DNA of 64,000 nucleotides from Nitrospirota bacterium (GTDB lineage: Bacteria > Nitrospirota > Thermodesulfovibrionia > Thermodesulfovibrionales > Dissulfurispiraceae). Position numbers and translations under genes: made by a program. The stretch covers positions 1 through 64,000 of the forward strand of contig JAFGXL010000001.1 of assembly GCA_016936655.1 (NCBI GenBank), in the 5' to 3' direction. Below are positions 1-64,000 of this stretch, piece after piece (the stretch's first letter is position 1; each line of letters opens with the position of its first letter). The notes beneath the pieces are model-generated. The model had not been told where the DNA came from. It did not search any database and saw nothing but the letters and a program-made list of their open reading frames with translations.

Positions 1-1
1 A

Positions 2-127
2 AGCAAGTTCATACACCGTTTCAGACATATAGAGATGCGAGCTGCTGATATGGGCAAAAAACTGTCAGAGATGAGCCTTAAGGAGATGGATACCCTCTGG
101 AATGAAGCAAAACAGAGGGGTATTTAA
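2..127 (+). CDS. mazG: MazG nucleoside triphosphate pyrophosphohydrolase, C-terminal end (partial)
   Basis: Only the last 41 codons of a gene that begins before the window are present, ending in TAA. The peptide begins SKFIHRFRHIEMRAADMG and carries the LSEMSLKEMDTLWNEAK type of tail seen at the end of MazG, which hydrolyses non-canonical and excess NTPs to NMP and pyrophosphate. The R/F-rich F-I-x-R-F-R segment followed by E-M-S-L-x-E-M-D-x-L-W is the usual MazG ending. The call rests on this tail alone. Confidence 0.8.
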   Translation, partial: SKFIHRFRHIEMRAADMGKKLSEMSLKEMDTLWNEAKQRGI

Positions 128-270
128 TAAAAAAGTGTAATAATTATTATAGGATATTAATTTTTTATTTTTTGTCCAGATTTGCCCGATAATATAAAAA
201 AGCAGCTTTTCACAAAAAACATTTGCCTTAAGTGGTTTGTACTTATATTTTAATCTGAACCGGAGAGCAG

Positions 271-3159
271 ATGAACGAGCTTTGCCAATTTGTATTCAAA
301 AGAAAATCCTACATCGCAGCTCTAGCTATTCTCGTAAGCCTGATTATATCTTTAGGCGGCTATCTATATAGTCAAAATGAAAAAGCCAATATGCGCATAT
401 TAACAGGCAAAGAGCTTGAAGCAATTGCTGAGTTTAAGTCCAGACAGATAACTGACTGGTATCAGGACGAACTTGCTGATGCATCTACCATATCAAAAAA
501 TAGAGTGCTTATTCAGATGGCAAAGCAATTTACCAATACAAGGTCTGAGCATGACAAGATCAATTTAAAAAGCTATCTGAAGCAGATAAAAGAAGAGCAT
601 GATCTGCATGATGTTATATTAACGAATCCTGACGGCACACTACTTGCGTCTGCTAGCGAAGGCATTAAATCTGTTGACAAGGTTTTAGAGTCAGCTGTTG
701 CAAAGGCATTCAGTGAAAAGTCTGTAACAGCCACTGATATATTTATATGCGATATTTATTCTAGTCTTCAGATCGATTTTGTATCGCCACTCTACGAGAC
801 GGGTAAGAATCCTTTTGCTGCGGCTGTCTTTCAGATAAACCCAGAAGATGTGTTATCCCCGATACTTAAGCAATGGCCTGCGCATTACAACACAGCAGAA
901 ACTATGATGGCGCGCAGAGAGAAAGATTCAGCAGTTGTTTTGAGCAGAGTAAAACATTTTAGCGGTGTAGAAAATGATGAAAAAAGTTTTTTGAGGCATA
1001 GAAAATCAGTTGTTGCCAATGCAGCCGTAGGCAAACATGGGCTTTTGGATGTGAATAACTACCGGGGAGAGGATGTGCTTGCATATGCTGCTCCAGTTAA
1101 AGGCACATCCTGGTTTGTTATATCAAGAATTGATAAAAAAGAGATACTCAAAGATCTTAGTTCCAAGGTGTTTTTTACAATGCTTGTCGTCATTTTGCTT
1201 ATAGCTGTTGTTGTGCTCGGGCTGCTCTTCATATACAAGAAGTGGTCTGAGCAGGAGCTTCTGGAGACTGCGATGTTTTACAAAAACCTCTTCGAAAAAC
1301 ATGGCGCTGTAAAGCTGATGCTCGATCCGCAAAATGGAAATATAATTGATGCAAATGACGCTGCTGTCAGATTTTACGGTTGGACCAAAGAAGAACTAAA
1401 GAGTATGAATGTAACCGATATAAATACATTTCCTGAAGATGAGGTTAGGCATCAGATGGATAAGGTTGTAAAACAGCAGCAGATGCATTTTAATTTTAAG
1501 CACAAAAGGGCAGACAATTCTGTGCGCGATGTTGAGGTCTTCAGCAGCCTCATCGTGTCAAAAGGCAAAAATGTGCTTCAGTCGATTATTCATGATGTGA
1601 CTGAAAGAAAAGAGGCAGAAGAAAAACTTACACAGAGCGAAGCAAAGTTTAGGAAGCTCTCGAATGAGTTTCAGGGGCTTTTAAATTCTATACCAGACCG
1701 GATACTACTAATAAATAAGGAGTTTAAAGTGCTCTGGTCGAACAAGGCTGCTGCTGAAACGGCAGACAATTATGGTCAGAATATCGTCGGAGAGTACTGT
1801 TACGGTATATGGCGCAAATTAGATGCTCCATGTGATAATTGCCCGGTAATAAAGAGCTTTTCATCAGCAAAAAAGTCTGAAATTACCAATACTGACAATC
1901 AGGGCAGGACATGGAGAATAGTCGCAGCCCCTCTCTTTGATGAAGACGGCAGTGTCACCAGCGTTATAGAGGTAGCTAGGGATATTACCGATTCATTAAG
2001 AATTGAGGAGCAGCTCAGGCAGGCTCAGAAGCTTGAGGGGCTGGGTCAGCTTGCCGGCGGAATAGCGCATGATTTTAACAATCTGCTCAATGCAGTAATC
2101 GGATATGCGAGTCTGCTTCAGCTGCATATGCCTGAATCAGACTCAAAAAGACATTATGTTGACCAGATAATAGCAGCAGCCATGAGAGGAGCAGCTCTTA
2201 CTCGCCAGATATTGGCTCTGAGCAGAAAACAGCTTCTCGAGATTAAACCTGTAGATGTCAATGAAGTGGTCAAGGGGCTTGAACATATGCTTCGCAGGCT
2301 GGTCAGAGAAGACATAACAATAAAGTACAATCTTCACCATACAGCTATTGTTGTTATGGCAGATGCAGGTCAGATAGGCCAGGTGCTTATTAACCTTGCA
2401 ACAAATGCTGTAGATGCAATGCCGAACGGCGGCAGGCTTCTGATATCAACAGAGCCTTTTTATATGGATGAGCGTTATGTAGAGATGCATGGCTGTGAAA
2501 AAACCGGCAAGTACGCACTGATTACAGTGTCTGATACAGGATCAGGCATCAACGAACAGATAAGAACAAAAATATTCGATCCATTCTTTACAACAAAAGA
2601 TGTGGGCAAAGGAACAGGACTAGGTCTTGCTGTTGTGCATGGGATAGTAAAACAACACAATGGTTATGTAAATGTTTACAGCGAAGAGGGTAAGGGCGCA
2701 ACGTTCAGGATATATCTGCCTATTTCAGAAGCAGAGACTGAAAAGAAATTGCCTGAGCCCCAGCTGAAAGTTGCTGGCGGTACAGAGACAATATTGATAG
2801 CAGAAGATGACGAGACCTTAAGGACGTTGACAGCAACAATACTCTGCCAGTATGGGTATAAAGTGATAGAGGCTGTTGATGGAGCTGATGCAGTAGAAAA
2901 GTTTGCTCAGAAAATAGATGATATAGACTTGGTTATATTTGACGGCATAATGCCCAAAAAGAGCGGAAGGCAGGCATTTGAAGAGGTCAGGAAGATGCGG
3001 TCAGATATAAAAGCCATATTCATTAGCGGTTATTCTGAAGACATATTTGCAAACGACTGGATTGCTGGAGATTCTGTGCTGTTTGTATCAAAGCCGGTAA
3101 AGCCTGATGATCTGTTAAGACATGTGAGGGTAATACTCGACGGCACATCCTGTTCTTAG
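271..3159 (+). CDS. Membrane-bound PAS hybrid sensor histidine kinase with C-terminal receiver
   Basis: A 962-residue hybrid kinase. Membrane segments lie at about residues 14-34 and 301-322 and enclose a periplasmic sensor of about 265 residues that looks Cache-like. Two PAS domains follow at about 335-450 and 465-585; the second contains a Cys-rich stretch (EYCYGIW...APCDNCPV) that could bind a metal or sense redox. The HisKA site is [11 protein letters not shown] with phospho-accepting His about residue 600. The ATPase has an N box ([14 protein letters not shown]) and G boxes ([17 protein letters not shown]). The receiver (ILIAEDD...) has its phospho-Asp about residue 891 in IFDGIMP. The start follows GGAG. 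Internal phosphorelay is expected; the output partner is not visible. Its last codons overlap the convergent rhodanese gene by four bases. Confidence 0.92.
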
Positions 3160-3500
3160 GTATTAAGAACTGTTGGATATCCGGCAGTACGCCATGCACC
3201 CCATCCGCCTTTAAGTGCTGAGACATTTGTGAACCCTGATGAAATAAGTTTAGCTGCCGCACGGGCGCTCGTATGCTCATCGCGTCAGGCTCAGTAAAAA
3301 ACTATTCTCTCATCTTTTGTATGCTTTTTTGAATATGCCTCTATTTCGCTATCATTATCCGGGTCTATATGAATTGCGCCTGGTATCTTTAGCTTGCTTG
3401 ATGCAAATGCAGCGGGCTGCCGGACATCAGCAATAGCTGCAGGTTCATTATTCTCGATAATCCTTTTGAGTTCGTCAATTGATATTCTGGGCACATCCAT
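3156..3500 (-). CDS. Rhodanese-like selenoprotein with Sec-x-Sec active site (two in-frame TGA codons)
   Basis: Read conventionally, this minus-strand gene stops after 69 codons at the TGA at 3291-3293. Reading on in the same frame gives another 45 residues to a TAA at 3156-3158, interrupted by one more TGA at 3285-3287. The continued peptide reads U-A-U-R-D-E-H-T-S-A-R-A-A-A-K-L, then LKGGWGAWRTAGYPT, a textbook rhodanese C-terminal half. Relatives carry Y-C-x-C-x-x-E-x-T-S-A-R here, so both TGA codons sit on the two active-site cysteines. The N-terminal half (ISIDEL, IADVRQPAAF, IPGAIHI) is also typical. The total length of 114 residues matches single-domain rhodaneses. A GGAGG Shine-Dalgarno (3506-3510) precedes the ATG. 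A SECIS-like hairpin follows (separate entry). Two independent nonsense mutations at exactly these codons are much less likely than selenocysteine. No selenocysteine machinery lies in the window. Confidence 0.82.
3259..3276 (-). promoter_or_regulatory. Candidate bacterial SECIS hairpin in the rhodanese-like selenoprotein gene
   Basis: On the minus strand GCA-UA-CG pairs with CG-UGC around a six-base AGCGCC loop. That is a three-pair stem, a bulge, a two-pair upper stem and a hexaloop with G in second place. The E. coli fdhF SECIS apex has the same plan (three pairs, bulged U, two pairs, six-base AGGUCU loop). The loop starts 16 bases after the second TGA and 22 bases after the first, inside the range known for bacterial SECIS elements. 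The fold was made by eye, without energy calculation. Confidence 0.6.
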
Positions 3501-3634
3501 ACCTGCCTCCCGGGTGTAAGAAGATAGCTTTTATTAAGTATATCCAGGCAGAGTTTAAAAATATATTAAAATAAGTGTTATGTTTTTTGTTTTTTATATA
3601 GTTTGGTTTTATGTGGCTGGATTCTGGATAAAAA

Positions 3635-3711
3635 TGGTGCCCCCTGCAAGATTCGAACTTGCGGCCCCAGGTTTAGGAAACCTGTGCTCTATCCGACTGA
3701 GCTAAGGGGGC
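3635..3711 (-). tRNA. tRNA-Arg (anticodon CCT)
   Basis: The minus strand folds as a cloverleaf: acceptor GCCCCCT with AGGGGGC, D-arm TAGCTCAG, anticodon stem CAGGT/ACCTG around TTCCTAA (anticodon CCT), and T-arm with GTTCGAATC. The discriminator A is followed by an encoded CCA at 3635-3637. Confidence 0.96.
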
Positions 3712-3776
3712 TCTGAAAATGCGTCAAATATTGTAGCACAAATTAGTGGAAATCATCACGGTTTGCTCTAAAAATG

Positions 3777-4313
3777 TCAGTGGTCTTTAATTTTGGACTC
3801 GTGTCCTTTTCCCATGAAGTATAAAGCGAGTGATACCATCAGTATTCCGGCTCCCAGGTATATAAGGCTCTGCACAGAATCATACTTGAAGTTGACGGCA
3901 TACTTGAAGAAGGTTACGATCAGCGCCATTATGATCACCTTCGCCAGTTTATCTTTAAGCTGGTCAAGGGTGCTTATAACCAGTATCTTGGAAGACTTGT
4001 TATTCCGTTCAGCACGCTCTATCTTGCTTATGAAGAGCTCATAAAGGCCTATGCCGAATATCAGCAATACTGTTGCGATGAGATAGGAATCAATTGCGCT
4101 TATTATATGAGTAAGTGAATCTTTATGAAACGCTTCGTAGGTCTCTTTTGTCTGGAAGGCGTGAAATGCCTCTTCAGCAACAAGATAAACATCATAGCAG
4201 CCTATCGCAACGAGCATGATGGCTGAAAATACGCTCGCTATTACAGCAAAAAATATTACTAATCTCGACTCCCAGATGAGGAATTCGATAATCTGTTCAA
4301 TTTTTTTAATCAT
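3777..4313 (-). CDS. UPF0114 (YqhA-like) integral membrane protein
   Basis: A 178-residue protein beginning [19 protein letters not shown], with hydrophobic segments at about 17-39, 72-92, 122-140 and 150-170. The length, the opening E-x-x-I-E-x-x-x-W-x-S-R and the central [10 protein letters not shown] match the UPF0114/YqhA family, whose function is unknown. An upstream in-frame ATG at 4376 lies inside the tRNA-Pro gene, so the ATG at 4313 preceded by AGGAG (4319-4323) is the start. The gene sits between two tRNAs on the same strand and may be co-transcribed with them. Confidence 0.85.
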
Positions 4314-4339
4314 ATTGGCTCCTGCTGTTGTTTGTTTGA

Positions 4340-4417
<78 letters not shown>

Positions 4418-4500
4418 AAGTGTATATAATAGCATAAATTCAGGTCTTCATTATAAGAGCTGATAAAATATGGCTATAAGTAAAATTGATGTCTAAATTG

Positions 4501-4530
4501 TTGACAATACAGAGATTATTCGGCTATTTT
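4501..4530 (+). promoter_or_regulatory. Predicted sigma-70 promoter of the tonB operon
   Basis: A perfect -35 TTGACA (4501-4506) is followed after 18 bases by TATTTT (4525-4530). Transcription would start near 4537, leaving a leader of about 150 bases before tonB. Confidence 0.6.
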
Positions 4531-4532
4531 AA

Positions 4533-4636
4533 AACATCAAGAGGCACGAAGCCTCTGTATGTTGTAGAGTTTTTATTAATGCAAATATGAGCCATGAAGG
4601 CTGGTGTTTTGAAGACACAGACTTCGTGGTTTTTTT
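4533..4636 (+). promoter_or_regulatory. Putative transcription attenuator in the tonB leader
   Basis: Hairpin A (4533-4563) pairs AACAT with ATGTT outside and AGAGGC with GCCTCT inside, loop ACGAA. A terminator-like stem pairs CCATGAAG (4592-4599) with CTTCGTGG (4622-4629) and is followed by seven Ts (4630-4636). The bases CACGAAG at 4545-4551, in the tip of hairpin A, are fully complementary to CTTCGTG at 4622-4628, so hairpin A could pair with the terminator's 3' arm and block it. A small AGCC/GGCT stem (4590-4602) also competes. The design looks like a switch; no ligand or known riboswitch class is recognised. Confidence 0.45.
4592..4636 (+). terminator. Terminator-like stem with U-run in the tonB leader
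   Basis: An eight-pair stem CCATGAAG/CTTCGTGG containing one G-T wobble has an internal GTGT/ACAC hairpin in its loop and seven consecutive Ts after it. It lies 55 bases before the tonB start, so it would act inside the leader rather than end an upstream gene on this strand. Confidence 0.5.
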
Positions 4637-4689
4637 ATATTTGATATTCTTAGCAATAATGATTTGTTTAATCATTTTGAGGAAATTTT

Positions 4690-5499
4690 ATGACTTTTTG
4701 TAACAAATACTCATTTTTTGCTTCGGTTTTTCTGCATATAGGTATAGTTCTGACGGCAGTTTTGGTGATGACGCCTCAGAAGTATATAGCAGAAACTCCT
4801 GTGTATGTGGAGCTGGTGAGTGAACAGAATGTTGTTACATATGCAAAGAAGCCTGTAAATATAGTTACTAATAGTATTGCTAAAAAAAATGTTACTTCTG
4901 CTGCTAAGTCTCCTCAGCCTGCTGAAGTGAAAAAGCACAATAGCAATAAACTGTCAGATATTACTGAGCAGCCTGTTTATGAAAAGACCTCCGAGCATTT
5001 GATAAATAAACCTGTATACATGCCAAAGAATGACATGGATTCTTTACAGCAGGCTCCACAGCCCCAGCAAGCTCAAGAAGTTACTGCTCAAAAAAGGGAT
5101 GTTTTTACGAGTAGATTAAATGTAGAGTCCAAGCTTATATCTTCATCTGCTGATACAAGAGTGATTACCGCTTCTGTTGTTGATAGCGCTTCAAAATTTG
5201 CTGCTCCTGCTGAGTTTGAGTTTGGAGCTGCAGGATCACCGACATTTGTGCACCGCGAAGTTCCTGAATATCCATTTCTGGCACGAAGATTGGGGAAAGA
5301 AGGCACAGTAAGATTAAGGCTCAATATAAATGAAAAGGGTGAACTTATAAAAATAGAAGTGGTAGAGCATGCTGGATATGGCTTTACTGAATCTGCCAAG
5401 AATGCTGTCAGAAAATCGAGATTTGCGCCAGCAGTTGTTAATGGGAGCAAAGTCTCTTCAAAGGCTTTGCTTACTGTTAAGTTCAGGCTTACGGATTAG
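4690..5499 (+). CDS. tonB: TonB energy transducer
   Basis: A 269-residue TonB protein that passes proton-motive energy from ExbBD to outer-membrane receptors. One N-terminal membrane anchor (about 8-28) is followed by a long periplasmic linker rich in Lys, Gln and Ala rather than in Pro-Lys repeats. The TonB C-terminal domain (about 185-269) contains VPEYPFLARRLGKEGTVRLR, then KIEVVEHAGY and a final SSKALLTVKFRL strand. GAGG lies ten bases before the ATG. It heads an operon with the receptor at 5628 and presumably serves that receptor and BtuB. No exbB or exbD lies nearby. Confidence 0.93.
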   Translation: MTFCNKYSFFASVFLHIGIVLTAVLVMTPQKYIAETPVYVELVSEQNVVTYAKKPVNIVTNSIAKKNVTSAAKSPQPAEVKKHNSNKLSDITEQPVYEKTSEHLINKPVYMPKNDMDSLQQAPQPQQAQEVTAQKRDVFTSRLNVESKLISSSADTRVITASVVDSASKFAAPAEFEFGAAGSPTFVHREVPEYPFLARRLGKEGTVRLRLNINEKGELIKIEVVEHAGYGFTESAKNAVRKSRFAPAVVNGSKVSSKALLTVKFRLTD

Positions 5500-5513
5500 A
5501 TTTTGCGGAAAGA

Positions 5514-5546
5514 GGCAGGCTGAGCCTTTGGCGAGTCCGGCCTGCC
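5514..5546 (+). repeat. GC-rich hairpin between tonB and the receptor gene
   Basis: GGCAGGC pairs with GCCTGCC, enclosing a smaller GCC-TTT-GGC hairpin. The surrounding 128-base spacer is richer in G and C than its neighbours, and AGGCAGGC recurs at its 3' end. No T-run follows, so it is not a classic terminator. It may set the tonB/receptor expression ratio or be a relic of an interspersed repeat. Confidence 0.4.
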
Positions 5547-5627
5547 CTATTCCGAGGATTAAGCGACAAGCGCTATCCTGCTCTAATTGTAACAAAAGGC
5601 AGGCGCGCTAAAAAAGGATGGGTAGAG

Positions 5628-7868
5628 TTGAAGACTTATATTGTTGCTGCTTTCATGATTCTTTCAGTTTTTTTATGCGCGCGTCTTAATGCAGCTGATG
5701 GGGCTGACATTTTAAAAAGGAGTCAGGATTTAAAGAATTCGGACTCAAAACTCCCTGAGATAGTAGTTACTGAAGAGAGATTGGTGACTCCGACAAAACA
5801 GACTGATGAGACTGTCTACACGGGTAGTGAGATTACACGCAAAGGAATTGATATGCAGGGCTCAAAGGCATCAATCAGCGCGTATGAAGCTATAAGTGTT
5901 CTGCCTGGTCTGAATATTGAGAGCCCAGACAGCAGAGGGCTTGCTGCTGAGCAGCGCAATACGCGATTTAGGGGTGTTAGGGGATTTCTTGGATCAATGA
6001 CAGTTGAGGGTATACCTAATTATGGCGGCAATCCAATGGGACCGAGAGACTATATCTATGATATGGAGAACATGCAGGGTATCGCTGTGTATAAAGGCGC
6101 TGTGCCTGCTGATCTCGGCACTGGTGTTGGTTCACGCGGCGGCGCTCTTGAGCTGAGGCCAAAATGGCCGGAGAAGAAGTTTGGCTTTGATGTTTCACAG
6201 AGTTTTGGATCTTATGACTACAGCAGGACATTTATGAGGCTTGATACAGGAGAGCTTACCAACTCAGGTACAAGGTTCTCAGCATCTTACTCATATACTG
6301 ATGCTGACAAGTGGAGAGGTGCTGGGGAACTTGGTCCAAGACATAATTTTAATATTGCTGCGGTTCAACAGATAGGCAGAAGCGCTGATATTAAAATATG
6401 GGTTAACCACAATGACCTTAAACAGCATCTATACCGTCCGTTGACATATGAAGAGACAACATCACTCAGGCAGAACTACAAAAAAGATTATAACGAGTCA
6501 TTAATAGGGGGCAGGAGCCAGGATATCTACTACTACGATTACAATCGAGGATCGTACAAAAATACTGATATTTTGTCTGTCATAACAATAAAGCCAGCTG
6601 ATGATCTGAAGATTACGATAAAACCATACTTCTCAAAAGAGGAGTCGGAAATATTCGGAGGTGCTGTTTCGAGCGGAGGTATAGTACAGAAGAGGCAGAG
6701 GGACATAGATAGATATGGACTGCTTTCTGAAGTCTCTATTGGCAGAGAAGCCCTTATGTTGAGTGTCGGACATCTTTATGAATCAACAGACATGGTTATA
6801 AATACGCAGAATTACCATCCGTTAACTTTTGCATTTCAGGGCTATGGAATTTATACAGAAAATGACGGCAGAGGAGTTGTACATACGCCTTATATAAAGG
6901 TTGCCGGCAAGACAGGCGCTATTGACTGGCAGACTGGTCTTAAATATTTTTATTACAAAGAACCGTCAAGTAGAGGCTATACATCTCCGGCACCATCTTA
7001 TGCGCTGATTCGGGCAGTTGATCTTGATAGAGACGCAAGGAAGTATGACATCTTTTTGCCCAGTCTCGGATTAAGCTGGTCAGCAAGCGATGCTCTCCAA
7101 CTGCACACAAGCTATGGCAGAAGCAATATAAGGCCATATTCGTATGTTCCTCTGATCAGCCTCTATAACACCAATAGGGCAATATTTCAGGCAAACAGCA
7201 TAACTCTTCAGGATCTTTTTAACGGCTATAAAATGGAGGTGACCGACACCATAGAGGCCGGCGTGCGCTACAGAAACGAAAGTTTTGAGGTCCTGCCTGT
7301 CATATTCTACTCAAAGCACAAAAATTTGCTTACCACTATTTATGACTCCAGAGTAAACCTCAACTATCAGCAGAACATAAGCAAGGCAACAGGGTATGGA
7401 ATTGAGATCGAGACAAATTTGTTTATTGACAAAAATCTCACGATCTTTTTTAATCCCACATACTCTGTAATGCAGTATGATCAGGATCTCACATATCAGG
7501 GAACAACTCTTAATGCCAAAGGAAAGCAGGTTGTGGATACGCCGAAATTGTTTGTCAAAACCGGCTTGATCTACAAAGTTAAAGGCTTTGAAATAGCGCC
7601 TTCAGCGAGGTTTATAGGTTCTCGGTATGGAGATGTTGAGCACAAAGAGAAAATAGGATCATATGCTGTTGCTGACCTGAAAGTAGGATATGAAGTTAAA
7701 AAAATCAAGGCAGTGGAATCTCTGAAGTTTGCGCTCGAATTGAGCAATATTCTCAACAGAAAGTATGTGTCAGTAATAAATGTTTCGGATGACAACAGGG
7801 CAGGAAGCTCGAGCTATTATCAGGGCGCTCCATTTAGTGTAATGTTTACAGCGTCTGCTGAATTTTAG
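5628..7868 (+). CDS. TonB-dependent outer-membrane receptor
   Basis: A 746-residue receptor. A signal peptide (about 1-22, cut near LNA-ADG) precedes a TonB-box-like LPEIVVTEER. The plug domain (about 55-190) contains YEAISVLPGLNIE, RFRGVRGFLGSMTVEGI and GTGVGSRGGALEL. A 22-strand-type barrel ends in aromatic F (MFTASAEF). The start is TTG at 5628 because the nearby ATG at 5618 is out of frame. The plug is closer to iron-siderophore/FecA-type receptors than to the BtuB encoded further down. Linkage to tonB, an FmdE-family protein and a FecBCD-like transporter suggests uptake of a metal chelate or corrinoid; the substrate cannot be read from sequence. Confidence 0.9.
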   Translation: MKTYIVAAFMILSVFLCARLNAADGADILKRSQDLKNSDSKLPEIVVTEERLVTPTKQTDETVYTGSEITRKGIDMQGSKASISAYEAISVLPGLNIESPDSRGLAAEQRNTRFRGVRGFLGSMTVEGIPNYGGNPMGPRDYIYDMENMQGIAVYKGAVPADLGTGVGSRGGALELRPKWPEKKFGFDVSQSFGSYDYSRTFMRLDTGELTNSGTRFSASYSYTDADKWRGAGELGPRHNFNIAAVQQIGRSADIKIWVNHNDLKQHLYRPLTYEETTSLRQNYKKDYNESLIGGRSQDIYYYDYNRGSYKNTDILSVITIKPADDLKITIKPYFSKEESEIFGGAVSSGGIVQKRQRDIDRYGLLSEVSIGREALMLSVGHLYESTDMVINTQNYHPLTFAFQGYGIYTENDGRGVVHTPYIKVAGKTGAIDWQTGLKYFYYKEPSSRGYTSPAPSYALIRAVDLDRDARKYDIFLPSLGLSWSASDALQLHTSYGRSNIRPYSYVPLISLYNTNRAIFQANSITLQDLFNGYKMEVTDTIEAGVRYRNESFEVLPVIFYSKHKNLLTTIYDSRVNLNYQQNISKATGYGIEIETNLFIDKNLTIFFNPTYSVMQYDQDLTYQGTTLNAKGKQVVDTPKLFVKTGLIYKVKGFEIAPSARFIGSRYGDVEHKEKIGSYAVADLKVGYEVKKIKAVESLKFALELSNILNRKYVSVINVSDDNRAGSSSYYQGAPFSVMFTASAEF

Positions 7869-7890
7869 TTATTAAAACGGAGGTGCGGCA

Positions 7891-8433
7891 ATGTGTATGA
7901 CAAAAACAGATTGGGAACGCTGTATTGAATTTCATGGACACATCTGCCCAGGTCTTGCTATCGGATACAGGGTAGCTGAGGCTGCAGCAGTAAAGATGGG
8001 GATCAGGTTTTCTGAAGATGAAGAAATAGTATGTGTTACTGAAAACAATGCATGCGGAGTTGATGCTGTGCAGCTTTTGACAGGTTGTAGTATGGGGAAG
8101 GGAAACCTTGTATACCGTGACACAGGCAAACAGGCATTCAGCTTCTTTAACAGGAAAAATGGAGAAAAGCTGCGTATAGTGATGAAGAGAAGCCTTACTC
8201 AGGCAGGAATGGACAGGGAGTCGAGACAAAAATATATTTTGGACGCCCCTATTGAAGAGCTTTTTGACTTCAAGACACCTGCTTATGATGCTCCTGAGCC
8301 AGCTCGGCTATTCAGTAGTGTATGCTGCGAATCGTGCGGTGAGTTCGCTCCTGAACACAAAATAAGATTTCAGCAGGGTAAAAAGCTTTGTCTCGATTGT
8401 TTCCCATCATACTCAAGAGGGTGGGAGCGTTAA
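7891..8433 (+). CDS. FmdE-family protein with C-terminal zinc ribbon
   Basis: A 180-residue protein with the FmdE core CIEFHGHICPGLAIGYRVA at about residues 9-28, whose His and Cys residues are the conserved metal-binding set. ENNACGVDAVQLLTGC follows at about 51-66. Near the C-terminus a Cys-x-x-Cys pair (SCCESCGEF) and another (LCLDCF) form a zinc ribbon. FmdE proteins were named from methanogen formylmethanofuran dehydrogenase operons, but bacterial members occur without that enzyme and often sit beside metal-uptake transporters, as here. GGAGG precedes the ATG. A metal-handling role with the neighbouring transporter is inferred; the reaction is unknown. Confidence 0.85.
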   Translation: MCMTKTDWERCIEFHGHICPGLAIGYRVAEAAAVKMGIRFSEDEEIVCVTENNACGVDAVQLLTGCSMGKGNLVYRDTGKQAFSFFNRKNGEKLRIVMKRSLTQAGMDRESRQKYILDAPIEELFDFKTPAYDAPEPARLFSSVCCESCGEFAPEHKIRFQQGKKLCLDCFPSYSRGWER

Positions 8434-8437
8434 TAAT

Positions 8438-9220
8438 ATGAAGCATGATGAGGGAGCATCAGAGAGAGCAAGAGAGTTCTGGCGTGTGCGATCAAAAAAG
8501 TATCCGTCTGCGCTTGATCCTGATTCAATCAAAAAAACTGATCAGATTATAAATATTGTAAAATCACGCGGCATTTCAATCAAAGGTGCAAAAGTTATCG
8601 ATATTGGATGCGGACCCGGAATATTTACTATCCCTCTGGCAAAAGAGGCTTATCATGTGACAGGCATAGACTTTTCTGCAGAGATGATAGAGAGGCTTAA
8701 TCAGACGATAAAACAATATTCGATAAAAAATATAAATACCCACTGTATGGCATGGCATGATGCGGATATTGATAGTCTCGGGTTTAACAAATCATTTGAT
8801 TTGGCTTGGGCATCCATGACAATGGCAATTCAGTCAGAGGCTGATCTCTTAAAAATGCAGGCAACTGCAAGAGACTTTTGTGTTTATATCGGCTGGGGTA
8901 AAAAAAGGGAAAATAAACTATTGAGTGAAGTATTTAGTTTTCATGGCATTGATCTAAAACCTCCTGATGGCGCATCCGGAACCCTATCTCTTGTTGAGGG
9001 TATGGGTTATAGTCCTGAATCTGAGTTTTTTGATTCATCATGGACATGGAAGGGTAATATTGACGAAGCAGTAGAGGATTTGTGCGCCCATGTTGCTATG
9101 CGCGGCATTGAGCCTAAAATAGAAATAGTCAGAGAGTTGGTTAGCTCTAAAGCTGTTGACGGATATATAGAGCATACAACTTTTGCTGAAAAGGGAGTGA
9201 TTATATGGAAACCAGATTAA
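8438..9220 (+). CDS. Class I SAM-dependent methyltransferase
   Basis: A 260-residue Rossmann-fold methyltransferase. Motif I is VIDIGCGPGIFTIPLAKEAY (about 47-66), and the acidic end of strand 2 is GIDFSAEMIERL. The region after motif IV is poorly conserved and includes WASMTMAIQSEADLL, so the acceptor cannot be predicted. It starts five bases after the FmdE gene and overlaps the following binding-protein gene by 16 bases, so the three are translationally linked. It may modify a chelator or a corrinoid linked to the uptake system, but nothing in the sequence fixes the substrate. Confidence 0.82.
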   Translation: MKHDEGASERAREFWRVRSKKYPSALDPDSIKKTDQIINIVKSRGISIKGAKVIDIGCGPGIFTIPLAKEAYHVTGIDFSAEMIERLNQTIKQYSIKNINTHCMAWHDADIDSLGFNKSFDLAWASMTMAIQSEADLLKMQATARDFCVYIGWGKKRENKLLSEVFSFHGIDLKPPDGASGTLSLVEGMGYSPESEFFDSSWTWKGNIDEAVEDLCAHVAMRGIEPKIEIVRELVSSKAVDGYIEHTTFAEKGVIIWKPD

Positions 9221-10317
9221 AATACTCTGTTATGTTTATATCGGTTTTATTTTTTGTTTGTCTGCTTGTCCAGCCTTCAGCTGCGATTGTTCTGACTGTC
9301 AAGGATATGGCCGGCAGAAGTGTGGTGCTTCCTCAAAAGGTGGATCGTGTTGTTGGACTTGGCGGTGCGCTTAGATTTTTGGTATATCTGGATGCTCTTG
9401 ATAAGGTGACAGGAGTTGAAGAGGTTGAAAAAGATCCGTTAACAATATACAGCAGGCCTTATAGCATAGCTATGGGGAAATCCGCTGCCGGATTACCGAC
9501 AATAGCAGAAGGAGGACCGGGAGGCAAGCTCCCAAATTTTGAAAAGCTTATAGCACTGAAGCCTCAGGTGATATTTATAATGGGTGTTGACAAATCTCAT
9601 GCTGACATAATACAGAAAAAGACAGGTATCCCTGTAATATTCCTAAGCTACGGAGACACAGGTGTGTTCAGAAAGGAGTCAGCATTTGAAGCACTCAGGA
9701 TTATGGGCTCTGTAATAGGCAAGTCTGAACGGGCCAAAAAAGTCGCTGATTATATAAACCAGTGTGAAGATGATCTCAAAAAGCGTACAGAGAATCTTCA
9801 GCCTAAAAATGTTTATGTTGGAGCTGTAAGCTTCAAAGGCAGGCACGGCATAACAAGCACGCAGGGATTTTATACGCCTTTTGAGTGGCTCGGGCTTAAC
9901 AATGTAGCGAATCAGACATCGAGACAAGGGCAGATATTTATTGATAGAGAAATGCTGCTTGTATGGAATCCTGATTTCATATTCATAGATGCAAGCGGGC
10001 TTGAAATGGTGGATGAAGACTATAAAAAAAATCCTTTTTACTATAAGAAACTTGGAGCAATAAAAAATGGCAAGGTACTAAGTATAATGCCGTATAATTC
10101 TTACCATACAAATATAGAGATGATGATCGCAAATGCCTACTTCATAGGCAAGGCTCTCTATCCTGACAGATTCAGGGATATTGATCCTTCAAAAAAAACG
10201 GATGAGATCGCCGGATTTTTTACCGGCTCTGTCGTGCTGGAAAGGATGCAGAAGGATCTTAAAGGATTTAAATATCTTGTCTTTGGAAGCAATAATATAG
10301 GGGCTCAAGTAAAATAA
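9205..10317 (+). CDS. Periplasmic binding protein of an iron/cobalamin-type ABC transporter
   Basis: A 370-residue substrate-binding protein of the FecB/BtuF class. A signal peptide (about 1-27, cut after PSAA) is followed by TVKDMAGRSVVLPQKVDRVVGLG, the usual opening of siderophore and B12 binders. Later motifs include FEKLIALKPQVIFIMG, PVIFLSYGD and WNPDFIFIDASG. No lipobox Cys is seen, so the protein is probably free in the periplasm. The gene overlaps the methyltransferase and precedes the permease by five bases. Confidence 0.88.
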   Translation: METRLKYSVMFISVLFFVCLLVQPSAAIVLTVKDMAGRSVVLPQKVDRVVGLGGALRFLVYLDALDKVTGVEEVEKDPLTIYSRPYSIAMGKSAAGLPTIAEGGPGGKLPNFEKLIALKPQVIFIMGVDKSHADIIQKKTGIPVIFLSYGDTGVFRKESAFEALRIMGSVIGKSERAKKVADYINQCEDDLKKRTENLQPKNVYVGAVSFKGRHGITSTQGFYTPFEWLGLNNVANQTSRQGQIFIDREMLLVWNPDFIFIDASGLEMVDEDYKKNPFYYKKLGAIKNGKVLSIMPYNSYHTNIEMMIANAYFIGKALYPDRFRDIDPSKKTDEIAGFFTGSVVLERMQKDLKGFKYLVFGSNNIGAQVK

Positions 10318-10322
10318 CTCTT

Positions 10323-11372
10323 ATGCATAACGAATATAAAAGAAACATACATAAAAGAAGTCTTATAACCCTTGTGCTTTTTCTGCTCACAATTGCAGCA
10401 GCAGTATGGTCTGCAAAGACAGGCTCATTTAATATGAGCGCGTCTCAGATTATATCTGCGCTATTTGGCGATATTTCTGATCAGACACTGCACCATGTGC
10501 TGTGGGAGATAAGGCTGCCCAGAACAGCTGCAGCTCTAATAGCTGGTGCAGGTCTCGCTATAGCAGGAGCTGTTATGCAGAGCGTGCTTAGAAATCCGCT
10601 GGCCTCTCCATTTACTCTCGGCATTTCACAGGGAGCAGCATTTGGAGCAGCATTTGCAATAGTAATACTCGGCGCTGGCAGGGCGCATCTTGCAGGCAGC
10701 GAGGCAGTAACAGTATATGCGCCTTATATGCTTGTGATCAGCGCCTTTATCGGTTCTCTTGTGACTGTGGCTCTAATACTCTTTATTTCCGGGTTAAGAA
10801 GAATGACACCTGAGTCTGTAATCCTTACCGGTGTAGCGTTGAGTTCGTTTTTTGGAGCAGCTACCATGCTGATCCAGTATTTTGCAACAGACATGCAGCT
10901 TGCAGCCACAGTATTCTGGACATTCGGAGATGTTGGAAAGGCCGGCTGGCGTGAAAATATTTTTATGCTGTTTGGACTGGTTATTGCTTTTGCGTATTTC
11001 ATATATCACAGCTGGAGCTATAACAGTCTTGAGTGGGGCGACGAGACAGCAGAGAGCCTTGGTGTGCATGTAAGGGTTATGAGAGTAGTGACCGTTGTAG
11101 TAGCTTCTTTATCAGTATCAATAATAACAGCGTTTCTCGGCATTATAGGATTTATCGGTCTGATAGCTCCGCATATCATGCGTCCTATTGTTGGCAATGA
11201 TTACCGTTTTCTGATACCTTCTTCAGCATTTCTCGGCAGTCTGCTCTTGCTTGTATCTGATATCTTGTCCAGGACAGTAATGGCTCCTGTAGTGCTTCCT
11301 GTGGGCATAATAACTTCATTTGCCGGAGTGCCTGTTTTTCTGTTCATACTTATGAAGGGCCGCAGGGTATAG
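10323..11372 (+). CDS. FecCD/BtuC-family ABC transporter permease
   Basis: A 349-residue polytopic permease with about ten helices. Family motifs visible are LWEIRLPRTAAALIAGAGLAI, GAVMQSVLRNPLASPFTLGI, and the coupling segment FIGLIAPHIMRPIVGNDYR near the C-terminus, which contacts the ATPase. It moves iron-chelates, haem or cobalamin from periplasm to cytoplasm as a homodimer. It is the only permease of its kind in the window and probably serves both this binding protein and the BtuF at 14314. Confidence 0.92.
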   Translation: MHNEYKRNIHKRSLITLVLFLLTIAAAVWSAKTGSFNMSASQIISALFGDISDQTLHHVLWEIRLPRTAAALIAGAGLAIAGAVMQSVLRNPLASPFTLGISQGAAFGAAFAIVILGAGRAHLAGSEAVTVYAPYMLVISAFIGSLVTVALILFISGLRRMTPESVILTGVALSSFFGAATMLIQYFATDMQLAATVFWTFGDVGKAGWRENIFMLFGLVIAFAYFIYHSWSYNSLEWGDETAESLGVHVRVMRVVTVVVASLSVSIITAFLGIIGFIGLIAPHIMRPIVGNDYRFLIPSSAFLGSLLLLVSDILSRTVMAPVVLPVGIITSFAGVPVFLFILMKGRRV

Positions 11373-11374
11373 CA

Positions 11375-12148
11375 ATGATAGTTATTGATAACATAAGTTT
11401 TTCATACAATAAAAAAGAGGTGCTCAAAAATATTGATCTCAGAATAAATAATGGAGAGCTGACAGCTGTGCTGGGTGTTAACGGCTCAGGCAAATCAACC
11501 CTTCTGAAAACAATAAACCATCTTCTAAAGCCCAGCAAAGGCGCTGTTTACATAAGCGGCGATGATCTGAAGGGGATGACAAAAAAAGAGATAGCCAGAA
11601 AAATTGGATATATGCCACAGAAGTCTAATGGCGTACTCTGTACAGTTTTTGATGCTGTTCTGCTGGGGAGAACTCCTCATATTGGTTGGAATGTGAGTAA
11701 ACGTGATACTGAGGTTGTTCATGACATCCTTAGGCTTATGAATATGGAAGATTACTCTATGCGTCAGACATACCAGCTGAGCGGAGGCGAGCTTCAAAAG
11801 GTTCTTATTGCCAGAGCACTTGCACAAGAACCCAAAGTGCTGCTTCTGGATGAGCCGATCAACCATCTTGATATAAAGAATCAGGTAGAGATAATGAGCA
11901 TGCTGCATCAAATAACAGCAAAGCTCGGAATAGTCACCATGGTAGTGCTGCATGATCTTAATACTGCGATGAGATTTTCTGATAAATTCATTATGCTCAA
12001 AGACGGAGTAGTATTTTCTCATGGGGGAAGAGAAATAATTACTCCGGCAAGCATAAAAGAGGTCTTTACAATTGATGTGCTTTTGAGCGATATTAACGGT
12101 ATTCCTGTTGTGATCCCGGCAGCTCCGGGTATCCCCGGGCATAAATAA
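11375..12148 (+). CDS. ABC transporter ATPase (FecE/BtuD family)
   Basis: A 257-residue ATPase paired with the permease two bases upstream. Walker A is GVNGSGKST (about 34-42), the signature is LSGGELQKV, Walker B is KVLLLDEP, and the switch His is in VVLHDLN. The Q-loop reads GYMPQKS. The length and the IDVLLSDINGIPVVIP tail match iron-siderophore/B12 ATPases. It ends just before the cobalamin riboswitch. Confidence 0.93.
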   Translation: MIVIDNISFSYNKKEVLKNIDLRINNGELTAVLGVNGSGKSTLLKTINHLLKPSKGAVYISGDDLKGMTKKEIARKIGYMPQKSNGVLCTVFDAVLLGRTPHIGWNVSKRDTEVVHDILRLMNMEDYSMRQTYQLSGGELQKVLIARALAQEPKVLLLDEPINHLDIKNQVEIMSMLHQITAKLGIVTMVVLHDLNTAMRFSDKFIMLKDGVVFSHGGREIITPASIKEVFTIDVLLSDINGIPVVIPAAPGIPGHK

Positions 12149-12204
12149 ATATTCAAGGAGGAGTTTATAGCAGACAATAAACAGACATAGAAACAGTACT
12201 TGTT

Positions 12205-12408
12205 CAGCAGATTATGGCTGGATTCAAGGGAAGTGGAGTGAGCTCTCCAGAGCGATCCTCCCGCTGCCCCGCAGCCGTGAAGGGAACGAAAACCCATTAT
12301 CGCCACTGTCGCAACACAGGTAGAAATATTTATTAACATTCTGCCACAAAGACGGGAAGGCGGGTGAGTAGGCAGCCCAAAGCCGGAAGACCTATCCAGA
12401 CCATGCAG
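12205..12408 (+). promoter_or_regulatory. Cobalamin riboswitch upstream of btuB
   Basis: Landmarks of the adenosylcobalamin-type aptamer appear in order: AAGGGAAGTGGAGTGAG near 12226, CCTCCCGCTGCCCCGC with GCCGTGA at about 12257-12280, GCCACTG at 12302, GACGGGAAGGCGGG at 12351, and the B12 box AAGCCGGAAGACCTATC at 12380-12396. The btuB Shine-Dalgarno (GAGGGGGG) lies about 35 bases after the box, so control is probably by hiding that site when B12 is bound. Boundaries are approximate. The element represses btuB and btuF but sits downstream of the permease and ATPase genes. Confidence 0.93.
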
Positions 12409-12442
12409 CAAAAAATCATACAAATTTCTCGAGGGGGGAAAT

Positions 12443-14314
12443 ATGAAGACAGACCCGTCTTTATTTCTACAAAAGCATGTTTTGTCCGTATTATTCTTTA
12501 TCATTTCCAATATATTACTGTTGTGCTCATATCTGTATGCAGATTCAACATCCATTAAACTGGAGGATATTGTTGTTACTGCATCAAGGATGGATGAACC
12601 TGTTCATGAAACAACAGGCAGCACAGTTGTAATAAGAGCTGACGAGATTCAGAACAGAAATACACGTTTTGTGACAGATATTTTAAGAACTTTGCCTGAG
12701 TTGAATGTCATACAGAACGGCGGAACAGGGATGCAGGCTACCATCTTTCTGCGCGGAGGCGACTCAAAGCATACTCTTGTTATGATCGATGGAGTTAAGG
12801 TTAACAGCACAACAACAGGCTCATTCGACTTCTCAGGTCTGACATCAGAAGATATAGAGCGGATCGAGATAATTAAAGGCCCACAGAGCACTCTCTATGG
12901 TTCTGAAGCAATGTCAGGAGTTATTAATATAATTACCAAAAAAGGCAGCAAGGGGCATAAGCTGTCCGGATTTGTTGAGGTTGGATCACATGGCAGATGG
13001 AATCCGTCACTCACAGTCTCAGGCAGCAGCAAGAGGATTAACTACAGATTTACAGGCAGCTATCTCTTGAATGACGGCATATCCACAGCAAAGGACGGAT
13101 CTGAGAAAGATGGATATAAAAACGCCAAATTTTCTGGCAGGACAGAACTCAAACTAGGAGAGAGGGCAGCTCTTGAATTTTCAGGCTATCACTACTACGA
13201 CAGGTCTGAGCTGGATGCGTTCAGCACTTCTGCTAAAAAAGGATCTGATGATCTTAATTACATACAATTCGGCCACCACCATATGCTGGCTGCTGCGCTT
13301 AAGACAAATTTTATTGACGAATGGGAGCAGAAGATAACATTTTCCACATCAAGAGATACTTTCAGGGGCAGAGATCCTGATACCCTTTTTAATAACTATG
13401 ACATCATAACCAGACGCAATACTCTTGATTGGCAGCATAATATTTTTGCAGCAGAGTTCTATACTCTTACATTAGGAGCTGAGTATAGAAAGGACAGAGG
13501 CGAAAATTTAGATAATTTTATGAATTCTATTGCTAACAGGGCATTTTATCTGAATAACAAGCTGAAGCTTTTTAATGATGCGCTAATAGTAAATGCAGGA
13601 TTCAGATACGACAGCCACGACACAGCAGGTTCTAAATTAACTTACAGATTTGGAGCTGTCTACAATATAAAACCTGCTGATCTTAAAATCAAGGGCAGCT
13701 ATGCTACAGGGTTCAGGGCTCCTTCTGCAAATGAGCTATTTTATCCATTTTACGGCAGCCTGGATCTGAAGCCTGAGGAGAGCAGAGGTTGGGAGATAGG
13801 ACTCGAAAAGGAGCTGCTAAAAAAGAAGGTTAACCTTTCTGTTACATGGTTTAGCCAGAAATACCATAATCTTATTCAGACAGATCCGTTTACATGGCTT
13901 GCAGCCAATATAGCAAGAGCTGAGATAAAAGGAGTTGAGGCATCCCTAAGATTCAGTCTGAATGAGAGGACAGGATTGCGCGCTTCATACGCGTATCTGG
14001 ATACAGAGGACAAGACAACAGGTCAGAGGCTTACACGCAGACCAAAAGACAGGGCTTCATTGTCACTAGATTATAAAGGGGCCAAACTCTCCGGAGCTGT
14101 TGACTGGATAGTTGTGGGCAGCCGTTATGACAGCAGCGTTAAACACAATCTTGATGCCTATTCAATTGTGAACCTTAGCTCATCTTATCAGCTTTCTGCA
14201 GATGCTTCACTATTTGTCAGGGTGCAGAATCTGTTTAACAGGTTTTATGAAGAGGCTGGAAGCTTCGGCACATACGGCCTGAGCATATATTCAGGAATAA
14301 GGTTCAGGATCTGA
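12443..14314 (+). CDS. btuB: TonB-dependent vitamin B12 receptor BtuB
   Basis: A 623-residue outer-membrane receptor. A hydrophobic signal (about 10-33, ending YLYA-D) precedes the TonB box LEDIVVTASR. The plug has LPELNVIQNGG, FLRGGDSKHTLVMIDGVKVN and IEIIKGPQSTLYGSEAMSGVINIITKK, all close to BtuB. The barrel ends GIRFRI with GFRAPSANELFYPFYGSLDLKPEES before it. The length is close to E. coli BtuB. The cobalamin riboswitch immediately upstream supports the substrate. Its stop codon overlaps the btuF start (TGATG). Confidence 0.93.
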   Translation: MKTDPSLFLQKHVLSVLFFIISNILLLCSYLYADSTSIKLEDIVVTASRMDEPVHETTGSTVVIRADEIQNRNTRFVTDILRTLPELNVIQNGGTGMQATIFLRGGDSKHTLVMIDGVKVNSTTTGSFDFSGLTSEDIERIEIIKGPQSTLYGSEAMSGVINIITKKGSKGHKLSGFVEVGSHGRWNPSLTVSGSSKRINYRFTGSYLLNDGISTAKDGSEKDGYKNAKFSGRTELKLGERAALEFSGYHYYDRSELDAFSTSAKKGSDDLNYIQFGHHHMLAAALKTNFIDEWEQKITFSTSRDTFRGRDPDTLFNNYDIITRRNTLDWQHNIFAAEFYTLTLGAEYRKDRGENLDNFMNSIANRAFYLNNKLKLFNDALIVNAGFRYDSHDTAGSKLTYRFGAVYNIKPADLKIKGSYATGFRAPSANELFYPFYGSLDLKPEESRGWEIGLEKELLKKKVNLSVTWFSQKYHNLIQTDPFTWLAANIARAEIKGVEASLRFSLNERTGLRASYAYLDTEDKTTGQRLTRRPKDRASLSLDYKGAKLSGAVDWIVVGSRYDSSVKHNLDAYSIVNLSSSYQLSADASLFVRVQNLFNRFYEEAGSFGTYGLSIYSGIRFRI

Positions 14315-15153
14315 TGACGCGGCTCTTATTTGCGATAATATTCCTTCTGGTCCCGGGGCTTGCGTTTTCTGCCTCAGACTACCAGAGGATTATATCGCTC
14401 TCTCCATCTGTGACAGAAATTTTGTACCAGATGGGCATGCAGGATAAAATTGCAGCTGTGACAAATGTCTGCGACTATCCGGCAGCAGCCAGACAGAAGC
14501 CGAAGGTCGGCTCTATGGTAAATCCGTCTATAGAGGATATTCTGCTGATAAAGCCGGATATTGTGATAATGACTGATGAAGGCGTTCCTCTATGGGTTAA
14601 ACAGAGGCTTGATCATCTGAATATAAAGATACATGTTTTCAGAGCCAGAAGGCTTCAGGAGCTGCCCGGCGCTATACGTACTCTCGGCATCGCACTTGGA
14701 CAGCAGAAGAACTCTGAAATACTCGCAGCATCGATCGAGCAGAAGATAACATCTCTAAAGCAGGGCTCACCTGTATCAAAGAAGCGCAAAAAAGCGCTTT
14801 TTGCCATATGGCCTGATCCGCTGACAATAGTTGGAGGCGGTACAGGCATTGATGATGCTATCAATATACTCGGTCTCAAAAATATAGCAGCAGATCTGCA
14901 TATGCCATATCCAAGAGTCTCACTTGAGGAAATAATATCGAAAGAGCCGGATATTATTTTTTTAGGCAGGGGCAATATAGCTGCTGAGGATGTTTACAGA
15001 CATCTTCTTAAAAGGCTTTATATGCTTGATGCTGTAAAGAACAACAGAATATGCTATATAAGCGACAAGATATACAGACTCGGTCCAAGAATAGTTGAAG
15101 GAATAGAAGAGATGTCAGAGTGTGTCAAAAAGTGCGGTATGAAGCAGAAGTAG
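14314..15153 (+). CDS. btuF: Cobalamin-binding periplasmic protein BtuF
   Basis: A 279-residue binding protein with a short signal peptide (FAIIFLLVPGLAFSAS). YQRIISLSPSVTEILYQMG is the classic BtuF opening, followed by NVCDYPAAARQKPKVGSM, SIEDILLIKPDIVI and a C-terminal WPDPLTIVGGGTGIDD. Its start overlaps the btuB stop, so both are under riboswitch control. No permease or ATPase follows, so it most likely uses the pair encoded at 10323-12148. Confidence 0.92.
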   Translation: MTRLLFAIIFLLVPGLAFSASDYQRIISLSPSVTEILYQMGMQDKIAAVTNVCDYPAAARQKPKVGSMVNPSIEDILLIKPDIVIMTDEGVPLWVKQRLDHLNIKIHVFRARRLQELPGAIRTLGIALGQQKNSEILAASIEQKITSLKQGSPVSKKRKKALFAIWPDPLTIVGGGTGIDDAINILGLKNIAADLHMPYPRVSLEEIISKEPDIIFLGRGNIAAEDVYRHLLKRLYMLDAVKNNRICYISDKIYRLGPRIVEGIEEMSECVKKCGMKQK

Positions 15154-15213
15154 TTTGAAATATGGAGGGGAGGGGTGTGTCTGCAACCCGCCCCTCTCTT
15201 AAATAAAAAGTTT

Positions 15214-17580
15214 TCAGATATTTTCTTGCATCTCCCATACGCCGCAGGGGCATATTCCTGCACAGAATCCGCAGCCGATGCATTTGTCTCCATCAACTAC
15301 ATATTCATAAGAACCGTCCTTGTGCTCAATCCTGCTGATTGCGCCCCAGTAGCATGTAGCTTCGCACATATGGCAGTCACGGCATGTGCCGCATGACATA
15401 CACTTGTTGCCTTCAACCTCTGGAGTGAAGCTGAGCTTGCATATCTCGTAGTACTCAGATTTGATCCTCTCGTACGGTATCTGCATCTTTGTCTCGGGCT
15501 GTCTTGGTGCATGGCTCATAAGATAGTGCACCTCTTCAGCAGCGAGTCTGCCCTGTCCTATCGCATGGGTTACAAGTCCGAGGCTTGCAGCATCACCCAC
15601 AGCATAGACTTTTACATCAGAGGTCTGGAATGTATTGGGATCAACTTTTATCCAGCCGCGTTCTGCATGTATGGATAGCGGAAGAAAGTCGAGCTGTGGT
15701 GTGTCGCCGATAGACATTATCACAACATCAGCATCAATCTCGGTGTTGTCTTTGAATATCAGCTTCTTTTTGTCAGCATCATAATGGTCTGTGAATCTGG
15801 GCCATATAATCTGTGTGCCTTTTGCTTTAGCAATATCCATCTCTGCTCCGAATGCAGCAGGCTTCTGGATATCTATAGCAGTAACAGATTCAGCTCCATG
15901 ATTGTAAGCCTCAGAACATACATCCATACCAACATTTCCTGCTCCTATAACTACCACCTTTTTGCCTTTCAGGTCAGGGCGTATTCCCTCATTTACTGAC
16001 CTTAAAAAGTCATATGCGGATTGTGTATGCTCAGAGCCGGGGAATGATATGTTGCGCGGCTTGTGAGCTCCGCATGCAATGATTACGACTTCATTGCTTT
16101 TGTATATCTCTTCAAATTTCTGCTTGTCCACAGTTGTGTTCAGATGCAGGTTAACCCCGAGCTCCCTGAATCTGGAGACCTCTTTTTCTAATATTTCATG
16201 AGGCAGGCGCTCTCTCGGTATGCAGAGTTCTATCTTGCCGCCAAGTCTGTCTGTTGCTTCATACAGATCAACAGTATGTCCTTTGAGCGCGAGCTGCCAA
16301 GCAGCAGACATGCCTGCTGGTCCGCCGCCTATAACAGCAACTTTATGGTTTGTTGCCGGAGCTTTTTTTGGCGCAGGAAGTTCGAGCGCAAGGCTGCCAA
16401 GACTGTCTATGGCGAGTGGAGTGTCGATATGTCTTCTTGTGCAGCTCTGCATGCAGAGGTTGGGGCATATCTCGCCGCAAACTGTTGCCGGCAGAGGGCT
16501 GTACTGGAGAACAAGTTCCAGCGCTTCTGTTAATCTGCCCTGTCTTATAAGTGATGCCCTCTTGTGAGATGGGATAAGGGTAGGGCATGCGTATGCGCAT
16601 GGGGGCGCATACTTTTCATTAGCCCATATTGGTTTGTTGCGTCTGTCTGTGCCGGTTGTTACATACGGCAGCAGGGACAGATCGTGGTCAAGGTATTCAG
16701 CAAATATGCCGCCTCTGCCCACCTCTTTTTCCCATAAGCTCTTTCTGAATTCAGAAAGCGGCATCTGTATCTTTCTTCTGGCTGCCTTTTCTTTCGGTGT
16801 GTAGGCAACAAGTTTTTTCCAGTCTGATGCTGATCTTGTGAGTTCAGCATAGTGTTCTTTTTTCTGAACAACAGAAAGGAATTTATCGAGCCCGTTCTTG
16901 AGCCATTCCCAGTCCTGCTCGCTTATGTCGAGCATCTGAACATCTCTGTGGCTGTAGCTTTGTATCGGTCCCCTGAAGTATATTGTGCCTCCGACCATGC
17001 CGACGCACGGCCTGTAGCCGAGTATGTTTTCAGGATTGCGCGGATTAACTCCGCAGACAACAGCTATGCCTCCAGCCTTGAACTCAGCAAACGAGTCTCC
17101 AACATCGCGCAGATACCATGACTGAGGAGGATCAAAGCGCGGATTCTGTTTTGTCATTGTGTCACAGCGCGCGCCTCCGCTGCCCTGCACATAGAGTATG
17201 CCCTGTGCTGCTGCATTGAACGCGCCGTTTGTAACATCGCCAATCACAGTGATGTTCGCGCCGCAGTTTAGCCAGCCCACATCATCAGAAGCATTTCCCT
17301 TTACAACTATCTCTGTGCCGGGCATACCCATGCTGCCGAGCCTCTGGCCTGCTGAGCCCTCGACCTCTATTGATATTTTCTCACCCTTAGGCCATATCCT
17401 GCCGCCTATGCCGTGCTGTCCATTGGCGACAACTTTTATTTTTCGTGCGCCTTCTGCAACAGCCTGCTGTACCTCTTCTTCGAGCATGCGCGAAGAAACA
17501 CGCTCATTATCAAGAGTGCCGTATATAACAATTCCGTCATCTGTATTTTTTTGTTTGTTATTTTTTTTGTTAGCACACAT
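15214..17580 (-). CDS. Glutamate synthase: GXGXG domain fused to GltD-type NAD(P)H oxidoreductase with ferredoxin tail
   Basis: A 788-residue fusion. Residues about 15-235 are the right-handed beta-helix (GXGXG) domain that usually ends the large subunit GltB; GIGGRIWPKGEKISIEV and GMPGTEIVVKGNASDDVGW are visible. A GltD-like iron-sulfur region follows (CAYACPTLIPSH, VCGEICPNLCMQSCTR). The FAD site is VAVIGGGPAGMSAAWQLA and the NAD(P)H site is VVVIGAGNVGMD. The C-terminus adds two [4Fe-4S] motifs (CMSCGTCRDCHMCEATC, CIGCGFCAGIC). It should feed electrons from NAD(P)H or ferredoxin to the FMN subunit. It overlaps the upstream gene by 11 bases. Confidence 0.9.
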   Translation of the reverse strand: MCANKKNNKQKNTDDGIVIYGTLDNERVSSRMLEEEVQQAVAEGARKIKVVANGQHGIGGRIWPKGEKISIEVEGSAGQRLGSMGMPGTEIVVKGNASDDVGWLNCGANITVIGDVTNGAFNAAAQGILYVQGSGGARCDTMTKQNPRFDPPQSWYLRDVGDSFAEFKAGGIAVVCGVNPRNPENILGYRPCVGMVGGTIYFRGPIQSYSHRDVQMLDISEQDWEWLKNGLDKFLSVVQKKEHYAELTRSASDWKKLVAYTPKEKAARRKIQMPLSEFRKSLWEKEVGRGGIFAEYLDHDLSLLPYVTTGTDRRNKPIWANEKYAPPCAYACPTLIPSHKRASLIRQGRLTEALELVLQYSPLPATVCGEICPNLCMQSCTRRHIDTPLAIDSLGSLALELPAPKKAPATNHKVAVIGGGPAGMSAAWQLALKGHTVDLYEATDRLGGKIELCIPRERLPHEILEKEVSRFRELGVNLHLNTTVDKQKFEEIYKSNEVVIIACGAHKPRNISFPGSEHTQSAYDFLRSVNEGIRPDLKGKKVVVIGAGNVGMDVCSEAYNHGAESVTAIDIQKPAAFGAEMDIAKAKGTQIIWPRFTDHYDADKKKLIFKDNTEIDADVVIMSIGDTPQLDFLPLSIHAERGWIKVDPNTFQTSDVKVYAVGDAASLGLVTHAIGQGRLAAEEVHYLMSHAPRQPETKMQIPYERIKSEYYEICKLSFTPEVEGNKCMSCGTCRDCHMCEATCYWGAISRIEHKDGSYEYVVDGDKCIGCGFCAGICPCGVWEMQENI

Positions 17581-19234
17581 AGCTTATACCCAGCCTTTCC
17601 GCTATAGCCTTGTCATCAACGCTCAATCCGTCTGACATGCCGATCGGCAGTTCAGTGCTTCTGCCCATAGGAGCGAATATCTTTTTGAGTTCAACATCAG
17701 CAGCCTTGAAAACATCTACGACCCTCTCAGCAACTTTGTCGGAGTCGAGCCTTCTGTACAGTTTCGGGTCCTGTGTTGTTATGCCTCTTGGGCATTTGCC
17801 GGTATTGCATATGTTGCAGCGGTTATTCTCGTCACCGAGACAGTCTGCTGCTGCCTGCATTATGTATTTGCCTATTGATACTGCAGATGCGCCGAGCATT
17901 ATGAGCGCAGCTGCATTTGCAGCCAAGTTCCCTTTTTTGCCCACTCCGCCAGCTGCTATCAGAGGCAGTTCGTTCTGTTTGCCCTGCTTAACAAGGTCGA
18001 GATAGCACTCGCGCAGGTTGGATGCGATAGGGTGTCCCATCTTGTCCATAGATACATTGTATGCTGCTCCTGTTCCGCCATCCTCTCCATCTATCGAAAG
18101 CGCTGCTGCGTAAGGATTTCTCGCAAGATTGTTCAACACAGCGCGGGCTGTTTTTGTGCCTGATATCTTCGGATACACAGGCACTCTGAATCCCCATGCC
18201 ATTGACATTGACTGGATCATCTTTGCAACAGCCTCTTCTATCGAGTACTTTGTCTGGTGCGTTGGAGGTGATGAAAGGTCAACAAACTGAGGCACGCCCC
18301 TTATCTTTGCAATAAGCTTGAGCACCTTCTGCGCCATCAGCAGTCCGCCGTCTCCGGGCTTAGCGCCCTGTCCGTATTTAATCTCTATTGCAGCAGGGTC
18401 TTCGACCATGTGCGGCAGAGCGTGTATGATCTCATCCCATCCGAAATAGCCGGATGCTATCTGGATGATGAAGTATTTAAGGTATTTTGACCTGAGCAGA
18501 GCAGGCGGCATTCCTCCTTCACCTGAGCACATCACAACAGGCATGCCTTCTACTTCATTCAAATACGCGACTCCCATTGCGAGGCCTTCCCACATTGGCG
18601 GTGAGAGAGCGCCCACTGACATACTGCCGATCATTATCGGATATATCTCGCGCACAGGAGGGATGAAGGCTGCTGACTTGTCAACAACAAGCTTACCGTT
18701 AACCAGTTTCATCGGCAGTTTTTCAGGAGGCATTATCCTGCCAAGCAGAGTGCGTATCCGGAACTCATGACGAGCAGCATCCAGCGCAGGGTCTGTGAGC
18801 ATGGATATCCTTGTGAACTTGAGTCTGTCCAGAGTGGATATTGAGGGGTCATTTCTCCTGCCGCCTCTTTTGTATCCATCACCGCCCTTGTTCTTGTAGT
18901 GAAGAAATTTATTGTTAGGGTTGAACTCAGGAGCTATCGCCTCATTGGGGCATACAAGGCTGCACATGCCGCAGCCTGTGCAGTACCTCTCCATGTCTGT
19001 AACCTGTTCAATAGCCTGCACAACTTTGCGCGTGGAGGATGGGCCGGGCAGCGGGCCTTCAGATAAAACAGATCTCTGTACTCTGACTGTTGGAACTATC
19101 GCCTTTACAGGGCATACGGATGTGCATCTGCCGCACCGCTTGCATCTGTCATCACTCCAGCGGACTATATATGGAAATTCTTTTAATGTGAGCTGATGAT
19201 TATGATCGAGTCTTATCCCTGAAGCTGGTTCCAT
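17570..19234 (-). CDS. Glutamate synthase FMN/3Fe-4S synthase subunit with N-terminal ferredoxin domain
   Basis: A 554-residue archaeal-type synthase subunit. Two N-terminal [4Fe-4S] motifs (CKRCGRCTSVCPVKAI, CTGCGMCSLVCPNEAI; about 32-100) precede the FMN barrel, which contains GSMSVGALSPPMWEGLAMG, EIKYGQGAKPGDGGLL, SIDGEDGGTGAA and AAGGVGKKGNLAANAAALIMLGA. The 3Fe-4S ligands are in CNICNTGKCPRGITTQDP. It makes glutamate from 2-oxoglutarate and glutamine-derived ammonia. It overlaps the amidotransferase gene by 22 bases. The TGC/TGT cysteine codons are intact. Confidence 0.93.
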   Translation of the reverse strand: MEPASGIRLDHNHQLTLKEFPYIVRWSDDRCKRCGRCTSVCPVKAIVPTVRVQRSVLSEGPLPGPSSTRKVVQAIEQVTDMERYCTGCGMCSLVCPNEAIAPEFNPNNKFLHYKNKGGDGYKRGGRRNDPSISTLDRLKFTRISMLTDPALDAARHEFRIRTLLGRIMPPEKLPMKLVNGKLVVDKSAAFIPPVREIYPIMIGSMSVGALSPPMWEGLAMGVAYLNEVEGMPVVMCSGEGGMPPALLRSKYLKYFIIQIASGYFGWDEIIHALPHMVEDPAAIEIKYGQGAKPGDGGLLMAQKVLKLIAKIRGVPQFVDLSSPPTHQTKYSIEEAVAKMIQSMSMAWGFRVPVYPKISGTKTARAVLNNLARNPYAAALSIDGEDGGTGAAYNVSMDKMGHPIASNLRECYLDLVKQGKQNELPLIAAGGVGKKGNLAANAAALIMLGASAVSIGKYIMQAAADCLGDENNRCNICNTGKCPRGITTQDPKLYRRLDSDKVAERVVDVFKAADVELKKIFAPMGRSTELPIGMSDGLSVDDKAIAERLGISYVC

Positions 19235-20322
19235 ACCTGCACCTCCTCTGCCTGCGGCTTAACTATAACCATGTCGTATTTCATCGGGAATATGTCTGTT
19301 GATCTGTCCCTATGCGGCACAACCCTGTCAACGCCGCACTCTTCAGACATAAGTACGTATTTGCCTTTTGCTCCGCCCACCACTCCGGGCCTCAGCTTTT
19401 TTGAGTCCTGAAGCATGAAGCATGTGCCATCCGGAGTGAATCCGATTACGCAGTTAGGGCCGTCTATACATAGCGGACGCTGGGACTGCTTCATCAGGAG
19501 CAGGGCCTCTTTGTCATCTCTGTTGTCCATCTCCGTATTTTTGAGCGGAGTTATCACATCCTTATAGTATGTAAGCGGATATCCGAGCTGTCTTGTTGTG
19601 TAGTGGAGGATATGCGCAAAGACTTCGCTGTCGCTGTTGTATCCTGTATATCCCGGGAACTCCCTGCTTAGCAGAAATTCTCGTATCGGAACAAATGCCG
19701 TGTTTTCTCCATTGGTCATTGTGCAATAACCCTGCAGAAAGAATGGATGGCAAGCGTACAAGTATATGGCATAGTTTGTGTTCTGCCTGCCCTGTGCCAG
19801 CACTATTTTTGCTTTAATAATATCTTTATCAAGGCCGAAGAACTCTCCAACCTGCAACGGGTCGCCAACCTCTTTAAGAGATATGACATCAGGGTAGAAT
19901 GAGAATACGAATATTGATCCATCCTTTTCGCCAAGCTCTCTCAGGGCAAGGCGGGTGTTAAGCAGAAGCGTCTCCCTCTCTTGCCTAGATCTGCGCCTGA
20001 AGTGCACAGGATAGTCATATACCTTTGCGAAGTAGTGGCCTCGCGGATTGATGCCTGCAACCTGTTTTATTAAAGGACTCCAGGAGTGCATTAGCTTAAA
20101 GCCCTGGGCCTGCATGAATTCGTCGAGAATGTTTACGCTGTTCCCTGAGCATATGCCCGAGAGTATCGGAAAGTTTTTAAGCTCCTCAAATTCCCCACCG
20201 AGATCTTTAAGCACAAGGCCGAGTCCAGAACCGTCATGGCCTTCCTTCATCGTCTCGAGAGCGAGGATGTTCTCCATAGGGGAGAAATACTCATTCGATG
20301 TCATTGCCGCAAGTCTGCACAT
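19213..20322 (-). CDS. Glutamate synthase glutamine amidotransferase subunit (class II)
   Basis: A 369-residue protein corresponding to the N-terminal domain of GltB. It begins MCRLAAMTS; after removal of Met, the N-terminal Cys is the nucleophile that releases ammonia from glutamine. HSWSPLIKQVAGINPRGHYFAKVYDYPVHF and the substrate region GYNSDSEVFAHIL support the class II (Ntn) fold. It is the first gene of a three-gene minus-strand operon with the FMN and GltD-type subunits. A promoter and palindromic operator lie at 20414-20469. Confidence 0.9.
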   Translation of the reverse strand: MCRLAAMTSNEYFSPMENILALETMKEGHDGSGLGLVLKDLGGEFEELKNFPILSGICSGNSVNILDEFMQAQGFKLMHSWSPLIKQVAGINPRGHYFAKVYDYPVHFRRRSRQERETLLLNTRLALRELGEKDGSIFVFSFYPDVISLKEVGDPLQVGEFFGLDKDIIKAKIVLAQGRQNTNYAIYLYACHPFFLQGYCTMTNGENTAFVPIREFLLSREFPGYTGYNSDSEVFAHILHYTTRQLGYPLTYYKDVITPLKNTEMDNRDDKEALLLMKQSQRPLCIDGPNCVIGFTPDGTCFMLQDSKKLRPGVVGGAKGKYVLMSEECGVDRVVPHRDRSTDIFPMKYDMVIVKPQAEEVQVWNQLQG

Positions 20323-20413
20323 AAAGAGTGATCCTCACTATTTGTTAATGGGTTTTACCAAAACTGTCGGCTGTTAAGTTTAATAAAGATAAACAGCCTC
20401 ATATCCTAATTTC

Positions 20414-20433
20414 GACGGCAACCGTTTGCCGTC
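20414..20433 (-). promoter_or_regulatory. Candidate NrpR operator at the start of the glutamate synthase transcript
   Basis: GACGGCAACCGTTTGCCGTC is a palindrome with perfect eight-base arms and a four-base centre. Its core GGCAA-CCGT-TTGCC matches the sites at 20642 and 23806. It begins about seven bases after the predicted -10 box, at or just after the transcription start, where a bound repressor would block initiation. The core arms resemble the archaeal NrpR operator (GGAA-N6-TTCC). Assignment to NrpR is inferred from this likeness and from nrpR lying 5 kb away. Confidence 0.6.
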
Positions 20434-20439
20434 TGATTT

Positions 20440-20469
20440 AATATATGACTTGGGATGCCTTTTTGTCAA
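20440..20469 (-). promoter_or_regulatory. Predicted sigma-70 promoter of the glutamate synthase operon
   Basis: On the minus strand a perfect TTGACA (20464-20469) is followed after 18 bases by TATATT (20440-20445). Transcription would start near 20433, giving a leader of about 110 bases before the amidotransferase start. The rest of the 333-base divergent gap (20323-20655) holds only the two promoters and operators described here; no further gene is seen. Confidence 0.65.
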
Positions 20470-20600
20470 TAAGTATTTCTTAACCATGCGCATGAGTTAA
20501 TAACAGCGAGAGGGTTATTATTAAATAATGCACTGTAATTTAAGAGCTAATCGAGAGTATGTTTTATTTCGCTTCAGATTTCTTTTGTATTTGTCTTTAC

Positions 20601-20630
20601 TTGACAATGCTTTGTTAATTTGGCTAAAGT
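20601..20630 (+). promoter_or_regulatory. Predicted promoter of the KaiC-like/XRE/cupin regulator
   Basis: TTGACA (20601-20606) is followed after 18 bases by TAAAGT (20625-20630). Transcription would start near 20637, only about 20 bases before the ATG. Confidence 0.55.
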
Positions 20631-20641
20631 TTAAAACATAA

Positions 20642-20655
20642 GGTAACCGATTGCC
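20642..20655 (+). promoter_or_regulatory. Candidate NrpR operator before the KaiC-like/XRE/cupin regulator
   Basis: GGTAACCGATTGCC directly abuts the start codon at 20656 and lies 11 bases after the -10 box. It matches 12 of 14 bases of the site in the glutamate synthase promoter. Because it covers the region just upstream of the ATG, a protein bound there would block both transcription and early elongation. Confidence 0.55.
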
Positions 20656-21921
20656 ATGCAAAAGATAACTTCAGGCATAAATGGGCTCGACAGTCTGATC
20701 GATTCTCTCTACATTGGTGACAATGTGATCTGGGAGGTTGATGCAGGCACTTCGCATGAGCTGTTTATTAGAAGCTTCATAAAAAAATCTCTTGATGACT
20801 CCCAGAAGGTAATTTATATAAGTTTCAATAGATCGCCGCAGAGCATCATTAAAGAGTTGAGTGCTTTTATAAAACCGGAGTACTTTATATTTGTAGACTG
20901 CTTTACCGCTGGCAAAGGCAGAAACGACCCTGAGTTCCTAAAGTTTTATAATCAACCTTCGGAATTTACGCGCATAAAAATTGAAGATCCAAATAACATT
21001 GACCAATTCACGCATGCTCTGAATTCGATAGAGGATAGTCTGTTGCCTGGGGCTAGATATGTATTTGACAGCCTTACAGGCATGCAGAACCTGTGGGGCA
21101 ATGAGAATGATACATACCAGTTTTTTACCTACATGTGCCCCCGCCTGTTTGATCTCGAAACAGTCGCCTACTGGGTTCTCGAAAAAGATGCGCACAGCCA
21201 GAAGTTCAAGGCCAATCTCCGGCATATAACCCAAGTGGTTTTTGATCTCTACAGGCGAAAGGAGAATTTCTATATAAAGGCTCTGAAGCTTGCAAGACGG
21301 CCTGACCGCGAGGCATTCAGGCCTCACAAATATGCTATCGAAGATAATGACATCTTCTTTTCTCAGCCCAAAAAGGAAAATGCGACAGATATAGGAATAA
21401 GATTGAAATCTGTCAGAGCTGGCAGGGGAATAAGCCAGAAAGAGCTTGCTGACAAGGTAGGCTTGACGCCCAGCTTTATATCTCAGCTCGAGAGTAATCA
21501 GATAAGCCCATCCCTCAATTCTCTTTTACAAATATGCGGAGTATTGAATATGAGACCCGGCGAGTTGTTTGATGATGAGCCTGATGTTGATCAGCTTGAT
21601 TGGGTAACAAGGCGAGAAACTATTCTAAAACAGCAGGTTTATTCAGAAAGCGGAGTTAAGGTCTATTCAGTTGCTGGAACAAGAAGACTTTCTGTCAGGC
21701 TGGTAGAGCTGTCTCCTGATGTGTCCATAGACAGGCACTTTTTTCACCATAAATCTGAAGAGTTCGTTTATGTGATTAGTGGCAAGCTTAAAGTCTATAT
21801 GGAAGAAAAGATGGAGTGTCTGGAGTCTGGAGATGCGCTAAGCTTGAAAGATTTTGCACCCACACGTTGGGATAACAGTGATTTAGGGGCTGAGCTGCTC
21901 TTTTTATGGAGCGAAGAATAG
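20656..21921 (+). CDS. Regulator with degenerate KaiC-like domain, XRE helix-turn-helix and cupin
   Basis: A 421-residue three-domain protein. Residues about 1-225 resemble KaiC/RadA-like ATPases (SGINGLDSLID, KVIYISFNRSPQSII, Walker B-like RYVFDSLTG), but the P-loop position reads WEVDAGTSHELFIRSF and lacks GK[ST], so ATP hydrolysis is doubtful. An XRE helix-turn-helix follows (about 250-305: GRGISQKELADKVGLTPSFI, SQLESNQISPSLNSLLQI). A cupin ends it (about 335-420: VSIDRHFFHHKSEEFVYVIS), which may bind a small effector. It is divergent from the glutamate synthase operon and precedes a second synthase-like gene, so control of glutamate metabolism is likely. Its own target sites are unknown. 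Confidence 0.8.
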   Translation: MQKITSGINGLDSLIDSLYIGDNVIWEVDAGTSHELFIRSFIKKSLDDSQKVIYISFNRSPQSIIKELSAFIKPEYFIFVDCFTAGKGRNDPEFLKFYNQPSEFTRIKIEDPNNIDQFTHALNSIEDSLLPGARYVFDSLTGMQNLWGNENDTYQFFTYMCPRLFDLETVAYWVLEKDAHSQKFKANLRHITQVVFDLYRRKENFYIKALKLARRPDREAFRPHKYAIEDNDIFFSQPKKENATDIGIRLKSVRAGRGISQKELADKVGLTPSFISQLESNQISPSLNSLLQICGVLNMRPGELFDDEPDVDQLDWVTRRETILKQQVYSESGVKVYSVAGTRRLSVRLVELSPDVSIDRHFFHHKSEEFVYVISGKLKVYMEEKMECLESGDALSLKDFAPTRWDNSDLGAELLFLWSEE

Positions 21922-22044
21922 CTAACTATCAGATCATTTTTTTAATCACAGTATTAAGGAATGCTAAAAGTATTCTTCAGCTGGTTCAATAATGCTGATA
22001 TGCAGGAGGTGTTTTATAGGTAACTTTGTAAATTGATAATCAGT

Positions 22045-22059
22045 GTTAACCGCATTAAC
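22045..22059 (+). promoter_or_regulatory. Inverted repeat in the promoter region of the FMN glutamate synthase-like gene
   Basis: GTTAA-CCGCA-TTAAC lies between a possible -35 (TTGATA, 22033-22038) and the start codon at 22081. It resembles a weakened version of the GGTAACCGATTGCC operator with one base inserted. It may be a degenerate site for the same repressor or for the XRE regulator encoded just upstream. Confidence 0.3.
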
Positions 22060-22080
22060 TAATTTTATATGGAGGTTTTT

Positions 22081-23676
22081 ATGAATCTGCAAAGGCCTAA
22101 TGCAAACGATGCAACAAAGACAAGCAACCGTTCAAGAAATGTGGCTCCGATGAGCGGACTATGCACACGCTGTATTGACGGATGCCGCGGCAACTGCGAA
22201 GTCTTCAAGGCAACATTCAGGGGCAGAGAGGTTATCTATCCGGGTCCTTTTGGAGATATAACTGCAGGCGGTGACAAGGATTATCCAGTAGATTATTCAC
22301 ACTTTAATATACATGGATATGCTATGGGCGCCAAGGGGCTTCCAAAAGGCACAAAGGCATCGCCTGACACAGCTACATTTCCTAATGTGAGCACAGAGAC
22401 AGAGTATGGCTGGACAAAGAAAGTGAAGATGAAGGTTCCCATATTTACAGGTGCGCTTGGATCTACCGAGATCGCGAGGAAAAACTGGGAACACTTTGCT
22501 GTTGGAGCTGCGCTTTCAGGGGTTACATTGGTTTGCGGAGAGAATGTCTGCGGTATAGATCCAAAGCTTGAACTGAACAGCAAGAGCAAGATAGTCAAAG
22601 CGCCTGACATGGACAGGAGGATAGAGGAGTACCGCCGCTATCACCAAGGCTATGGTGAGATGCTCGTCCAGATGAATGTTGAAGACACAAGGCTTGGCGT
22701 TGCTGAATACATAATTGACAAGCATGGTATTGATACCATAGAGCTTAAATGGGGGCAGGGCGCAAAGTGTATAGGCGGAGAGATAAAGGTGAATTCTCTT
22801 GAACGTGCTCTTGAATTGCAGAGGCGCGGATATATAGTTACGCCTGATCCTTCTGATCCTGTTGTTCAGGCAGCATTTAAGGATGGAGCTATCAAAGAGT
22901 TTGAGCGCCACAGCAGGCTCGGCTTTATAGATGAAAAGTCATTTTATGCAGAAGTTAGCAGGCTTAGAAAGCTTGGGTTCAAAAGAGTCACTCTCAAGAC
23001 CGGCGCATACGGACTCAGGGAGCTCGCAATGGCGATAAAGTGGAGCTCAAAGGCCAAGATTGATCTGCTCACAATCGACGGGGCACCGGGCGGCACAGGC
23101 ATGAGCCCATGGAGAATGATGGAAGAGTGGGGTATGCCTTCACTATATCTGCATGCAGCAGCAGCAGAATTCTGCGCGATACTTGCAAAGAAGAAGCAGC
23201 GTGTTCCTGATATAGCATTTGGCGGCGGCTTCAGCAGCGAGGACGGAGTATTCAAGGCGCTTGCTCTTGGAGCTCCATTCACAAAGGCAGTATGCATGGG
23301 CCGTGCACTGATGATACCGGGCATGGTCGGAAAGAATATAGATAAATGGATAAAAGAAAATGATCTACCAAAGACAGTGAGCGAGTTTGGCACTACTGTA
23401 GAGGAGATATTCGTCAATTATGAGGATGTGAAGAATATAGTAGGCAGCAAGGAGATCAATAAAATACCTCTGGGCGCTATCGGCATATATAGCTACTCCC
23501 AGAAGATCAAGGTCGGCCTCCAGCAGCTCATGGCAGGAGCAAGGTGTTTTAATATTGAGTCCATTACCAGAAATGAGATTATGTCACTCACTGAAGAGTG
23601 TGAAAGTGTGACAGGCATTCTTTATCTGATGGATTCGTACAGAAAAGAGGCTATTAAGGTCCTTAACGCAAAGTAG
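22081..23676 (+). CDS. Stand-alone FMN-binding glutamate synthase-family protein
   Basis: A 531-residue protein related to the FMN barrel of glutamate synthase. The N-terminus has a Cys cluster (SGLCTRCIDGCRGNCEVF), possibly an iron-sulfur site. Barrel motifs are FTGALGSTEIARKNWEHFAVGA, ELKWGQGAKCIGGEI, LLTIDGAPGGTGMSPW and AFGGGFSSEDGVFKALALGA. There is no amidotransferase or GXGXG domain. An ATG at 22069 overlaps the GGAGG Shine-Dalgarno (22071-22075), so the ATG at 22081 is the start. The reaction of these solo proteins is not established. The location next to gdhA and the XRE regulator suggests nitrogen metabolism. A terminator follows at 23697. Confidence 0.82.
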   Translation: MNLQRPNANDATKTSNRSRNVAPMSGLCTRCIDGCRGNCEVFKATFRGREVIYPGPFGDITAGGDKDYPVDYSHFNIHGYAMGAKGLPKGTKASPDTATFPNVSTETEYGWTKKVKMKVPIFTGALGSTEIARKNWEHFAVGAALSGVTLVCGENVCGIDPKLELNSKSKIVKAPDMDRRIEEYRRYHQGYGEMLVQMNVEDTRLGVAEYIIDKHGIDTIELKWGQGAKCIGGEIKVNSLERALELQRRGYIVTPDPSDPVVQAAFKDGAIKEFERHSRLGFIDEKSFYAEVSRLRKLGFKRVTLKTGAYGLRELAMAIKWSSKAKIDLLTIDGAPGGTGMSPWRMMEEWGMPSLYLHAAAAEFCAILAKKKQRVPDIAFGGGFSSEDGVFKALALGAPFTKAVCMGRALMIPGMVGKNIDKWIKENDLPKTVSEFGTTVEEIFVNYEDVKNIVGSKEINKIPLGAIGIYSYSQKIKVGLQQLMAGARCFNIESITRNEIMSLTEECESVTGILYLMDSYRKEAIKVLNAK

Positions 23677-23696
23677 TTTACTGTAAGAACAATCTG

Positions 23697-23732
23697 AAGG
23701 ACATCGAAGATGTATTCGCTGTCCTTTTTTTT
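23697..23732 (+). terminator. Rho-independent terminator after the FMN glutamate synthase-like gene
   Basis: AAGGACA pairs with TGTCCTT, with an inner CGAA/TTCG pairing, and eight Ts follow. It lies 20 bases after the stop codon. Confidence 0.85.
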
Positions 23733-23765
23733 GCGTAAAAATTAAGTATTTCTAATTTTTTTATA

Positions 23766-23792
23766 TTGAATTTTCAGTAAATATGCTATTCT
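23766..23792 (+). promoter_or_regulatory. Possible gdhA promoter
   Basis: TTGAAT (23766-23771) and TATTCT (23787-23792) are separated by 15 bases, shorter than usual. If used, transcription begins near 23799, leaving a leader of about 230 bases. Confidence 0.4.
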
Positions 23793-23800
23793 ATCGTTTA

Positions 23801-23873
23801 TGTATGGTAATGGGTTGCCGTTGATCGTAAGGGATTTTCTGCGTTACTTACTGCTTCTTTAGTTATCCATACA
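23801..23873 (+). ncRNA. Structured gdhA leader
   Basis: TGTATGGTAA (23801-23810) pairs with TTATCCATACA (23863-23873) through ten pairs and one bulge, enclosing a GTAAG/CTTAC stem. The element lies at the predicted 5' end of the gdhA transcript in the 353-base gap 23677-24029. The rest of that gap is AT-rich; it holds a strong AGGAGGTG at 23942-23949 without a good start codon after it. No known riboswitch class is recognised. Confidence 0.35.
23806..23819 (+). promoter_or_regulatory. Candidate NrpR operator in the gdhA promoter
   Basis: GGTAATGGGTTGCC shares both arms (GGTAA, TTGCC) and the four-base spacing with the sites at 20417 and 20642. It lies 13 bases after the predicted -10 box. 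It overlaps the 5' arm of the structured leader. Confidence 0.55.
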
Positions 23874-24029
23874 GGAAAGACTATTTTTTTAAGCAGCTCA
23901 TTAATCAATACTTAATGAAAAGTTAAAAAAACTTAAATATCAGGAGGTGTATTCATCAGGGAATAATAACAAACTTTATTCAATATAGATAAAGCGAAGT
24001 ATAAAAAAAATAATAAAAGGGAGAGATTA

Positions 24030-25373
24030 ATGAAACACAAGAGCCTCAACGAATTTATGGATTATGTAGTAAAGCGCAACCCTGGTCAGCCGGAGTTTCA
24101 TCAGGCTGTTAATGAGGTTATGGAGAGTCTCTGGTCATTTATATCAGAAAATCCTCGTTATGCAGAGCATGGTCTGCTTGAGCGTCTTGTAGAGCCTGAA
24201 CGTGTAATAATGTTCCGCGTTTCATGGGTAGACGACCATGGCACAGTAAGAGTAAACAAAGGTTACAGAATACAGCACAATTCTGCAATAGGTCCTTACA
24301 AAGGCGGCATACGCTTCCATCCTACAGTAAATCTTTCGATACTTAAGTTCCTTGCATTCGAACAGACACTTAAAAACTCGCTAACAACTCTTCCTATGGG
24401 CGGCGGCAAGGGTGGATCAGATTTCGATCCCAAGGGATGCAGCCCTGGTGAGGTTATGCGCTTTTGCCAGGCATTCATAAGTGAACTCTTCAGACATATT
24501 GGTTCTGATACGGATGTTCCTGCTGGTGATATAGGAGTGGGAGGCCGTGAGGTAGGCTTTATGGCAGGAATGATGAAAAAGCTTTCGAATAAAGCAGACT
24601 GTGTATTTACAGGCAAGGGCTTAACATTCGGCGGATCACTTATCAGGCCTGAGGCTACCGGCTATGGTGTTGTCTATTTTGTTGACGAAATGCTTAAAAC
24701 TGCAGGACGTTCATTTGACGGAATGCGTGTATCTGTATCAGGGTCAGGCAATGTTGCCCAGTATGCAGTAGAAAAGGCGATGTCGCTCGGCGCAAAGGTT
24801 GTTACAGTGTCTGACTCAAGCGGAACAGTTGTTGATGAGGACGGATTCACTCCTGAAAAACTTGCGATTCTAATGGATGTGAAGAATGTTCATTATGGCA
24901 GAGTTAATGAGTATGCAGAAAAAGTAAAAGCCAAATTCCTGCCTGGAGTAAGACCATGGGGGGTAAAGGTTGATGTAGCATTGCCATGCGCTACCCAGAA
25001 TGAACTTGATGAAAATGATGCAGCTGCGCTTGTTAAAAACGGTGTGTTCTGTGTAGGTGAAGGAGCCAACATGCCTTCAACTGAAGGAGCAGTCAAGGTA
25101 TTTGAGCAGAACAAGATACTCTATGCACCGGGCAAAGCGAGCAACGCGGGTGGAGTTGCAACATCCGGCCTTGAAATGAGTCAGAACGCTATGCGTCTTT
25201 CATGGACAAGAGAAGAGGTGGACGCACAGCTTCTTAAAATTATGAAGGGCATACACAATACATGCCTTCAGTATGGCAAAAGACCTGACGGAAGCGTCAG
25301 CTATGTTAACGGCGCCAATGTGGGCGGTTTTGTAAAGGTCGCTGAAGCTATGATCAGCCAGGGAGTTATTTAG
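24030..25373 (+). CDS. gdhA: Glutamate dehydrogenase (hexameric, probably NADP-specific)
   Basis: A 447-residue dehydrogenase that interconverts 2-oxoglutarate plus ammonia and glutamate. The substrate site is PYKGGIRFHPTVNLSILKFL, with the catalytic Lys in PMGGGKGGSDFDPKG. The dinucleotide fold reads VSGSGNVAQYAVEKAMSLGA, followed by VTVSDSSG rather than an acidic NAD-type motif, which favours NADP. The C-terminal NAGGVATSGLEMSQNA is typical of GdhA. GGGAGAG lies before the ATG. It offers an ATP-free route beside glutamate synthase and carries its own candidate operator. Confidence 0.95.
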   Translation: MKHKSLNEFMDYVVKRNPGQPEFHQAVNEVMESLWSFISENPRYAEHGLLERLVEPERVIMFRVSWVDDHGTVRVNKGYRIQHNSAIGPYKGGIRFHPTVNLSILKFLAFEQTLKNSLTTLPMGGGKGGSDFDPKGCSPGEVMRFCQAFISELFRHIGSDTDVPAGDIGVGGREVGFMAGMMKKLSNKADCVFTGKGLTFGGSLIRPEATGYGVVYFVDEMLKTAGRSFDGMRVSVSGSGNVAQYAVEKAMSLGAKVVTVSDSSGTVVDEDGFTPEKLAILMDVKNVHYGRVNEYAEKVKAKFLPGVRPWGVKVDVALPCATQNELDENDAAALVKNGVFCVGEGANMPSTEGAVKVFEQNKILYAPGKASNAGGVATSGLEMSQNAMRLSWTREEVDAQLLKIMKGIHNTCLQYGKRPDGSVSYVNGANVGGFVKVAEAMISQGVI

Positions 25374-25460
25374 CTTTGATTTAAGGAGTTAAGCCTGCGG
25401 AAATATACAGGCGGCTGTAGCTTAAAAATAAGGCCGTTGGTTTTACAATACTGGTATAAA

Positions 25461-25491
25461 CATACGGGGGCATTTCTCATGCCCCCGTATG
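25461..25491. terminator. Perfect 13-bp hairpin between gdhA and nrpR
   Basis: CATACGGGGGCAT and ATGCCCCCGTATG form a perfect 13-pair stem around a five-base loop (TTCTC). No T-run follows on the plus strand. It ends 14 bases before the nrpR start, so it could stop read-through from gdhA, stabilise gdhA mRNA 3' ends, or affect nrpR translation. Confidence 0.5.
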
Positions 25492-25505
25492 TTACCATAT
25501 GAGGT

Positions 25506-26489
25506 ATGAAGACAAAGATGAATAAAACAATGCTCGCTATCCTTAAGGTGCTTGACAAGCATACTGACATAATCGGCTCTGGAGAGATATCAAAAGAGCT
25601 TAGGCTACATGGCATTGACCTTACTGAGAGGACTGTCAGGTATCACATGAAGTTTCTCGATGAAAAGGGTCTAACAGAGGTTTTTGGCAAAGAGGGCAGG
25701 AGAATAACAGAAAAGGGCCGCAGTGAGCTTAATAATTCTCGTGTATCCGAAAAGCTTGGATTTGTCATAAGCAAGATTGAGACTTATTCATACCAGACAA
25801 CAATAGATCTTGATCAGATGAAGGGCAAGGTAATACTTAACATATCTTATCTGCCCGATGACCGCCTTGATGATTGCCTGAAGCTTATGTCTAATGTTTT
25901 TAAAACTCCATATGTCATGAGCAACCGGGTAACCATTGCTCGCAGCGGAGAGACTGTCGGAGATGTTGTTGTGCCAGAAGGCAGGGCAGCAATAGGAACT
26001 GTTTGCAGTGTCACAATAAACGGCATATTTCTGAAAGCCGGCATTCCTGTAACATCGAGGTTTGGAGGGGTGCTTGAGATAAGCAAGGGCGCTCCTAAAA
26101 GATTTTTGTCTCTCATCAGCTATGAAGGATCGTCGCTTGATCCTCTTGAGGTTTTTATAAAGAGTAAGATGACTGATGTAAAAGGCGCTGTAAATACAGG
26201 TAATGGCAGAATACTCGCCAGCTACAGGGAGATACCTATAGTATGTCTGGATCAGGCTAGAGAGCTTGAAAAAAAGATGAATGAAAAGGGTATAAGTGGA
26301 GTGCTCCATATAGGAGAACCAAACAGGCCTGTATTTGAGGTGCCTGTGGGAATTGACAAGGTTGGAGTAGTTATAGTTGGCGGGCTAAATCCTCTGGCAA
26401 TACTTGAAGAATCCGGAATATCCACAGAGAGCAAGGCTATGTCAACGCTGTTCGAATTTTCTGATCTAAGCCCCTTTAATATAGGATGA
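25506..26489 (+). CDS. nrpR: NrpR-type nitrogen repressor
   Basis: A 327-residue protein with an N-terminal winged helix (about 5-75: ILKVLDKHTDIIGSGEISKE, LTERTVRYHMKFLDEKGL) and one NrpR effector domain (about 80-320: VGDVVVPEGRAAIGTVCSVT, GIPVTSRFGGVLEI, KVGVVIVGGLNPLAILEESG). NrpR is the archaeal repressor of nitrogen-fixation and assimilation genes; it leaves DNA when 2-oxoglutarate rises. Methanogen NrpR often has two effector domains, while this one has a single domain. It sits 12 bases before glnB, the PII sensor of the same metabolite. Operator-like palindromes upstream of gdhA and the glutamate synthase operon are its likely targets. Confidence 0.9.
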   Translation: MKTKMNKTMLAILKVLDKHTDIIGSGEISKELRLHGIDLTERTVRYHMKFLDEKGLTEVFGKEGRRITEKGRSELNNSRVSEKLGFVISKIETYSYQTTIDLDQMKGKVILNISYLPDDRLDDCLKLMSNVFKTPYVMSNRVTIARSGETVGDVVVPEGRAAIGTVCSVTINGIFLKAGIPVTSRFGGVLEISKGAPKRFLSLISYEGSSLDPLEVFIKSKMTDVKGAVNTGNGRILASYREIPIVCLDQARELEKKMNEKGISGVLHIGEPNRPVFEVPVGIDKVGVVIVGGLNPLAILEESGISTESKAMSTLFEFSDLSPFNIG

Positions 26490-26843
<354 letters not shown>

Positions 26844-26943
26844 GAGCTCTAATCTAATTTTAACAATTATCTGTTCTGCCTTTTTTTTAGATGTATGATT
26901 ATAAAAATAACCGGCAGAAAACTATGTTATTCTATGTATCGTA

Positions 26944-29550
26944 ATGGATCTTATAACTGCACACCTTAATGCTGATTTTGATGCACTCGCTTCTGTAATA
27001 GCAGCCAAGCGTATATATCCTGATGCTATTGTAGTATTCCCCGGAGCAGTCGAAAAAAAAGTGCGCGATTTCATCGAAGCATTCCATCCTCTGGAGATCA
27101 AAAAACTCAAAGATCTAAAGCTTGAAGATGTGACGAGGCTTATTATTGTTGATGCAAATAACCCTGAGCGGATCGGACCTCTTAAGAAGCTTATCAGTAT
27201 GTCTGACGTGTCTGTGCATATTTATGACCACCATCCGTCGACAGCTGCCGGCATAAAAGGGGATCTGGAGGTTTACGAAGAGGTTGGGGCAGCCTCAACC
27301 ATATTTGCTGAGCTGATTCAGAAGAAAAAAATATTGATTACACCTATCGAAGCAACTGCGCTATGTCTAGGCATATACGAAGAGACAGGTTCCATGCTTT
27401 ATACATCGACAACAGCCAGAGATCTTGCTGCCGCCTCATATCTTTTAAGACACGGGGCAGACTTGAACATTGTCGGCAGATTTCTCAAGACATCCATGAG
27501 TACTGAGGATCTAGCTCTTCTGAACCAGCTTATGCAGACTATGAAAGAGGTTGTAATCTACGGTACAAGAATTGGAACAGCTTACGGCAGGACTGAGGGG
27601 GCTGGTGATGTTGCGCACCTTGCATCAAGGATTATGGATATGGAAGATATCGACGCACTTGTGCTTATGGTAGCTTATGAAGGGAAGATCGTAATAGTTG
27701 CAAGGAGCAAGGTTCCTGAATTGGATACATCAAAGCTACTTTCCAGCTTTGGCGGAGGCGGCCATCCATATGCATCCTCAGCAACGATTAAAGAGGTGCC
27801 TTTTCAGATTGTTGAAGAGCAGATCCATGAGCATCTCAAAAACTGCGTCAGAAATATAAGGACAGCCAGAGACATTATGACATCGCCTGTTGTTACAGTT
27901 CAGCATAGCAGCAGGATAAGCGATGCAGAGGCATTGATGACGAGATACGGGGTAAATGTTTTGCCTGTAGTGCGCAGAAATGATTACGCAGGAATAATAT
28001 CAAGAGAGGTGGTGGAGAAGGCGCTCTTTCATAGCCTTGGCAATAGCAGATGCAAAGATTTTGCTACTATTGACGCGATCACAGCAGAGCCTGATACACC
28101 GGTTTCAGAGATAGAAAAACAGATGGTCAGCAATAATCAGAGATTTGTGGCTGTGCTTGAAGACTCGGTTATTGTTGGCGCTATAACGAGGACAGATATT
28201 CTCAGGAGTATGTATGAGAGCTTTTTGCGCAAAAGCAGGATGGCTGAGAGAGAGATTAGCGCAGGCAGTGACGACTACGGTAGGAGCATAGGGAAAATAA
28301 TAAAGGATAAGCTTCCCGGCAATTTTTATGAATTGCTCTTAAAAGCAGGACAGACTGCCGATGAGATGAATATGAATGCGTATCTTGTAGGCGGCAGTGT
28401 TAGGGATATGCTCAGAGGAGAAGAAAATCTCGATATAGATATTGTTGTTGAAGGGGATGGTATTGTCTTTGCTAAAAGACTTGCCGAGCTTATAAAGGCA
28501 AAATTTACAGCGCACAAGCGCTTCAGGACAGCGCATCTCATTAATGGTGATATGAGTCTGGACATCGCAACATCTAGGACAGAGTATTATGAACATCCTG
28601 CTGCCCTTCCAAGGGTAGAGACATCATCAATCAAGAAAGATCTGTACAGGCGCGATTTTACAGTTAACACTCTTGCTGTAAAACTGAATAAAAAGGATTT
28701 CGGACATCTTATAGATTATTTCGGCGGTCAGCGCGATATAAAGGACAGAATTATAAGAGTGCTTCATAATTTAAGCTTTGTTGAGGATCCTACACGCGCA
28801 TTCAGGGCAGCGAGATTTGCTGAGCGTTTTGACTTCAGGCTGTCCAAGCATACAGAGTCTCTCATAAAGCTGGCTGTAAGGATGAATATATTTGAGAAGC
28901 TTTCTGGACGAAGGATAATGGATGAGCTTGAGCAGATATTCAATGAGGCTGATCCTGTAAAGTCCATTAAAAGGCTTTCTGACCTCGGACTGCTGAAGGC
29001 TATTCATCCAGGACTTTACTATAACAGAGAGTTGGGTATGCTTCTGCGTTCTGTTCATGATGCTATCACATGGTTTGAGCTTTCATTTCCTGAGGAGATG
29101 TTTGATAAAAAGAGCATTTATGTTATGGCGCTTGTTTACAGGCACCAGAAAAGCGAGAGGCAGTCTCTTATAAACAGGCTTGAGATACATCAGAAGACAG
29201 GCGTGGATATCCTCAAGCTGGTTGGTCTTGCAAAAGAGGCTGTCAGATTTTTTAAGCCGTTAAATATGCTCCATAGCTTTAGGCTCTTCTCGAGCCGCCC
29301 TGTGGAATCTGTAATATTTTCGATAGCTCTTTCTGATGATAAAGAGTTTAAGAAGACAGCCACGCAGTTTTTGCTGGAGCACAGACATATCAGGCCGGTT
29401 ATAAAAGGTGATGATCTGAAAAAAATCGGCATCAGCCCCGGTCCGCTTTATTCAGAGATATTCAGCATGATAACAGATGAAAAGATCATGGGTCGGCTTG
29501 ATACAAGAGAGGATGAGATAGCTTTTGCGAAGAAGCTTGCAGGCTTTTGA
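26944..29550 (+). CDS. DHH phosphoesterase - CBS pair - tRNA nucleotidyltransferase fusion
   Basis: An 868-residue fusion. A DHH phosphoesterase (motifs NADFDALAS, VDANNPERIG and YDHHPS near residue 95) has a DHHA1 nucleic-acid domain with GGGGHPYASSA near 269. Two CBS domains follow (about 310-430). The last part is a class II CCA/poly(A) nucleotidyltransferase: LVGGSVRDML near 481, DIDIVVEGDG near 498, then RRDFTVNTLAV and EDPTRAFRAARFAERF. Such long forms are known as A-adding or CCA enzymes in several phyla. The enzyme likely repairs tRNA 3' ends, with the DHH part possibly trimming RNA. No Shine-Dalgarno precedes the ATG. Confidence 0.9.
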   Translation: MDLITAHLNADFDALASVIAAKRIYPDAIVVFPGAVEKKVRDFIEAFHPLEIKKLKDLKLEDVTRLIIVDANNPERIGPLKKLISMSDVSVHIYDHHPSTAAGIKGDLEVYEEVGAASTIFAELIQKKKILITPIEATALCLGIYEETGSMLYTSTTARDLAAASYLLRHGADLNIVGRFLKTSMSTEDLALLNQLMQTMKEVVIYGTRIGTAYGRTEGAGDVAHLASRIMDMEDIDALVLMVAYEGKIVIVARSKVPELDTSKLLSSFGGGGHPYASSATIKEVPFQIVEEQIHEHLKNCVRNIRTARDIMTSPVVTVQHSSRISDAEALMTRYGVNVLPVVRRNDYAGIISREVVEKALFHSLGNSRCKDFATIDAITAEPDTPVSEIEKQMVSNNQRFVAVLEDSVIVGAITRTDILRSMYESFLRKSRMAEREISAGSDDYGRSIGKIIKDKLPGNFYELLLKAGQTADEMNMNAYLVGGSVRDMLRGEENLDIDIVVEGDGIVFAKRLAELIKAKFTAHKRFRTAHLINGDMSLDIATSRTEYYEHPAALPRVETSSIKKDLYRRDFTVNTLAVKLNKKDFGHLIDYFGGQRDIKDRIIRVLHNLSFVEDPTRAFRAARFAERFDFRLSKHTESLIKLAVRMNIFEKLSGRRIMDELEQIFNEADPVKSIKRLSDLGLLKAIHPGLYYNRELGMLLRSVHDAITWFELSFPEEMFDKKSIYVMALVYRHQKSERQSLINRLEIHQKTGVDILKLVGLAKEAVRFFKPLNMLHSFRLFSSRPVESVIFSIALSDDKEFKKTATQFLLEHRHIRPVIKGDDLKKIGISPGPLYSEIFSMITDEKIMGRLDTREDEIAFAKKLAGF

Positions 29551-29582
29551 TCACAAAAAAACATTACAGCAACTTTAGAATG

Positions 29583-31847
29583 TCAATCGTTGTCAGAATC
29601 GAGCGATCCTCTTAATGAGTTGGCTTCTGGTATGTAGTCTGGCACAGCTCCTTCCCTGAAGTAGTCATAAATAGGCGCAGAGAAGAATCCTCCCACCTTT
29701 CCTATCTCAGCTTTTTCTATTTCTTCAGGCATCACAAACTCCGAAGGAGGTGTTTCTGAAAGATATCGGCTCATGAAGTTTGCCCATATAGGAGCAGCTG
29801 TTCTGCCGCCTGTTTCGCCATATCCGAGGGTGCGCCTCATGTCATCGTAGCCTACCCATACACATGTAATAAGCTCAGGAGTATAGCCTATGAACCATGC
29901 GTCTTTGAAGTCGTTTGATGTGCCTGTCTTGCCTGCTGCAGGTCTGCCGATGTTTGCTCTGGTTCCGGTGCCGTATTTGATAACATCCTGCATCATTGAG
30001 GTAAGCAGAAAAGATGTTTGCGGCGACACGGCATAGGTGGTTTCTGGTTCATTGTCTTCAAGTACAACATCAAGAGATCCTGTTATGTATTTTATCCATA
30101 TGGGTTTTACTTTCATTCCGCCATTTGCGAATGCAGCATAAGAAGCGGTCATCTCAATAGGCGTTATGCCGGTAGATCCAAGAGCTATTGTGAAGTCTCT
30201 AGGGAGGTCTGTGTCTATTCCTATTTCTCTTGCCAGGGAAAGTACGCTGTCTATGCCCACGGCTTCGATGAGTTTTACAGTTATAACATTTCTCGAAAAT
30301 GCGAGGGCCTCCCTTAGCCGAGTAGAACCCATATATTTTTTGTCGTAATTTTCGGGTTCCCAGTTTTTGCCGTTTGCTCCTTTGAATGATATTGGTTCAT
30401 CAATAATTACGCTTGCTGGAGAAAATCCCTTTTCTAATGCAGCAGCGAATATGACAGGTTTGAATGCAGATCCAGGTTGTCTCTTTGCCAGCAGAGCCCG
30501 GTTGTACTCGCTTTTTATGAAACTGAAGCCTCCGACTACTGCGCGGACAAATCCTGTTTCAGGATCAAGAGAGACTAATGATCCCTCTACTTCAGGCTCT
30601 TGCTCAAGACTGAATGCAGCGCTTTTCCCTGCTGTAAGAAATTTTACCCAGACTATGTCTCCTTTGCTGAGGATGTCTGTGAGCTTAAAATTTTTACGCG
30701 CAGATGCCTTGCCGCTTTTTTTATCAATAATGTTTGATGCCCAGATAGCATCCTTGAGGCTGAGTTTTCCCTTGATGCCTCTGGCGACTATATAGGCTTC
30801 TTTGGACGTCACAGAAATTACTATGCCTGTTGATATGTCTCCGGGAGATGCTGAAAATGCCACTTTTGTATCAGTATCTTCTGGAGCAGTCTCTTTCTTG
30901 CCGGCAGGACCGCGCCATCCTCGTCTTTTGTCGACATCTCTGAGCCCATCCTGAAGCGCTTTTTGAGCAAGCAGCTGTGCATTTTTGTCGAGTGTTGTAT
31001 ATATTTTGAGTCCGCCTTTATATACCATCTCTGTACCAAATTTCTGTTCAACATACTGCCTGACATGCTCAAGAAAATATCCGAAGGAATCTGTTTGTGA
31101 TCTGAGTGATGAGAGTACAATTTTGTGTTTAATGGCATTTAAGCGTTGTGATTCGGTTATATAACCTTCATCATTCATCCTCATAAGTACTGTCTCTTGA
31201 CGTATTTTTGAGCGAACAAGGTTGTTGTATGGGGAGTAGGTGTTTGGCGCTTTGATTAGTCCTGCTAAAAGAGACGCCTCTGCCAGATTAATATTTCTTA
31301 CAGACTTGCCAAAGTAAACTTTTGAGGCCATCTCTACTCCGTGTGCTCCATGACCAAAGTAGATTTTATTCAGATAGAGTTCTAGGATCTCATTTTTTGT
31401 GAGCTCTTTTTCGAGCTTTATTGCTAGCTGGGCTTCTCTTATTTTTCTCTTGATAGTCTTTTCTGGAGATAAAAACATCACCTTTGCGAGCTGCTGGGTT
31501 ATTGTGCTGCCGCCCTCCTTAATGCTCGCATGCAGTATGTCTGTAACCAGCGCGCGACCTATTCCAATGTAGTCGATGCCTTTATGCTTCATGAAGCGGG
31601 TGTCTTCAATAGCTATAACAGCATTTTTTAGATGCTCAGGCATCTGATTAAGATTTACATAAGCGCCTTTTTCTATCTTGAATTCACCCAGAAGTGTATC
31701 GTCATCAGCATATACTTTTGTGCCTGGAAGCGCTCTATACTGTTTAAGCTCAGATACTGATGGCACTCCTGTTGCTATGGCTATATAGCCGCCTGCCAAA
31801 ATCCCTATAAGCAGTATTGATATGAACACTATTATTTTTAGTCGCAT
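29583..31847 (-). CDS. Penicillin-binding protein 1A (bifunctional)
   Basis: A 754-residue class A PBP anchored by one N-terminal helix (about 4-24). The glycosyltransferase domain has IEDTRFMKHKGIDYIGIGRA and GGSTITQQLAK, then KIREAQLAIKLEKELTKNEI. The transpeptidase domain has the SxxK motif in RQPGSAFKP (about residue 462), SRN in AFSRNVITVKL, and GKTGTSNDFKDAWF (about 639). An OB-like insert lies between them. It polymerises and crosslinks peptidoglycan. The 268 bases upstream (31848-32115) show no gene. Confidence 0.95.
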   Translation of the reverse strand: MRLKIIVFISILLIGILAGGYIAIATGVPSVSELKQYRALPGTKVYADDDTLLGEFKIEKGAYVNLNQMPEHLKNAVIAIEDTRFMKHKGIDYIGIGRALVTDILHASIKEGGSTITQQLAKVMFLSPEKTIKRKIREAQLAIKLEKELTKNEILELYLNKIYFGHGAHGVEMASKVYFGKSVRNINLAEASLLAGLIKAPNTYSPYNNLVRSKIRQETVLMRMNDEGYITESQRLNAIKHKIVLSSLRSQTDSFGYFLEHVRQYVEQKFGTEMVYKGGLKIYTTLDKNAQLLAQKALQDGLRDVDKRRGWRGPAGKKETAPEDTDTKVAFSASPGDISTGIVISVTSKEAYIVARGIKGKLSLKDAIWASNIIDKKSGKASARKNFKLTDILSKGDIVWVKFLTAGKSAAFSLEQEPEVEGSLVSLDPETGFVRAVVGGFSFIKSEYNRALLAKRQPGSAFKPVIFAAALEKGFSPASVIIDEPISFKGANGKNWEPENYDKKYMGSTRLREALAFSRNVITVKLIEAVGIDSVLSLAREIGIDTDLPRDFTIALGSTGITPIEMTASYAAFANGGMKVKPIWIKYITGSLDVVLEDNEPETTYAVSPQTSFLLTSMMQDVIKYGTGTRANIGRPAAGKTGTSNDFKDAWFIGYTPELITCVWVGYDDMRRTLGYGETGGRTAAPIWANFMSRYLSETPPSEFVMPEEIEKAEIGKVGGFFSAPIYDYFREGAVPDYIPEANSLRGSLDSDND

Positions 31848-32115
31848 TTTAAATTATAAACATCGTTTCGAATAATTTACAAATCAGTAGATTAGCAGGT
31901 TAGTGTATTACAGTAAAGCAAGACAGGCTCTGTTTACCCCTTAGTTTCACAGATGAGAAGGGCTGCCGACTTGTTTTGGGGCGCCAGAGGTTACTCAGAC
32001 AGTTGCGCAGGTAGTTCACAAGGTTAGGAAATTGAACTATCTGCTTTTATTTGTGTTGCTTTTAGCTTTTGGGCGGTAGGAGTTCTTTTTGAATGTTTTT
32101 TTTATGTAGTGCAGG

Positions 32116-33825
32116 CTATCTTATATAGGCCTCTGTAACGTATCTGCGCATCATTCTATGTGAATTAAAATAGTATGCGTTTTTTCCTATAGCATTCTGC
32201 ATAACCCTTATCCATAGGTGTCTGTTTTCATAAAACATAGGCAGTATAATATGATCAAGTTTGTAATACAGATCGTCAGCATCTTTTGCTGGATCAGCCG
32301 GAGTCTCTGCTGAAGGTCCTATTGCCCATCCGGTATATCCCTCAATATGCCCCTCAATCCACCAGCCATCAAGAACACTGAAGTTTGGCACACCGTTATG
32401 AGCAGCCTTCATGCCGCTTGTTCCGGATGCCTCAAGAGGCCTTAGAGGCGTATTTAGCCAGACATCAACTCCAGATACAATCTTCAAAGAGAGATCCATA
32501 TTGTAGTTGTTAAGATAAGCTATCTTGATCTTATCTTTTAGCCGCTCTTTCATCTCAAAAATCTTTTCTATAAGTTTTTTGCCATGCTCATCACGAGGAT
32601 GGGCTTTGCCTGCATACACAATCTGCACCCTGCCTTCAGCTATTTGTAGCAGCCGTTCTATGTTGCTAAAGAGCAGATCAGCCCTTTTGTATGCTGTTGC
32701 CCTGCGCGCAAAGCCTATTGTGAAGGTATCATAGTTCATGCCTGCCTGTGTTTCGCGGTTGAGAAAATCAATAAGGTGCTTTTTTGATTCCATATGCGCA
32801 GCCCAGAGCTCTTCGTCCGGTATTCTGCCTACTCTGACGAATATCTCAGGCTCATTAGCCCATCCTGGCAGGTATTTGTCATACAGCCTTTTCAGCGGTT
32901 CTGATGTCCATGTGAACGAATGAACCCCGTTTGTTACAGCATGAATCTCGTATCCGGGAAACATATTTCTGGAGACTTCCTTATGCTTTTTTGCAACGCC
33001 GTTTACATATTTGCTCAGGTTTAGAGCAAGGAGGGTGAGATTTAGATGCTCATTGCCTCCGAACTCTTTTATTGTATCCATGGGGATTATGTCACTTCCC
33101 ATCACCTGTTCAACTATGTTGTATGAGAACTTGTCATGCCCTGCTGCAACAGGAGTATGCGTTGTGAATACACAAAGCCGTCTCACGCTTTTTGAATCCC
33201 ATATATGTTTTTCATCCCACACGTCTTCGATATTTTTTTTGAATTTCTTAAGCAGTTGCAATGTAAGAAGGCTTGAGTGCCCTTCATTCATGTGATATTT
33301 TTTTATGCTGAACCCGATCTCCTCAAGCAGGTTGTATCCGCCGATACCCAGGACAATCTCCTGTTTGAGTCTGTATGTTTCGTCTCCGCCGTAGAGATGG
33401 TGTGTAATTGATCTGTCCTGCTCGCTGTTTTCAGGAAGGTCTGTGTCCAGAAATAGCACAGGAACTTTGCCGCCTGCAGCGCTCTCGATTACATATAGCC
33501 AAGGCGCAACCTGCACATTTCTGCCTTCAATTTTTACTGTTGTCCTGTAAGGCATAATGGTCATAAATTCAGCAGGATTCCACTCTTCTGCATATTCATT
33601 CTGCCTACCGTATATGTCCAGATCTTGTTTGAAGTACCCTTTTTTTGTAAGGATTGTAACAGCTACTACAGGCAGTGCGAGGTCGGCAGCTGATTTTAGC
33701 GTATCTCCTGCGAGTATCCCAAGTCCTCCGCTGTAAGTAGGCATGTTTGATTTTAGACCAACCTCCATGGAAAAATAGGCGATTTTTTGCTCGCTGGTAA
33801 ACTCGTTTATCAGTTCTGTCATCAT
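32116..33825 (-). CDS. glgP: Alpha-glucan phosphorylase (short form)
   Basis: A 569-residue phosphorylase, shorter than the roughly 800-residue E. coli type but normal for the compact bacterial family. IAYFSMEVGLKSNMPTYSGG opens it. FTTHTPVAAGHDKF and HAVTNGVHSFTW are family motifs, and the PLP-binding Lys is in EASGTSGMKAAHNGVPNF (about residue 473). It releases glucose 1-phosphate from glycogen-like glucans. The start codon overlaps the stop of mqnD (ATGATGA), so the two are translationally coupled although their pathways are unrelated. Confidence 0.93.
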   Translation of the reverse strand: MMTELINEFTSEQKIAYFSMEVGLKSNMPTYSGGLGILAGDTLKSAADLALPVVAVTILTKKGYFKQDLDIYGRQNEYAEEWNPAEFMTIMPYRTTVKIEGRNVQVAPWLYVIESAAGGKVPVLFLDTDLPENSEQDRSITHHLYGGDETYRLKQEIVLGIGGYNLLEEIGFSIKKYHMNEGHSSLLTLQLLKKFKKNIEDVWDEKHIWDSKSVRRLCVFTTHTPVAAGHDKFSYNIVEQVMGSDIIPMDTIKEFGGNEHLNLTLLALNLSKYVNGVAKKHKEVSRNMFPGYEIHAVTNGVHSFTWTSEPLKRLYDKYLPGWANEPEIFVRVGRIPDEELWAAHMESKKHLIDFLNRETQAGMNYDTFTIGFARRATAYKRADLLFSNIERLLQIAEGRVQIVYAGKAHPRDEHGKKLIEKIFEMKERLKDKIKIAYLNNYNMDLSLKIVSGVDVWLNTPLRPLEASGTSGMKAAHNGVPNFSVLDGWWIEGHIEGYTGWAIGPSAETPADPAKDADDLYYKLDHIILPMFYENRHLWIRVMQNAIGKNAYYFNSHRMMRRYVTEAYIR

Positions 33826-34640
33826 TTCTGGTCTGCCTCTTTTATCCGCCTAAAACGTTTATCTAGTTCATGAAGCGCTGCTGCCCCTTCATCACCCATA
33901 TCTAAAGTATAATCATTTACATAAAGTTTTATATGGCTCTCGATCACGCTGTCCTTGAGCTCCTGTGCATGGTTTTTTATAAACTTCATAGCCTCTTGTC
34001 TGTTGTTGAGACCATATCTTAAACTCTTTTGGATCAGTTCTTCAATGTCAGAAATAGCCCCGCTGCCAATGTTTTTTTTTGCAACGATTCCTCCAAGCGG
34101 AATGGGCAGATTGGTCTCCTTTTCCCACCATGAGCCTAGATCTGCCATCATATGGAGGCCATACTGATTGTATGTGAATCTGCCTTCATGAATTATAAGA
34201 CCCATATCAGTTTTATTCTGCGCAACAGAACTCATAACCTCGTTGAAAGGCATATGCAATAACTTAGGCGTTTTTATGCCATGTTCAGACTCCAGATACA
34301 TCAACAGCAGAAGAGCTGCTGTTGTATATTTGCCCGGAGCAGCGATGATGGTTTTTTCGTTAATAACGGTATTGGTGTTTTTTGAAACAATAAGCGGTCC
34401 GCATCCTCTGCCGAATGCTCCTCCGCACTTTAGAAATTGGTAGTCATTGCTGAGGCGGCAATATGCATGGCACGATACCTTTGACACATCTATGGCCTGC
34501 TTCATGGCCAGTGTGTTAAGTGTCTCTACATCGTCTATTTTGAATTCGAAGTCAAGTCCTTGTTTATTAACTATTTTGCTGGCAAGTGCATAGAAGATTA
34601 TGGTGTCATTTGGACATGGCGAAAAACCGAATGATTTCAT
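33822..34640 (-). CDS. mqnD: 1,4-dihydroxy-6-naphthoate synthase MqnD
   Basis: A 272-residue periplasmic-binding-fold enzyme of the futalosine menaquinone pathway; it turns cyclic dehypoxanthine futalosine into 1,4-dihydroxy-6-naphthoate. FGFSPCPNDTIIFYAL, DVSKVSCHAYCRLSNDYQFL and GCGPLIV are MqnD hallmarks, with the catalytic His region at LIIHEGRFTYNQYGL. No signal peptide is present, so it is cytoplasmic. The gene implies a menaquinone-based respiratory chain. Other mqn genes are outside the window. Confidence 0.93.
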   Translation of the reverse strand: MKSFGFSPCPNDTIIFYALASKIVNKQGLDFEFKIDDVETLNTLAMKQAIDVSKVSCHAYCRLSNDYQFLKCGGAFGRGCGPLIVSKNTNTVINEKTIIAAPGKYTTAALLLLMYLESEHGIKTPKLLHMPFNEVMSSVAQNKTDMGLIIHEGRFTYNQYGLHMMADLGSWWEKETNLPIPLGGIVAKKNIGSGAISDIEELIQKSLRYGLNNRQEAMKFIKNHAQELKDSVIESHIKLYVNDYTLDMGDEGAAALHELDKRFRRIKEADQK

Positions 34641-34710
34641 CTAACAATTTTAGCACTTTGACGAGTGTCTATGCCACAAGGATGCCAATAGTGAAGCAGC
34701 ATATATCTAT

Positions 34711-34740
34711 TTGAATTTACAATATAACCTATGATACAAT
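34711..34740 (+). promoter_or_regulatory. Predicted rpsB promoter
   Basis: TTGAAT (34711-34716) and TACAAT (34735-34740) are separated by 18 bases and lie about 100 bases before rpsB. Confidence 0.6.
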
Positions 34741-34769
34741 TCTTGACCAAAAACGCACGCCTGAAAAAT

Positions 34770-34805
34770 GTGCCTGCATGGTCCCGCATTGCGGGTTGAA
34801 GGCAC
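34770..34805 (+). promoter_or_regulatory. rpsB leader hairpin
   Basis: GTGCCT pairs with AGGCAC and encloses a second stem CCCGCA/TGCGGG. The element lies in the 5' leader, where many bacteria place an S2-binding autoregulatory structure. That role is inferred from position only. Confidence 0.45.
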
Positions 34806-34838
34806 TGGGCGGAGGTAAACCATTAGGAGGATTAAGTT

Positions 34839-35606
34839 ATGAGTGTTGTAACAATGAAAGAATTGCTTGAGGCAGGTGTCCATTTCGGACATCAGGTAAA
34901 ACGCTGGAATCCAAAGATGAAGAAGTTTATCTTTGGCGAGAGAAACGGTATACATATCGTTGATCTTCAGAAGACTCTCAAGGGAATTGAAGAGGCATAT
35001 AAATATATAAAAAGTGTTGCAGCTACAGGCGCGCCGATACTTTATGTAGGCACAAAAAAGCAGGCTCAGGATTCAATAACAGAAGAGGCAAAAAGGGCAG
35101 GAGCCTACTATGTAAATTACAGGTGGCTGGGCGGGATGCTCACAAATTTTGCCACAGTAAAAAAGAGCATAGCCAGACTCAAAAAAATTGAGCAGATGAA
35201 AGAGGACGGCACAATAAATCATCTGACAAAAAAAGAGGCACTTGAACTCGAAAAAGAGAGAGTAAAGCTGGAAAAGAACCTGAGCGGCATAAAAGACCTT
35301 CCTGGACTTCCCGGCGCGCTTTTCATAATCGACCCTAGAAAAGAGAAGATAGCTGTTGCTGAGGCAAGAAGGCTCTCAATCCCAATAGTTGCAATTGTGG
35401 ATACAAACTGCGATCCTGATGAGGCTGATTATGTGATCCCCGGCAATGATGATGCTATCAGGGCTATAAAGCTTATCTCCTCAAAAATGGCAGAGGCTAT
35501 AATTCAGGGAAGGGGAGAGCGAGAAAAGGGTCTTGCCGACAAGGCAGAGGCAGCTCAGATAGAAGAGAAAAAGTCAGAAGATGAAGAGATAAGGGAGAAT
35601 GCATAA
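34839..35606 (+). CDS. rpsB: 30S ribosomal protein S2
   Basis: A 255-residue S2. [53 protein letters not shown] and [20 protein letters not shown] are diagnostic. It has a charged tail ([20 protein letters not shown]). AGGAGG precedes the ATG. The stop shares its last base with the tsf start (TAATG). Confidence 0.97.
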
Positions 35607-36223
35607 TGTCAATTTCTGCTGATGCAGTAAAAGAATTGAGAGAAAAGACTGGAGCAGGTCTTATGGACTGCAAGCGCGCACTTGGCGAGAGTGGCGGAGA
35701 TATGGAGAAGGCTATTGATCTGCTCAGACAGAAGGGTCTGGCAACAGCAGCCAAGAAGTCCGGCAGGTCAGCATCTCAGGGACTGATCGGATCATACATC
35801 CATATGGACAAGGTGGGTGTTATGGTTGAGGTCAACTGCGAGACAGATTTTGTGGCTAGGACAGATGACTTCAGGGCTCTTGTAAAAGATATAGCAATGC
35901 ATATAGCTGCATCTAATCCCCAGTATGTATCAAGGGAAGAGGTGGCTGCTGATGTTATTGAGCGCGAAAAGGATATATACAGGGCTCAGGTTGAAGGCAA
36001 GCCTGCCCAGGTTGTTGAGAAGATACTCGAGGGCAAACTCGAGAAGTTCTTTGCAGATACATGTCTTGTTGAGCAGGTGTTCGTAAAAGACCCCGAAGGA
36101 AAACAGAAGATAAAAGATCTCGTTACAGAGAAGGTCGCAAAGCTTGGTGAGAACATATTAATAAGGAGATTCGCCAGATTCCAGCTTGGCGAAGGGCTTG
36201 ATAAGGCCGAGACCTGTGAGTAG
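35606..36223 (+). CDS. tsf: Elongation factor Ts
   Basis: A 205-residue EF-Ts, the compact form seen in many thermophiles and Nitrospirota rather than the 283-residue E. coli form. The N-terminal UBA-like part has [19 protein letters not shown], followed by [31 protein letters not shown]. It recharges EF-Tu with GTP. The gene lies in the usual rpsB-tsf-pyrH-frr order. Confidence 0.96.
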
Positions 36224-37010
36224 CAAAAAAACTGACATAAAGAAAAAATCTGCATTAAAGGGCTCTGCTGCCGTAAAAGGCAGAGCCCTTTACAAAAGAG
36301 TGCTTCTTAAACTGAGCGGCGAAGTTCTTATGGGCGAGGGTAGCTATGGAATAGACCCCACTACAGTTGTGTATATGGCGTCAGAGATCAAGAAGGTTGC
36401 TGACTCGGGAATACAGGTGGCTGTTGTAATAGGCGGCGGCAATATTTTCAGAGGCGTAGCTGGCAGCGTCAAAGGCATGGAGAGAGCTTCTGCAGACTAT
36501 ATGGGAATGCTTGCTACTGTGATAAATGCTCTGGCGTTGCAGAATGCGCTTGAGAATATGAGCGTACAGACACGCGTGCAGTCAGCAATAGAGATGAATG
36601 CGCTGGCAGAACCTTATATCCGTAGAAGAGCTATGAGGCATTTTGAGAAGGGCAGGGTAGTTATATTCGCTGCCGGGACAGGCAATCCATACTTCACAAC
36701 AGATACAGCTGCAGCTCTAAGGGCTATGGAAATCGGCGCTCAGGTTATACTTAAGGGTACAAAGGTTGACGGCGTATATACTGCAGATCCAGAGAAAGAC
36801 AGCAGCGCAAAAAAATATGAGAATATTTCTTACATAGATGTATTGAAAAAAAATCTCAAGGTTATGGACTCTACAGCAATAACCCTTTGCATGGATAATA
36901 ATCTGCCGATCGTTGTATTCAATATCAAAAAAACTAACAATATAATAAATATAATAAATGGCAAAAAGATCGGCACTCTTGTGTTTACGACTAAAGCTGC
37001 ACAGAGATAG
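36216..37010 (+). CDS. pyrH: UMP kinase
   Basis: A 264-residue kinase making UDP from UMP. The core starts [46 protein letters not shown] and [20 protein letters not shown] are family motifs. The GTG at 36216, with AAGG 11 bases upstream, is chosen over an upstream TTG deep inside tsf; it overlaps tsf by eight bases. Even so, about 23 Lys/Ser/Ala-rich residues precede the conserved core, longer than in E. coli. Confidence 0.94.
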
Positions 37011-37073
37011 TCTAGCTGTCATGTTTTTTCTGCAAAAGACTTCTTTTAGACAAAATTATTGGGGTGAATACTG

Positions 37074-37628
37074 ATGAACGAGTTAAAGAAGAAGACCAAC
37101 GAAAAAATGGCTGGGGCGATTGAATCTCTAAAAAAAGATTTTGCCTCCGTAAGAACAGGCCGCGCTTCACTTGCGCTTCTGGATGGCATTTTTGTTGATT
37201 ATTATGGATCGCGCAGCCCTCTCAATCAGGTTGCTGCTCTTGGCGTGCCTGACAGCAGGACAATAACAATACAGCCCTGGGATCAAAAAACTATAGGAGA
37301 GATAGAAAAATCCATTCTCAAGTCCGATCTCGGACTGACTCCTGGAAATGACGGAAAGATTATTAGGATAACAATACCTGTTCTTACTGAAGAGCGCAGA
37401 AAGCAACTTGTGAAAGTTGTGAAGAAACGCGCTGAAGAAGCAAAGATAGCGATAAGAAATATCAGAAGAGACATAAATGAAGAACTGAAAAAGAAAGAAA
37501 AAGATGACCACATTAGTGAGGATGAGGTGAAGCGCTTTCATGATGAGGTTCAGAAGACAACAGACGCTTATGTGCTGAAGGTTGACGAGGTGCTTGCGCA
37601 TAAAGAGCAGGAGATAATGGAGGTATAA
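37074..37628 (+). CDS. frr: Ribosome recycling factor
   Basis: A 184-residue RRF of normal length. It has [58 protein letters not shown] and the C-terminal long-helix segment [28 protein letters not shown]. With EF-G it splits post-termination ribosomes. Confidence 0.97.
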
Positions 37629-37631
37629 CAT

Positions 37632-37763
37632 ATGAATATTAACTATATTCTTAAAGTGAGCGATGCTAAGACTGTAGAGGTTCAGAAGGCTCTTGAACAG
37701 GCAGGTATAAAAGTCAGAAGCGTTGTAGAGGTTTTCAAAGAGGAAGCACCCGCTGAAAACTAG
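37632..37763 (+). CDS. Small hypothetical protein, 43 residues
   Basis: An ATG three bases after the frr stop opens a 43-codon frame ending in TAG: MNINYILKVSDAKTVEVQKA, then LEQAGIKVRSVVEVFKEE and APAEN. It reads like one beta-alpha-beta unit (strand, helix, strand) with normal codon use. The frr stop region AGGTATAAC may serve as its ribosome site. No function is recognised. It could be a real micro-protein translated with frr or a chance frame. Confidence 0.5.
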   Translation: MNINYILKVSDAKTVEVQKALEQAGIKVRSVVEVFKEEAPAEN

Positions 37764-37806
37764 CGGATAGCCCGCTGCGGGACTTTTTGTCAGGAGGCAA
37801 TACATA

Positions 37807-38469
37807 ATGCCCACAAAAAAGACTACAAAGGCTGCCAAATGCGCTGCTCCTGCTGCGCAAAAAAAATCCGGTTCAAAGTCTTCATCTGTAAAGGCAAAGC
37901 CATCCGCAGCAAAAAAAAACGATAAAAAGGCTGCCTTAAAGTCATTTTCAAAGACTGCATCTTTGAAAAAGAGTGTCACGTCTTCAGCAAACAAGAGTAA
38001 AAAAATTAAGAAGCCGGTTTCTAAAGAAAAGAAAAATACAGATCAAGCTAAAAAGACTAAAAACATGCCACAATCAAATATCAATGATCTGTCTGAAAGA
38101 AATGAGAGACTGCGCAGACAGCTTCTGGAAAAGAGACAGCAGCTGCTCCAAGAGTCGAAGAATGAGATCAGAAAATATGTTTCTGGTGAAAAACGCCAGC
38201 TTGTAGAGACTGTTCTTGATGACGGAGACCTTTCTGTAGTGGATCTTTCAGAAGATATAAATCTTAAAAAGCTGAGTACGCATAAAGATATGCTCACGAA
38301 GATAGATATAGCTCTAAGGAAGATAACAGAAGGCACTTACGGCATCTGCGAGGAGTGTGGAGAGGAGATCAGCGAGGCTCGACTCAAGGTAATGCCTTTT
38401 GCAATTTACTGCCGTGAAGATCAGGAAAAGAAAGAGATAATGGAAAAGCTTGAGAGAGAGATGGAGTAA
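37807..38469 (+). CDS. DksA/TraR-family protein with long lysine-rich N-terminal tail
   Basis: A 220-residue protein. Residues about 1-95 are almost only Lys, Ala, Ser and Thr, like a histone H1 tail. The rest is DksA/TraR-like: a coiled-coil arm (about 95-165), then the zinc finger GICEECGEEISEARLKVMPF and YCREDQEKKE. The usual fourth zinc Cys is replaced (C-x-x-D instead of C-x-x-C), giving three cysteines. DksA-like proteins act in the RNA polymerase secondary channel; the tail may add nucleic-acid binding. AGGAGG precedes the ATG. Confidence 0.85.
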   Translation: MPTKKTTKAAKCAAPAAQKKSGSKSSSVKAKPSAAKKNDKKAALKSFSKTASLKKSVTSSANKSKKIKKPVSKEKKNTDQAKKTKNMPQSNINDLSERNERLRRQLLEKRQQLLQESKNEIRKYVSGEKRQLVETVLDDGDLSVVDLSEDINLKKLSTHKDMLTKIDIALRKITEGTYGICEECGEEISEARLKVMPFAIYCREDQEKKEIMEKLEREME

Positions 38470-38474
38470 CAGGC

Positions 38475-39263
38475 TTATTGCCAGAGCATCTCGTTTGCGT
38501 ACCAGATGCGCTCCATAAAAAGACCAGATGCAGGAGCTGTTGGGCCTGCATTTTTTCTGTCCAGAGAGTTCAGAATATTCTGCATATCATTAGAATTAAG
38601 CCTGCCCCTGCCGACTTCAACGAGAGTGCCTGTTATGTTTCTCACCATATGCCGTAAAAATGCGTCAGCTTCAAACCTGAGTGTTATGAAGCTGCCTTTT
38701 ATAGAGCTTGAGAAAAAGCCTGCATTGTCTGTTTCATTAATTTTAATAGATAAGATTTTACGAACAGGAGTTTTGGCTCCGCAGCCTGCGCCTCTGAATG
38801 CAGAAAAGTCATGCATTCCTATTATGTGGCTGGCAGCTTCTCTAATGGCATTTATATCTAGATCATGCGGTATTCTCCATACATATCTGTTAAGAAAAGG
38901 AGATACAATTCTGTCTGTACTTATTATGTAGACATATGACTTCTTTATGGCATCGAATCTTGGATGGAATTCATCAGTAGCGTAAGCTGTATTAATTATC
39001 CTTATGTCAGCAGGAAGCAGGGCGTTTAATGCGTTTTTGAATGTCAAAGGATTGTGGCTAGATTCTGTTTTGAATGAAGCTGTCTGTGCCAGTGCATGAA
39101 CACCTGAATCAGTGCGTCCCGCAGCAATGAGAGCTGCCGCGCTGTTGGTGATTTTCTTTATCTTTTCTTCGATAACAGCCTGTATGGTAACAGCATTGGG
39201 TTGCGATTGCCATCCGCTGTAGTTTGTCCCGTCATATTGAATGAGAAGAGCTATATTCTGCAT
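38475..39263 (-). CDS. truA: tRNA pseudouridine synthase A
   Basis: A 262-residue TruA that makes pseudouridine at tRNA positions 38-40. The catalytic Asp is in AAGRTDSGVHALAQTASF. ALLIQYDGTNYSGWQSQPN opens it, and FLRHMVRNITGTLVEVGRG is the C-terminal motif. The ATG at 39263 is preferred to a GTG five codons upstream; neither has a clear Shine-Dalgarno site. Confidence 0.94.
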   Translation of the reverse strand: MQNIALLIQYDGTNYSGWQSQPNAVTIQAVIEEKIKKITNSAAALIAAGRTDSGVHALAQTASFKTESSHNPLTFKNALNALLPADIRIINTAYATDEFHPRFDAIKKSYVYIISTDRIVSPFLNRYVWRIPHDLDINAIREAASHIIGMHDFSAFRGAGCGAKTPVRKILSIKINETDNAGFFSSSIKGSFITLRFEADAFLRHMVRNITGTLVEVGRGRLNSNDMQNILNSLDRKNAGPTAPASGLFMERIWYANEMLWQ

Positions 39264-39287
39264 GCGAGATTTTAACACACTATAAAT

Positions 39288-39878
39288 CTAATCAGGACTA
39301 TCGGAAGGATCCTCACTTTTGTTGCGTCTTAGTCTTTTGATTATTTTTTTTGCAGATGCAGCAACCAGAAGCAGTATTATTATACCTGCAATAAGGGGCA
39401 GCGCTATTGCAAGCAGACTCAAAATGGAGGCTGCTCCAAGTTCTGTTGTTGCAAAGAGCGGATTAGCTAGTCCTCCGGTTGTTGCTGTGGATGCCCCGCG
39501 CATTATTGATGTTGCTCCGTGGAATATTGCTGCTGTGCCGCTGCCCGCAATAATTGCCAGTGTCCATTTAAGCAGAGGATTGATTTCTGTAATGCTAGAT
39601 GCCATAACAACTGCACCAGCTATGAGCGCAGCCGGCGCTGTTATGAAATCTATAATGTGGTCAAACCATGGAATATAGTACGCTCCGATCTCAACAATTG
39701 ATGCTGTGGCAAAGACTATAAGAGCAGGATATGTGCCGATCCATTGGAAATTTTCTGAAAGAGGTATAAAGCCATAAATAGATGCAATGCTCAAAGCTAG
39801 CAGAGGGATGAATATCCTGAACCCTGTAGCTGCTGCCAGACCTATGCCAAGGCATATACTCAAAAATGTATCCATCAT
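39288..39878 (-). CDS. DUF4126-family membrane protein
   Basis: A 196-residue, mostly hydrophobic protein with about five membrane segments. GLAAATGFRIFIPLLALSIA, PWFDHIIDFITAPAALIAGA and a Gly-Ala-Thr-rich centre (IFHGATSIMRGASTATTGGL) match DUF4126, of unknown function. The tail is basic then acidic. A TTG one codon further upstream is less likely than the tandem ATG start. Confidence 0.82.
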   Translation of the reverse strand: MMDTFLSICLGIGLAAATGFRIFIPLLALSIASIYGFIPLSENFQWIGTYPALIVFATASIVEIGAYYIPWFDHIIDFITAPAALIAGAVVMASSITEINPLLKWTLAIIAGSGTAAIFHGATSIMRGASTATTGGLANPLFATTELGAASILSLLAIALPLIAGIIILLLVAASAKKIIKRLRRNKSEDPSDSPD

Positions 39879-39948
39879 CAAATATTATCATATCTCTTCT
39901 TCAAATATCAGAATCAGCCATGTTGTGCATTTAGTATGTATGACGGGG

Positions 39949-39954
39949 TATAAT
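39949..39954 (+). promoter_or_regulatory. -10 box upstream of the ribonuclease H-like gene
   Basis: A perfect TATAAT lies 26 bases before the ATG at 39981, with GGGG before it. No good -35 was found at 17 bases. Confidence 0.4.
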
Positions 39955-39980
39955 AAACAGACTGAAAGGAGCTGTCTGGA

Positions 39981-40760
39981 ATGATAAGGCATACATTTTC
40001 ACTTCTAAACGGGATAGGCGAGAAGCTGGAGCTTAAGATTTGGCAGCAGGGAATACTCACATGGGATGATTTTTGCAATGCTGAATATATTGAGGGCATA
40101 AGCCCTGACAGGAAGATCCAGTATGATGAACAGCTCAAAAAGGCATCAGAAGAGCTTCATAAAGGCAATGCAGAATATTTTACAAAGACTGTACGCAGAA
40201 AAGAGCAGTGGCGACTCTACAAAACATTCAGAGATAACGCAGTATGTCTGGATATAGAGACAAATGGATACCAGCCCGGCTCCGGAGGATATCCCACCGT
40301 TGTAGGGCTTTATAACGGTTTTGACTGGAGATATCTTCTTCGTGGTGAAAATCTTTCAGCAGAAAACATCAATAAAGAGCTTTACGGCTACAAATGCCTT
40401 ATAACATTTTATGGTTCAGTATTTGATGTTCCGTATCTACAGCGATCAATGCCTGGAGTGCGCTTTGATATACCTCATTTTGATCTTTGTTTCGCTTCCC
40501 GCAAGCTTGGTATAGAGGGCGGACTTAAGAAGATTGAGCAGCTTTTCGGTATAGAGAGGCAAGAGGCTGTAAAGGGTATTGACGGATATGCTGCAGTAAA
40601 GCTCTGGGAACAGGCCAGAAGGGGAAGTACAGAGGCACGCGACCTGCTCCTTATGTACAACAGGGAAGATACACTAAGCCTTCTTAAACTGGCGGATATA
40701 TTTTATGAAAAACTCAAAGACTCTACCCGCATCGCCGAATTCATCTGCTGTTCTGCTTGA
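39981..40760 (+). CDS. YprB-type ribonuclease H-like exonuclease domain protein
   Basis: A 259-residue protein with a DnaQ/RNase H-like fold. Acidic motifs are CLDIETNG (about 89-96), HFDLCFASRKLG and the final YNREDTLSLLKL; GIDGYAAVKLW also fits. This matches the YprB family of predicted 3'-5' exonucleases, sometimes fused to helicases but here alone. AAAGGAG precedes the ATG. The end overlaps xerD by 56 bases. Confidence 0.85.
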   Translation: MIRHTFSLLNGIGEKLELKIWQQGILTWDDFCNAEYIEGISPDRKIQYDEQLKKASEELHKGNAEYFTKTVRRKEQWRLYKTFRDNAVCLDIETNGYQPGSGGYPTVVGLYNGFDWRYLLRGENLSAENINKELYGYKCLITFYGSVFDVPYLQRSMPGVRFDIPHFDLCFASRKLGIEGGLKKIEQLFGIERQEAVKGIDGYAAVKLWEQARRGSTEARDLLLMYNREDTLSLLKLADIFYEKLKDSTRIAEFICCSA

Positions 40761-41622
40761 AGATTTTGCGTCTTATCTTTCTGTAGAACGCGGGCTTTCA
40801 AGAAATACGGTCTCATCCTATCTGATGGATCTCAAGGGATTTTCTGGTTTTATATCTGCAAAGCGGCGTAGCCTTTTATCATTCAATAAATCCGATGCTG
40901 TGGCATATGTAGCATCTATGCTCGACAGCGGCTACTCAGGCGCAAGTATTGCAAGGTTTATATCCTCTGTCAGGGTGTTTGCCAAGTTTCTCGTAACAAG
41001 CAGGGGTCTTCATGAAGATCCAACAGAGACTCTCAGGACACCTAAAAAATGGGACAGGCTTCCAAAGGCATTGAGCATAGAAGACATAATGAAGCTGCTC
41101 TCTGTGAATTTTGAGGGCTCAGTGTTTATAAGAGACTCAGCTATGCTCGAGCTTATGTATTCTTCTGGTCTCAGAGTTAGCGAAGTTCTGAATATAAAAG
41201 TGAATGATGTTAGTTTTGATGCCGGATTTCTAAGAGTAGTTGGGAAAGGCTCAAAAGAGAGAGTTGTTCCTATGAACAGCAGGGCTGTTGAGGGAATAAA
41301 AAAATATATGGCTGATCTGAGGCCGCAACTTCTTAAAGGAAGGCAGTCTCACTATCTTTTTATAACTTCCAGGGTTAAGCCTATGACTAGGCAGAGATTT
41401 TGGCAGGCTCTAAAAAAATTTGGCGCGGCTGCAGGCATCGAGATTACGCCTCATATAATAAGACACTCATTTGCAACCCATCTGCTTGAGGGCGGCGCTG
41501 ACCTCAGATCAGTACAGAAGATGTTGGGACATTCCGATATCGCTACAACGCAGATATATACCAGAGTGTCCGGCGACAGGATCAAAAAGCAGTATATTGA
41601 TCACCATCCAAGGGCAAAATAA
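40705..41622 (+). CDS. xerD: Site-specific tyrosine recombinase XerD/XerC
   Basis: A 305-residue tyrosine recombinase. The N-terminal SAM-like domain has FASYLSVERGLSRNTVSSYL. Catalytic residues are visible: Arg in GLRVSEVL (about 157), Lys in VVGKGSKERVVPM, His-x-x-Arg in TPHIIRHSFATHL (about 250), His in LGHSDIATTQIY and the Tyr in that motif (about 285). Proteins of this length resolve chromosome dimers at dif. No att sites or phage genes are nearby, so it is a housekeeping gene. XerC and XerD cannot be told apart here. Confidence 0.9.
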   Translation: MKNSKTLPASPNSSAVLLEDFASYLSVERGLSRNTVSSYLMDLKGFSGFISAKRRSLLSFNKSDAVAYVASMLDSGYSGASIARFISSVRVFAKFLVTSRGLHEDPTETLRTPKKWDRLPKALSIEDIMKLLSVNFEGSVFIRDSAMLELMYSSGLRVSEVLNIKVNDVSFDAGFLRVVGKGSKERVVPMNSRAVEGIKKYMADLRPQLLKGRQSHYLFITSRVKPMTRQRFWQALKKFGAAAGIEITPHIIRHSFATHLLEGGADLRSVQKMLGHSDIATTQIYTRVSGDRIKKQYIDHHPRAK

Positions 41623-41693
41623 CCAACAGCAGTGATTTTCGGGATTATCAGTGATATATTATTGTGCATTAATCTTTGTTTAACGGAGGAGAG

Positions 41694-44150
41694 ATGGCGA
41701 GGGTTTTAGGTTCGGACGAGATATTCAGAAAATGTGATCCAGCTTTCTTTGGTTTTGACAATACAGATGATCTTGTTATTCATGACGGTGCTACTATTGG
41801 GCAGGACAAAGCTATAAGCGCTATTGATTTCGGCTTGTCGCTCAGCAGCGAAGGATTCAACATATTCGCTCTTGGTGAGAGCGGCACTGGCAAGATGAGG
41901 GCAGTAAAGCTTCTGATTGCAGAGCGCGCTGCCGAGCAAAAGGCTCCATCAGACTGGTGTTATATATACAACTTTAAAGATCCTGATGCACCTTCAGCAA
42001 TATCGATTGAGCCAGGACGCGGAGTTGAACTTCAAAAAGATATGGATGATCTGGTGCGCAGCCTAAGAGTAGAAATACCAAAGGCCTTTGAATCAAAAGA
42101 TTACGAAAGGCAGAGAGGCCTGATAATAGATGAATTTCAGAAGAGGCAGAAAGAGCTTTTTACAGGTCTCGAGGAAGAGGCATTGGCCAAGGGGTTTGCG
42201 CTGCGGAAGGCACCCACAGGACTTGTGATTGTGCCTGTAAAAAAGGCAGGAGAACCTCTTACTGAAGAAGAGTTCAGCGAGCTTGATGAAGCTACAAGAT
42301 CTGAGATTGACAAGCTTGGCAAAGATCTGCAGGAAAAGCTTGATGATCTGACGAGAGTGGTTAAGTCGGAAGAGAAGGGTATTAAGGAACAGCTTATCTC
42401 TCTGGACAGGCAGATAGGCTTGGGCGCTGTGGGGTATTTTATAGAGGAGCTTCGAGAGAAGTATTCAAAACACGAAACGATACTTGCTTATCTTGATGCT
42501 GTAAAAGAGGATATGCTTTCTCATCTGGATGACTTTAAGCCTCAGGACGAACAGCCTGCTCCGATACCTTTTATAAAGATGCCGAAACAGGAGGTCTCTT
42601 TTGCCAGATATTCTGTAAATGTGATCGTGAACAACAGCGACTGCAAAGGCGCTCCGATAATTATAGAGAGCAATCCGACCTATCTGAATATATCAGGCAG
42701 AATTGAGTATAAGATGCAGTATGGTTTTGCGAGTACAGACTTCACCATGATAAGGGCGGGATCTCTTCATAAAGCAAATGGCGGCTATCTGGTAATAAAC
42801 GCACTTGATCTCTTGAAGAATATATTTGCTTATGACGGGCTGAAACGTGCGATAAAGAACAGGGAGATAAAGCTGGAAGATGTCTGGGAACAGTACAGGC
42901 TTGTAAGTTCATCCACACTTAAACCTGAAGCAATACCTCTTGATGTAAAAATAGTTCTTGTAGGTCACCCATATATTTATTACATGCTGTATAATCTTGA
43001 TCCTGATTACAAGGATCTCTTCAAGGTGAAGGCTGACTTTGACAGCATGATGGAGCTTACAGATGAGGCTGTTAAAAAATATGCCTACTTTGTTGCAGCA
43101 TGTCAGGCAGAGGAAAAGCTGCTGCCATTTGACAGCACTGGAGTCGCCCGGGTTGTTGAGTATGGAGTTAGGCTAGCTGGACACCAGAAAAAGATATCTA
43201 CCAGATTCAGCGACATATCTGATTTGGTTAGAGAGTCTCATTACTGGGCAAAAAAGGCAGGCGCAATCCTGATAACAGGCGAACATGTTACCCGTGCTGT
43301 TAGTGAAAAGGTGCTGAGGTCTAACCGGATAGAGGAAAAGCTGCGAGAATTGATGATTGAAGATGTGCTTATAGTTGATACCTCAGGCAGCAAACCCGGT
43401 CAGGTTAATGGACTTGCTGTTCTGGATATGGGGGATTACAGTTTTGGAAAACCTTCTAGAATAACAGCCAGCACATATATGGGCAGGTCAGGAGTAGTTA
43501 ATATAGAGCGTGAAACAAAGATGAGCGGAAAGATACATGAGAAAGCGATTATGATACTGTCATCCTACCTGGGCAGCCGCTTTGCTCAGAAAAAGCCTCT
43601 AAGTCTCTCAGCATCAATAACCTTTGAGCAGCTATATGAAATGGTGGAAGGAGACAGCGCAACATGCGCAGAGTATTATGCTCTGATAAGCAGCATATCC
43701 GGTGTGTCTCTTAAACAATCATTTGCTGTAACAGGATCTATGGATCAGAATGGCGATGTCCAGCCTATCGGTGGAGTCAACGAAAAGATCGAGGGATTCT
43801 TCGACCTATGCAGACTGAGGGGGCTGGACGGGATGCAGGGCGTTATAATACCGCGAAGAAACATTATAAACCTGATGCTCAGGCATGATGTTGTTGAAGC
43901 AGTTAGAGAGAATAAATTCGTAATCCACGCAATAGACAGGGTTGAAGAGGGGCTTGAGATACTTGCGGGCATGCCTGCTGGACAGATGAACAGCATCGGC
44001 GACTATCCGGAGGGAACACTGTACGGCCTTGTTGCCCAAAGGCTTCATAAGATGTCTGAGGCGCTAAAGCCGAAAAAAGGCGAGGATAAAAACAGCTCTG
44101 ATGAAGATGACGCTAAACAGAAATCCGGCGACCAGGAAAAGGGTGCATAA
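41694..44150 (+). CDS. Lon-like ATP-dependent protease (LonB/YcbZ family)
   Basis: An 818-residue protease. Walker A is GESGTGKMRAVKLL near residue 61; an AAA region and a long coiled coil (about 120-290) follow. The Lon protease domain carries the catalytic Ser in MVEGDSATCAEYYAL (Ser about 655) and Lys in QPIGGVNEKIEGF (Lys about 698). The ATG at 41694 follows GGAGGAG and is chosen over a TTG 18 bases earlier. The tail is highly charged (KKGEDKNSSDEDDAKQKSGD). Substrates are unknown. Confidence 0.92.
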   Translation: MARVLGSDEIFRKCDPAFFGFDNTDDLVIHDGATIGQDKAISAIDFGLSLSSEGFNIFALGESGTGKMRAVKLLIAERAAEQKAPSDWCYIYNFKDPDAPSAISIEPGRGVELQKDMDDLVRSLRVEIPKAFESKDYERQRGLIIDEFQKRQKELFTGLEEEALAKGFALRKAPTGLVIVPVKKAGEPLTEEEFSELDEATRSEIDKLGKDLQEKLDDLTRVVKSEEKGIKEQLISLDRQIGLGAVGYFIEELREKYSKHETILAYLDAVKEDMLSHLDDFKPQDEQPAPIPFIKMPKQEVSFARYSVNVIVNNSDCKGAPIIIESNPTYLNISGRIEYKMQYGFASTDFTMIRAGSLHKANGGYLVINALDLLKNIFAYDGLKRAIKNREIKLEDVWEQYRLVSSSTLKPEAIPLDVKIVLVGHPYIYYMLYNLDPDYKDLFKVKADFDSMMELTDEAVKKYAYFVAACQAEEKLLPFDSTGVARVVEYGVRLAGHQKKISTRFSDISDLVRESHYWAKKAGAILITGEHVTRAVSEKVLRSNRIEEKLRELMIEDVLIVDTSGSKPGQVNGLAVLDMGDYSFGKPSRITASTYMGRSGVVNIERETKMSGKIHEKAIMILSSYLGSRFAQKKPLSLSASITFEQLYEMVEGDSATCAEYYALISSISGVSLKQSFAVTGSMDQNGDVQPIGGVNEKIEGFFDLCRLRGLDGMQGVIIPRRNIINLMLRHDVVEAVRENKFVIHAIDRVEEGLEILAGMPAGQMNSIGDYPEGTLYGLVAQRLHKMSEALKPKKGEDKNSSDEDDAKQKSGDQEKGA

Positions 44151-44151
44151 A

Positions 44152-45066
44152 ATGAAAGGTTTTTTAGAGAGGCTATCTGCTGCAGCACTAATATTGTTCA
44201 GTATGATCTTTGTTATCATGCCTCTGTCTGTTTCGCGAAGAATCGGCAGGATGTTCGGAGCAGCCATATACTATATCTGGGGAAGCAGAAGGCGTATAGC
44301 TATAGAAAATATCCGGCTGTCCAGTCTGGGTAGTTCAGTAGATGCATCTTTGACAGCAAGAAAGAGTCTAGAGAATCTTGGTGAATCTTTTGCTGAGATA
44401 GCAAAGATGAGCGCCGGTTTTGGCAGAAAGGTTATGGAAGATATCAGGATAGAGGGTATAGATAACTTTCTTCAGGCAAATGCTGAAGGCAGAGGAATAA
44501 TATCAATTACAGGACATTGCGGCAACTGGGAGCTGATGGCGCTTGCATGTGGTCTCCAGATAAAGTCCAGTTCTGTAGTTGCCCGAAGGCAGAACAATGT
44601 ATATATAGATGCGATCGTCGAAAGGATGCGTACAAAATATGGGAATAAGGTTGTTTACAAAAAAGGCGCTTTAAGGGAGATCATCTCTGTTTTATGGGGC
44701 AATGGTTCTGTAGGAATATTGATGGATCAGGCTGTATCAAAAGATGAAGGATATGTTGTAAATTTTCTCGGCAGACCTGCCTGGACTAGCAAGATGCCTG
44801 CATTGATAGCCCGTAAGACCGGAGCTGCTGTTTTGCCTGTTTTTATCCGGAGGGAAGCAAAGGGGCATGTAATGATGATAATGCCTCGGGTAAGACTTTC
44901 AGATGCCGATGGAGAGCAGGCGGTTATTGACGATACAGTATCCTTTACTGCCCAGATAGAGGAGTATGTAAAAAAATGGCCTCAGGAGTGGTTATGGATT
45001 CATAAAAGATGGAAAAGGGTTGGGCAGGATGATAAGCCGGTCATCCATAGCAGTTATGAAAAGTAG
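44152..45066 (+). CDS. Lipid A biosynthesis acyltransferase (LpxL/HtrB family)
   Basis: A 304-residue membrane-associated acyltransferase. One N-terminal helix (about 8-28) precedes the His-x4-Glu motif in ITGHCGNWELMAL. VVYKKGALREIISVLWGNGS, GILMDQAVSKDEGYVVNFLG and PQEWLWIHKRWK are LpxL-family signatures. It adds a secondary acyl chain to lipid A. The ATG at 44152 is preferred to an in-frame ATG at 44101 inside the protease gene. Its end overlaps the convergent PilZ gene. Confidence 0.9.
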   Translation: MKGFLERLSAAALILFSMIFVIMPLSVSRRIGRMFGAAIYYIWGSRRRIAIENIRLSSLGSSVDASLTARKSLENLGESFAEIAKMSAGFGRKVMEDIRIEGIDNFLQANAEGRGIISITGHCGNWELMALACGLQIKSSSVVARRQNNVYIDAIVERMRTKYGNKVVYKKGALREIISVLWGNGSVGILMDQAVSKDEGYVVNFLGRPAWTSKMPALIARKTGAAVLPVFIRREAKGHVMMIMPRVRLSDADGEQAVIDDTVSFTAQIEEYVKKWPQEWLWIHKRWKRVGQDDKPVIHSSYEK

Positions 45067-45482
45067 GGGCATCCCCTGGTTTTTTTTACCATAAGGCTTA
45101 GAAACTTTTTCAGCTGATGTTTTTTTTCCGGATTCATGTCCTTGAATTTCAGCGCAATCTCTACAGCAGTATTGTCGGTGCTCCTATGTGATGCCTGTAT
45201 TCTTATGACTGTGCTTTCGATCATCTCTATCTTGCTGTTGTTAGCAAATTCGATATCGAGATTGATAGTTTTTGACATTTTTGGAAGGTTGTCATGGATA
45301 TTGAAAAGACCAAGCACACCGTTTAAGCTCACATTTATAATTTTGCCTGATGCCCTATGGCTCTGGAGATCCAGAGATATAGTGCCTCTGTCATCAAAGC
45401 GGTTAAACAGCCTTTCCTCGGCTTTTATAGATGCTCTGAGCGCTCCCGCACTTTTATCAGGCGCCCAGTTTTCTTTCCACAT
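45054..45482 (-). CDS. PilZ-domain protein (cyclic di-GMP effector)
   Basis: A 142-residue protein with both cyclic di-GMP motifs of PilZ: R-x-x-x-R in EERLFNRFD and N-x-S-x-x-G in IINVSLNGVLGLF. A beta-barrel pattern and a short C-terminal helix follow. Its gene ends inside the convergent acyltransferase gene. The regulated target is unknown. Confidence 0.8.
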   Translation of the reverse strand: MWKENWAPDKSAGALRASIKAEERLFNRFDDRGTISLDLQSHRASGKIINVSLNGVLGLFNIHDNLPKMSKTINLDIEFANNSKIEMIESTVIRIQASHRSTDNTAVEIALKFKDMNPEKKHQLKKFLSLMVKKTRGCPYFS

Positions 45483-45645
45483 TAGCTTTCAGCTCCTTGC
45501 GATATTCGCAGTATATACAAAATACAATACTCCACGCTCATTTATCGGATACAGTATGCAATACTTTAATAGACTTAAGGTTAATTTTAGGTAAATCTAT
45601 TGAAAGACAAGAGGTTGCATCATAAACAGCATTTAAAATCTTTAT

Positions 45646-45683
45646 AAGCTGGGTATGCATATTATAAGATGCATACCCAGCTT
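45646..45683 (-). terminator. Long perfect hairpin after the YtxH gene
   Basis: AAGCTGGGTATGCAT and its exact complement form a 15-pair stem around an eight-base loop, eight bases after the ytxH stop on the minus strand. The following ATAAAGATTTT is only weakly T-rich, so termination may be inefficient or factor-aided. Confidence 0.65.
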
Positions 45684-45690
45684 AAGTCTG

Positions 45691-46029
45691 CTATGGAGCC
45701 AGCCTTTTTTTCTGCTTTTCTATAACTTTTTGTACAGAATCGAGCCTGGATACAAGCTCGTTTTTTATATCATCAGTCAGCTCTCTGCCCTGATAAATAA
45801 GCTCTTCAGCTCTGTCCTTAACATCTCCAACAACCTCTGAAACCTTGTTTATAGCTTCATCAACAATCTCGTGTCCAGCATTTTTAAGTCTTTTTGCAGT
45901 TTTATGGATATCTTTTCTCGTTTTTTTGCCTGACTGCGGCGCATAAAGAAGCGCTATTCCGGCTCCTAGTATTCCTCCGGCTAGAAAAGCGATCCCGACC
46001 TTGACCGATGTGTCTCTATCAATGCTCAT
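45691..46029 (-). CDS. YtxH-domain protein
   Basis: A 112-residue protein with a Gly-rich membrane helix (FLAGGILGAGIALLYAPQSG, about 14-33) followed by KKTRKDIHKTAKRLK and amphipathic helices. This is the YtxH pattern, often stress-linked. GGGAGG precedes the ATG. Confidence 0.8.
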   Translation of the reverse strand: MSIDRDTSVKVGIAFLAGGILGAGIALLYAPQSGKKTRKDIHKTAKRLKNAGHEIVDEAINKVSEVVGDVKDRAEELIYQGRELTDDIKNELVSRLDSVQKVIEKQKKRLAP

Positions 46030-46133
46030 AACGCCTCCCTGTTAATAGTAGATAACTAATTTTAGCATATGTATGGACTTAGGTTATTGTCTATGAATAC
46101 TGATGCCGTTATAGCATAATGAATATACTGTTA

Positions 46134-46142
46134 TGTTATAAT
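46134..46142 (+). promoter_or_regulatory. Extended -10 promoter just before def
   Basis: An extended -10 (TG-T-TATAAT, hexamer 46137-46142) ends five bases before the def ATG at 46148, so the transcript should begin at or next to the start codon. No Shine-Dalgarno precedes def. Confidence 0.5.
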
Positions 46143-46147
46143 TTTCA

Positions 46148-46660
46148 ATGGCTGTTTTAGAGATAAAAAAATTTCCTGCAGACGTGCTCAAACAGAAGGC
46201 CCTGCCTGTCGAACAGATAGACAAGGATATCCAAAAGCTCATAGATAACATGATAGATACGATGTATGATGCACCTGGAATAGGGCTTGCTGCTCCACAG
46301 GTGGGTGTATCAAAAAGGGTTATTGTTGTCGATATAAATTCACTTGAGGAAGACAGCGAACCAGTTGTACTGATAAACCCTGAAATCACAGATACGGATG
46401 GGCTTATAGAATCAGAAGAGGGCTGCCTAAGTGTGCCTGAGTGTGTTGCTAAAGTGAAACGCGCAGAAAAAGTTGTTGTAAAAGGACTTGACAGAGACGG
46501 CAAAGATGTGAGAATCGAGGCTGACGGGTTGTTTGCAAGAGCTCTGCAGCATGAGATTGATCATCTAAACGGAGTTATTATTCTCGACAGGATAAGCCAG
46601 CTCAAAAGGGAGCTCTACAGAAAAAAAATCTCAAAAAAAATGGCCAGGGTGCAGCGCTGA
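46148..46660 (+). CDS. def: Peptide deformylase
   Basis: A 170-residue deformylase with all three motifs: GIGLAAPQVG, EGCLSVPE and LQHEIDHLNGV. The Cys and two His bind the metal and the Glu is catalytic. It removes formyl groups from new proteins and is followed by fmt, which adds formyl to initiator tRNA. The transcript is probably leaderless. Confidence 0.97.
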   Translation: MAVLEIKKFPADVLKQKALPVEQIDKDIQKLIDNMIDTMYDAPGIGLAAPQVGVSKRVIVVDINSLEEDSEPVVLINPEITDTDGLIESEEGCLSVPECVAKVKRAEKVVVKGLDRDGKDVRIEADGLFARALQHEIDHLNGVIILDRISQLKRELYRKKISKKMARVQR

Positions 46661-46726
46661 TCTGCTCTGCATAGCGCGGACATTCTTGTCTGCAGGTAAT
46701 AAATTCTTATCCAGCATGGAGCCTTC

Positions 46727-47650
46727 TTGTCCATAGTTTTTTTCGGTACTCCGACATTTGCTCTGAATTCTCTTGAAGCTCTGCTCAAAAATGCAGAGCA
46801 TATTCCGCTTGTAGTTACTCAGCCTGACAGGCTTGGAGGCAGAGGTCATAAAGTATTTGTACCTCCAGTAAAGGAATTCAGCGTCTGCCGGGGAATTCCT
46901 GTGCTCCAGCCATCCAGTATTCGTGAACAAGGCTTTATATCTGAACTGCACCGTATAAAACCTGAGTTTATTGTGGTTGTAGCATATGGAAGGATACTTC
47001 CTAAAGAGATACTTGATCTGCCCTCTGGAGGATGTATAAATGTGCATGGCTCTCTGTTGCCCAGATATAGGGGCGCTGCTCCTATACAGAGGGCGCTTCT
47101 GGCTGGTGACAAGATTACAGGCGTCACCATAATGAAGATGGATGAGGGGCTGGACACAGGAGACATAATACTAAAAAAAGAGTTAATTATTGAGCAGAAC
47201 GATACATCCCAGAGCCTTTTTGAAAAGCTTTCTGTAACAGGAGCTGACGCCATTGTTGAGGCTTTAAAAGGTTTGCGTGATGGATTAATGTGGCCTTATC
47301 CTCAGTCAGGCGAGCCTTCTTATGCTCCTCCGCTGCGTAAAGATGAGGGTAAAATAAATTGGAACAGAAGCGCTCAAGAGATATTCAATTTTATAAGAGG
47401 GATGCATCCATGGCCTTCTGCCTACACATTTCTGGGCAATGAACGCATAAAGGTGCTGAAGGCATCCTGTTATAAGGGCGCTGGAGAACCTGGAGTGGTA
47501 TATGAGTTTTCTGGAGACTCATTGATTGTGGGCACAGCAGACGGCTTGGTAAAGATAGATGAAGTACAGCCAGCCGGTAAATGCGTTATGAAAGCCAGGG
47601 CATTTGCAGCAGGCAGAAGGTTAAGGGAAAAACATGATAAATTTGTCTAG
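46727..47650 (+). CDS. fmt: Methionyl-tRNA formyltransferase
   Basis: A 307-residue enzyme. FFGTPTFALNSLEALL opens it; VAYGRILPKEILDLPSGGCINVHGSLLPRYRGAAPIQRAL holds the formyl-folate site, with the later MKMDEGLDTGDII. The start is TTG at 46727 with GGAG upstream; the only nearby ATG is out of frame. The 3' end overlaps the DUF116 gene by 17 bases. Confidence 0.95.
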   Translation: MSIVFFGTPTFALNSLEALLKNAEHIPLVVTQPDRLGGRGHKVFVPPVKEFSVCRGIPVLQPSSIREQGFISELHRIKPEFIVVVAYGRILPKEILDLPSGGCINVHGSLLPRYRGAAPIQRALLAGDKITGVTIMKMDEGLDTGDIILKKELIIEQNDTSQSLFEKLSVTGADAIVEALKGLRDGLMWPYPQSGEPSYAPPLRKDEGKINWNRSAQEIFNFIRGMHPWPSAYTFLGNERIKVLKASCYKGAGEPGVVYEFSGDSLIVGTADGLVKIDEVQPAGKCVMKARAFAAGRRLREKHDKFV

Positions 47651-48152
47651 ATTCCTGCTTCTGAAAATCTTCTATCCTCTTCTTGTGGTCTTTAGTACAC
47701 TGAAAAAAGGGTACAAGGAGCGAATACAAAAATGGACTATATCTGCCAATAATAAACTGGTGAGGCTGAGCGGCATAAAAACTAAGAGCATATTGCTGCT
47801 TCTGCCGCACTGTTTGCAGATAAGCGACTGCAATGTCAGGATTACCCATAATATTTACAACTGCAAGCGCTGCGGCAGGTGTGATATAAAGGATCTTATT
47901 TCGATTGCAGAGAGCCATAATCTGAATCTTTTTATAGCGACAGGCGGAACGCTCGCAAGAAAAATTGTTAAGGAAAAAAGGCCTGAAGCCATAGTGGCCG
48001 TGGCCTGCGAAAGAGACCTGAGCAGTGGAATAATCGACTCTTATCCACTGCCTGTGCTGGGCGTAACAAATGAGAGGCCTTTCGGCCCATGCTTCAATAC
48101 AAAGGTTGATCTTGGGCAGGTGATAGAGGCGATAGAGTTTTTTGCGAGGTGA
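47634..48152 (+). CDS. DUF116-family protein
   Basis: A 172-residue protein. A hydrophobic N-terminus is followed by SILLLLPHCLQISDCNVRIT, a Cys cluster (YNCKRCGRCDIKDL), a GGTLARKIVKEKRP segment and VAVACERDLSSGI. This matches DUF116, of unknown role; the Cys pattern suggests a metal site. It lies between fmt and rsmB, overlapping both. Confidence 0.85.
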   Translation: MINLSRFLLLKIFYPLLVVFSTLKKGYKERIQKWTISANNKLVRLSGIKTKSILLLLPHCLQISDCNVRITHNIYNCKRCGRCDIKDLISIAESHNLNLFIATGGTLARKIVKEKRPEAIVAVACERDLSSGIIDSYPLPVLGVTNERPFGPCFNTKVDLGQVIEAIEFFAR

Positions 48153-48159
48153 GCTTTTC

Positions 48160-49512
48160 TTGGACTCCGCAAGAAAAATAGCGCTGAACTGTCTGGACAG
48201 GATATTTTCATCCAACCTGCATCCAAAGGATGCACTCGACAAATTTGGTTCAAATCTCGATCAGAGAGAGAGGTCATTTGCTAAAGAGCTGGTTTATGGA
48301 GTTCTTAGGCAGAGGGATTATCTGGATTGGCTGCTCGACTTTTTCCTTAAAAAAAGATCAGGACTATCGTTGTCTTCGCTCAATAATTTAAGGTTGGCGC
48401 TTTACCAGCTTCGGTTTCTAAGAGTGCCAGACTGGGCGCTTGTAAATGAGGCTGTAGAGATGGAGAAGGATCTGCGAGGCAGGCCTTCTGTGATAAATGC
48501 TGTTCTTCGAAATCTAATCAGGCATGGAAGTCAGATCAAGGAGCCTGAACAGGATGACAAGGCATCATATATAGCTGTAATCACTTCACATCCCAAATGG
48601 CTGGTTCAGAAATGGATAAAAAGATTCGGTTCTGATGAAGCGATTATGCTCGCAAAGGCAAACAACGAACAGCCTCCTTTATGCATTCGTCTGCCCAAAA
48701 GCATGGACAGAAGAAGGGTTGTAACTATTCTCAGCAGCGAAGGAATTGAAGCACGCGAAACAGAATATTCTCCATCAGGAATAATTCTGGATGATGCTTC
48801 ACAGTTGAATCTGCAAGAGATATATTCAGAGAGCAATACGGCTGCCGGAGATGAAATTCATAAAATATTAAGAATGTCATCTGTGCAGGATGAGGCATCT
48901 CAGCTGATAAGCCTGCTGCTGTCTCCAAAGAAGGGCGCAAGGGTTCTTGATGCATGTGCAGCGCCGGGTGGCAAGACAATGCATATAGCTGATCTTATGG
49001 AAGACAGCGGTGAGATTATTGCTGCTGAATTTGATGAAAAAAGAATCCCTGCTCTTGAGTCAAATATAAGGAGATTGGGGCTCAGGTCTGTCAGCATAAT
49101 GCAAGCAGATGCGAGGGATCTTTCAGAAGCCGGATTGTTTGACTCAATTCTTCTTGATGCCCCGTGCTCAGCAACCGGAGTTGTCAGGCGCAATCCTGAT
49201 ATAAAGTACAGGATAATGAAGTCAGATATTCAGAGGCTTGCCGCAAGACAGCTTGAGCTTCTTAATGCTGTTTCAGCCTTTGTTAAGCCAAGAGGTAAAA
49301 TAGTATATTCTGTCTGTTCAGTCCAGCCGGAGGAGGGCGAGGAAGTTGTTAAGGCTTTTTTACAGAATAATGAAGGTTTTAGTATTATATCTGAAGCCCC
49401 GGAGTATATGAGGCAGCTTCAGATATCGGAGGGCGCAGGAATGTACCGTACATATCCGCACAGGCATTCGATGGATGGCTTTTTTGCAGCGCATATTCAG
49501 AGGAGCAGATGA
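48160..49512 (+). CDS. rsmB: 16S rRNA (cytosine967-C5)-methyltransferase
   Basis: A 450-residue enzyme. A NusB-like RNA-binding domain (about 1-135) precedes the Rossmann methyltransferase: VLDACAAPGGKTMHIADLM is motif I. The two catalytic Cys are in LLDAPCSATGVVRRNPDIKY and YSVCSVQPEE. The TTG at 48160 with AGGTGAG nine bases upstream is preferred to a TTG at 48142. The end overlaps the PASTA gene. Confidence 0.92.
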   Translation: MDSARKIALNCLDRIFSSNLHPKDALDKFGSNLDQRERSFAKELVYGVLRQRDYLDWLLDFFLKKRSGLSLSSLNNLRLALYQLRFLRVPDWALVNEAVEMEKDLRGRPSVINAVLRNLIRHGSQIKEPEQDDKASYIAVITSHPKWLVQKWIKRFGSDEAIMLAKANNEQPPLCIRLPKSMDRRRVVTILSSEGIEARETEYSPSGIILDDASQLNLQEIYSESNTAAGDEIHKILRMSSVQDEASQLISLLLSPKKGARVLDACAAPGGKTMHIADLMEDSGEIIAAEFDEKRIPALESNIRRLGLRSVSIMQADARDLSEAGLFDSILLDAPCSATGVVRRNPDIKYRIMKSDIQRLAARQLELLNAVSAFVKPRGKIVYSVCSVQPEEGEEVVKAFLQNNEGFSIISEAPEYMRQLQISEGAGMYRTYPHRHSMDGFFAAHIQRSR

Positions 49513-50054
49513 AGCAGCTTTTAAAAATACCATTATACTTATTAGCCCTGATTATTCTCGGCATATTGTCTGGTCACTTCACATTCAAGGCTTTAAGCAT
49601 GAGTAAGACAACATCTGCTCCTGATCTGCGCGGCAAGACAATAGTAGAGGCAAATCAGATAGCAAGAGATCATAACCTGTATATAAGACTTGAGGGCGAA
49701 GATTATGACTCCTATATTCCTCATGGATATATTATCAGACAGGATGTGCCTGCCAAGATTAAGATAAAAGAGGGCAGAGAAATCAAGATTGTTACAAGCA
49801 AGGGACCAAGAGTGCAGTATGTTCCGGATATAGTAGGCCAGCCTCTGGACAGGGCAGAGATCATTCTTCGGGACAGGGGAATAAAGATAACGAGAGTCGT
49901 ATATACCAGTTCTGAGAAGACTGCAAAAAATGTAATCCTTGCACAGAGACCTGAACCGAATGAAAAAGGCTGGGATGAGTTTATAGTGCTTGTAAGCTCT
50001 GGCGGCTATGGTGAAAAGACAACAGAGCAGGAAACGATAAAAGAGAGTATTTAG
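49509..50054 (+). CDS. Membrane-anchored PASTA-domain protein
   Basis: A 181-residue protein with one N-terminal membrane helix (about 7-29) and two PASTA domains (about 35-98 and 100-165; APDLRGKTIVEANQIAR and YVPDIVGQPLDRAEIILRDR). PASTA domains often bind peptidoglycan fragments. There is no kinase or PBP domain. Confidence 0.85.
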   Translation: MKQLLKIPLYLLALIILGILSGHFTFKALSMSKTTSAPDLRGKTIVEANQIARDHNLYIRLEGEDYDSYIPHGYIIRQDVPAKIKIKEGREIKIVTSKGPRVQYVPDIVGQPLDRAEIILRDRGIKITRVVYTSSEKTAKNVILAQRPEPNEKGWDEFIVLVSSGGYGEKTTEQETIKESI

Positions 50055-50083
50055 CATAAAGAATAATTCTGACAGGAGATTTT

Positions 50084-50743
50084 ATGGTTAAAATAGCGCC
50101 TTCAATTCTTTCTGCTGACTTTATGAGGCTTGGTGAAGAGATAAGCGCTGCTCAATCAGCAGGAGCTGACCTTCTGCATCTGGACATAATGGATGGTCAC
50201 TTTGTGCCTAATATAACCATAGGCCCTGCTGTTGTAGAGGCGATCAGAAGGCAGACCACAATGCCTCTTGATGTGCATCTTATGATTTCTGATCCTGACA
50301 AATATCTGGATGCCTTTATAAAAGCAGGAGCAGAGTATCTTACAGTTCATGTAGAGGCTTGTGTGCATTTGCACAGGACTCTTTCAGCTATAAGGAGCAA
50401 TGGCATAAAGGCTTGTGTTTCACTTAATCCTGCTACTCCGGTAAATACTCTTGAATCCTGCATATCGGATGTTGATATGGTGCTGCTGATGTCAGTTAAT
50501 CCGGGATTTGGCGGACAGGAATTTATCCCTTCTGTGCTGGATAAGACTCGTCAGCTAAAAAAGATGATAAAGGGAAGAGGTTTAAATACTCTGATAGAGG
50601 TTGATGGAGGAGTGAAGCTGGACAACGCAAGGGAGGTAGCTTCAGCAGGAGCTGATATCCTTGTAATGGGCTCAGCATTCTTCAAGTCAGATGACTACAG
50701 CAGCTTTATCAAAAGGGCAAGAGCTTTTCTTGCAGGGATCTAA
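50084..50743 (+). CDS. rpe: Ribulose-phosphate 3-epimerase
   Basis: A 219-residue TIM barrel. IAPSILSADFMRLGEEI, HLDIMDGHFVPNITIGP, DVHLMISDPDKYLDAF, LMSVNPGFGGQEFIPSVLDK and EVDGGVKLDNAREVASAGAD cover the metal and phosphate sites. It interconverts ribulose 5-phosphate and xylulose 5-phosphate. Confidence 0.97.
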   Translation: MVKIAPSILSADFMRLGEEISAAQSAGADLLHLDIMDGHFVPNITIGPAVVEAIRRQTTMPLDVHLMISDPDKYLDAFIKAGAEYLTVHVEACVHLHRTLSAIRSNGIKACVSLNPATPVNTLESCISDVDMVLLMSVNPGFGGQEFIPSVLDKTRQLKKMIKGRGLNTLIEVDGGVKLDNAREVASAGADILVMGSAFFKSDDYSSFIKRARAFLAGI

Positions 50744-50758
50744 AAACAGGAGAGTATT

Positions 50759-51856
50759 ATGAATACCCATGAAAAATTTTTGCATACTATGGCTGAGGCT
50801 GAGCGTTTAAGGAAGTCATCTGCGTATAGAGAATCGTTGTCACTCTTCAAAAAAGCACTTTCCATATGCAGAAAGAGCAATGACCTACAGGGCATTATTG
50901 ATGCTCTTATAGCTATAGGCGATGTAAAAAGGGTTATGGGTCAGTTTGATTCAGCTATTGATCATTATGCTGATGCAATGGAAATATCGGATGCGCTTTC
51001 AGACGACCTGTCTACTGCCGACAGCATGACAGGTATGGCGCTAGCGCTGAGGGCTATAGGCCGCTGGAAAGAGGCTATAGAGCTCTGCGCAGATGCCAGA
51101 AAGATCTATCATCCTGCATGCGATGAAAAAGCTGTTGCATTTTCGATATGGGCAGAGGCAGGGGCTCTCAGATTTGGAGGCAGAATAAGCAAGGCTATAG
51201 AAAAATTTGAGAATGCTAAAAAAATGTTTGAGGCGAACGGCTACAAACAGGGTGTAGCATTTTCATTATGCGGACTTGGCGGCGCCAGCAGAGTTGCAGG
51301 AAGATTTGACGATTCTATGGCATTTTACAAGGAAGCAAACAAAATGTTCAAAAAGATGCGCGACAAGTTCGGCACAGCATACTCATACTGCGGCATAGGC
51401 AATGCCCATAGGATGAAGCACAGGTACAGCGATGCTATGGCATCCTTCAGCATGGCAGCCCGTCTTTATGAAGAGATAGAGGATATTGTCAGCTACTCTT
51501 ACACTATATGGAGCGTAGCAAATGTACATATGATGAAAAATGAGCTATTGAGCGCCAGAAAACATCTTCAGCGCGCAAAGAAGAATTTCACCAAGACAAA
51601 AGACCCCAGAGGTCTTATATACTGCGAACTTTCATACGGCGAGATCGCTTTTATGCAGGACCGAATTCAGGAAGCGCAAACGAGATTTATATCAGCATTG
51701 CATAGCGCTAAGGAAAATGACTTTGCTCTGGAGGCATGCCATGCGCAGAGTCTGCTAACTATAGCAGGTCTCAAAAAAGGCAGAGCTGCTGCATCATGCT
51801 ACACTAAAATCGGTTCTGATCTGGATATAAAGAGGATACCGTCAAATCTGCCATGA
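50759..51856 (+). CDS. TPR-repeat protein
   Basis: A 365-residue protein built almost entirely of about eight TPR motifs (for example YRESLSLFKKALSICRKS, IDHYADAMEISDALSD, MAFYKEANKMFKKMRD), with consensus Gly/Ala/Tyr spacing. There is no signal peptide, so it is likely a cytoplasmic scaffold. It overlaps pgsA by four bases. Confidence 0.85.
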   Translation: MNTHEKFLHTMAEAERLRKSSAYRESLSLFKKALSICRKSNDLQGIIDALIAIGDVKRVMGQFDSAIDHYADAMEISDALSDDLSTADSMTGMALALRAIGRWKEAIELCADARKIYHPACDEKAVAFSIWAEAGALRFGGRISKAIEKFENAKKMFEANGYKQGVAFSLCGLGGASRVAGRFDDSMAFYKEANKMFKKMRDKFGTAYSYCGIGNAHRMKHRYSDAMASFSMAARLYEEIEDIVSYSYTIWSVANVHMMKNELLSARKHLQRAKKNFTKTKDPRGLIYCELSYGEIAFMQDRIQEAQTRFISALHSAKENDFALEACHAQSLLTIAGLKKGRAAASCYTKIGSDLDIKRIPSNLP

Positions 51857-52392
51857 AGGTATGGACACTGCCTAACGCAATAACGATCTTCAGGATTGTA
51901 ATAATTCCTGTATTTGTAATAATGCTCGTCTATTCAAAGTACAGCAGCGCGCTGTTTTTCTTTGTGCTTGCAGGGCTGAGCGATCTTTTTGACGGACTGC
52001 TTGCGAGGATAAAGGGACAGGGAAGCGAGCTTGGCGCCTTTCTGGATCCACTTGCTGACAAGCTGCTGCTTCTAACATCGCTAATAATATTCACTATATA
52101 CGGCTGGATACCTATATGGTTCACTATTGTACTTATGAGCAGAGACCTTATTGTCGTTATAGGCTGGGGGCTTGTATCAATACTCTACCGCAGGACCAGC
52201 GTTAGGCCTTCATTTGTAGGAAAGGCAGCGATAGCATCGCAGATAATTCTGGTAGCCTATGTGCTTCTAGAGTTGAATATGCCTACACTGCCTGCTGTTG
52301 GCGCTCCTACATTTATTCTTGTTGCGCTTCTTACGGCAGTATCGGGATTGCAGTATATTTACAGGGAGTTGAGCAATGCAGGCCAAAAGTAA
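51853..52392 (+). CDS. pgsA: CDP-diacylglycerol-glycerol-3-phosphate 3-phosphatidyltransferase
   Basis: A 179-residue membrane enzyme with the CDP-alcohol phosphotransferase motif DLFDGLLARIKGQGSELGAF plus LDPLADK. LPNAITIFRIVIIPVFVI opens it. It makes phosphatidylglycerol phosphate. It overlaps its neighbours on both sides. Confidence 0.93.
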   Translation: MKVWTLPNAITIFRIVIIPVFVIMLVYSKYSSALFFFVLAGLSDLFDGLLARIKGQGSELGAFLDPLADKLLLLTSLIIFTIYGWIPIWFTIVLMSRDLIVVIGWGLVSILYRRTSVRPSFVGKAAIASQIILVAYVLLELNMPTLPAVGAPTFILVALLTAVSGLQYIYRELSNAGQK

Positions 52393-53680
52393 CAGCAGCG
52401 TAGAGATTGATGAGGTTTTTGAGAACGGCCCCGCACATCATGCAGGTGTTATGCCTGGAGACAGGATAATAGAGATCAACGGCAACAGGATCAGGGATGT
52501 CATAGATCTAATGTATTATGGCAATGATGAGAGTGTTGAGCTGAAGATAAAGCGCGGATCTGATAAAAAAGTGCTCAGCCTCCAGATAGATGAGCATGAA
52601 TGCGGCAATATCGGTGTTTCACTAAAACCACTCGCTATAAAAACATGCAGGAACAACTGCATATTCTGTTTTGTCTCTCAGCTGCCCCAAGGCCTCAGAA
52701 GGTCTCTTTATGTAAAAGATGAAGACTACAGAATGTCTTTTTTATACGGCAACTATATAACGCTCACAAATTTATCAGAAACAGAAAAAAAGCGCATCGT
52801 TGAACAGCGGCTCAGCCCGCTCTACATATCAGTACATGCAACAGATATGTATGTCAGAAATAAGATGCTCGGCAATGCGAAGGCAGCTGATGTGCTTAAA
52901 GAGATTAAATTCTTTGCTCGTCACAAGATAAGGATGCATACGCAGGTAGTGCTATGCCCGGGGTATAATGACGGCAGGATATTACAGAAGACTATATCCG
53001 ATCTTTACAAAATGTATCCTTACATTATGTCGATTGCTGTTGTGCCGGTTGGGATGACTGCCCACAGGAAAAAGCCGCTTAGGCCTGTGGAAAAGGACGA
53101 TGCGCAGGCAGCTCTTGATATCATAAATAGGTTTCAGCAGCGCTTTAGGCGCAAGCATGGAGAGCATATTGTATTTGGCGCTGATGAGCTTTATGTAAAA
53201 GCATGTCAGCCGATCCCTCCTCTGAAGGACTATGATGAGCTTCACCAGATAGAAAATGGTGTTGGTCTTGTGGCTAAATTTATCAGCCAGACCAAAAAGC
53301 TTAAGATACCGGAGGCAAGTTCTGACAAACACTATATTGCTGTAACGGGCGTATCGTTCTATCCTTTTCTTAATAGATTTTGCGACCGGATAAAAAAGCA
53401 GGGATTTAATCTGGATGTTGTAGCTGCTGAGAATTCCCTGTTCGGAAAGAGCGTAACAGTGACCGGGCTTTTGACAGGCCGCGATATCATACGCGCACTA
53501 TCAGGAAATGTTTCAAAATCAGATACAGTGATAATTCCTAACATTATGCTGAGGGAAGGCGACAGTATATTTCTTGATGACCTTTCTGTTGAAGATGTTG
53601 GAGAGATGCTCGGAGTAAAGATGGCTGTGGTAGAGTCAGGGTCAGAGGCGCTTGTAGATCTTCTTTCCAAGAAAAAATGA
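52376..53680 (+). CDS. PDZ - radical SAM - DUF512 protein
   Basis: A 434-residue protein. A PDZ-like domain (about 8-68: VFENGPAHHAGVMPGDRIIE) precedes a radical SAM core whose iron-sulfur ligands are in CRNNCIFCFVSQLP (C-x3-C-x2-C, about 87-94). It continues through DUF512 (GADELYVKACQPIPP, IENGVGLV). The reaction of the family is not established. It starts inside pgsA by 17 bases. Confidence 0.87.
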   Translation: MQAKSNSSVEIDEVFENGPAHHAGVMPGDRIIEINGNRIRDVIDLMYYGNDESVELKIKRGSDKKVLSLQIDEHECGNIGVSLKPLAIKTCRNNCIFCFVSQLPQGLRRSLYVKDEDYRMSFLYGNYITLTNLSETEKKRIVEQRLSPLYISVHATDMYVRNKMLGNAKAADVLKEIKFFARHKIRMHTQVVLCPGYNDGRILQKTISDLYKMYPYIMSIAVVPVGMTAHRKKPLRPVEKDDAQAALDIINRFQQRFRRKHGEHIVFGADELYVKACQPIPPLKDYDELHQIENGVGLVAKFISQTKKLKIPEASSDKHYIAVTGVSFYPFLNRFCDRIKKQGFNLDVVAAENSLFGKSVTVTGLLTGRDIIRALSGNVSKSDTVIIPNIMLREGDSIFLDDLSVEDVGEMLGVKMAVVESGSEALVDLLSKKK

Positions 53681-53705
53681 GGCGATGCTCTGGCGCAGCG
53701 CCTCA
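53678..53705. terminator. Convergent-gene hairpin after the DUF512 gene
   Basis: TGAGGCG pairs with CGCCTCA around a 14-base loop, between two convergent genes. Its first bases are the stop codon of the DUF512 gene. There is no strong T-run on either side. Confidence 0.4.
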
Positions 53706-53738
53706 TAAACCGGATTTCTTCTTTAATTAAAAGTTGAT

Positions 53739-55268
53739 TTACGCATATTGCAGAAAAGACTTCAGGGCTGTTGATCCCTGAAGCTTCTTGATAGCCTTTT
53801 GCTCTATCTGTCGGACTCTTTCTCTAGTAACCTCCATCTCTGCTCCAAGCTGCTCCAGTGTAGATGGGTTGTCGCCTAAAAGTCCGAATCTGCGCTCCAG
53901 TATCATCATCTCTTTAGGGTCTAGATTTCTTAGTTCCGCTTTTAGTGTAACTTTTAGGTCAGAGCTTACAATCTCGTCAAATGGCGACGGCCTGGATGTG
54001 TCGCTGATAAAATCCTCGAGGCTCGCAAGTTCTTCTTCTCTAAGAGGACTCTCTATAGACATTGGCTCTTTTGATATTTTCATTATATTGTTTATTTTTT
54101 TGAGAGGTATGTTGAGCCGCTTTGCTATTTCATCAGCTGTAGGTTCGCAGCTGCTGCTCTGTGCGATCTCTCTGCTTATCCTGGATATCCTGTTCATCAG
54201 CTCCAGAGTATGAATAGGTATGCGTATGGTCCTGGACTGTTCTGAAAGAGCTCGTTTTATAGTCTGCCTTATCCACCATGTGGCATATGTACTGAATTTG
54301 AATCCGCGTTTATATTCAAACTTGTCGACAGCCCGCATAAGACCTATATTGCCTTCCTGAAGCAGGTCAGAGAAGCTGGCTCCTTTGCCTATGTAACGCT
54401 TGGCTATCCCGATTACAAGCCGCAAATTCGCCTGTATCATCTCATCCTTTGCACTTCTTATTTGTGTTCTTGTTATATCAAAATGCTCTGTCACATTTAA
54501 CAGCTTGTCTGAGCATATTCCGATTTTTTTCTCTATTTCTCTGATCTCTTTGGCAAGCTCAGAGCTCTTCTGCTCAAGTGATCTTTTGTCTCTCTTTTTT
54601 TCTGCACCAAACAGCCTGCACTGTTTTGGTTTTGTGCTTCTCTTTAACACCTTTTCATGTTTTTGTCTCAGTTCTTTTATCCTGAGAGCAATTTCTGAAA
54701 GCTCATCACAAAGCCTGAATATAAATTCTTCACGGAGCTTGAGCTTCTTTATTTTCTGTATCAATGCGTCATATGATGCAGAGCGCCTTGTTTCATTAGC
54801 CGGAATTTTGGCTGATGATATGTATTTTTTGAGAGCTTCTATTTTTTTGAGAAATTCCCTTTTCTCTTTAGCTAATCCATCATCAACATGCCCGTCATTT
54901 TGAGCGACATCCCAGAAAGCTGTCTCTCCTTGTCTTATAGCCTCAGCTGACTCAAACAGCCGGTTTCTGGAGTATTTCAGTTCAAAGAGCTGCGTCAGGA
55001 GAGTATCTCTGCTGCTCTCAATTTTTTTAGCCAGAGTCACCTCACTTGATTTGGACAGAAGAGGGATGCAGCCTATCTCTTTGAGATAGACTTTTATAGG
55101 CTCATACTCGCCCTCTACTGCAGATTTCTTATGTTCGTGTTCATCTTCATATTCTGGAGGGCTCTGCCACCCATCTTCATGGTTTGTGCAGGATGTTGGC
55201 TTTTCGTGATAGATATCTTCGCTTGATAAGGCTGCTAAATAGTTGATTGAGCTGCTGTTTCTTTTCAT
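53739..55268 (-). CDS. RpoD-type sigma-70 factor
   Basis: A 509-residue sigma factor. Region 1.2 is [20 protein letters not shown]; a non-conserved stretch of about 190 residues with coiled-coil character follows. Region 2 reads [40 protein letters not shown] and [17 protein letters not shown]. Region 3 follows, and region 4.2 is [20 protein letters not shown]. Region 1.1 is missing. It could be the primary factor or a group 2 relative. The ATG at 55268, directly after GGAGGGC, is chosen; a longer TTG start covers that Shine-Dalgarno. Confidence 0.9.
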
Positions 55269-55453
55269 ATGCCCTCCAATCAATAAAATACTGCTCAGGT
55301 AACTTGCTGTTTTTTAACAGTTTGACGAGCTTGCAGATTGAATCGGCCGCATATGCAGCAATCGGACTTATCTAAATTCTATGCGAATGCAGGGTCTCAA
55401 AATATAGGAAGCTTCCTCTATTTTTTGTAAGAATTTGTCCTACAAAGGCTGGA

Positions 55454-56083
55454 TCAGCTGAGTTTGTTGTTTATTACATATCTGGTTATTTCTGAATTGT
55501 TTTTCATGTTCATCTTCTCGAGTATTCTGGCGCGGTAGGTGCTTATTGTTTTTACGCTCAGAAACAGTTTTTGGGATATCTCGGTAGCTGTTATACCTGA
55601 AGCTATCATGAGCATAACCTGGTATTCTCGGTCAGACAAAGAGTCATGCAAAGGCTTTTCAATGTTTTTTTCAAAATAGTAAGCGAGTTTTTCAGCCAAG
55701 GTAGGGCTTATATATTTGCTTCCCCCGGCAACTTTTCTTATAGCCTTTACCAGCTCTGAAGGAGCGCTTTCTTTAGTCAGGTAGCCTGATGCCCCAGACT
55801 TTAAAAGCCTGATTGCATACTGATCTTCTGGATACATACTTAGTATTAGCACGGGAAGCTTTGGTTTTAGCAGCCGGATATCTTTCATAACATCCATGCC
55901 TGATTTGCCCGGCATGGATATATCGAGCAGCACAACATCAAAGCAGCCTGCAGCAATCTGCTGAAGTGCCTCTTCCCCGTTTGATGCTTCTGCTGATACA
56001 GTAATGTCCTGGGTGTCTGCAATGATCTGCTTTATTCCCCTGCGGAGTATTGTATGGTCATCAGCCACTAAAATTTTTATCAT
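55454..56083 (-). CDS. NarL/FixJ-type response regulator
   Basis: A 209-residue regulator. The receiver has the acidic pair in VADDHTILRRGI, phospho-Asp54 in VVLLDISMPG and the conserved Lys in GYLTKESAPSEL. The GerE/LuxR helix-turn-helix is LSDREYQVMLMIASGITATE to LFLSVKTISTYRARILEKMN. It overlaps the start of its partner kinase gene by four bases, so both form one operon. Confidence 0.93.
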   Translation of the reverse strand: MIKILVADDHTILRRGIKQIIADTQDITVSAEASNGEEALQQIAAGCFDVVLLDISMPGKSGMDVMKDIRLLKPKLPVLILSMYPEDQYAIRLLKSGASGYLTKESAPSELVKAIRKVAGGSKYISPTLAEKLAYYFEKNIEKPLHDSLSDREYQVMLMIASGITATEISQKLFLSVKTISTYRARILEKMNMKNNSEITRYVINNKLS

Positions 56084-57732
56084 GCCTTGTTCCTTTTTGA
56101 AAGAGGCATGTGTACTGTTACGCTGGTACCCTTTCCTTCTGAACCCTCAATGCATATTGTCCCGTTGCAGTGGTATACACGTTCGTTCATGCCAATAATG
56201 CCGAAGGAAGAACTGTTTATAAGATCGCTGTCCTTTATCCCTATACCATTGTCAGATACTTCGAGCACAAGATTGTTGTTCTGCAGGCTCAGGCATATAG
56301 ATGCTTCAGTGGCACGTGAATGCTTAGTTATGTTTGTTATGGTCTCCTGGAATATTCTGAATAGATTGTTCAGCAGAGCCTTGTCCAGATGCAGCTCTTC
56401 GTCAGGCAGATTTGTGGAGCACTTTATTCCTGTTCTGTTCTCAAACTCATCTGCTTCCCACTCTATTGCAGCGCTTATCCCGAGATGGTCAAGCACAGAG
56501 GGTCTAAGGTCAGAACATATCTTTTTTATTGACTGAATCGTTGAGTTGATAAGGTTCAAGCTTAGCGATATCTTTTTTTTAACTTCCGGATTGTTCTGCA
56601 GCCTTGTACTAAGCCATGCCATATCCATTTTAAGCGCTGTGAGAGACTGCCCGAGCTCATCATGAAGCTCACGAGCTATTCTGGTGCGTTCTTCCTCCCT
56701 TGCAGACTGCAGATGCAGCGAGAGTTTTCTTAGCTGCTCCTTAGATTCTTCGAGTTTTTGATCTGTCAGTTTCTTTTCTGTTATATCGCTCCAGAATGCA
56801 GCAACTCCGTCTTTGAGTTTTACAGCCTTCAGGTCGTATGCGGCTTCTATTTTGCTATCAAGTGATTCTGCATCATAGCAGATAAATTCTTTGGATATTG
56901 GTTTGCCTGTATTGACAATATTTTTAAATTCTTTCAGCACCTGTCTGCCTGTGCTGAATTTCGTCTCGCTGTTGAAATAGAGGCATGGACAGCTTACAGG
57001 GTCTTTCCCTGAGATGTGGGCCTCTTTGTTCATATATTCAATCTTGAAGTCCTGTATTTCCCCGCTGTTGTCTCTTACAGCAGAATATATGGCAAAGCAT
57101 TTTGGTATGTTTTCTACAGCTGTTCTGAAGAGCTCTTGCATCATTTGAACGCTGTTCTGCATGGTTATCTTTTCAGTAACATTGAATGCATATACGATCA
57201 GGCTGTCTATGTTCTGGCCGGTAGACTTTATAGGCTGTATTGCTATGTCCCAATATCCATGCTTTGAACCTGCTGCTTCCAGAAGCTTTGAATAGAGGGT
57301 TACTGATGAGAATGTCTTGAGAGCACGCCTGCATGCCTGTAGTATTTCCCTGTCCATAAAAAAGCTGAATAGAGCGGTTCCGTCTATGTTGTCGTCTTCA
57401 ACCATCATCAGCTTTCTGAATGCGGTGTTGCTTTTGAGAATCTTCAGATGAGTGTCGAGATATACTATTGGTGTCTGTATATGCTCAAAAATGTTCTGGA
57501 GCAGAAGATGTGTTTTATACAGTGCATCTTCAAGACTCAGGAGCTCCTGAAGTTGCGATATATTGGTGAAGCTTGAAGATTCAGTGTCTAAAGCAAGCTT
57601 GTTGAAGTCGTGTGAACTTCCGCAGCTCTTGTTTTGTGTTGATCCAGCATGGGCAGTAACTTTTCTTGTTTTGAGCGAAGACCTTCTTTTTCTGCCCTTC
57701 AACAGATTTGTGTCTGTGTTATCAGCAGTCAT
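56080..57732 (-). CDS. Cytoplasmic PAS sensor histidine kinase (HisKA_3/NarX type)
   Basis: A 550-residue kinase without membrane segments. PAS domains at about 75-190 and 195-330 (LDTHLKILKSNTAFRKLMMV; AFWSDITEKKL) precede the HisKA_3 box RIARELHDELGQSLTALKMD, with phospho-His about residue 357. The ATPase has NITKHSRATEASI and VSDNGIGIKD. The second PAS has several Cys (DPVSCPCLYF), perhaps for redox or metal sensing. Its partner regulator follows immediately. Confidence 0.92.
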   Translation of the reverse strand: MTADNTDTNLLKGRKRRSSLKTRKVTAHAGSTQNKSCGSSHDFNKLALDTESSSFTNISQLQELLSLEDALYKTHLLLQNIFEHIQTPIVYLDTHLKILKSNTAFRKLMMVEDDNIDGTALFSFFMDREILQACRRALKTFSSVTLYSKLLEAAGSKHGYWDIAIQPIKSTGQNIDSLIVYAFNVTEKITMQNSVQMMQELFRTAVENIPKCFAIYSAVRDNSGEIQDFKIEYMNKEAHISGKDPVSCPCLYFNSETKFSTGRQVLKEFKNIVNTGKPISKEFICYDAESLDSKIEAAYDLKAVKLKDGVAAFWSDITEKKLTDQKLEESKEQLRKLSLHLQSAREEERTRIARELHDELGQSLTALKMDMAWLSTRLQNNPEVKKKISLSLNLINSTIQSIKKICSDLRPSVLDHLGISAAIEWEADEFENRTGIKCSTNLPDEELHLDKALLNNLFRIFQETITNITKHSRATEASICLSLQNNNLVLEVSDNGIGIKDSDLINSSSFGIIGMNERVYHCNGTICIEGSEGKGTSVTVHMPLSKRNKA

Positions 57733-57860
57733 AAACTTCTCCGCAAGTATAAGTTTGTATAAATCAAGGCTTGAGCCGTTAATTTGATCTTGTGGTTATT
57801 GGCTTCTGCCTGTAATATAATAAGAATATAATAAATTAAATAACTAAACAAGGAAAATTT

Positions 57861-58712
57861 ATGCAGTACGAAAATATTGTAACAGGCAACGCCAGGGTTG
57901 CCGGAATATTCGGGTTCCCTGTTGAGCATACGCTTTCTCCATGCATGCAGAACGCAGCGTTTAGGCATCTGGGCATGAATATATGGTATCTTCCATTTCT
58001 GGTAAGCCCGGATATGCTGAAAGACGCTGTTTACGGACTCAGGGCTATGGGTATGATAGGAGTGAATGTCACTCTTCCTCATAAAGAAAATGTTATACCT
58101 ATGCTTGATGATGTTGACAGCGAAGCTCTTCATATAGGAGCCGTAAATACAATAGTCAATGATAACGGAAAGCTCGTAGGATTTAATACAGACGGAAGAG
58201 GATTTATGATGTCTCTATCAGAGGCAGGAGTAAGCGCTGAGGGGAAAAAAGTTCTTATACTCGGAGCAGGAGGCGCGGCAAGGGCTGTAGGGTTTTGCAT
58301 CTGCAGATATGCTTCAAGGGTTTATATAGCATCCAGGACAGCGGCTCGTGCAACAGAATTGTGTTCAAGACTGAATGAGCTCAGGAATAATGCTGAATGT
58401 ATAAGTATGAATAATGCGGAATCAATGGATATGCTTGCTGAAACAAATATTATTATCAACACAACGCCGCTAGGGCTCAAAGACGAAGATCCTCCGCCTA
58501 TTAATGTCTCGGGTATATCCGAAAGGCATGTTGTCTGCGATCTCATTTACAGAAAAACCGGACTGCTTAAAGAAGCAGAAAAAAAAGGCTCAAAGACGAT
58601 TGATGGCTCAGGAATGCTGCTATGGCAGGGCGCTATCTCATTTGAGTTATGGACAGGCCGAAAGGCTCCTGTTGATGTAATGAGGCATGCATTGCTAAAT
58701 AAATCCTGCTGA
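57861..58712 (+). CDS. aroE: Shikimate dehydrogenase
   Basis: A 283-residue enzyme reducing 3-dehydroshikimate with NADPH. FGFPVEHTLSPCMQNAAF binds shikimate; the catalytic Lys is in GVNVTLPHKENVIPMLD. The dinucleotide site is LILGAGGAARAVGFCI, with the NADP-type ASRTAAR. GSGMLLWQGAISFELWTG ends it. AAGGAAA precedes the ATG. Confidence 0.96.
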   Translation: MQYENIVTGNARVAGIFGFPVEHTLSPCMQNAAFRHLGMNIWYLPFLVSPDMLKDAVYGLRAMGMIGVNVTLPHKENVIPMLDDVDSEALHIGAVNTIVNDNGKLVGFNTDGRGFMMSLSEAGVSAEGKKVLILGAGGAARAVGFCICRYASRVYIASRTAARATELCSRLNELRNNAECISMNNAESMDMLAETNIIINTTPLGLKDEDPPPINVSGISERHVVCDLIYRKTGLLKEAEKKGSKTIDGSGMLLWQGAISFELWTGRKAPVDVMRHALLNKSC

Positions 58713-58759
58713 TTAAGAAAAAATTAAGCTGACTCTCTAAATTTGGCATGTTTATTGCC

Positions 58760-58788
58760 TTTACAGGCTTATGCCCTTGTGTTAATAT
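58760..58788 (+). promoter_or_regulatory. Promoter placed directly before lptC
   Basis: TTTACA (58760-58765) and TAATAT (58783-58788) are separated by 17 bases; the -10 ends five bases before the ATG at 58794. The mRNA is predicted to be leaderless. Confidence 0.55.
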
Positions 58789-58793
58789 GGAGT

Positions 58794-59300
58794 ATGAAAA
58801 GGGCTATGTTTTTTGCAGTTTCTGTTTTCCTTTTAGGAATATTCGCATTCTATTTTAACCAGGACAGAGACATGAAGGCCGGCATAAAGATGTCAGAATT
58901 GTCTTTTATGGACGAAGTCAGCATAACCCAGAGGAAGGCTGGTGTGCACAAATGGACTCTCAATTCCGACAGGGCTACGTTCATAAGCGACAACGATGTA
59001 AGGCTGCATGGAGTAAAGATTGATTTTCCTGAGCGTGGACTTGTTCTCACATCTGATACCGGAATGTACCAGATGGCTACAAAAAATCTCTCAGTAGAAG
59101 GTAATATCAAGGCTGCTGCAAAAGATTACGATATAGTGGCAAAAAAGCTTATCTGGGATTCAGAGAAGCAGGAGATAACATCTGACAACAAGGTTAACAT
59201 TGTTGGAAAGAGGTTTAATGTGGTTGGCGACAAACTTGAGGCTACTGCTGACAAGGCAAAACTTTTAAATAATGTAAAGGCGATATTTTATGGAAAATAA
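58794..59300 (+). CDS. lptC: LPS export protein LptC
   Basis: A 168-residue protein with one N-terminal membrane helix (about 4-20) and a periplasmic beta-jellyroll: MSELSFMDEVSITQRKAGVH, KWTLNSDRATFISDN and a repeated VEGNIKAAAKDYDI pattern. It passes LPS from LptBFG to LptA. The ATG at 58794 is chosen because the longer frame to 58743 runs through the promoter. It is followed by lptA and lptB. Confidence 0.88.
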   Translation: MKRAMFFAVSVFLLGIFAFYFNQDRDMKAGIKMSELSFMDEVSITQRKAGVHKWTLNSDRATFISDNDVRLHGVKIDFPERGLVLTSDTGMYQMATKNLSVEGNIKAAAKDYDIVAKKLIWDSEKQEITSDNKVNIVGKRFNVVGDKLEATADKAKLLNNVKAIFYGK

Positions 59301-59829
59301 AATAAGATTAGGCAAAGCAGTTATCTCGTTTGCAGCAGCTGCCGCAATTCTTCTTTCATATGCTGCTGGTTATTCTTCAGCTGCTGAAGACAAGAAGAAA
59401 CAGACTGGCGCATCTTCATCAGAGCCGGTTGTTATAACATCCACTACTTTGAGCGCAGACAACAAGGCAAGAGTGGCTGTGTTTGAGGGGGCTGTAGTTG
59501 CAAAAAAAGGTGAAATGACTATGTTTTCTGACAAGATGACAGTCTATTATTCTGACGAGCAGAGTGGCAGCTCAATAACAAAGATTGATTCAGAAGGTCA
59601 TGTAAAGGTGATTAAGGGTGATCGGGTTATAACATCAAAGGCAGCGACATATCTTGCTGAGCCTGAAGAGAAGATTATTTTCACTGGAAACCCCAGGGCA
59701 TCTGAAGGCCAGAATGTTGTTACAGGCACAAAGATGACATATTTTATGAAGGATGACCGCTCAATTGTTGAGAACAGCAAGGTTTTTATAGTCAACAAAG
59801 GCAGCAGCAAGACTGGCCTCAATAGATAA
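59290..59829 (+). CDS. lptA: LPS export protein LptA
   Basis: A 179-residue OstA/LptA protein with a signal peptide (about 1-32, cut after YSSA). Beta-jellyroll repeats include VAVFEGAVVAKKGEMTMFSD and EGHVKVIKGDRVITSKAATY. It bridges the periplasm for LPS transport. It overlaps lptC by 11 bases. Confidence 0.9.
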   Translation: MENKIRLGKAVISFAAAAAILLSYAAGYSSAAEDKKKQTGASSSEPVVITSTTLSADNKARVAVFEGAVVAKKGEMTMFSDKMTVYYSDEQSGSSITKIDSEGHVKVIKGDRVITSKAATYLAEPEEKIIFTGNPRASEGQNVVTGTKMTYFMKDDRSIVENSKVFIVNKGSSKTGLNR

Positions 59830-59862
59830 GTCTTAAATAAAGTTTTTTAAGCAAGGAGAGTT

Positions 59863-60678
59863 ATGACTCGCCATTGCCTCGATATCAGAAATCTCTGTAA
59901 ATCATACGGTAAAAGACGCGTTGTTAAGGGTGTGAATCTCTCTGTTAATACAGGCGAGATAATAGGGCTGCTAGGTCCTAATGGCGCCGGCAAAACAACG
60001 ACTTTTTATATGATTACAGGCATGATAAGGCCTGAGGATGGTGACATCACATTTGACGGTTCCGGTATCGGCAGACTGCCTATGTACATGCGCGCCAGAA
60101 AGGGTATCGGCTATCTTCCTCAGGAGCCATCCATATTCAGAAAGCTTACAGTCAGACAGAACCTAAAGGCAGTGCTTGAGCTGAGGGGAACAGATCATCT
60201 GTGGCAGGATACTCAGGATGCCGAAGATGAGCAAGTCAAAGAGTTTTTCCAGAGCGATACTGACAAGAAGCACTTCCTTGGAATTGATGAAGAGGTTGAA
60301 AAGCTGCTTGAAGAGTTTAACCTTAGAAACTTCTCAGACAGGGACGGCTACAGACTTTCTGGAGGAGAGCGGCGCAGGGCAGAGATCGCAAGGGCAATAG
60401 CACTCAGGCCGGCCTTTATGCTTTTTGATGAGCCTTTTGCAGGAATTGATCCTATTGCTATCATAGAACTTAAAAAAATGATGACTTATCTTAAGACAAA
60501 AGGACTCGGAATACTAATAACAGATCATAATGTAAGAGAGACTCTTTCGATAACAGACAGAGCCTATATAATAAGCGACGGAACTGTTTTGGCTGAAGGC
60601 ACACCAGAGATTCTTGTCAAGAATCAAGAGGTGCGGCAAGCATATCTTGGAGAGGGGTTCAGTTTAGATGGCGCTTGA
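59863..60678 (+). CDS. lptB: LPS export ABC transporter ATPase LptB
   Basis: A 271-residue ATPase with Walker A GPNGAGKTT, signature LSGGERRRAEIAR, Walker B FMLFDEPFAGIDPIA and switch His in ITDHNVRETL. It is about 30 residues longer than E. coli LptB because of an acidic insert (about 108-140: TDHLWQDTQDAEDEQVKEFF) in the helical domain after FRKLTVRQNLKAVLELRG. It powers LptBFG. It overlaps rpoN by 11 bases. Confidence 0.94.
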   Translation: MTRHCLDIRNLCKSYGKRRVVKGVNLSVNTGEIIGLLGPNGAGKTTTFYMITGMIRPEDGDITFDGSGIGRLPMYMRARKGIGYLPQEPSIFRKLTVRQNLKAVLELRGTDHLWQDTQDAEDEQVKEFFQSDTDKKHFLGIDEEVEKLLEEFNLRNFSDRDGYRLSGGERRRAEIARAIALRPAFMLFDEPFAGIDPIAIIELKKMMTYLKTKGLGILITDHNVRETLSITDRAYIISDGTVLAEGTPEILVKNQEVRQAYLGEGFSLDGA

Positions 60679-62335
60679 AAACAGACTAGATCTAAGGTTA
60701 AGCCAGAGGCTGATACTAACGCCTCAGCTTCAGCAGGCTATCAAGCTGCTGCAGATGCCCCAGCTTGAGCTTGCTCAGGCGCTGAATCAGGAACTTATAG
60801 AAAATCCTTTTCTGGAAGAAATTCTTGACGAACAAGAGATCGGCAGACCTTCTGAAGAAGAAAACATCGATTTCAGAGACTATCAGCGTGATGAAGGCAG
60901 AGAGGTCTCATTCGAAGAGTTCAGCTCCTTTTCTGTAGATGAGTATTTTGATGAAAGGGGAAGCGACGGAAGAGATCTAGGGTATTTTAGCGCAGGCATG
61001 GAGGAGCAGCCGTCTTATGAGCTCTTCTACTCAAGACAGCCAGATATGGCAGACCATCTTATATGGCAGCTGAGACTCAGTGATGCGGATGATGAAATAC
61101 GAAAGGCAGCAGAAGCTGTTATAGGAAATATAGATGAAGACGGTTATCTAAGGGCTACTGATGAAGAGATCTCTTCATCAATCAATGCTGATCTGAATGT
61201 TGTGCGGGCGGCTGTTGATCTGGTGCGCGGATTTGATCCAGCCGGAGTTGCTGCCAGAGATCTGAAAGAGTGTCTGCTGCTCCAGATTAAAAGGCTGGAT
61301 ATAGAAGGCTCTCTTGCTGAGAAGATCGTACTAGAGAACATGGATGATCTTCAGAAGAGAAAATACAGCGCTATAGCCAAGCAGCATGGAGCAGAGCTAA
61401 GTGAAGTTATGGGCGCTGTAAAAGTTATTGAAGGACTTGACCCCAGACCGGGCAGCAGCCTTTCCAATGCTGAGGTCAGCTATGTTGTGCCTGATGTTTT
61501 CATAACCAGTGCAGAGGACGAGTTACATATAAGGCTTAATGATGAACATATTCCGAGACTCTGCATAAACAGAAGGCTGATACTGACAACAGACGAAAAG
61601 GAGTATCTTAAGGGACTCATCCATTCAGCATTTACTGAAGATCATATAACTGCACAGTCTGACACAGGTGTTTTAAAGAGGGTGCTTAAGCGGCTCTCCG
61701 CAGACAAGGTAAGCCTAGTATTTTCGATTAAACAGGATGAACGCGATTTTCTAAAACAACTTATGCCCAACCCTGATGAGCAGAGCTCTGTTAATCTTGA
61801 TATGCTTCCTGAAAAACTCGGACAGTGTCCGGAACTTAATCAGGATGAAAAAGGATTTTTAAAAGACAAATTCAGGGTAGCAAATGAACTTATTGAGGGA
61901 ATAAATCAGAGGAGCAAGACTATTTACAAGGTTTCTGAAAGCATACTGAAATTCCAGAAAGATTTTTTCGAAAAGGGCAAGCAGTTTGTAAAGCCGCTTA
62001 ATCTGAAAGATGTTGCTGCTGATATAGGCATGCATGAAAGCACAATCAGCAGGGTTACATCCAACAAGTTCCTTGCTTGCGATCATGGAGTATTTCCTTT
62101 CAGGTTTTTCTTCTCCAGTGCTATACACTCTCAGGATGGAGATGTATCATCAACTTTGGTGAAGGATTTAATACGCAAGGCAATCGCTGATGAAAATCCG
62201 CTCAAACCGATGAGCGATCAGATGATAGCGGACAGCCTTAAGGCGCAGAGTATAAATATAGCGAGAAGGACAGTCGCTAAATACAGGGAGGAGCTAAAAA
62301 TACCTTCGCAGAGTCAGAGAAAAAGATTTTCATAA
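60668..62335 (+). CDS. rpoN: RNA polymerase sigma-54 factor
   Basis: A 555-residue sigma-54. Region I is LRLSQRLILTPQLQQAIKLL; the core-binding part has WQLRLSDADDEIRKAAEAVI and FDPAGVAARDLKECLLLQI. The helix-turn-helix VAADIGMHESTISRVTSNKF and the RpoN box ARRTVAKYREELKIPSQSQR end it. It is about 75 residues longer than E. coli RpoN, owing to an insert (about 308-398) with three DEK-x-[YF]-LK-like repeats. It transcribes -24/-12 promoters with enhancer-binding proteins. Confidence 0.95.
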   Translation: MALENRLDLRLSQRLILTPQLQQAIKLLQMPQLELAQALNQELIENPFLEEILDEQEIGRPSEEENIDFRDYQRDEGREVSFEEFSSFSVDEYFDERGSDGRDLGYFSAGMEEQPSYELFYSRQPDMADHLIWQLRLSDADDEIRKAAEAVIGNIDEDGYLRATDEEISSSINADLNVVRAAVDLVRGFDPAGVAARDLKECLLLQIKRLDIEGSLAEKIVLENMDDLQKRKYSAIAKQHGAELSEVMGAVKVIEGLDPRPGSSLSNAEVSYVVPDVFITSAEDELHIRLNDEHIPRLCINRRLILTTDEKEYLKGLIHSAFTEDHITAQSDTGVLKRVLKRLSADKVSLVFSIKQDERDFLKQLMPNPDEQSSVNLDMLPEKLGQCPELNQDEKGFLKDKFRVANELIEGINQRSKTIYKVSESILKFQKDFFEKGKQFVKPLNLKDVAADIGMHESTISRVTSNKFLACDHGVFPFRFFFSSAIHSQDGDVSSTLVKDLIRKAIADENPLKPMSDQMIADSLKAQSINIARRTVAKYREELKIPSQSQRKRFS

Positions 62336-62378
62336 TGCACAAATGGCAGTTAAATAAAATATTATCCGGAGGTAATAA

Positions 62379-62903
62379 ATGAACATAGTTGTGAGCGGTC
62401 GTCATCTTGAAATTACACAGGCTTTGAAGAATTATTCTGAAGAGAAGATCGGGATACTCGAAAAGTATGTGTCCAATATAACAGAGGCACAGGTAACTCT
62501 AAGTGTAGAGAAAAAGTACAGGCAGAAGGCAGAGGTTTTATTAAAAGTTAATGGGATGATGATACAGGCTGAGTCGATAACCGAAGACATATACGCTGCT
62601 TTAGACGAGGTCTCTGAAAAGCTCGAAAAGCAGATAAAGAAGTACAAGGAAAAGATGAAGGACTTCCGCAAGGGCGGAGACAAAAAGATCGTACCTGAAA
62701 CATCCGCTGCTTCTGACCCTGAGTTTGGAATAATTAAGAGAAAAAAATTCGCAATGAAGCCGATGAGTCCTGAAGAGGCTGTTGACCAGATGGAACTTAT
62801 GGACAAGGACTTCTTTATATTTTCAAACAGCGCAACAAGCGAGTTTAATGTTGTTTACAAGCGCAAAGACGGCAACTTTGGTCTTATAGAGCCGGTTAAA
62901 TAA
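62379..62903 (+). CDS. hpf: Ribosome hibernation promoting factor (long form)
   Basis: A 174-residue long HPF. The N-terminal S30AE domain (about 1-100) has NIVVSGRHLEITQALKNYSE and DIYAALDEVSEKLEKQIKKY. The C-terminal dimerisation domain is about 118-174: IIKRKKFAMKPMSPEEAVDQ and NVVYKRKDGNFGLIEP. Long HPF alone forms 100S ribosomes. CGGAGG precedes the ATG; the stop overlaps rapZ. Confidence 0.95.
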   Translation: MNIVVSGRHLEITQALKNYSEEKIGILEKYVSNITEAQVTLSVEKKYRQKAEVLLKVNGMMIQAESITEDIYAALDEVSEKLEKQIKKYKEKMKDFRKGGDKKIVPETSAASDPEFGIIKRKKFAMKPMSPEEAVDQMELMDKDFFIFSNSATSEFNVVYKRKDGNFGLIEPVK

Positions 62904-63814
62904 TGCCCGGCAAAAAACTTAAGGTAACAATCGTCAGCGGGCTCTCGGGTGCAGGCAAGACTGTCGCACTGAGAGCCCTTGAAGATATCGGATACTTCTG
63001 CATAGACAATCTTCCGGTTGGTCTTATAGAGCCCCTTATGCGTACACTTCGGGCTGGAAATAGCGCTCAACATATAGGCATTGGCATAGACATAAGGGAA
63101 AAGCATTTTTTGCAGGATGGATACAGGATAATATCTGATCTGAAAAAGCACAATAATGTTGATGTTGTATTCCTTGAGGCAGAAAGCGAGGTGATAGTAA
63201 GACGCTACAAAGAGACCAGAAGACCTCACCCAATGCTTACAAATACTTCAGGACATTCAGAAAACAGGGGCGTTGAAAATATACCGGCAGATATTTTTGA
63301 GGCTGTTAATACTGAGAAGAATCTTCTGTCAATACTCAGGGATTCTGCAGACAGAATAATAGATACAACACCGTTAAGTCCGCATCAGCTTAGGCAGATG
63401 GTAATCTCCATATATGGAGGAGCAAGCCCTGAAAAGGGGATAAATGTTTCGGTAATCTCATTTGGCTACAAGTTTGGAGTTCCCCAGAACCTTGATCTTC
63501 TCTTCGATACCCGTTTTCTTCCCAACCCATACTTTGTACCAGAATTAAAAGACCTGAAGGGCGTGGATAACGAGGTTGCTGACTTTGTGCTCGGCTGCCC
63601 GGAGACTGTAGAGTACATAAGCAGAATCAAATCCATGCTCGATTTTATAATTCCTTTGAATATAAAAGAGGGTAAATCCTATCTAGTGATCGGCATCGGT
63701 TGTACAGGAGGAAGACACCGTTCAACAGTTGTAGCGCAGCAGATAGCTAATCATCTCAAGGAAAATCTGGGAGTTGATACAACAATAATTCATAGAGATA
63801 TGGATGCAGCCTAG
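62903..63814 (+). CDS. rapZ: RNase adapter RapZ / nucleotide-binding protein
   Basis: A 303-residue protein. Walker A is VSGLSGAGKTVALRALEDIG. FCIDNLPVGLIEPL, RRYKETRRPHP, SFGYKFGVPQNLDLLFDTRF and GIGCTGGRHRSTVVAQQIA are signatures. In E. coli it steers RNase E to the GlmZ RNA; outside enterobacteria its nucleotide binding matters more. It is the last complete gene. Confidence 0.94.
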   Translation: MPGKKLKVTIVSGLSGAGKTVALRALEDIGYFCIDNLPVGLIEPLMRTLRAGNSAQHIGIGIDIREKHFLQDGYRIISDLKKHNNVDVVFLEAESEVIVRRYKETRRPHPMLTNTSGHSENRGVENIPADIFEAVNTEKNLLSILRDSADRIIDTTPLSPHQLRQMVISIYGGASPEKGINVSVISFGYKFGVPQNLDLLFDTRFLPNPYFVPELKDLKGVDNEVADFVLGCPETVEYISRIKSMLDFIIPLNIKEGKSYLVIGIGCTGGRHRSTVVAQQIANHLKENLGVDTTIIHRDMDAA

Positions 63815-63878
63815 CTGCTTGTTATATCTCTGAAAAATTTTACGGCTGCACAGTATCAGTCTGGCACGGATTTATTTC

Positions 63879-63907
63879 TTGACAAATAAAAAGAGTCTAT
63901 GTTAATT
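63879..63907 (+). promoter_or_regulatory. Predicted promoter for a gene beyond the window
   Basis: TTGACA (63879-63884) and TTAATT (63902-63907) are separated by 17 bases. A Shine-Dalgarno-like CGGAGG lies at 63988-63993, so a plus-strand gene should start just past 64000. Confidence 0.55.
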
Positions 63908-64000
63908 TTCTGACTATATTTTCAACCTCGCTTTAGCTTAGTAAACATCAATAAACAAAAAGCTGCTCAGTAATAAAAATAAAGCAGCGGAGGTTAACGG

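Follow-up and report, generated by a model that had tools for sequence, protein, structure and literature searches.

The window analysed here, a stretch of 64,000 nucleotides from a Nitrospirota bacterium (contig JAFGXL010000001.1), carries on its minus strand a rhodanese-like gene whose reading frame runs through two TGA codons (Table 1). The initial annotation had placed this gene correctly at 3156-3500, leaving out only the strand, and its description of the frame also holds, with TGA at codons 70 and 72, two residues apart, and 42 further residues before the TAA. When TGA is read as selenocysteine (Sec, U) the active loop of the protein becomes FYUAU. There is no obvious signal peptide and, judged from its sequence, the product is a single-domain rhodanese. 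The Shine-Dalgarno-like GGGAGG is found in identical form before the ATG of the orthologue from the same genus. The rhodanese gene converges on a sensor kinase gene (271-3159), and the stop codons of the two overlap at window positions 3156-3159; the genome of the same genus (G001) also has a similar gene in tail-to-tail orientation downstream of the rhodanese, with a tRNA upstream. As developed below, we consider it very probable that this is a genuine double selenoprotein, in which both active-site residues of a C-x-C/U subfamily are Sec.

Table 1. Coordinates of the rhodanese-like gene and of its predicted elements in the window
Feature	Position	Strand	Basis
Rhodanese-like gene, putative double selenoprotein, 114 aa, U70 and U72, ATG to TAA	3156..3500	-	Translation with TGA=U
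ATG start	3500-3498	-	Rhodanese gene frame
First predicted Sec codon TGA, residue 70, end of strand beta4	3291..3293	-	Cys or Sec at this column in all aligned homologues
Second predicted Sec codon TGA, residue 72, canonical rhodanese catalytic position	3285..3287	-	GlpE Cys65 aligned here
Predicted bacterial SECIS hairpin AGCGCC-CGUGC-GGC(A)GCU, apical-loop G at position 2	3252..3269	-	Conserved and covarying in the family; bSECIS limits from PMC13188914
TAA stop	3158-3156	-	Rhodanese gene frame
Shine-Dalgarno-like GGGAGG, 5 nt 5' of the ATG	3506..3511	-	Sequence

The read-through protein matches the Pfam Rhodanese family (PF00581) with 66.3 bits (E 3.8e-18, gathering cut-off 22.2) over residues 8-105, that is, across both TGAs. 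Against the NCBIfam model NF041203 (rhodanese_LYCAU) it scored 114.7 bits for a curated cut-off of 115, and several U-x-U relatives are above it, among them the same-genus orthologue (117.9 bits) and the homologue in genome G353 (125.9 bits). The trait of this family, a C-x-[C/U] loop following an LY strand, is present in the window protein, and both loop columns are occupied by Cys or Sec in all the aligned homologues. Two other families fell below their curated cut-offs for this 114-aa protein, namely GlpE (NF001195, 42.3 bits against 102) and TsoB (NF045694, 27.9 bits against 805), and the DsbD-like fusion that goes with TsoB is also absent. The ColabFold model (pLDDT 96.2) has a rhodanese fold, with a strand at 66-69 followed by the loop and a helix at 76-87, and its best structural match was 3tp9 (Z 17.1); GlpE gave Z 15.7. 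The initial annotation had located the TGAs at the active-site Cys-x-Cys of the rhodanese family. This stands for the subfamily NF041203, in which the site is C-x-C or C-x-U, but not for classical rhodaneses, which have one active-site Cys; likewise, residue 72 is at the canonical rhodanese position and residue 70 is not.

The genome to which the window belongs (1.99 Mb, 97% complete, 42 contigs) has the four components of Sec synthesis and insertion that the initial annotation had singled out, all of them above curated cut-offs in profile searches: SelA (613 bits), SelB (363 bits), SelD (329 bits) and tRNA-Sec (69.7 bits, with anticodon tca according to ARAGORN). The SelD gene (L047:1501-2433, minus strand) has one UGA in frame, within ...KAAGUAGKIG, so that SelD itself is probably a selenoprotein. 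A reassignment of the UGA codon was ruled out, because UGA acts as a normal stop elsewhere in the window, where TGA terminates 17 of the 50 long ORFs. We also scanned the window for other UGA-interrupted genes and found no further convincing candidate. Among the genomes that carry a Sec-containing rhodanese, SelB was found in 29 of 32, versus none of the 16 genomes with the C-x-C form. Of the three lacking it, one is G001, from the same genus and 95% complete, in which no SelB was found above the cut-off even though tRNA-Sec was; this counts against our reading, and the missing SelB is probably an assembly gap.

Comparison with the same-genus orthologue, which has kept both TGAs, indicates purifying selection behind them. 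Codons 73-110 retain 92% amino acid identity (dN 0.06, dS 1.0, dN/dS about 0.06), a sign that the segment is translated; in codons 1-69 the identity is 52%. Both TGAs are also found in independently assembled genomes of other species, and the homologues are not broken elsewhere. A pseudogene, or an assembly or sequencing error by which both codons went from TGY to TGA, might be suspected in a source assembly fragmented into 42 contigs, but we rejected it as exceedingly improbable given that both codons recur in the same genus and in dozens of other species, that dN/dS is so low after the UGAs, and that there is no frameshift and the Shine-Dalgarno and stop are intact.

Read-through homologues were found in many of the 150 relatives compared, mostly with a C-x-U loop; U-x-U loops appeared in eight of the genomes (G000, G001, G002, G008, G016, G020, G086, G137) and additional U-x-U loci in G353, G125 and others. 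We then searched 84,980 species genomes with a DNA pattern of this loop (Y-U-x-U-x-x-[EQ]-x-T-S-[AV]-x-x-A), which matched 61 stretches, every one of which scored as rhodanese when read through (36 to 181 bits), with a profile built from an alignment (A1) that had been made before the scan. By name, these stretches belong to Desulfobacterota/Deltaproteobacteria-like organisms (35), Nitrospirota (10), Poribacteria (8), Chloroflexota (6), Actinomycetota (1) and one other, so that the U-x-U form is present in about 60 genomes (RBG_16_49_23 contributes two stretches) and in at least five phyla. Two Olavius-associated Delta symbionts are among the matches. The C-x-U and C-x-C forms were counted in Nitrospirota only, applying to 396 genomes a pattern that allows Cys or Sec at both sites; U-x-U, C-x-U and C-x-C were all present and U-x-C was not found. 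One apparent U-x-U locus from the looser Nitrospirota pattern (L163, in G266) was dropped as a chance match.

The alignment of homologues called for by the initial annotation gave an asymmetry between the two sites. Residue 72 is Sec in every Sec-containing member seen, and at residue 70 the Sec-containing homologues examined have either Cys or a Sec-UGA and nothing else. In a 128-row tree of weak resolution, parsimony requires at least 16 changes between Cys and Sec at the first position, of which at least 3 are forced by well-supported branches, and a single change at the second. As read from the alignment and this tree, the catalytic Sec (residue 72) is the stable element and its partner (residue 70) is the one that switches between Cys and Sec.

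Bacterial SECIS elements have an apical loop of 3-9 nt that starts 16-37 nt after the UGA, an upper stem of 4-16 bp and a G in the first two loop positions (PMC13188914). The hairpin predicted in the window is within these limits, with a 5-nt loop (CGUGC) that has G at position 2, a stem of 6 bp with one bulge, and a loop start at distances of 21 nt from the second UGA and 27 nt from the first. In the family, the hairpin is made by codons Ser78-Ala79-x-x-Ala82 (e.g., AGU GCC CGU GUG GCA C, also with a 5-nt loop), it keeps the same position in U-x-U and C-x-U genes, and every Sec gene compared has G at loop position 2, leaving out the chance match mentioned above. The wobble bases of Ser78 and Ala82, which are synonymous, covary (53 T:A and 20 C:G pairs, with 7 exceptions, 5 C:A and 2 T:G; odds ratio 106, p 2.9e-12, a value that is overstated since the sequences are related). 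The ten control wobble positions, which share the same relatedness, had no such covariation, and it holds within the low, middle and high GC3 classes. The window gene is itself an exception in the family, with a bulged A in the upper stem (3+3 bp). Its hairpin alone is modestly more stable than synonymous variants (12% were as stable) and the single-sequence fold of the region is weakly significant (z -1.3), for which reason the case for a SECIS rests on the covariation in the family. That C-x-C homologues also keep a partial hairpin counts against it. Since both distances, 21 and 27 nt, are inside the usual range, we infer that a single SECIS would serve both UGAs. With residue 72 already Sec, one base change from TGY to TGA at residue 70 would be decodable without any new signal, and the shared SECIS would in this way have spared the second Sec the need for one.

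Two UGAs six bases apart should lower the yield of full-length protein. It could thus be argued that only residue 72 is Sec, as in the C-x-U type, and that a near-cognate tRNA (e.g., that for Trp or Cys) decodes the first UGA, or translation mostly ends there, with little true U-x-U protein being made. The SECIS covaries identically in C-x-U genes and hence does not have to be adapted to the first UGA, which speaks for this alternative. Nevertheless, we regard it as improbable. Against it stand the restriction of position 1 to Cys or Sec-UGA in the Sec-containing homologues, the recurrence of U-x-U across phyla in genes that are otherwise intact, and the location of the first UGA within the normal SECIS distance. 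The reading that both residues are Sec is the one retained in what follows.

The family itself is already known. Reviews give it as CxU with one Sec (PMC9312934, PMC13188914), and NF041203, the "rhodanese-related (seleno)protein", corresponds to the rhodanese-like form 3, CxU, in the 2026 review (PMC13188914). The window protein shares with it the Y-[C/U]-x-U loop and the downstream E-x-[T/S]-S-A motif, U72 being the family Sec position, but differs in that its position 1 is also predicted to be Sec where the review has a single one (PMC13188914). TsoB is likewise a rhodanese-domain protein with two Sec, arranged however as UxxxxU (PMC13188914), with the rhodanese fused to a DsbD-like part. 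Prx-like UxxU and UxxU metal-binding selenoproteins have two nearby Sec in a redox-type motif (PMC13188914, PMC2398784), but they belong to other domain families and have two residues between the Sec instead of one. The E. coli thiosulfate sulfurtransferases GlpE and PspE have the same single-domain rhodanese fold; in GlpE, however, the active loop differs in sequence and contains one Cys, and there is neither Sec nor a partner residue two positions upstream. No description of a U-x-U rhodanese was found in the literature searched, whose scope excluded Zhang and Gladyshev 2007 (PMC1976440) and Haft and Tolstoy 2025 (PMC12013261). What would be new is the predicted Sec at position 1 within a known (seleno)protein family. 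U-x-U recurs as a double-Sec active site, and its genes are a natural setting for asking if a single bacterial SECIS is enough for two UGAs separated by six bases. Close C-x-U and U-x-U relatives amount to natural Cys to Sec pairs, in which the advantage of having a diselenide instead of a selenenylsulfide can be tested directly. The U-x-U members are probably under-annotated, because under the standard code the annotated protein ends at residue 69, without its active site.

The roles of the two residues can be approached by alignment with other rhodaneses. Cys65 of E. coli GlpE aligns with residue 72 (MAFFT), the Cys of 6mxv does so without gaps, and in two profile alignments the window protein has, just before residue 72, two residues more than GlpE, residue 70 among them. 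Rhodanese active loops begin with the catalytic Cys, are six residues long and, in active enzymes, mostly have Arg, Thr or Ser as their last residue (PMC8533005). Counted from U72 the loop is U-R-D-E-H-T, its Thr being invariant in alignment A2, whereas counted from U70 it would end in Glu. On these alignments residue 72 is the canonical catalytic position, and residue 70 is probably an extra resolving or partner residue. In the mechanism that we propose, U72 would attack a sulfane-sulfur (or selenium) donor to give an Se-S adduct, which U70, two residues upstream, would resolve by forming an intramolecular diselenide with release of sulfide or selenide. An outside reductant would then reset the 70-72 pair. 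In C-x-U homologues a selenenylsulfide would take the place of the diselenide. The strict choice of Cys or Sec at residue 70 is in favour of such a redox use. The initial annotation had suggested redox or selenium chemistry in place of plain sulfur transfer, a plausible idea, and the protein could be a persulfide or polysulfide (or selenium) reductase more than a thiosulfate sulfurtransferase, an assignment that we put forward tentatively.

The more conventional reading accepts the U-x-U site but makes the protein an ordinary thiosulfate/persulfide sulfurtransferase, in which the sulfane sulfur is bound to U72, and U70 has a structural role or guards against over-oxidation, with no diselenide. 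It agrees with the rhodanese fold throughout the model and with the Thr that ends the loop, as in active sulfurtransferases (PMC8533005). The loop, on the other hand, has a nearly invariant Glu75, unlike the usual basic loops that handle thiosulfate, the restriction at residue 70 points to redox use and the score is well below the GlpE family cut-off. On balance we think that this reading is unlikely, though far from negligible.

Some U-x-U rhodanese domains are part of larger proteins. Eight of them (L082, L085, L087, L104, L106, L114, L137, L138), which cluster together in the tree, are joined to a part with exactly eight CxxCH motifs, and the four of these that were scanned all match HAO-like multihaem cytochromes (PF13447). 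The NCBIfam hydrazine dehydrogenase model also matches these fusions, far below its cut-off. Their composition suggests electron transfer and lends the reductase reading some indirect support. Taking the reductase reading together with these fusions, one possibility, which we hold with some reserve, is that U-x-U represents a widespread diselenide rhodanese of several phyla, with two UGAs decoded by one SECIS and two Sec that would reduce sulfane sulfur or selenium species, wired in some lineages directly to an octaheme cytochrome. This would be a dedicated selenium-based system of sulfur/selenium reduction that has not been described yet.

There was no conserved operon partner at the rhodanese loci, where the neighbours differ (sensor kinase, MBL-fold, UvrD, cupin, DUF2238, DUF3786) and give no clue to the substrate. 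Other fusions were found outside the cytochrome group. One protein (L092:3520-4209, plus strand) combines the U-x-U rhodanese with a YHS domain and matches the (seleno)protein model NF041384, and a second (L133:1828-2628, plus strand) resembles it by sequence alone. Finally, a Poribacterial protein (L128:2008-3636, plus strand) carries a U-x-U rhodanese together with a cohesin domain and HEAT repeats.
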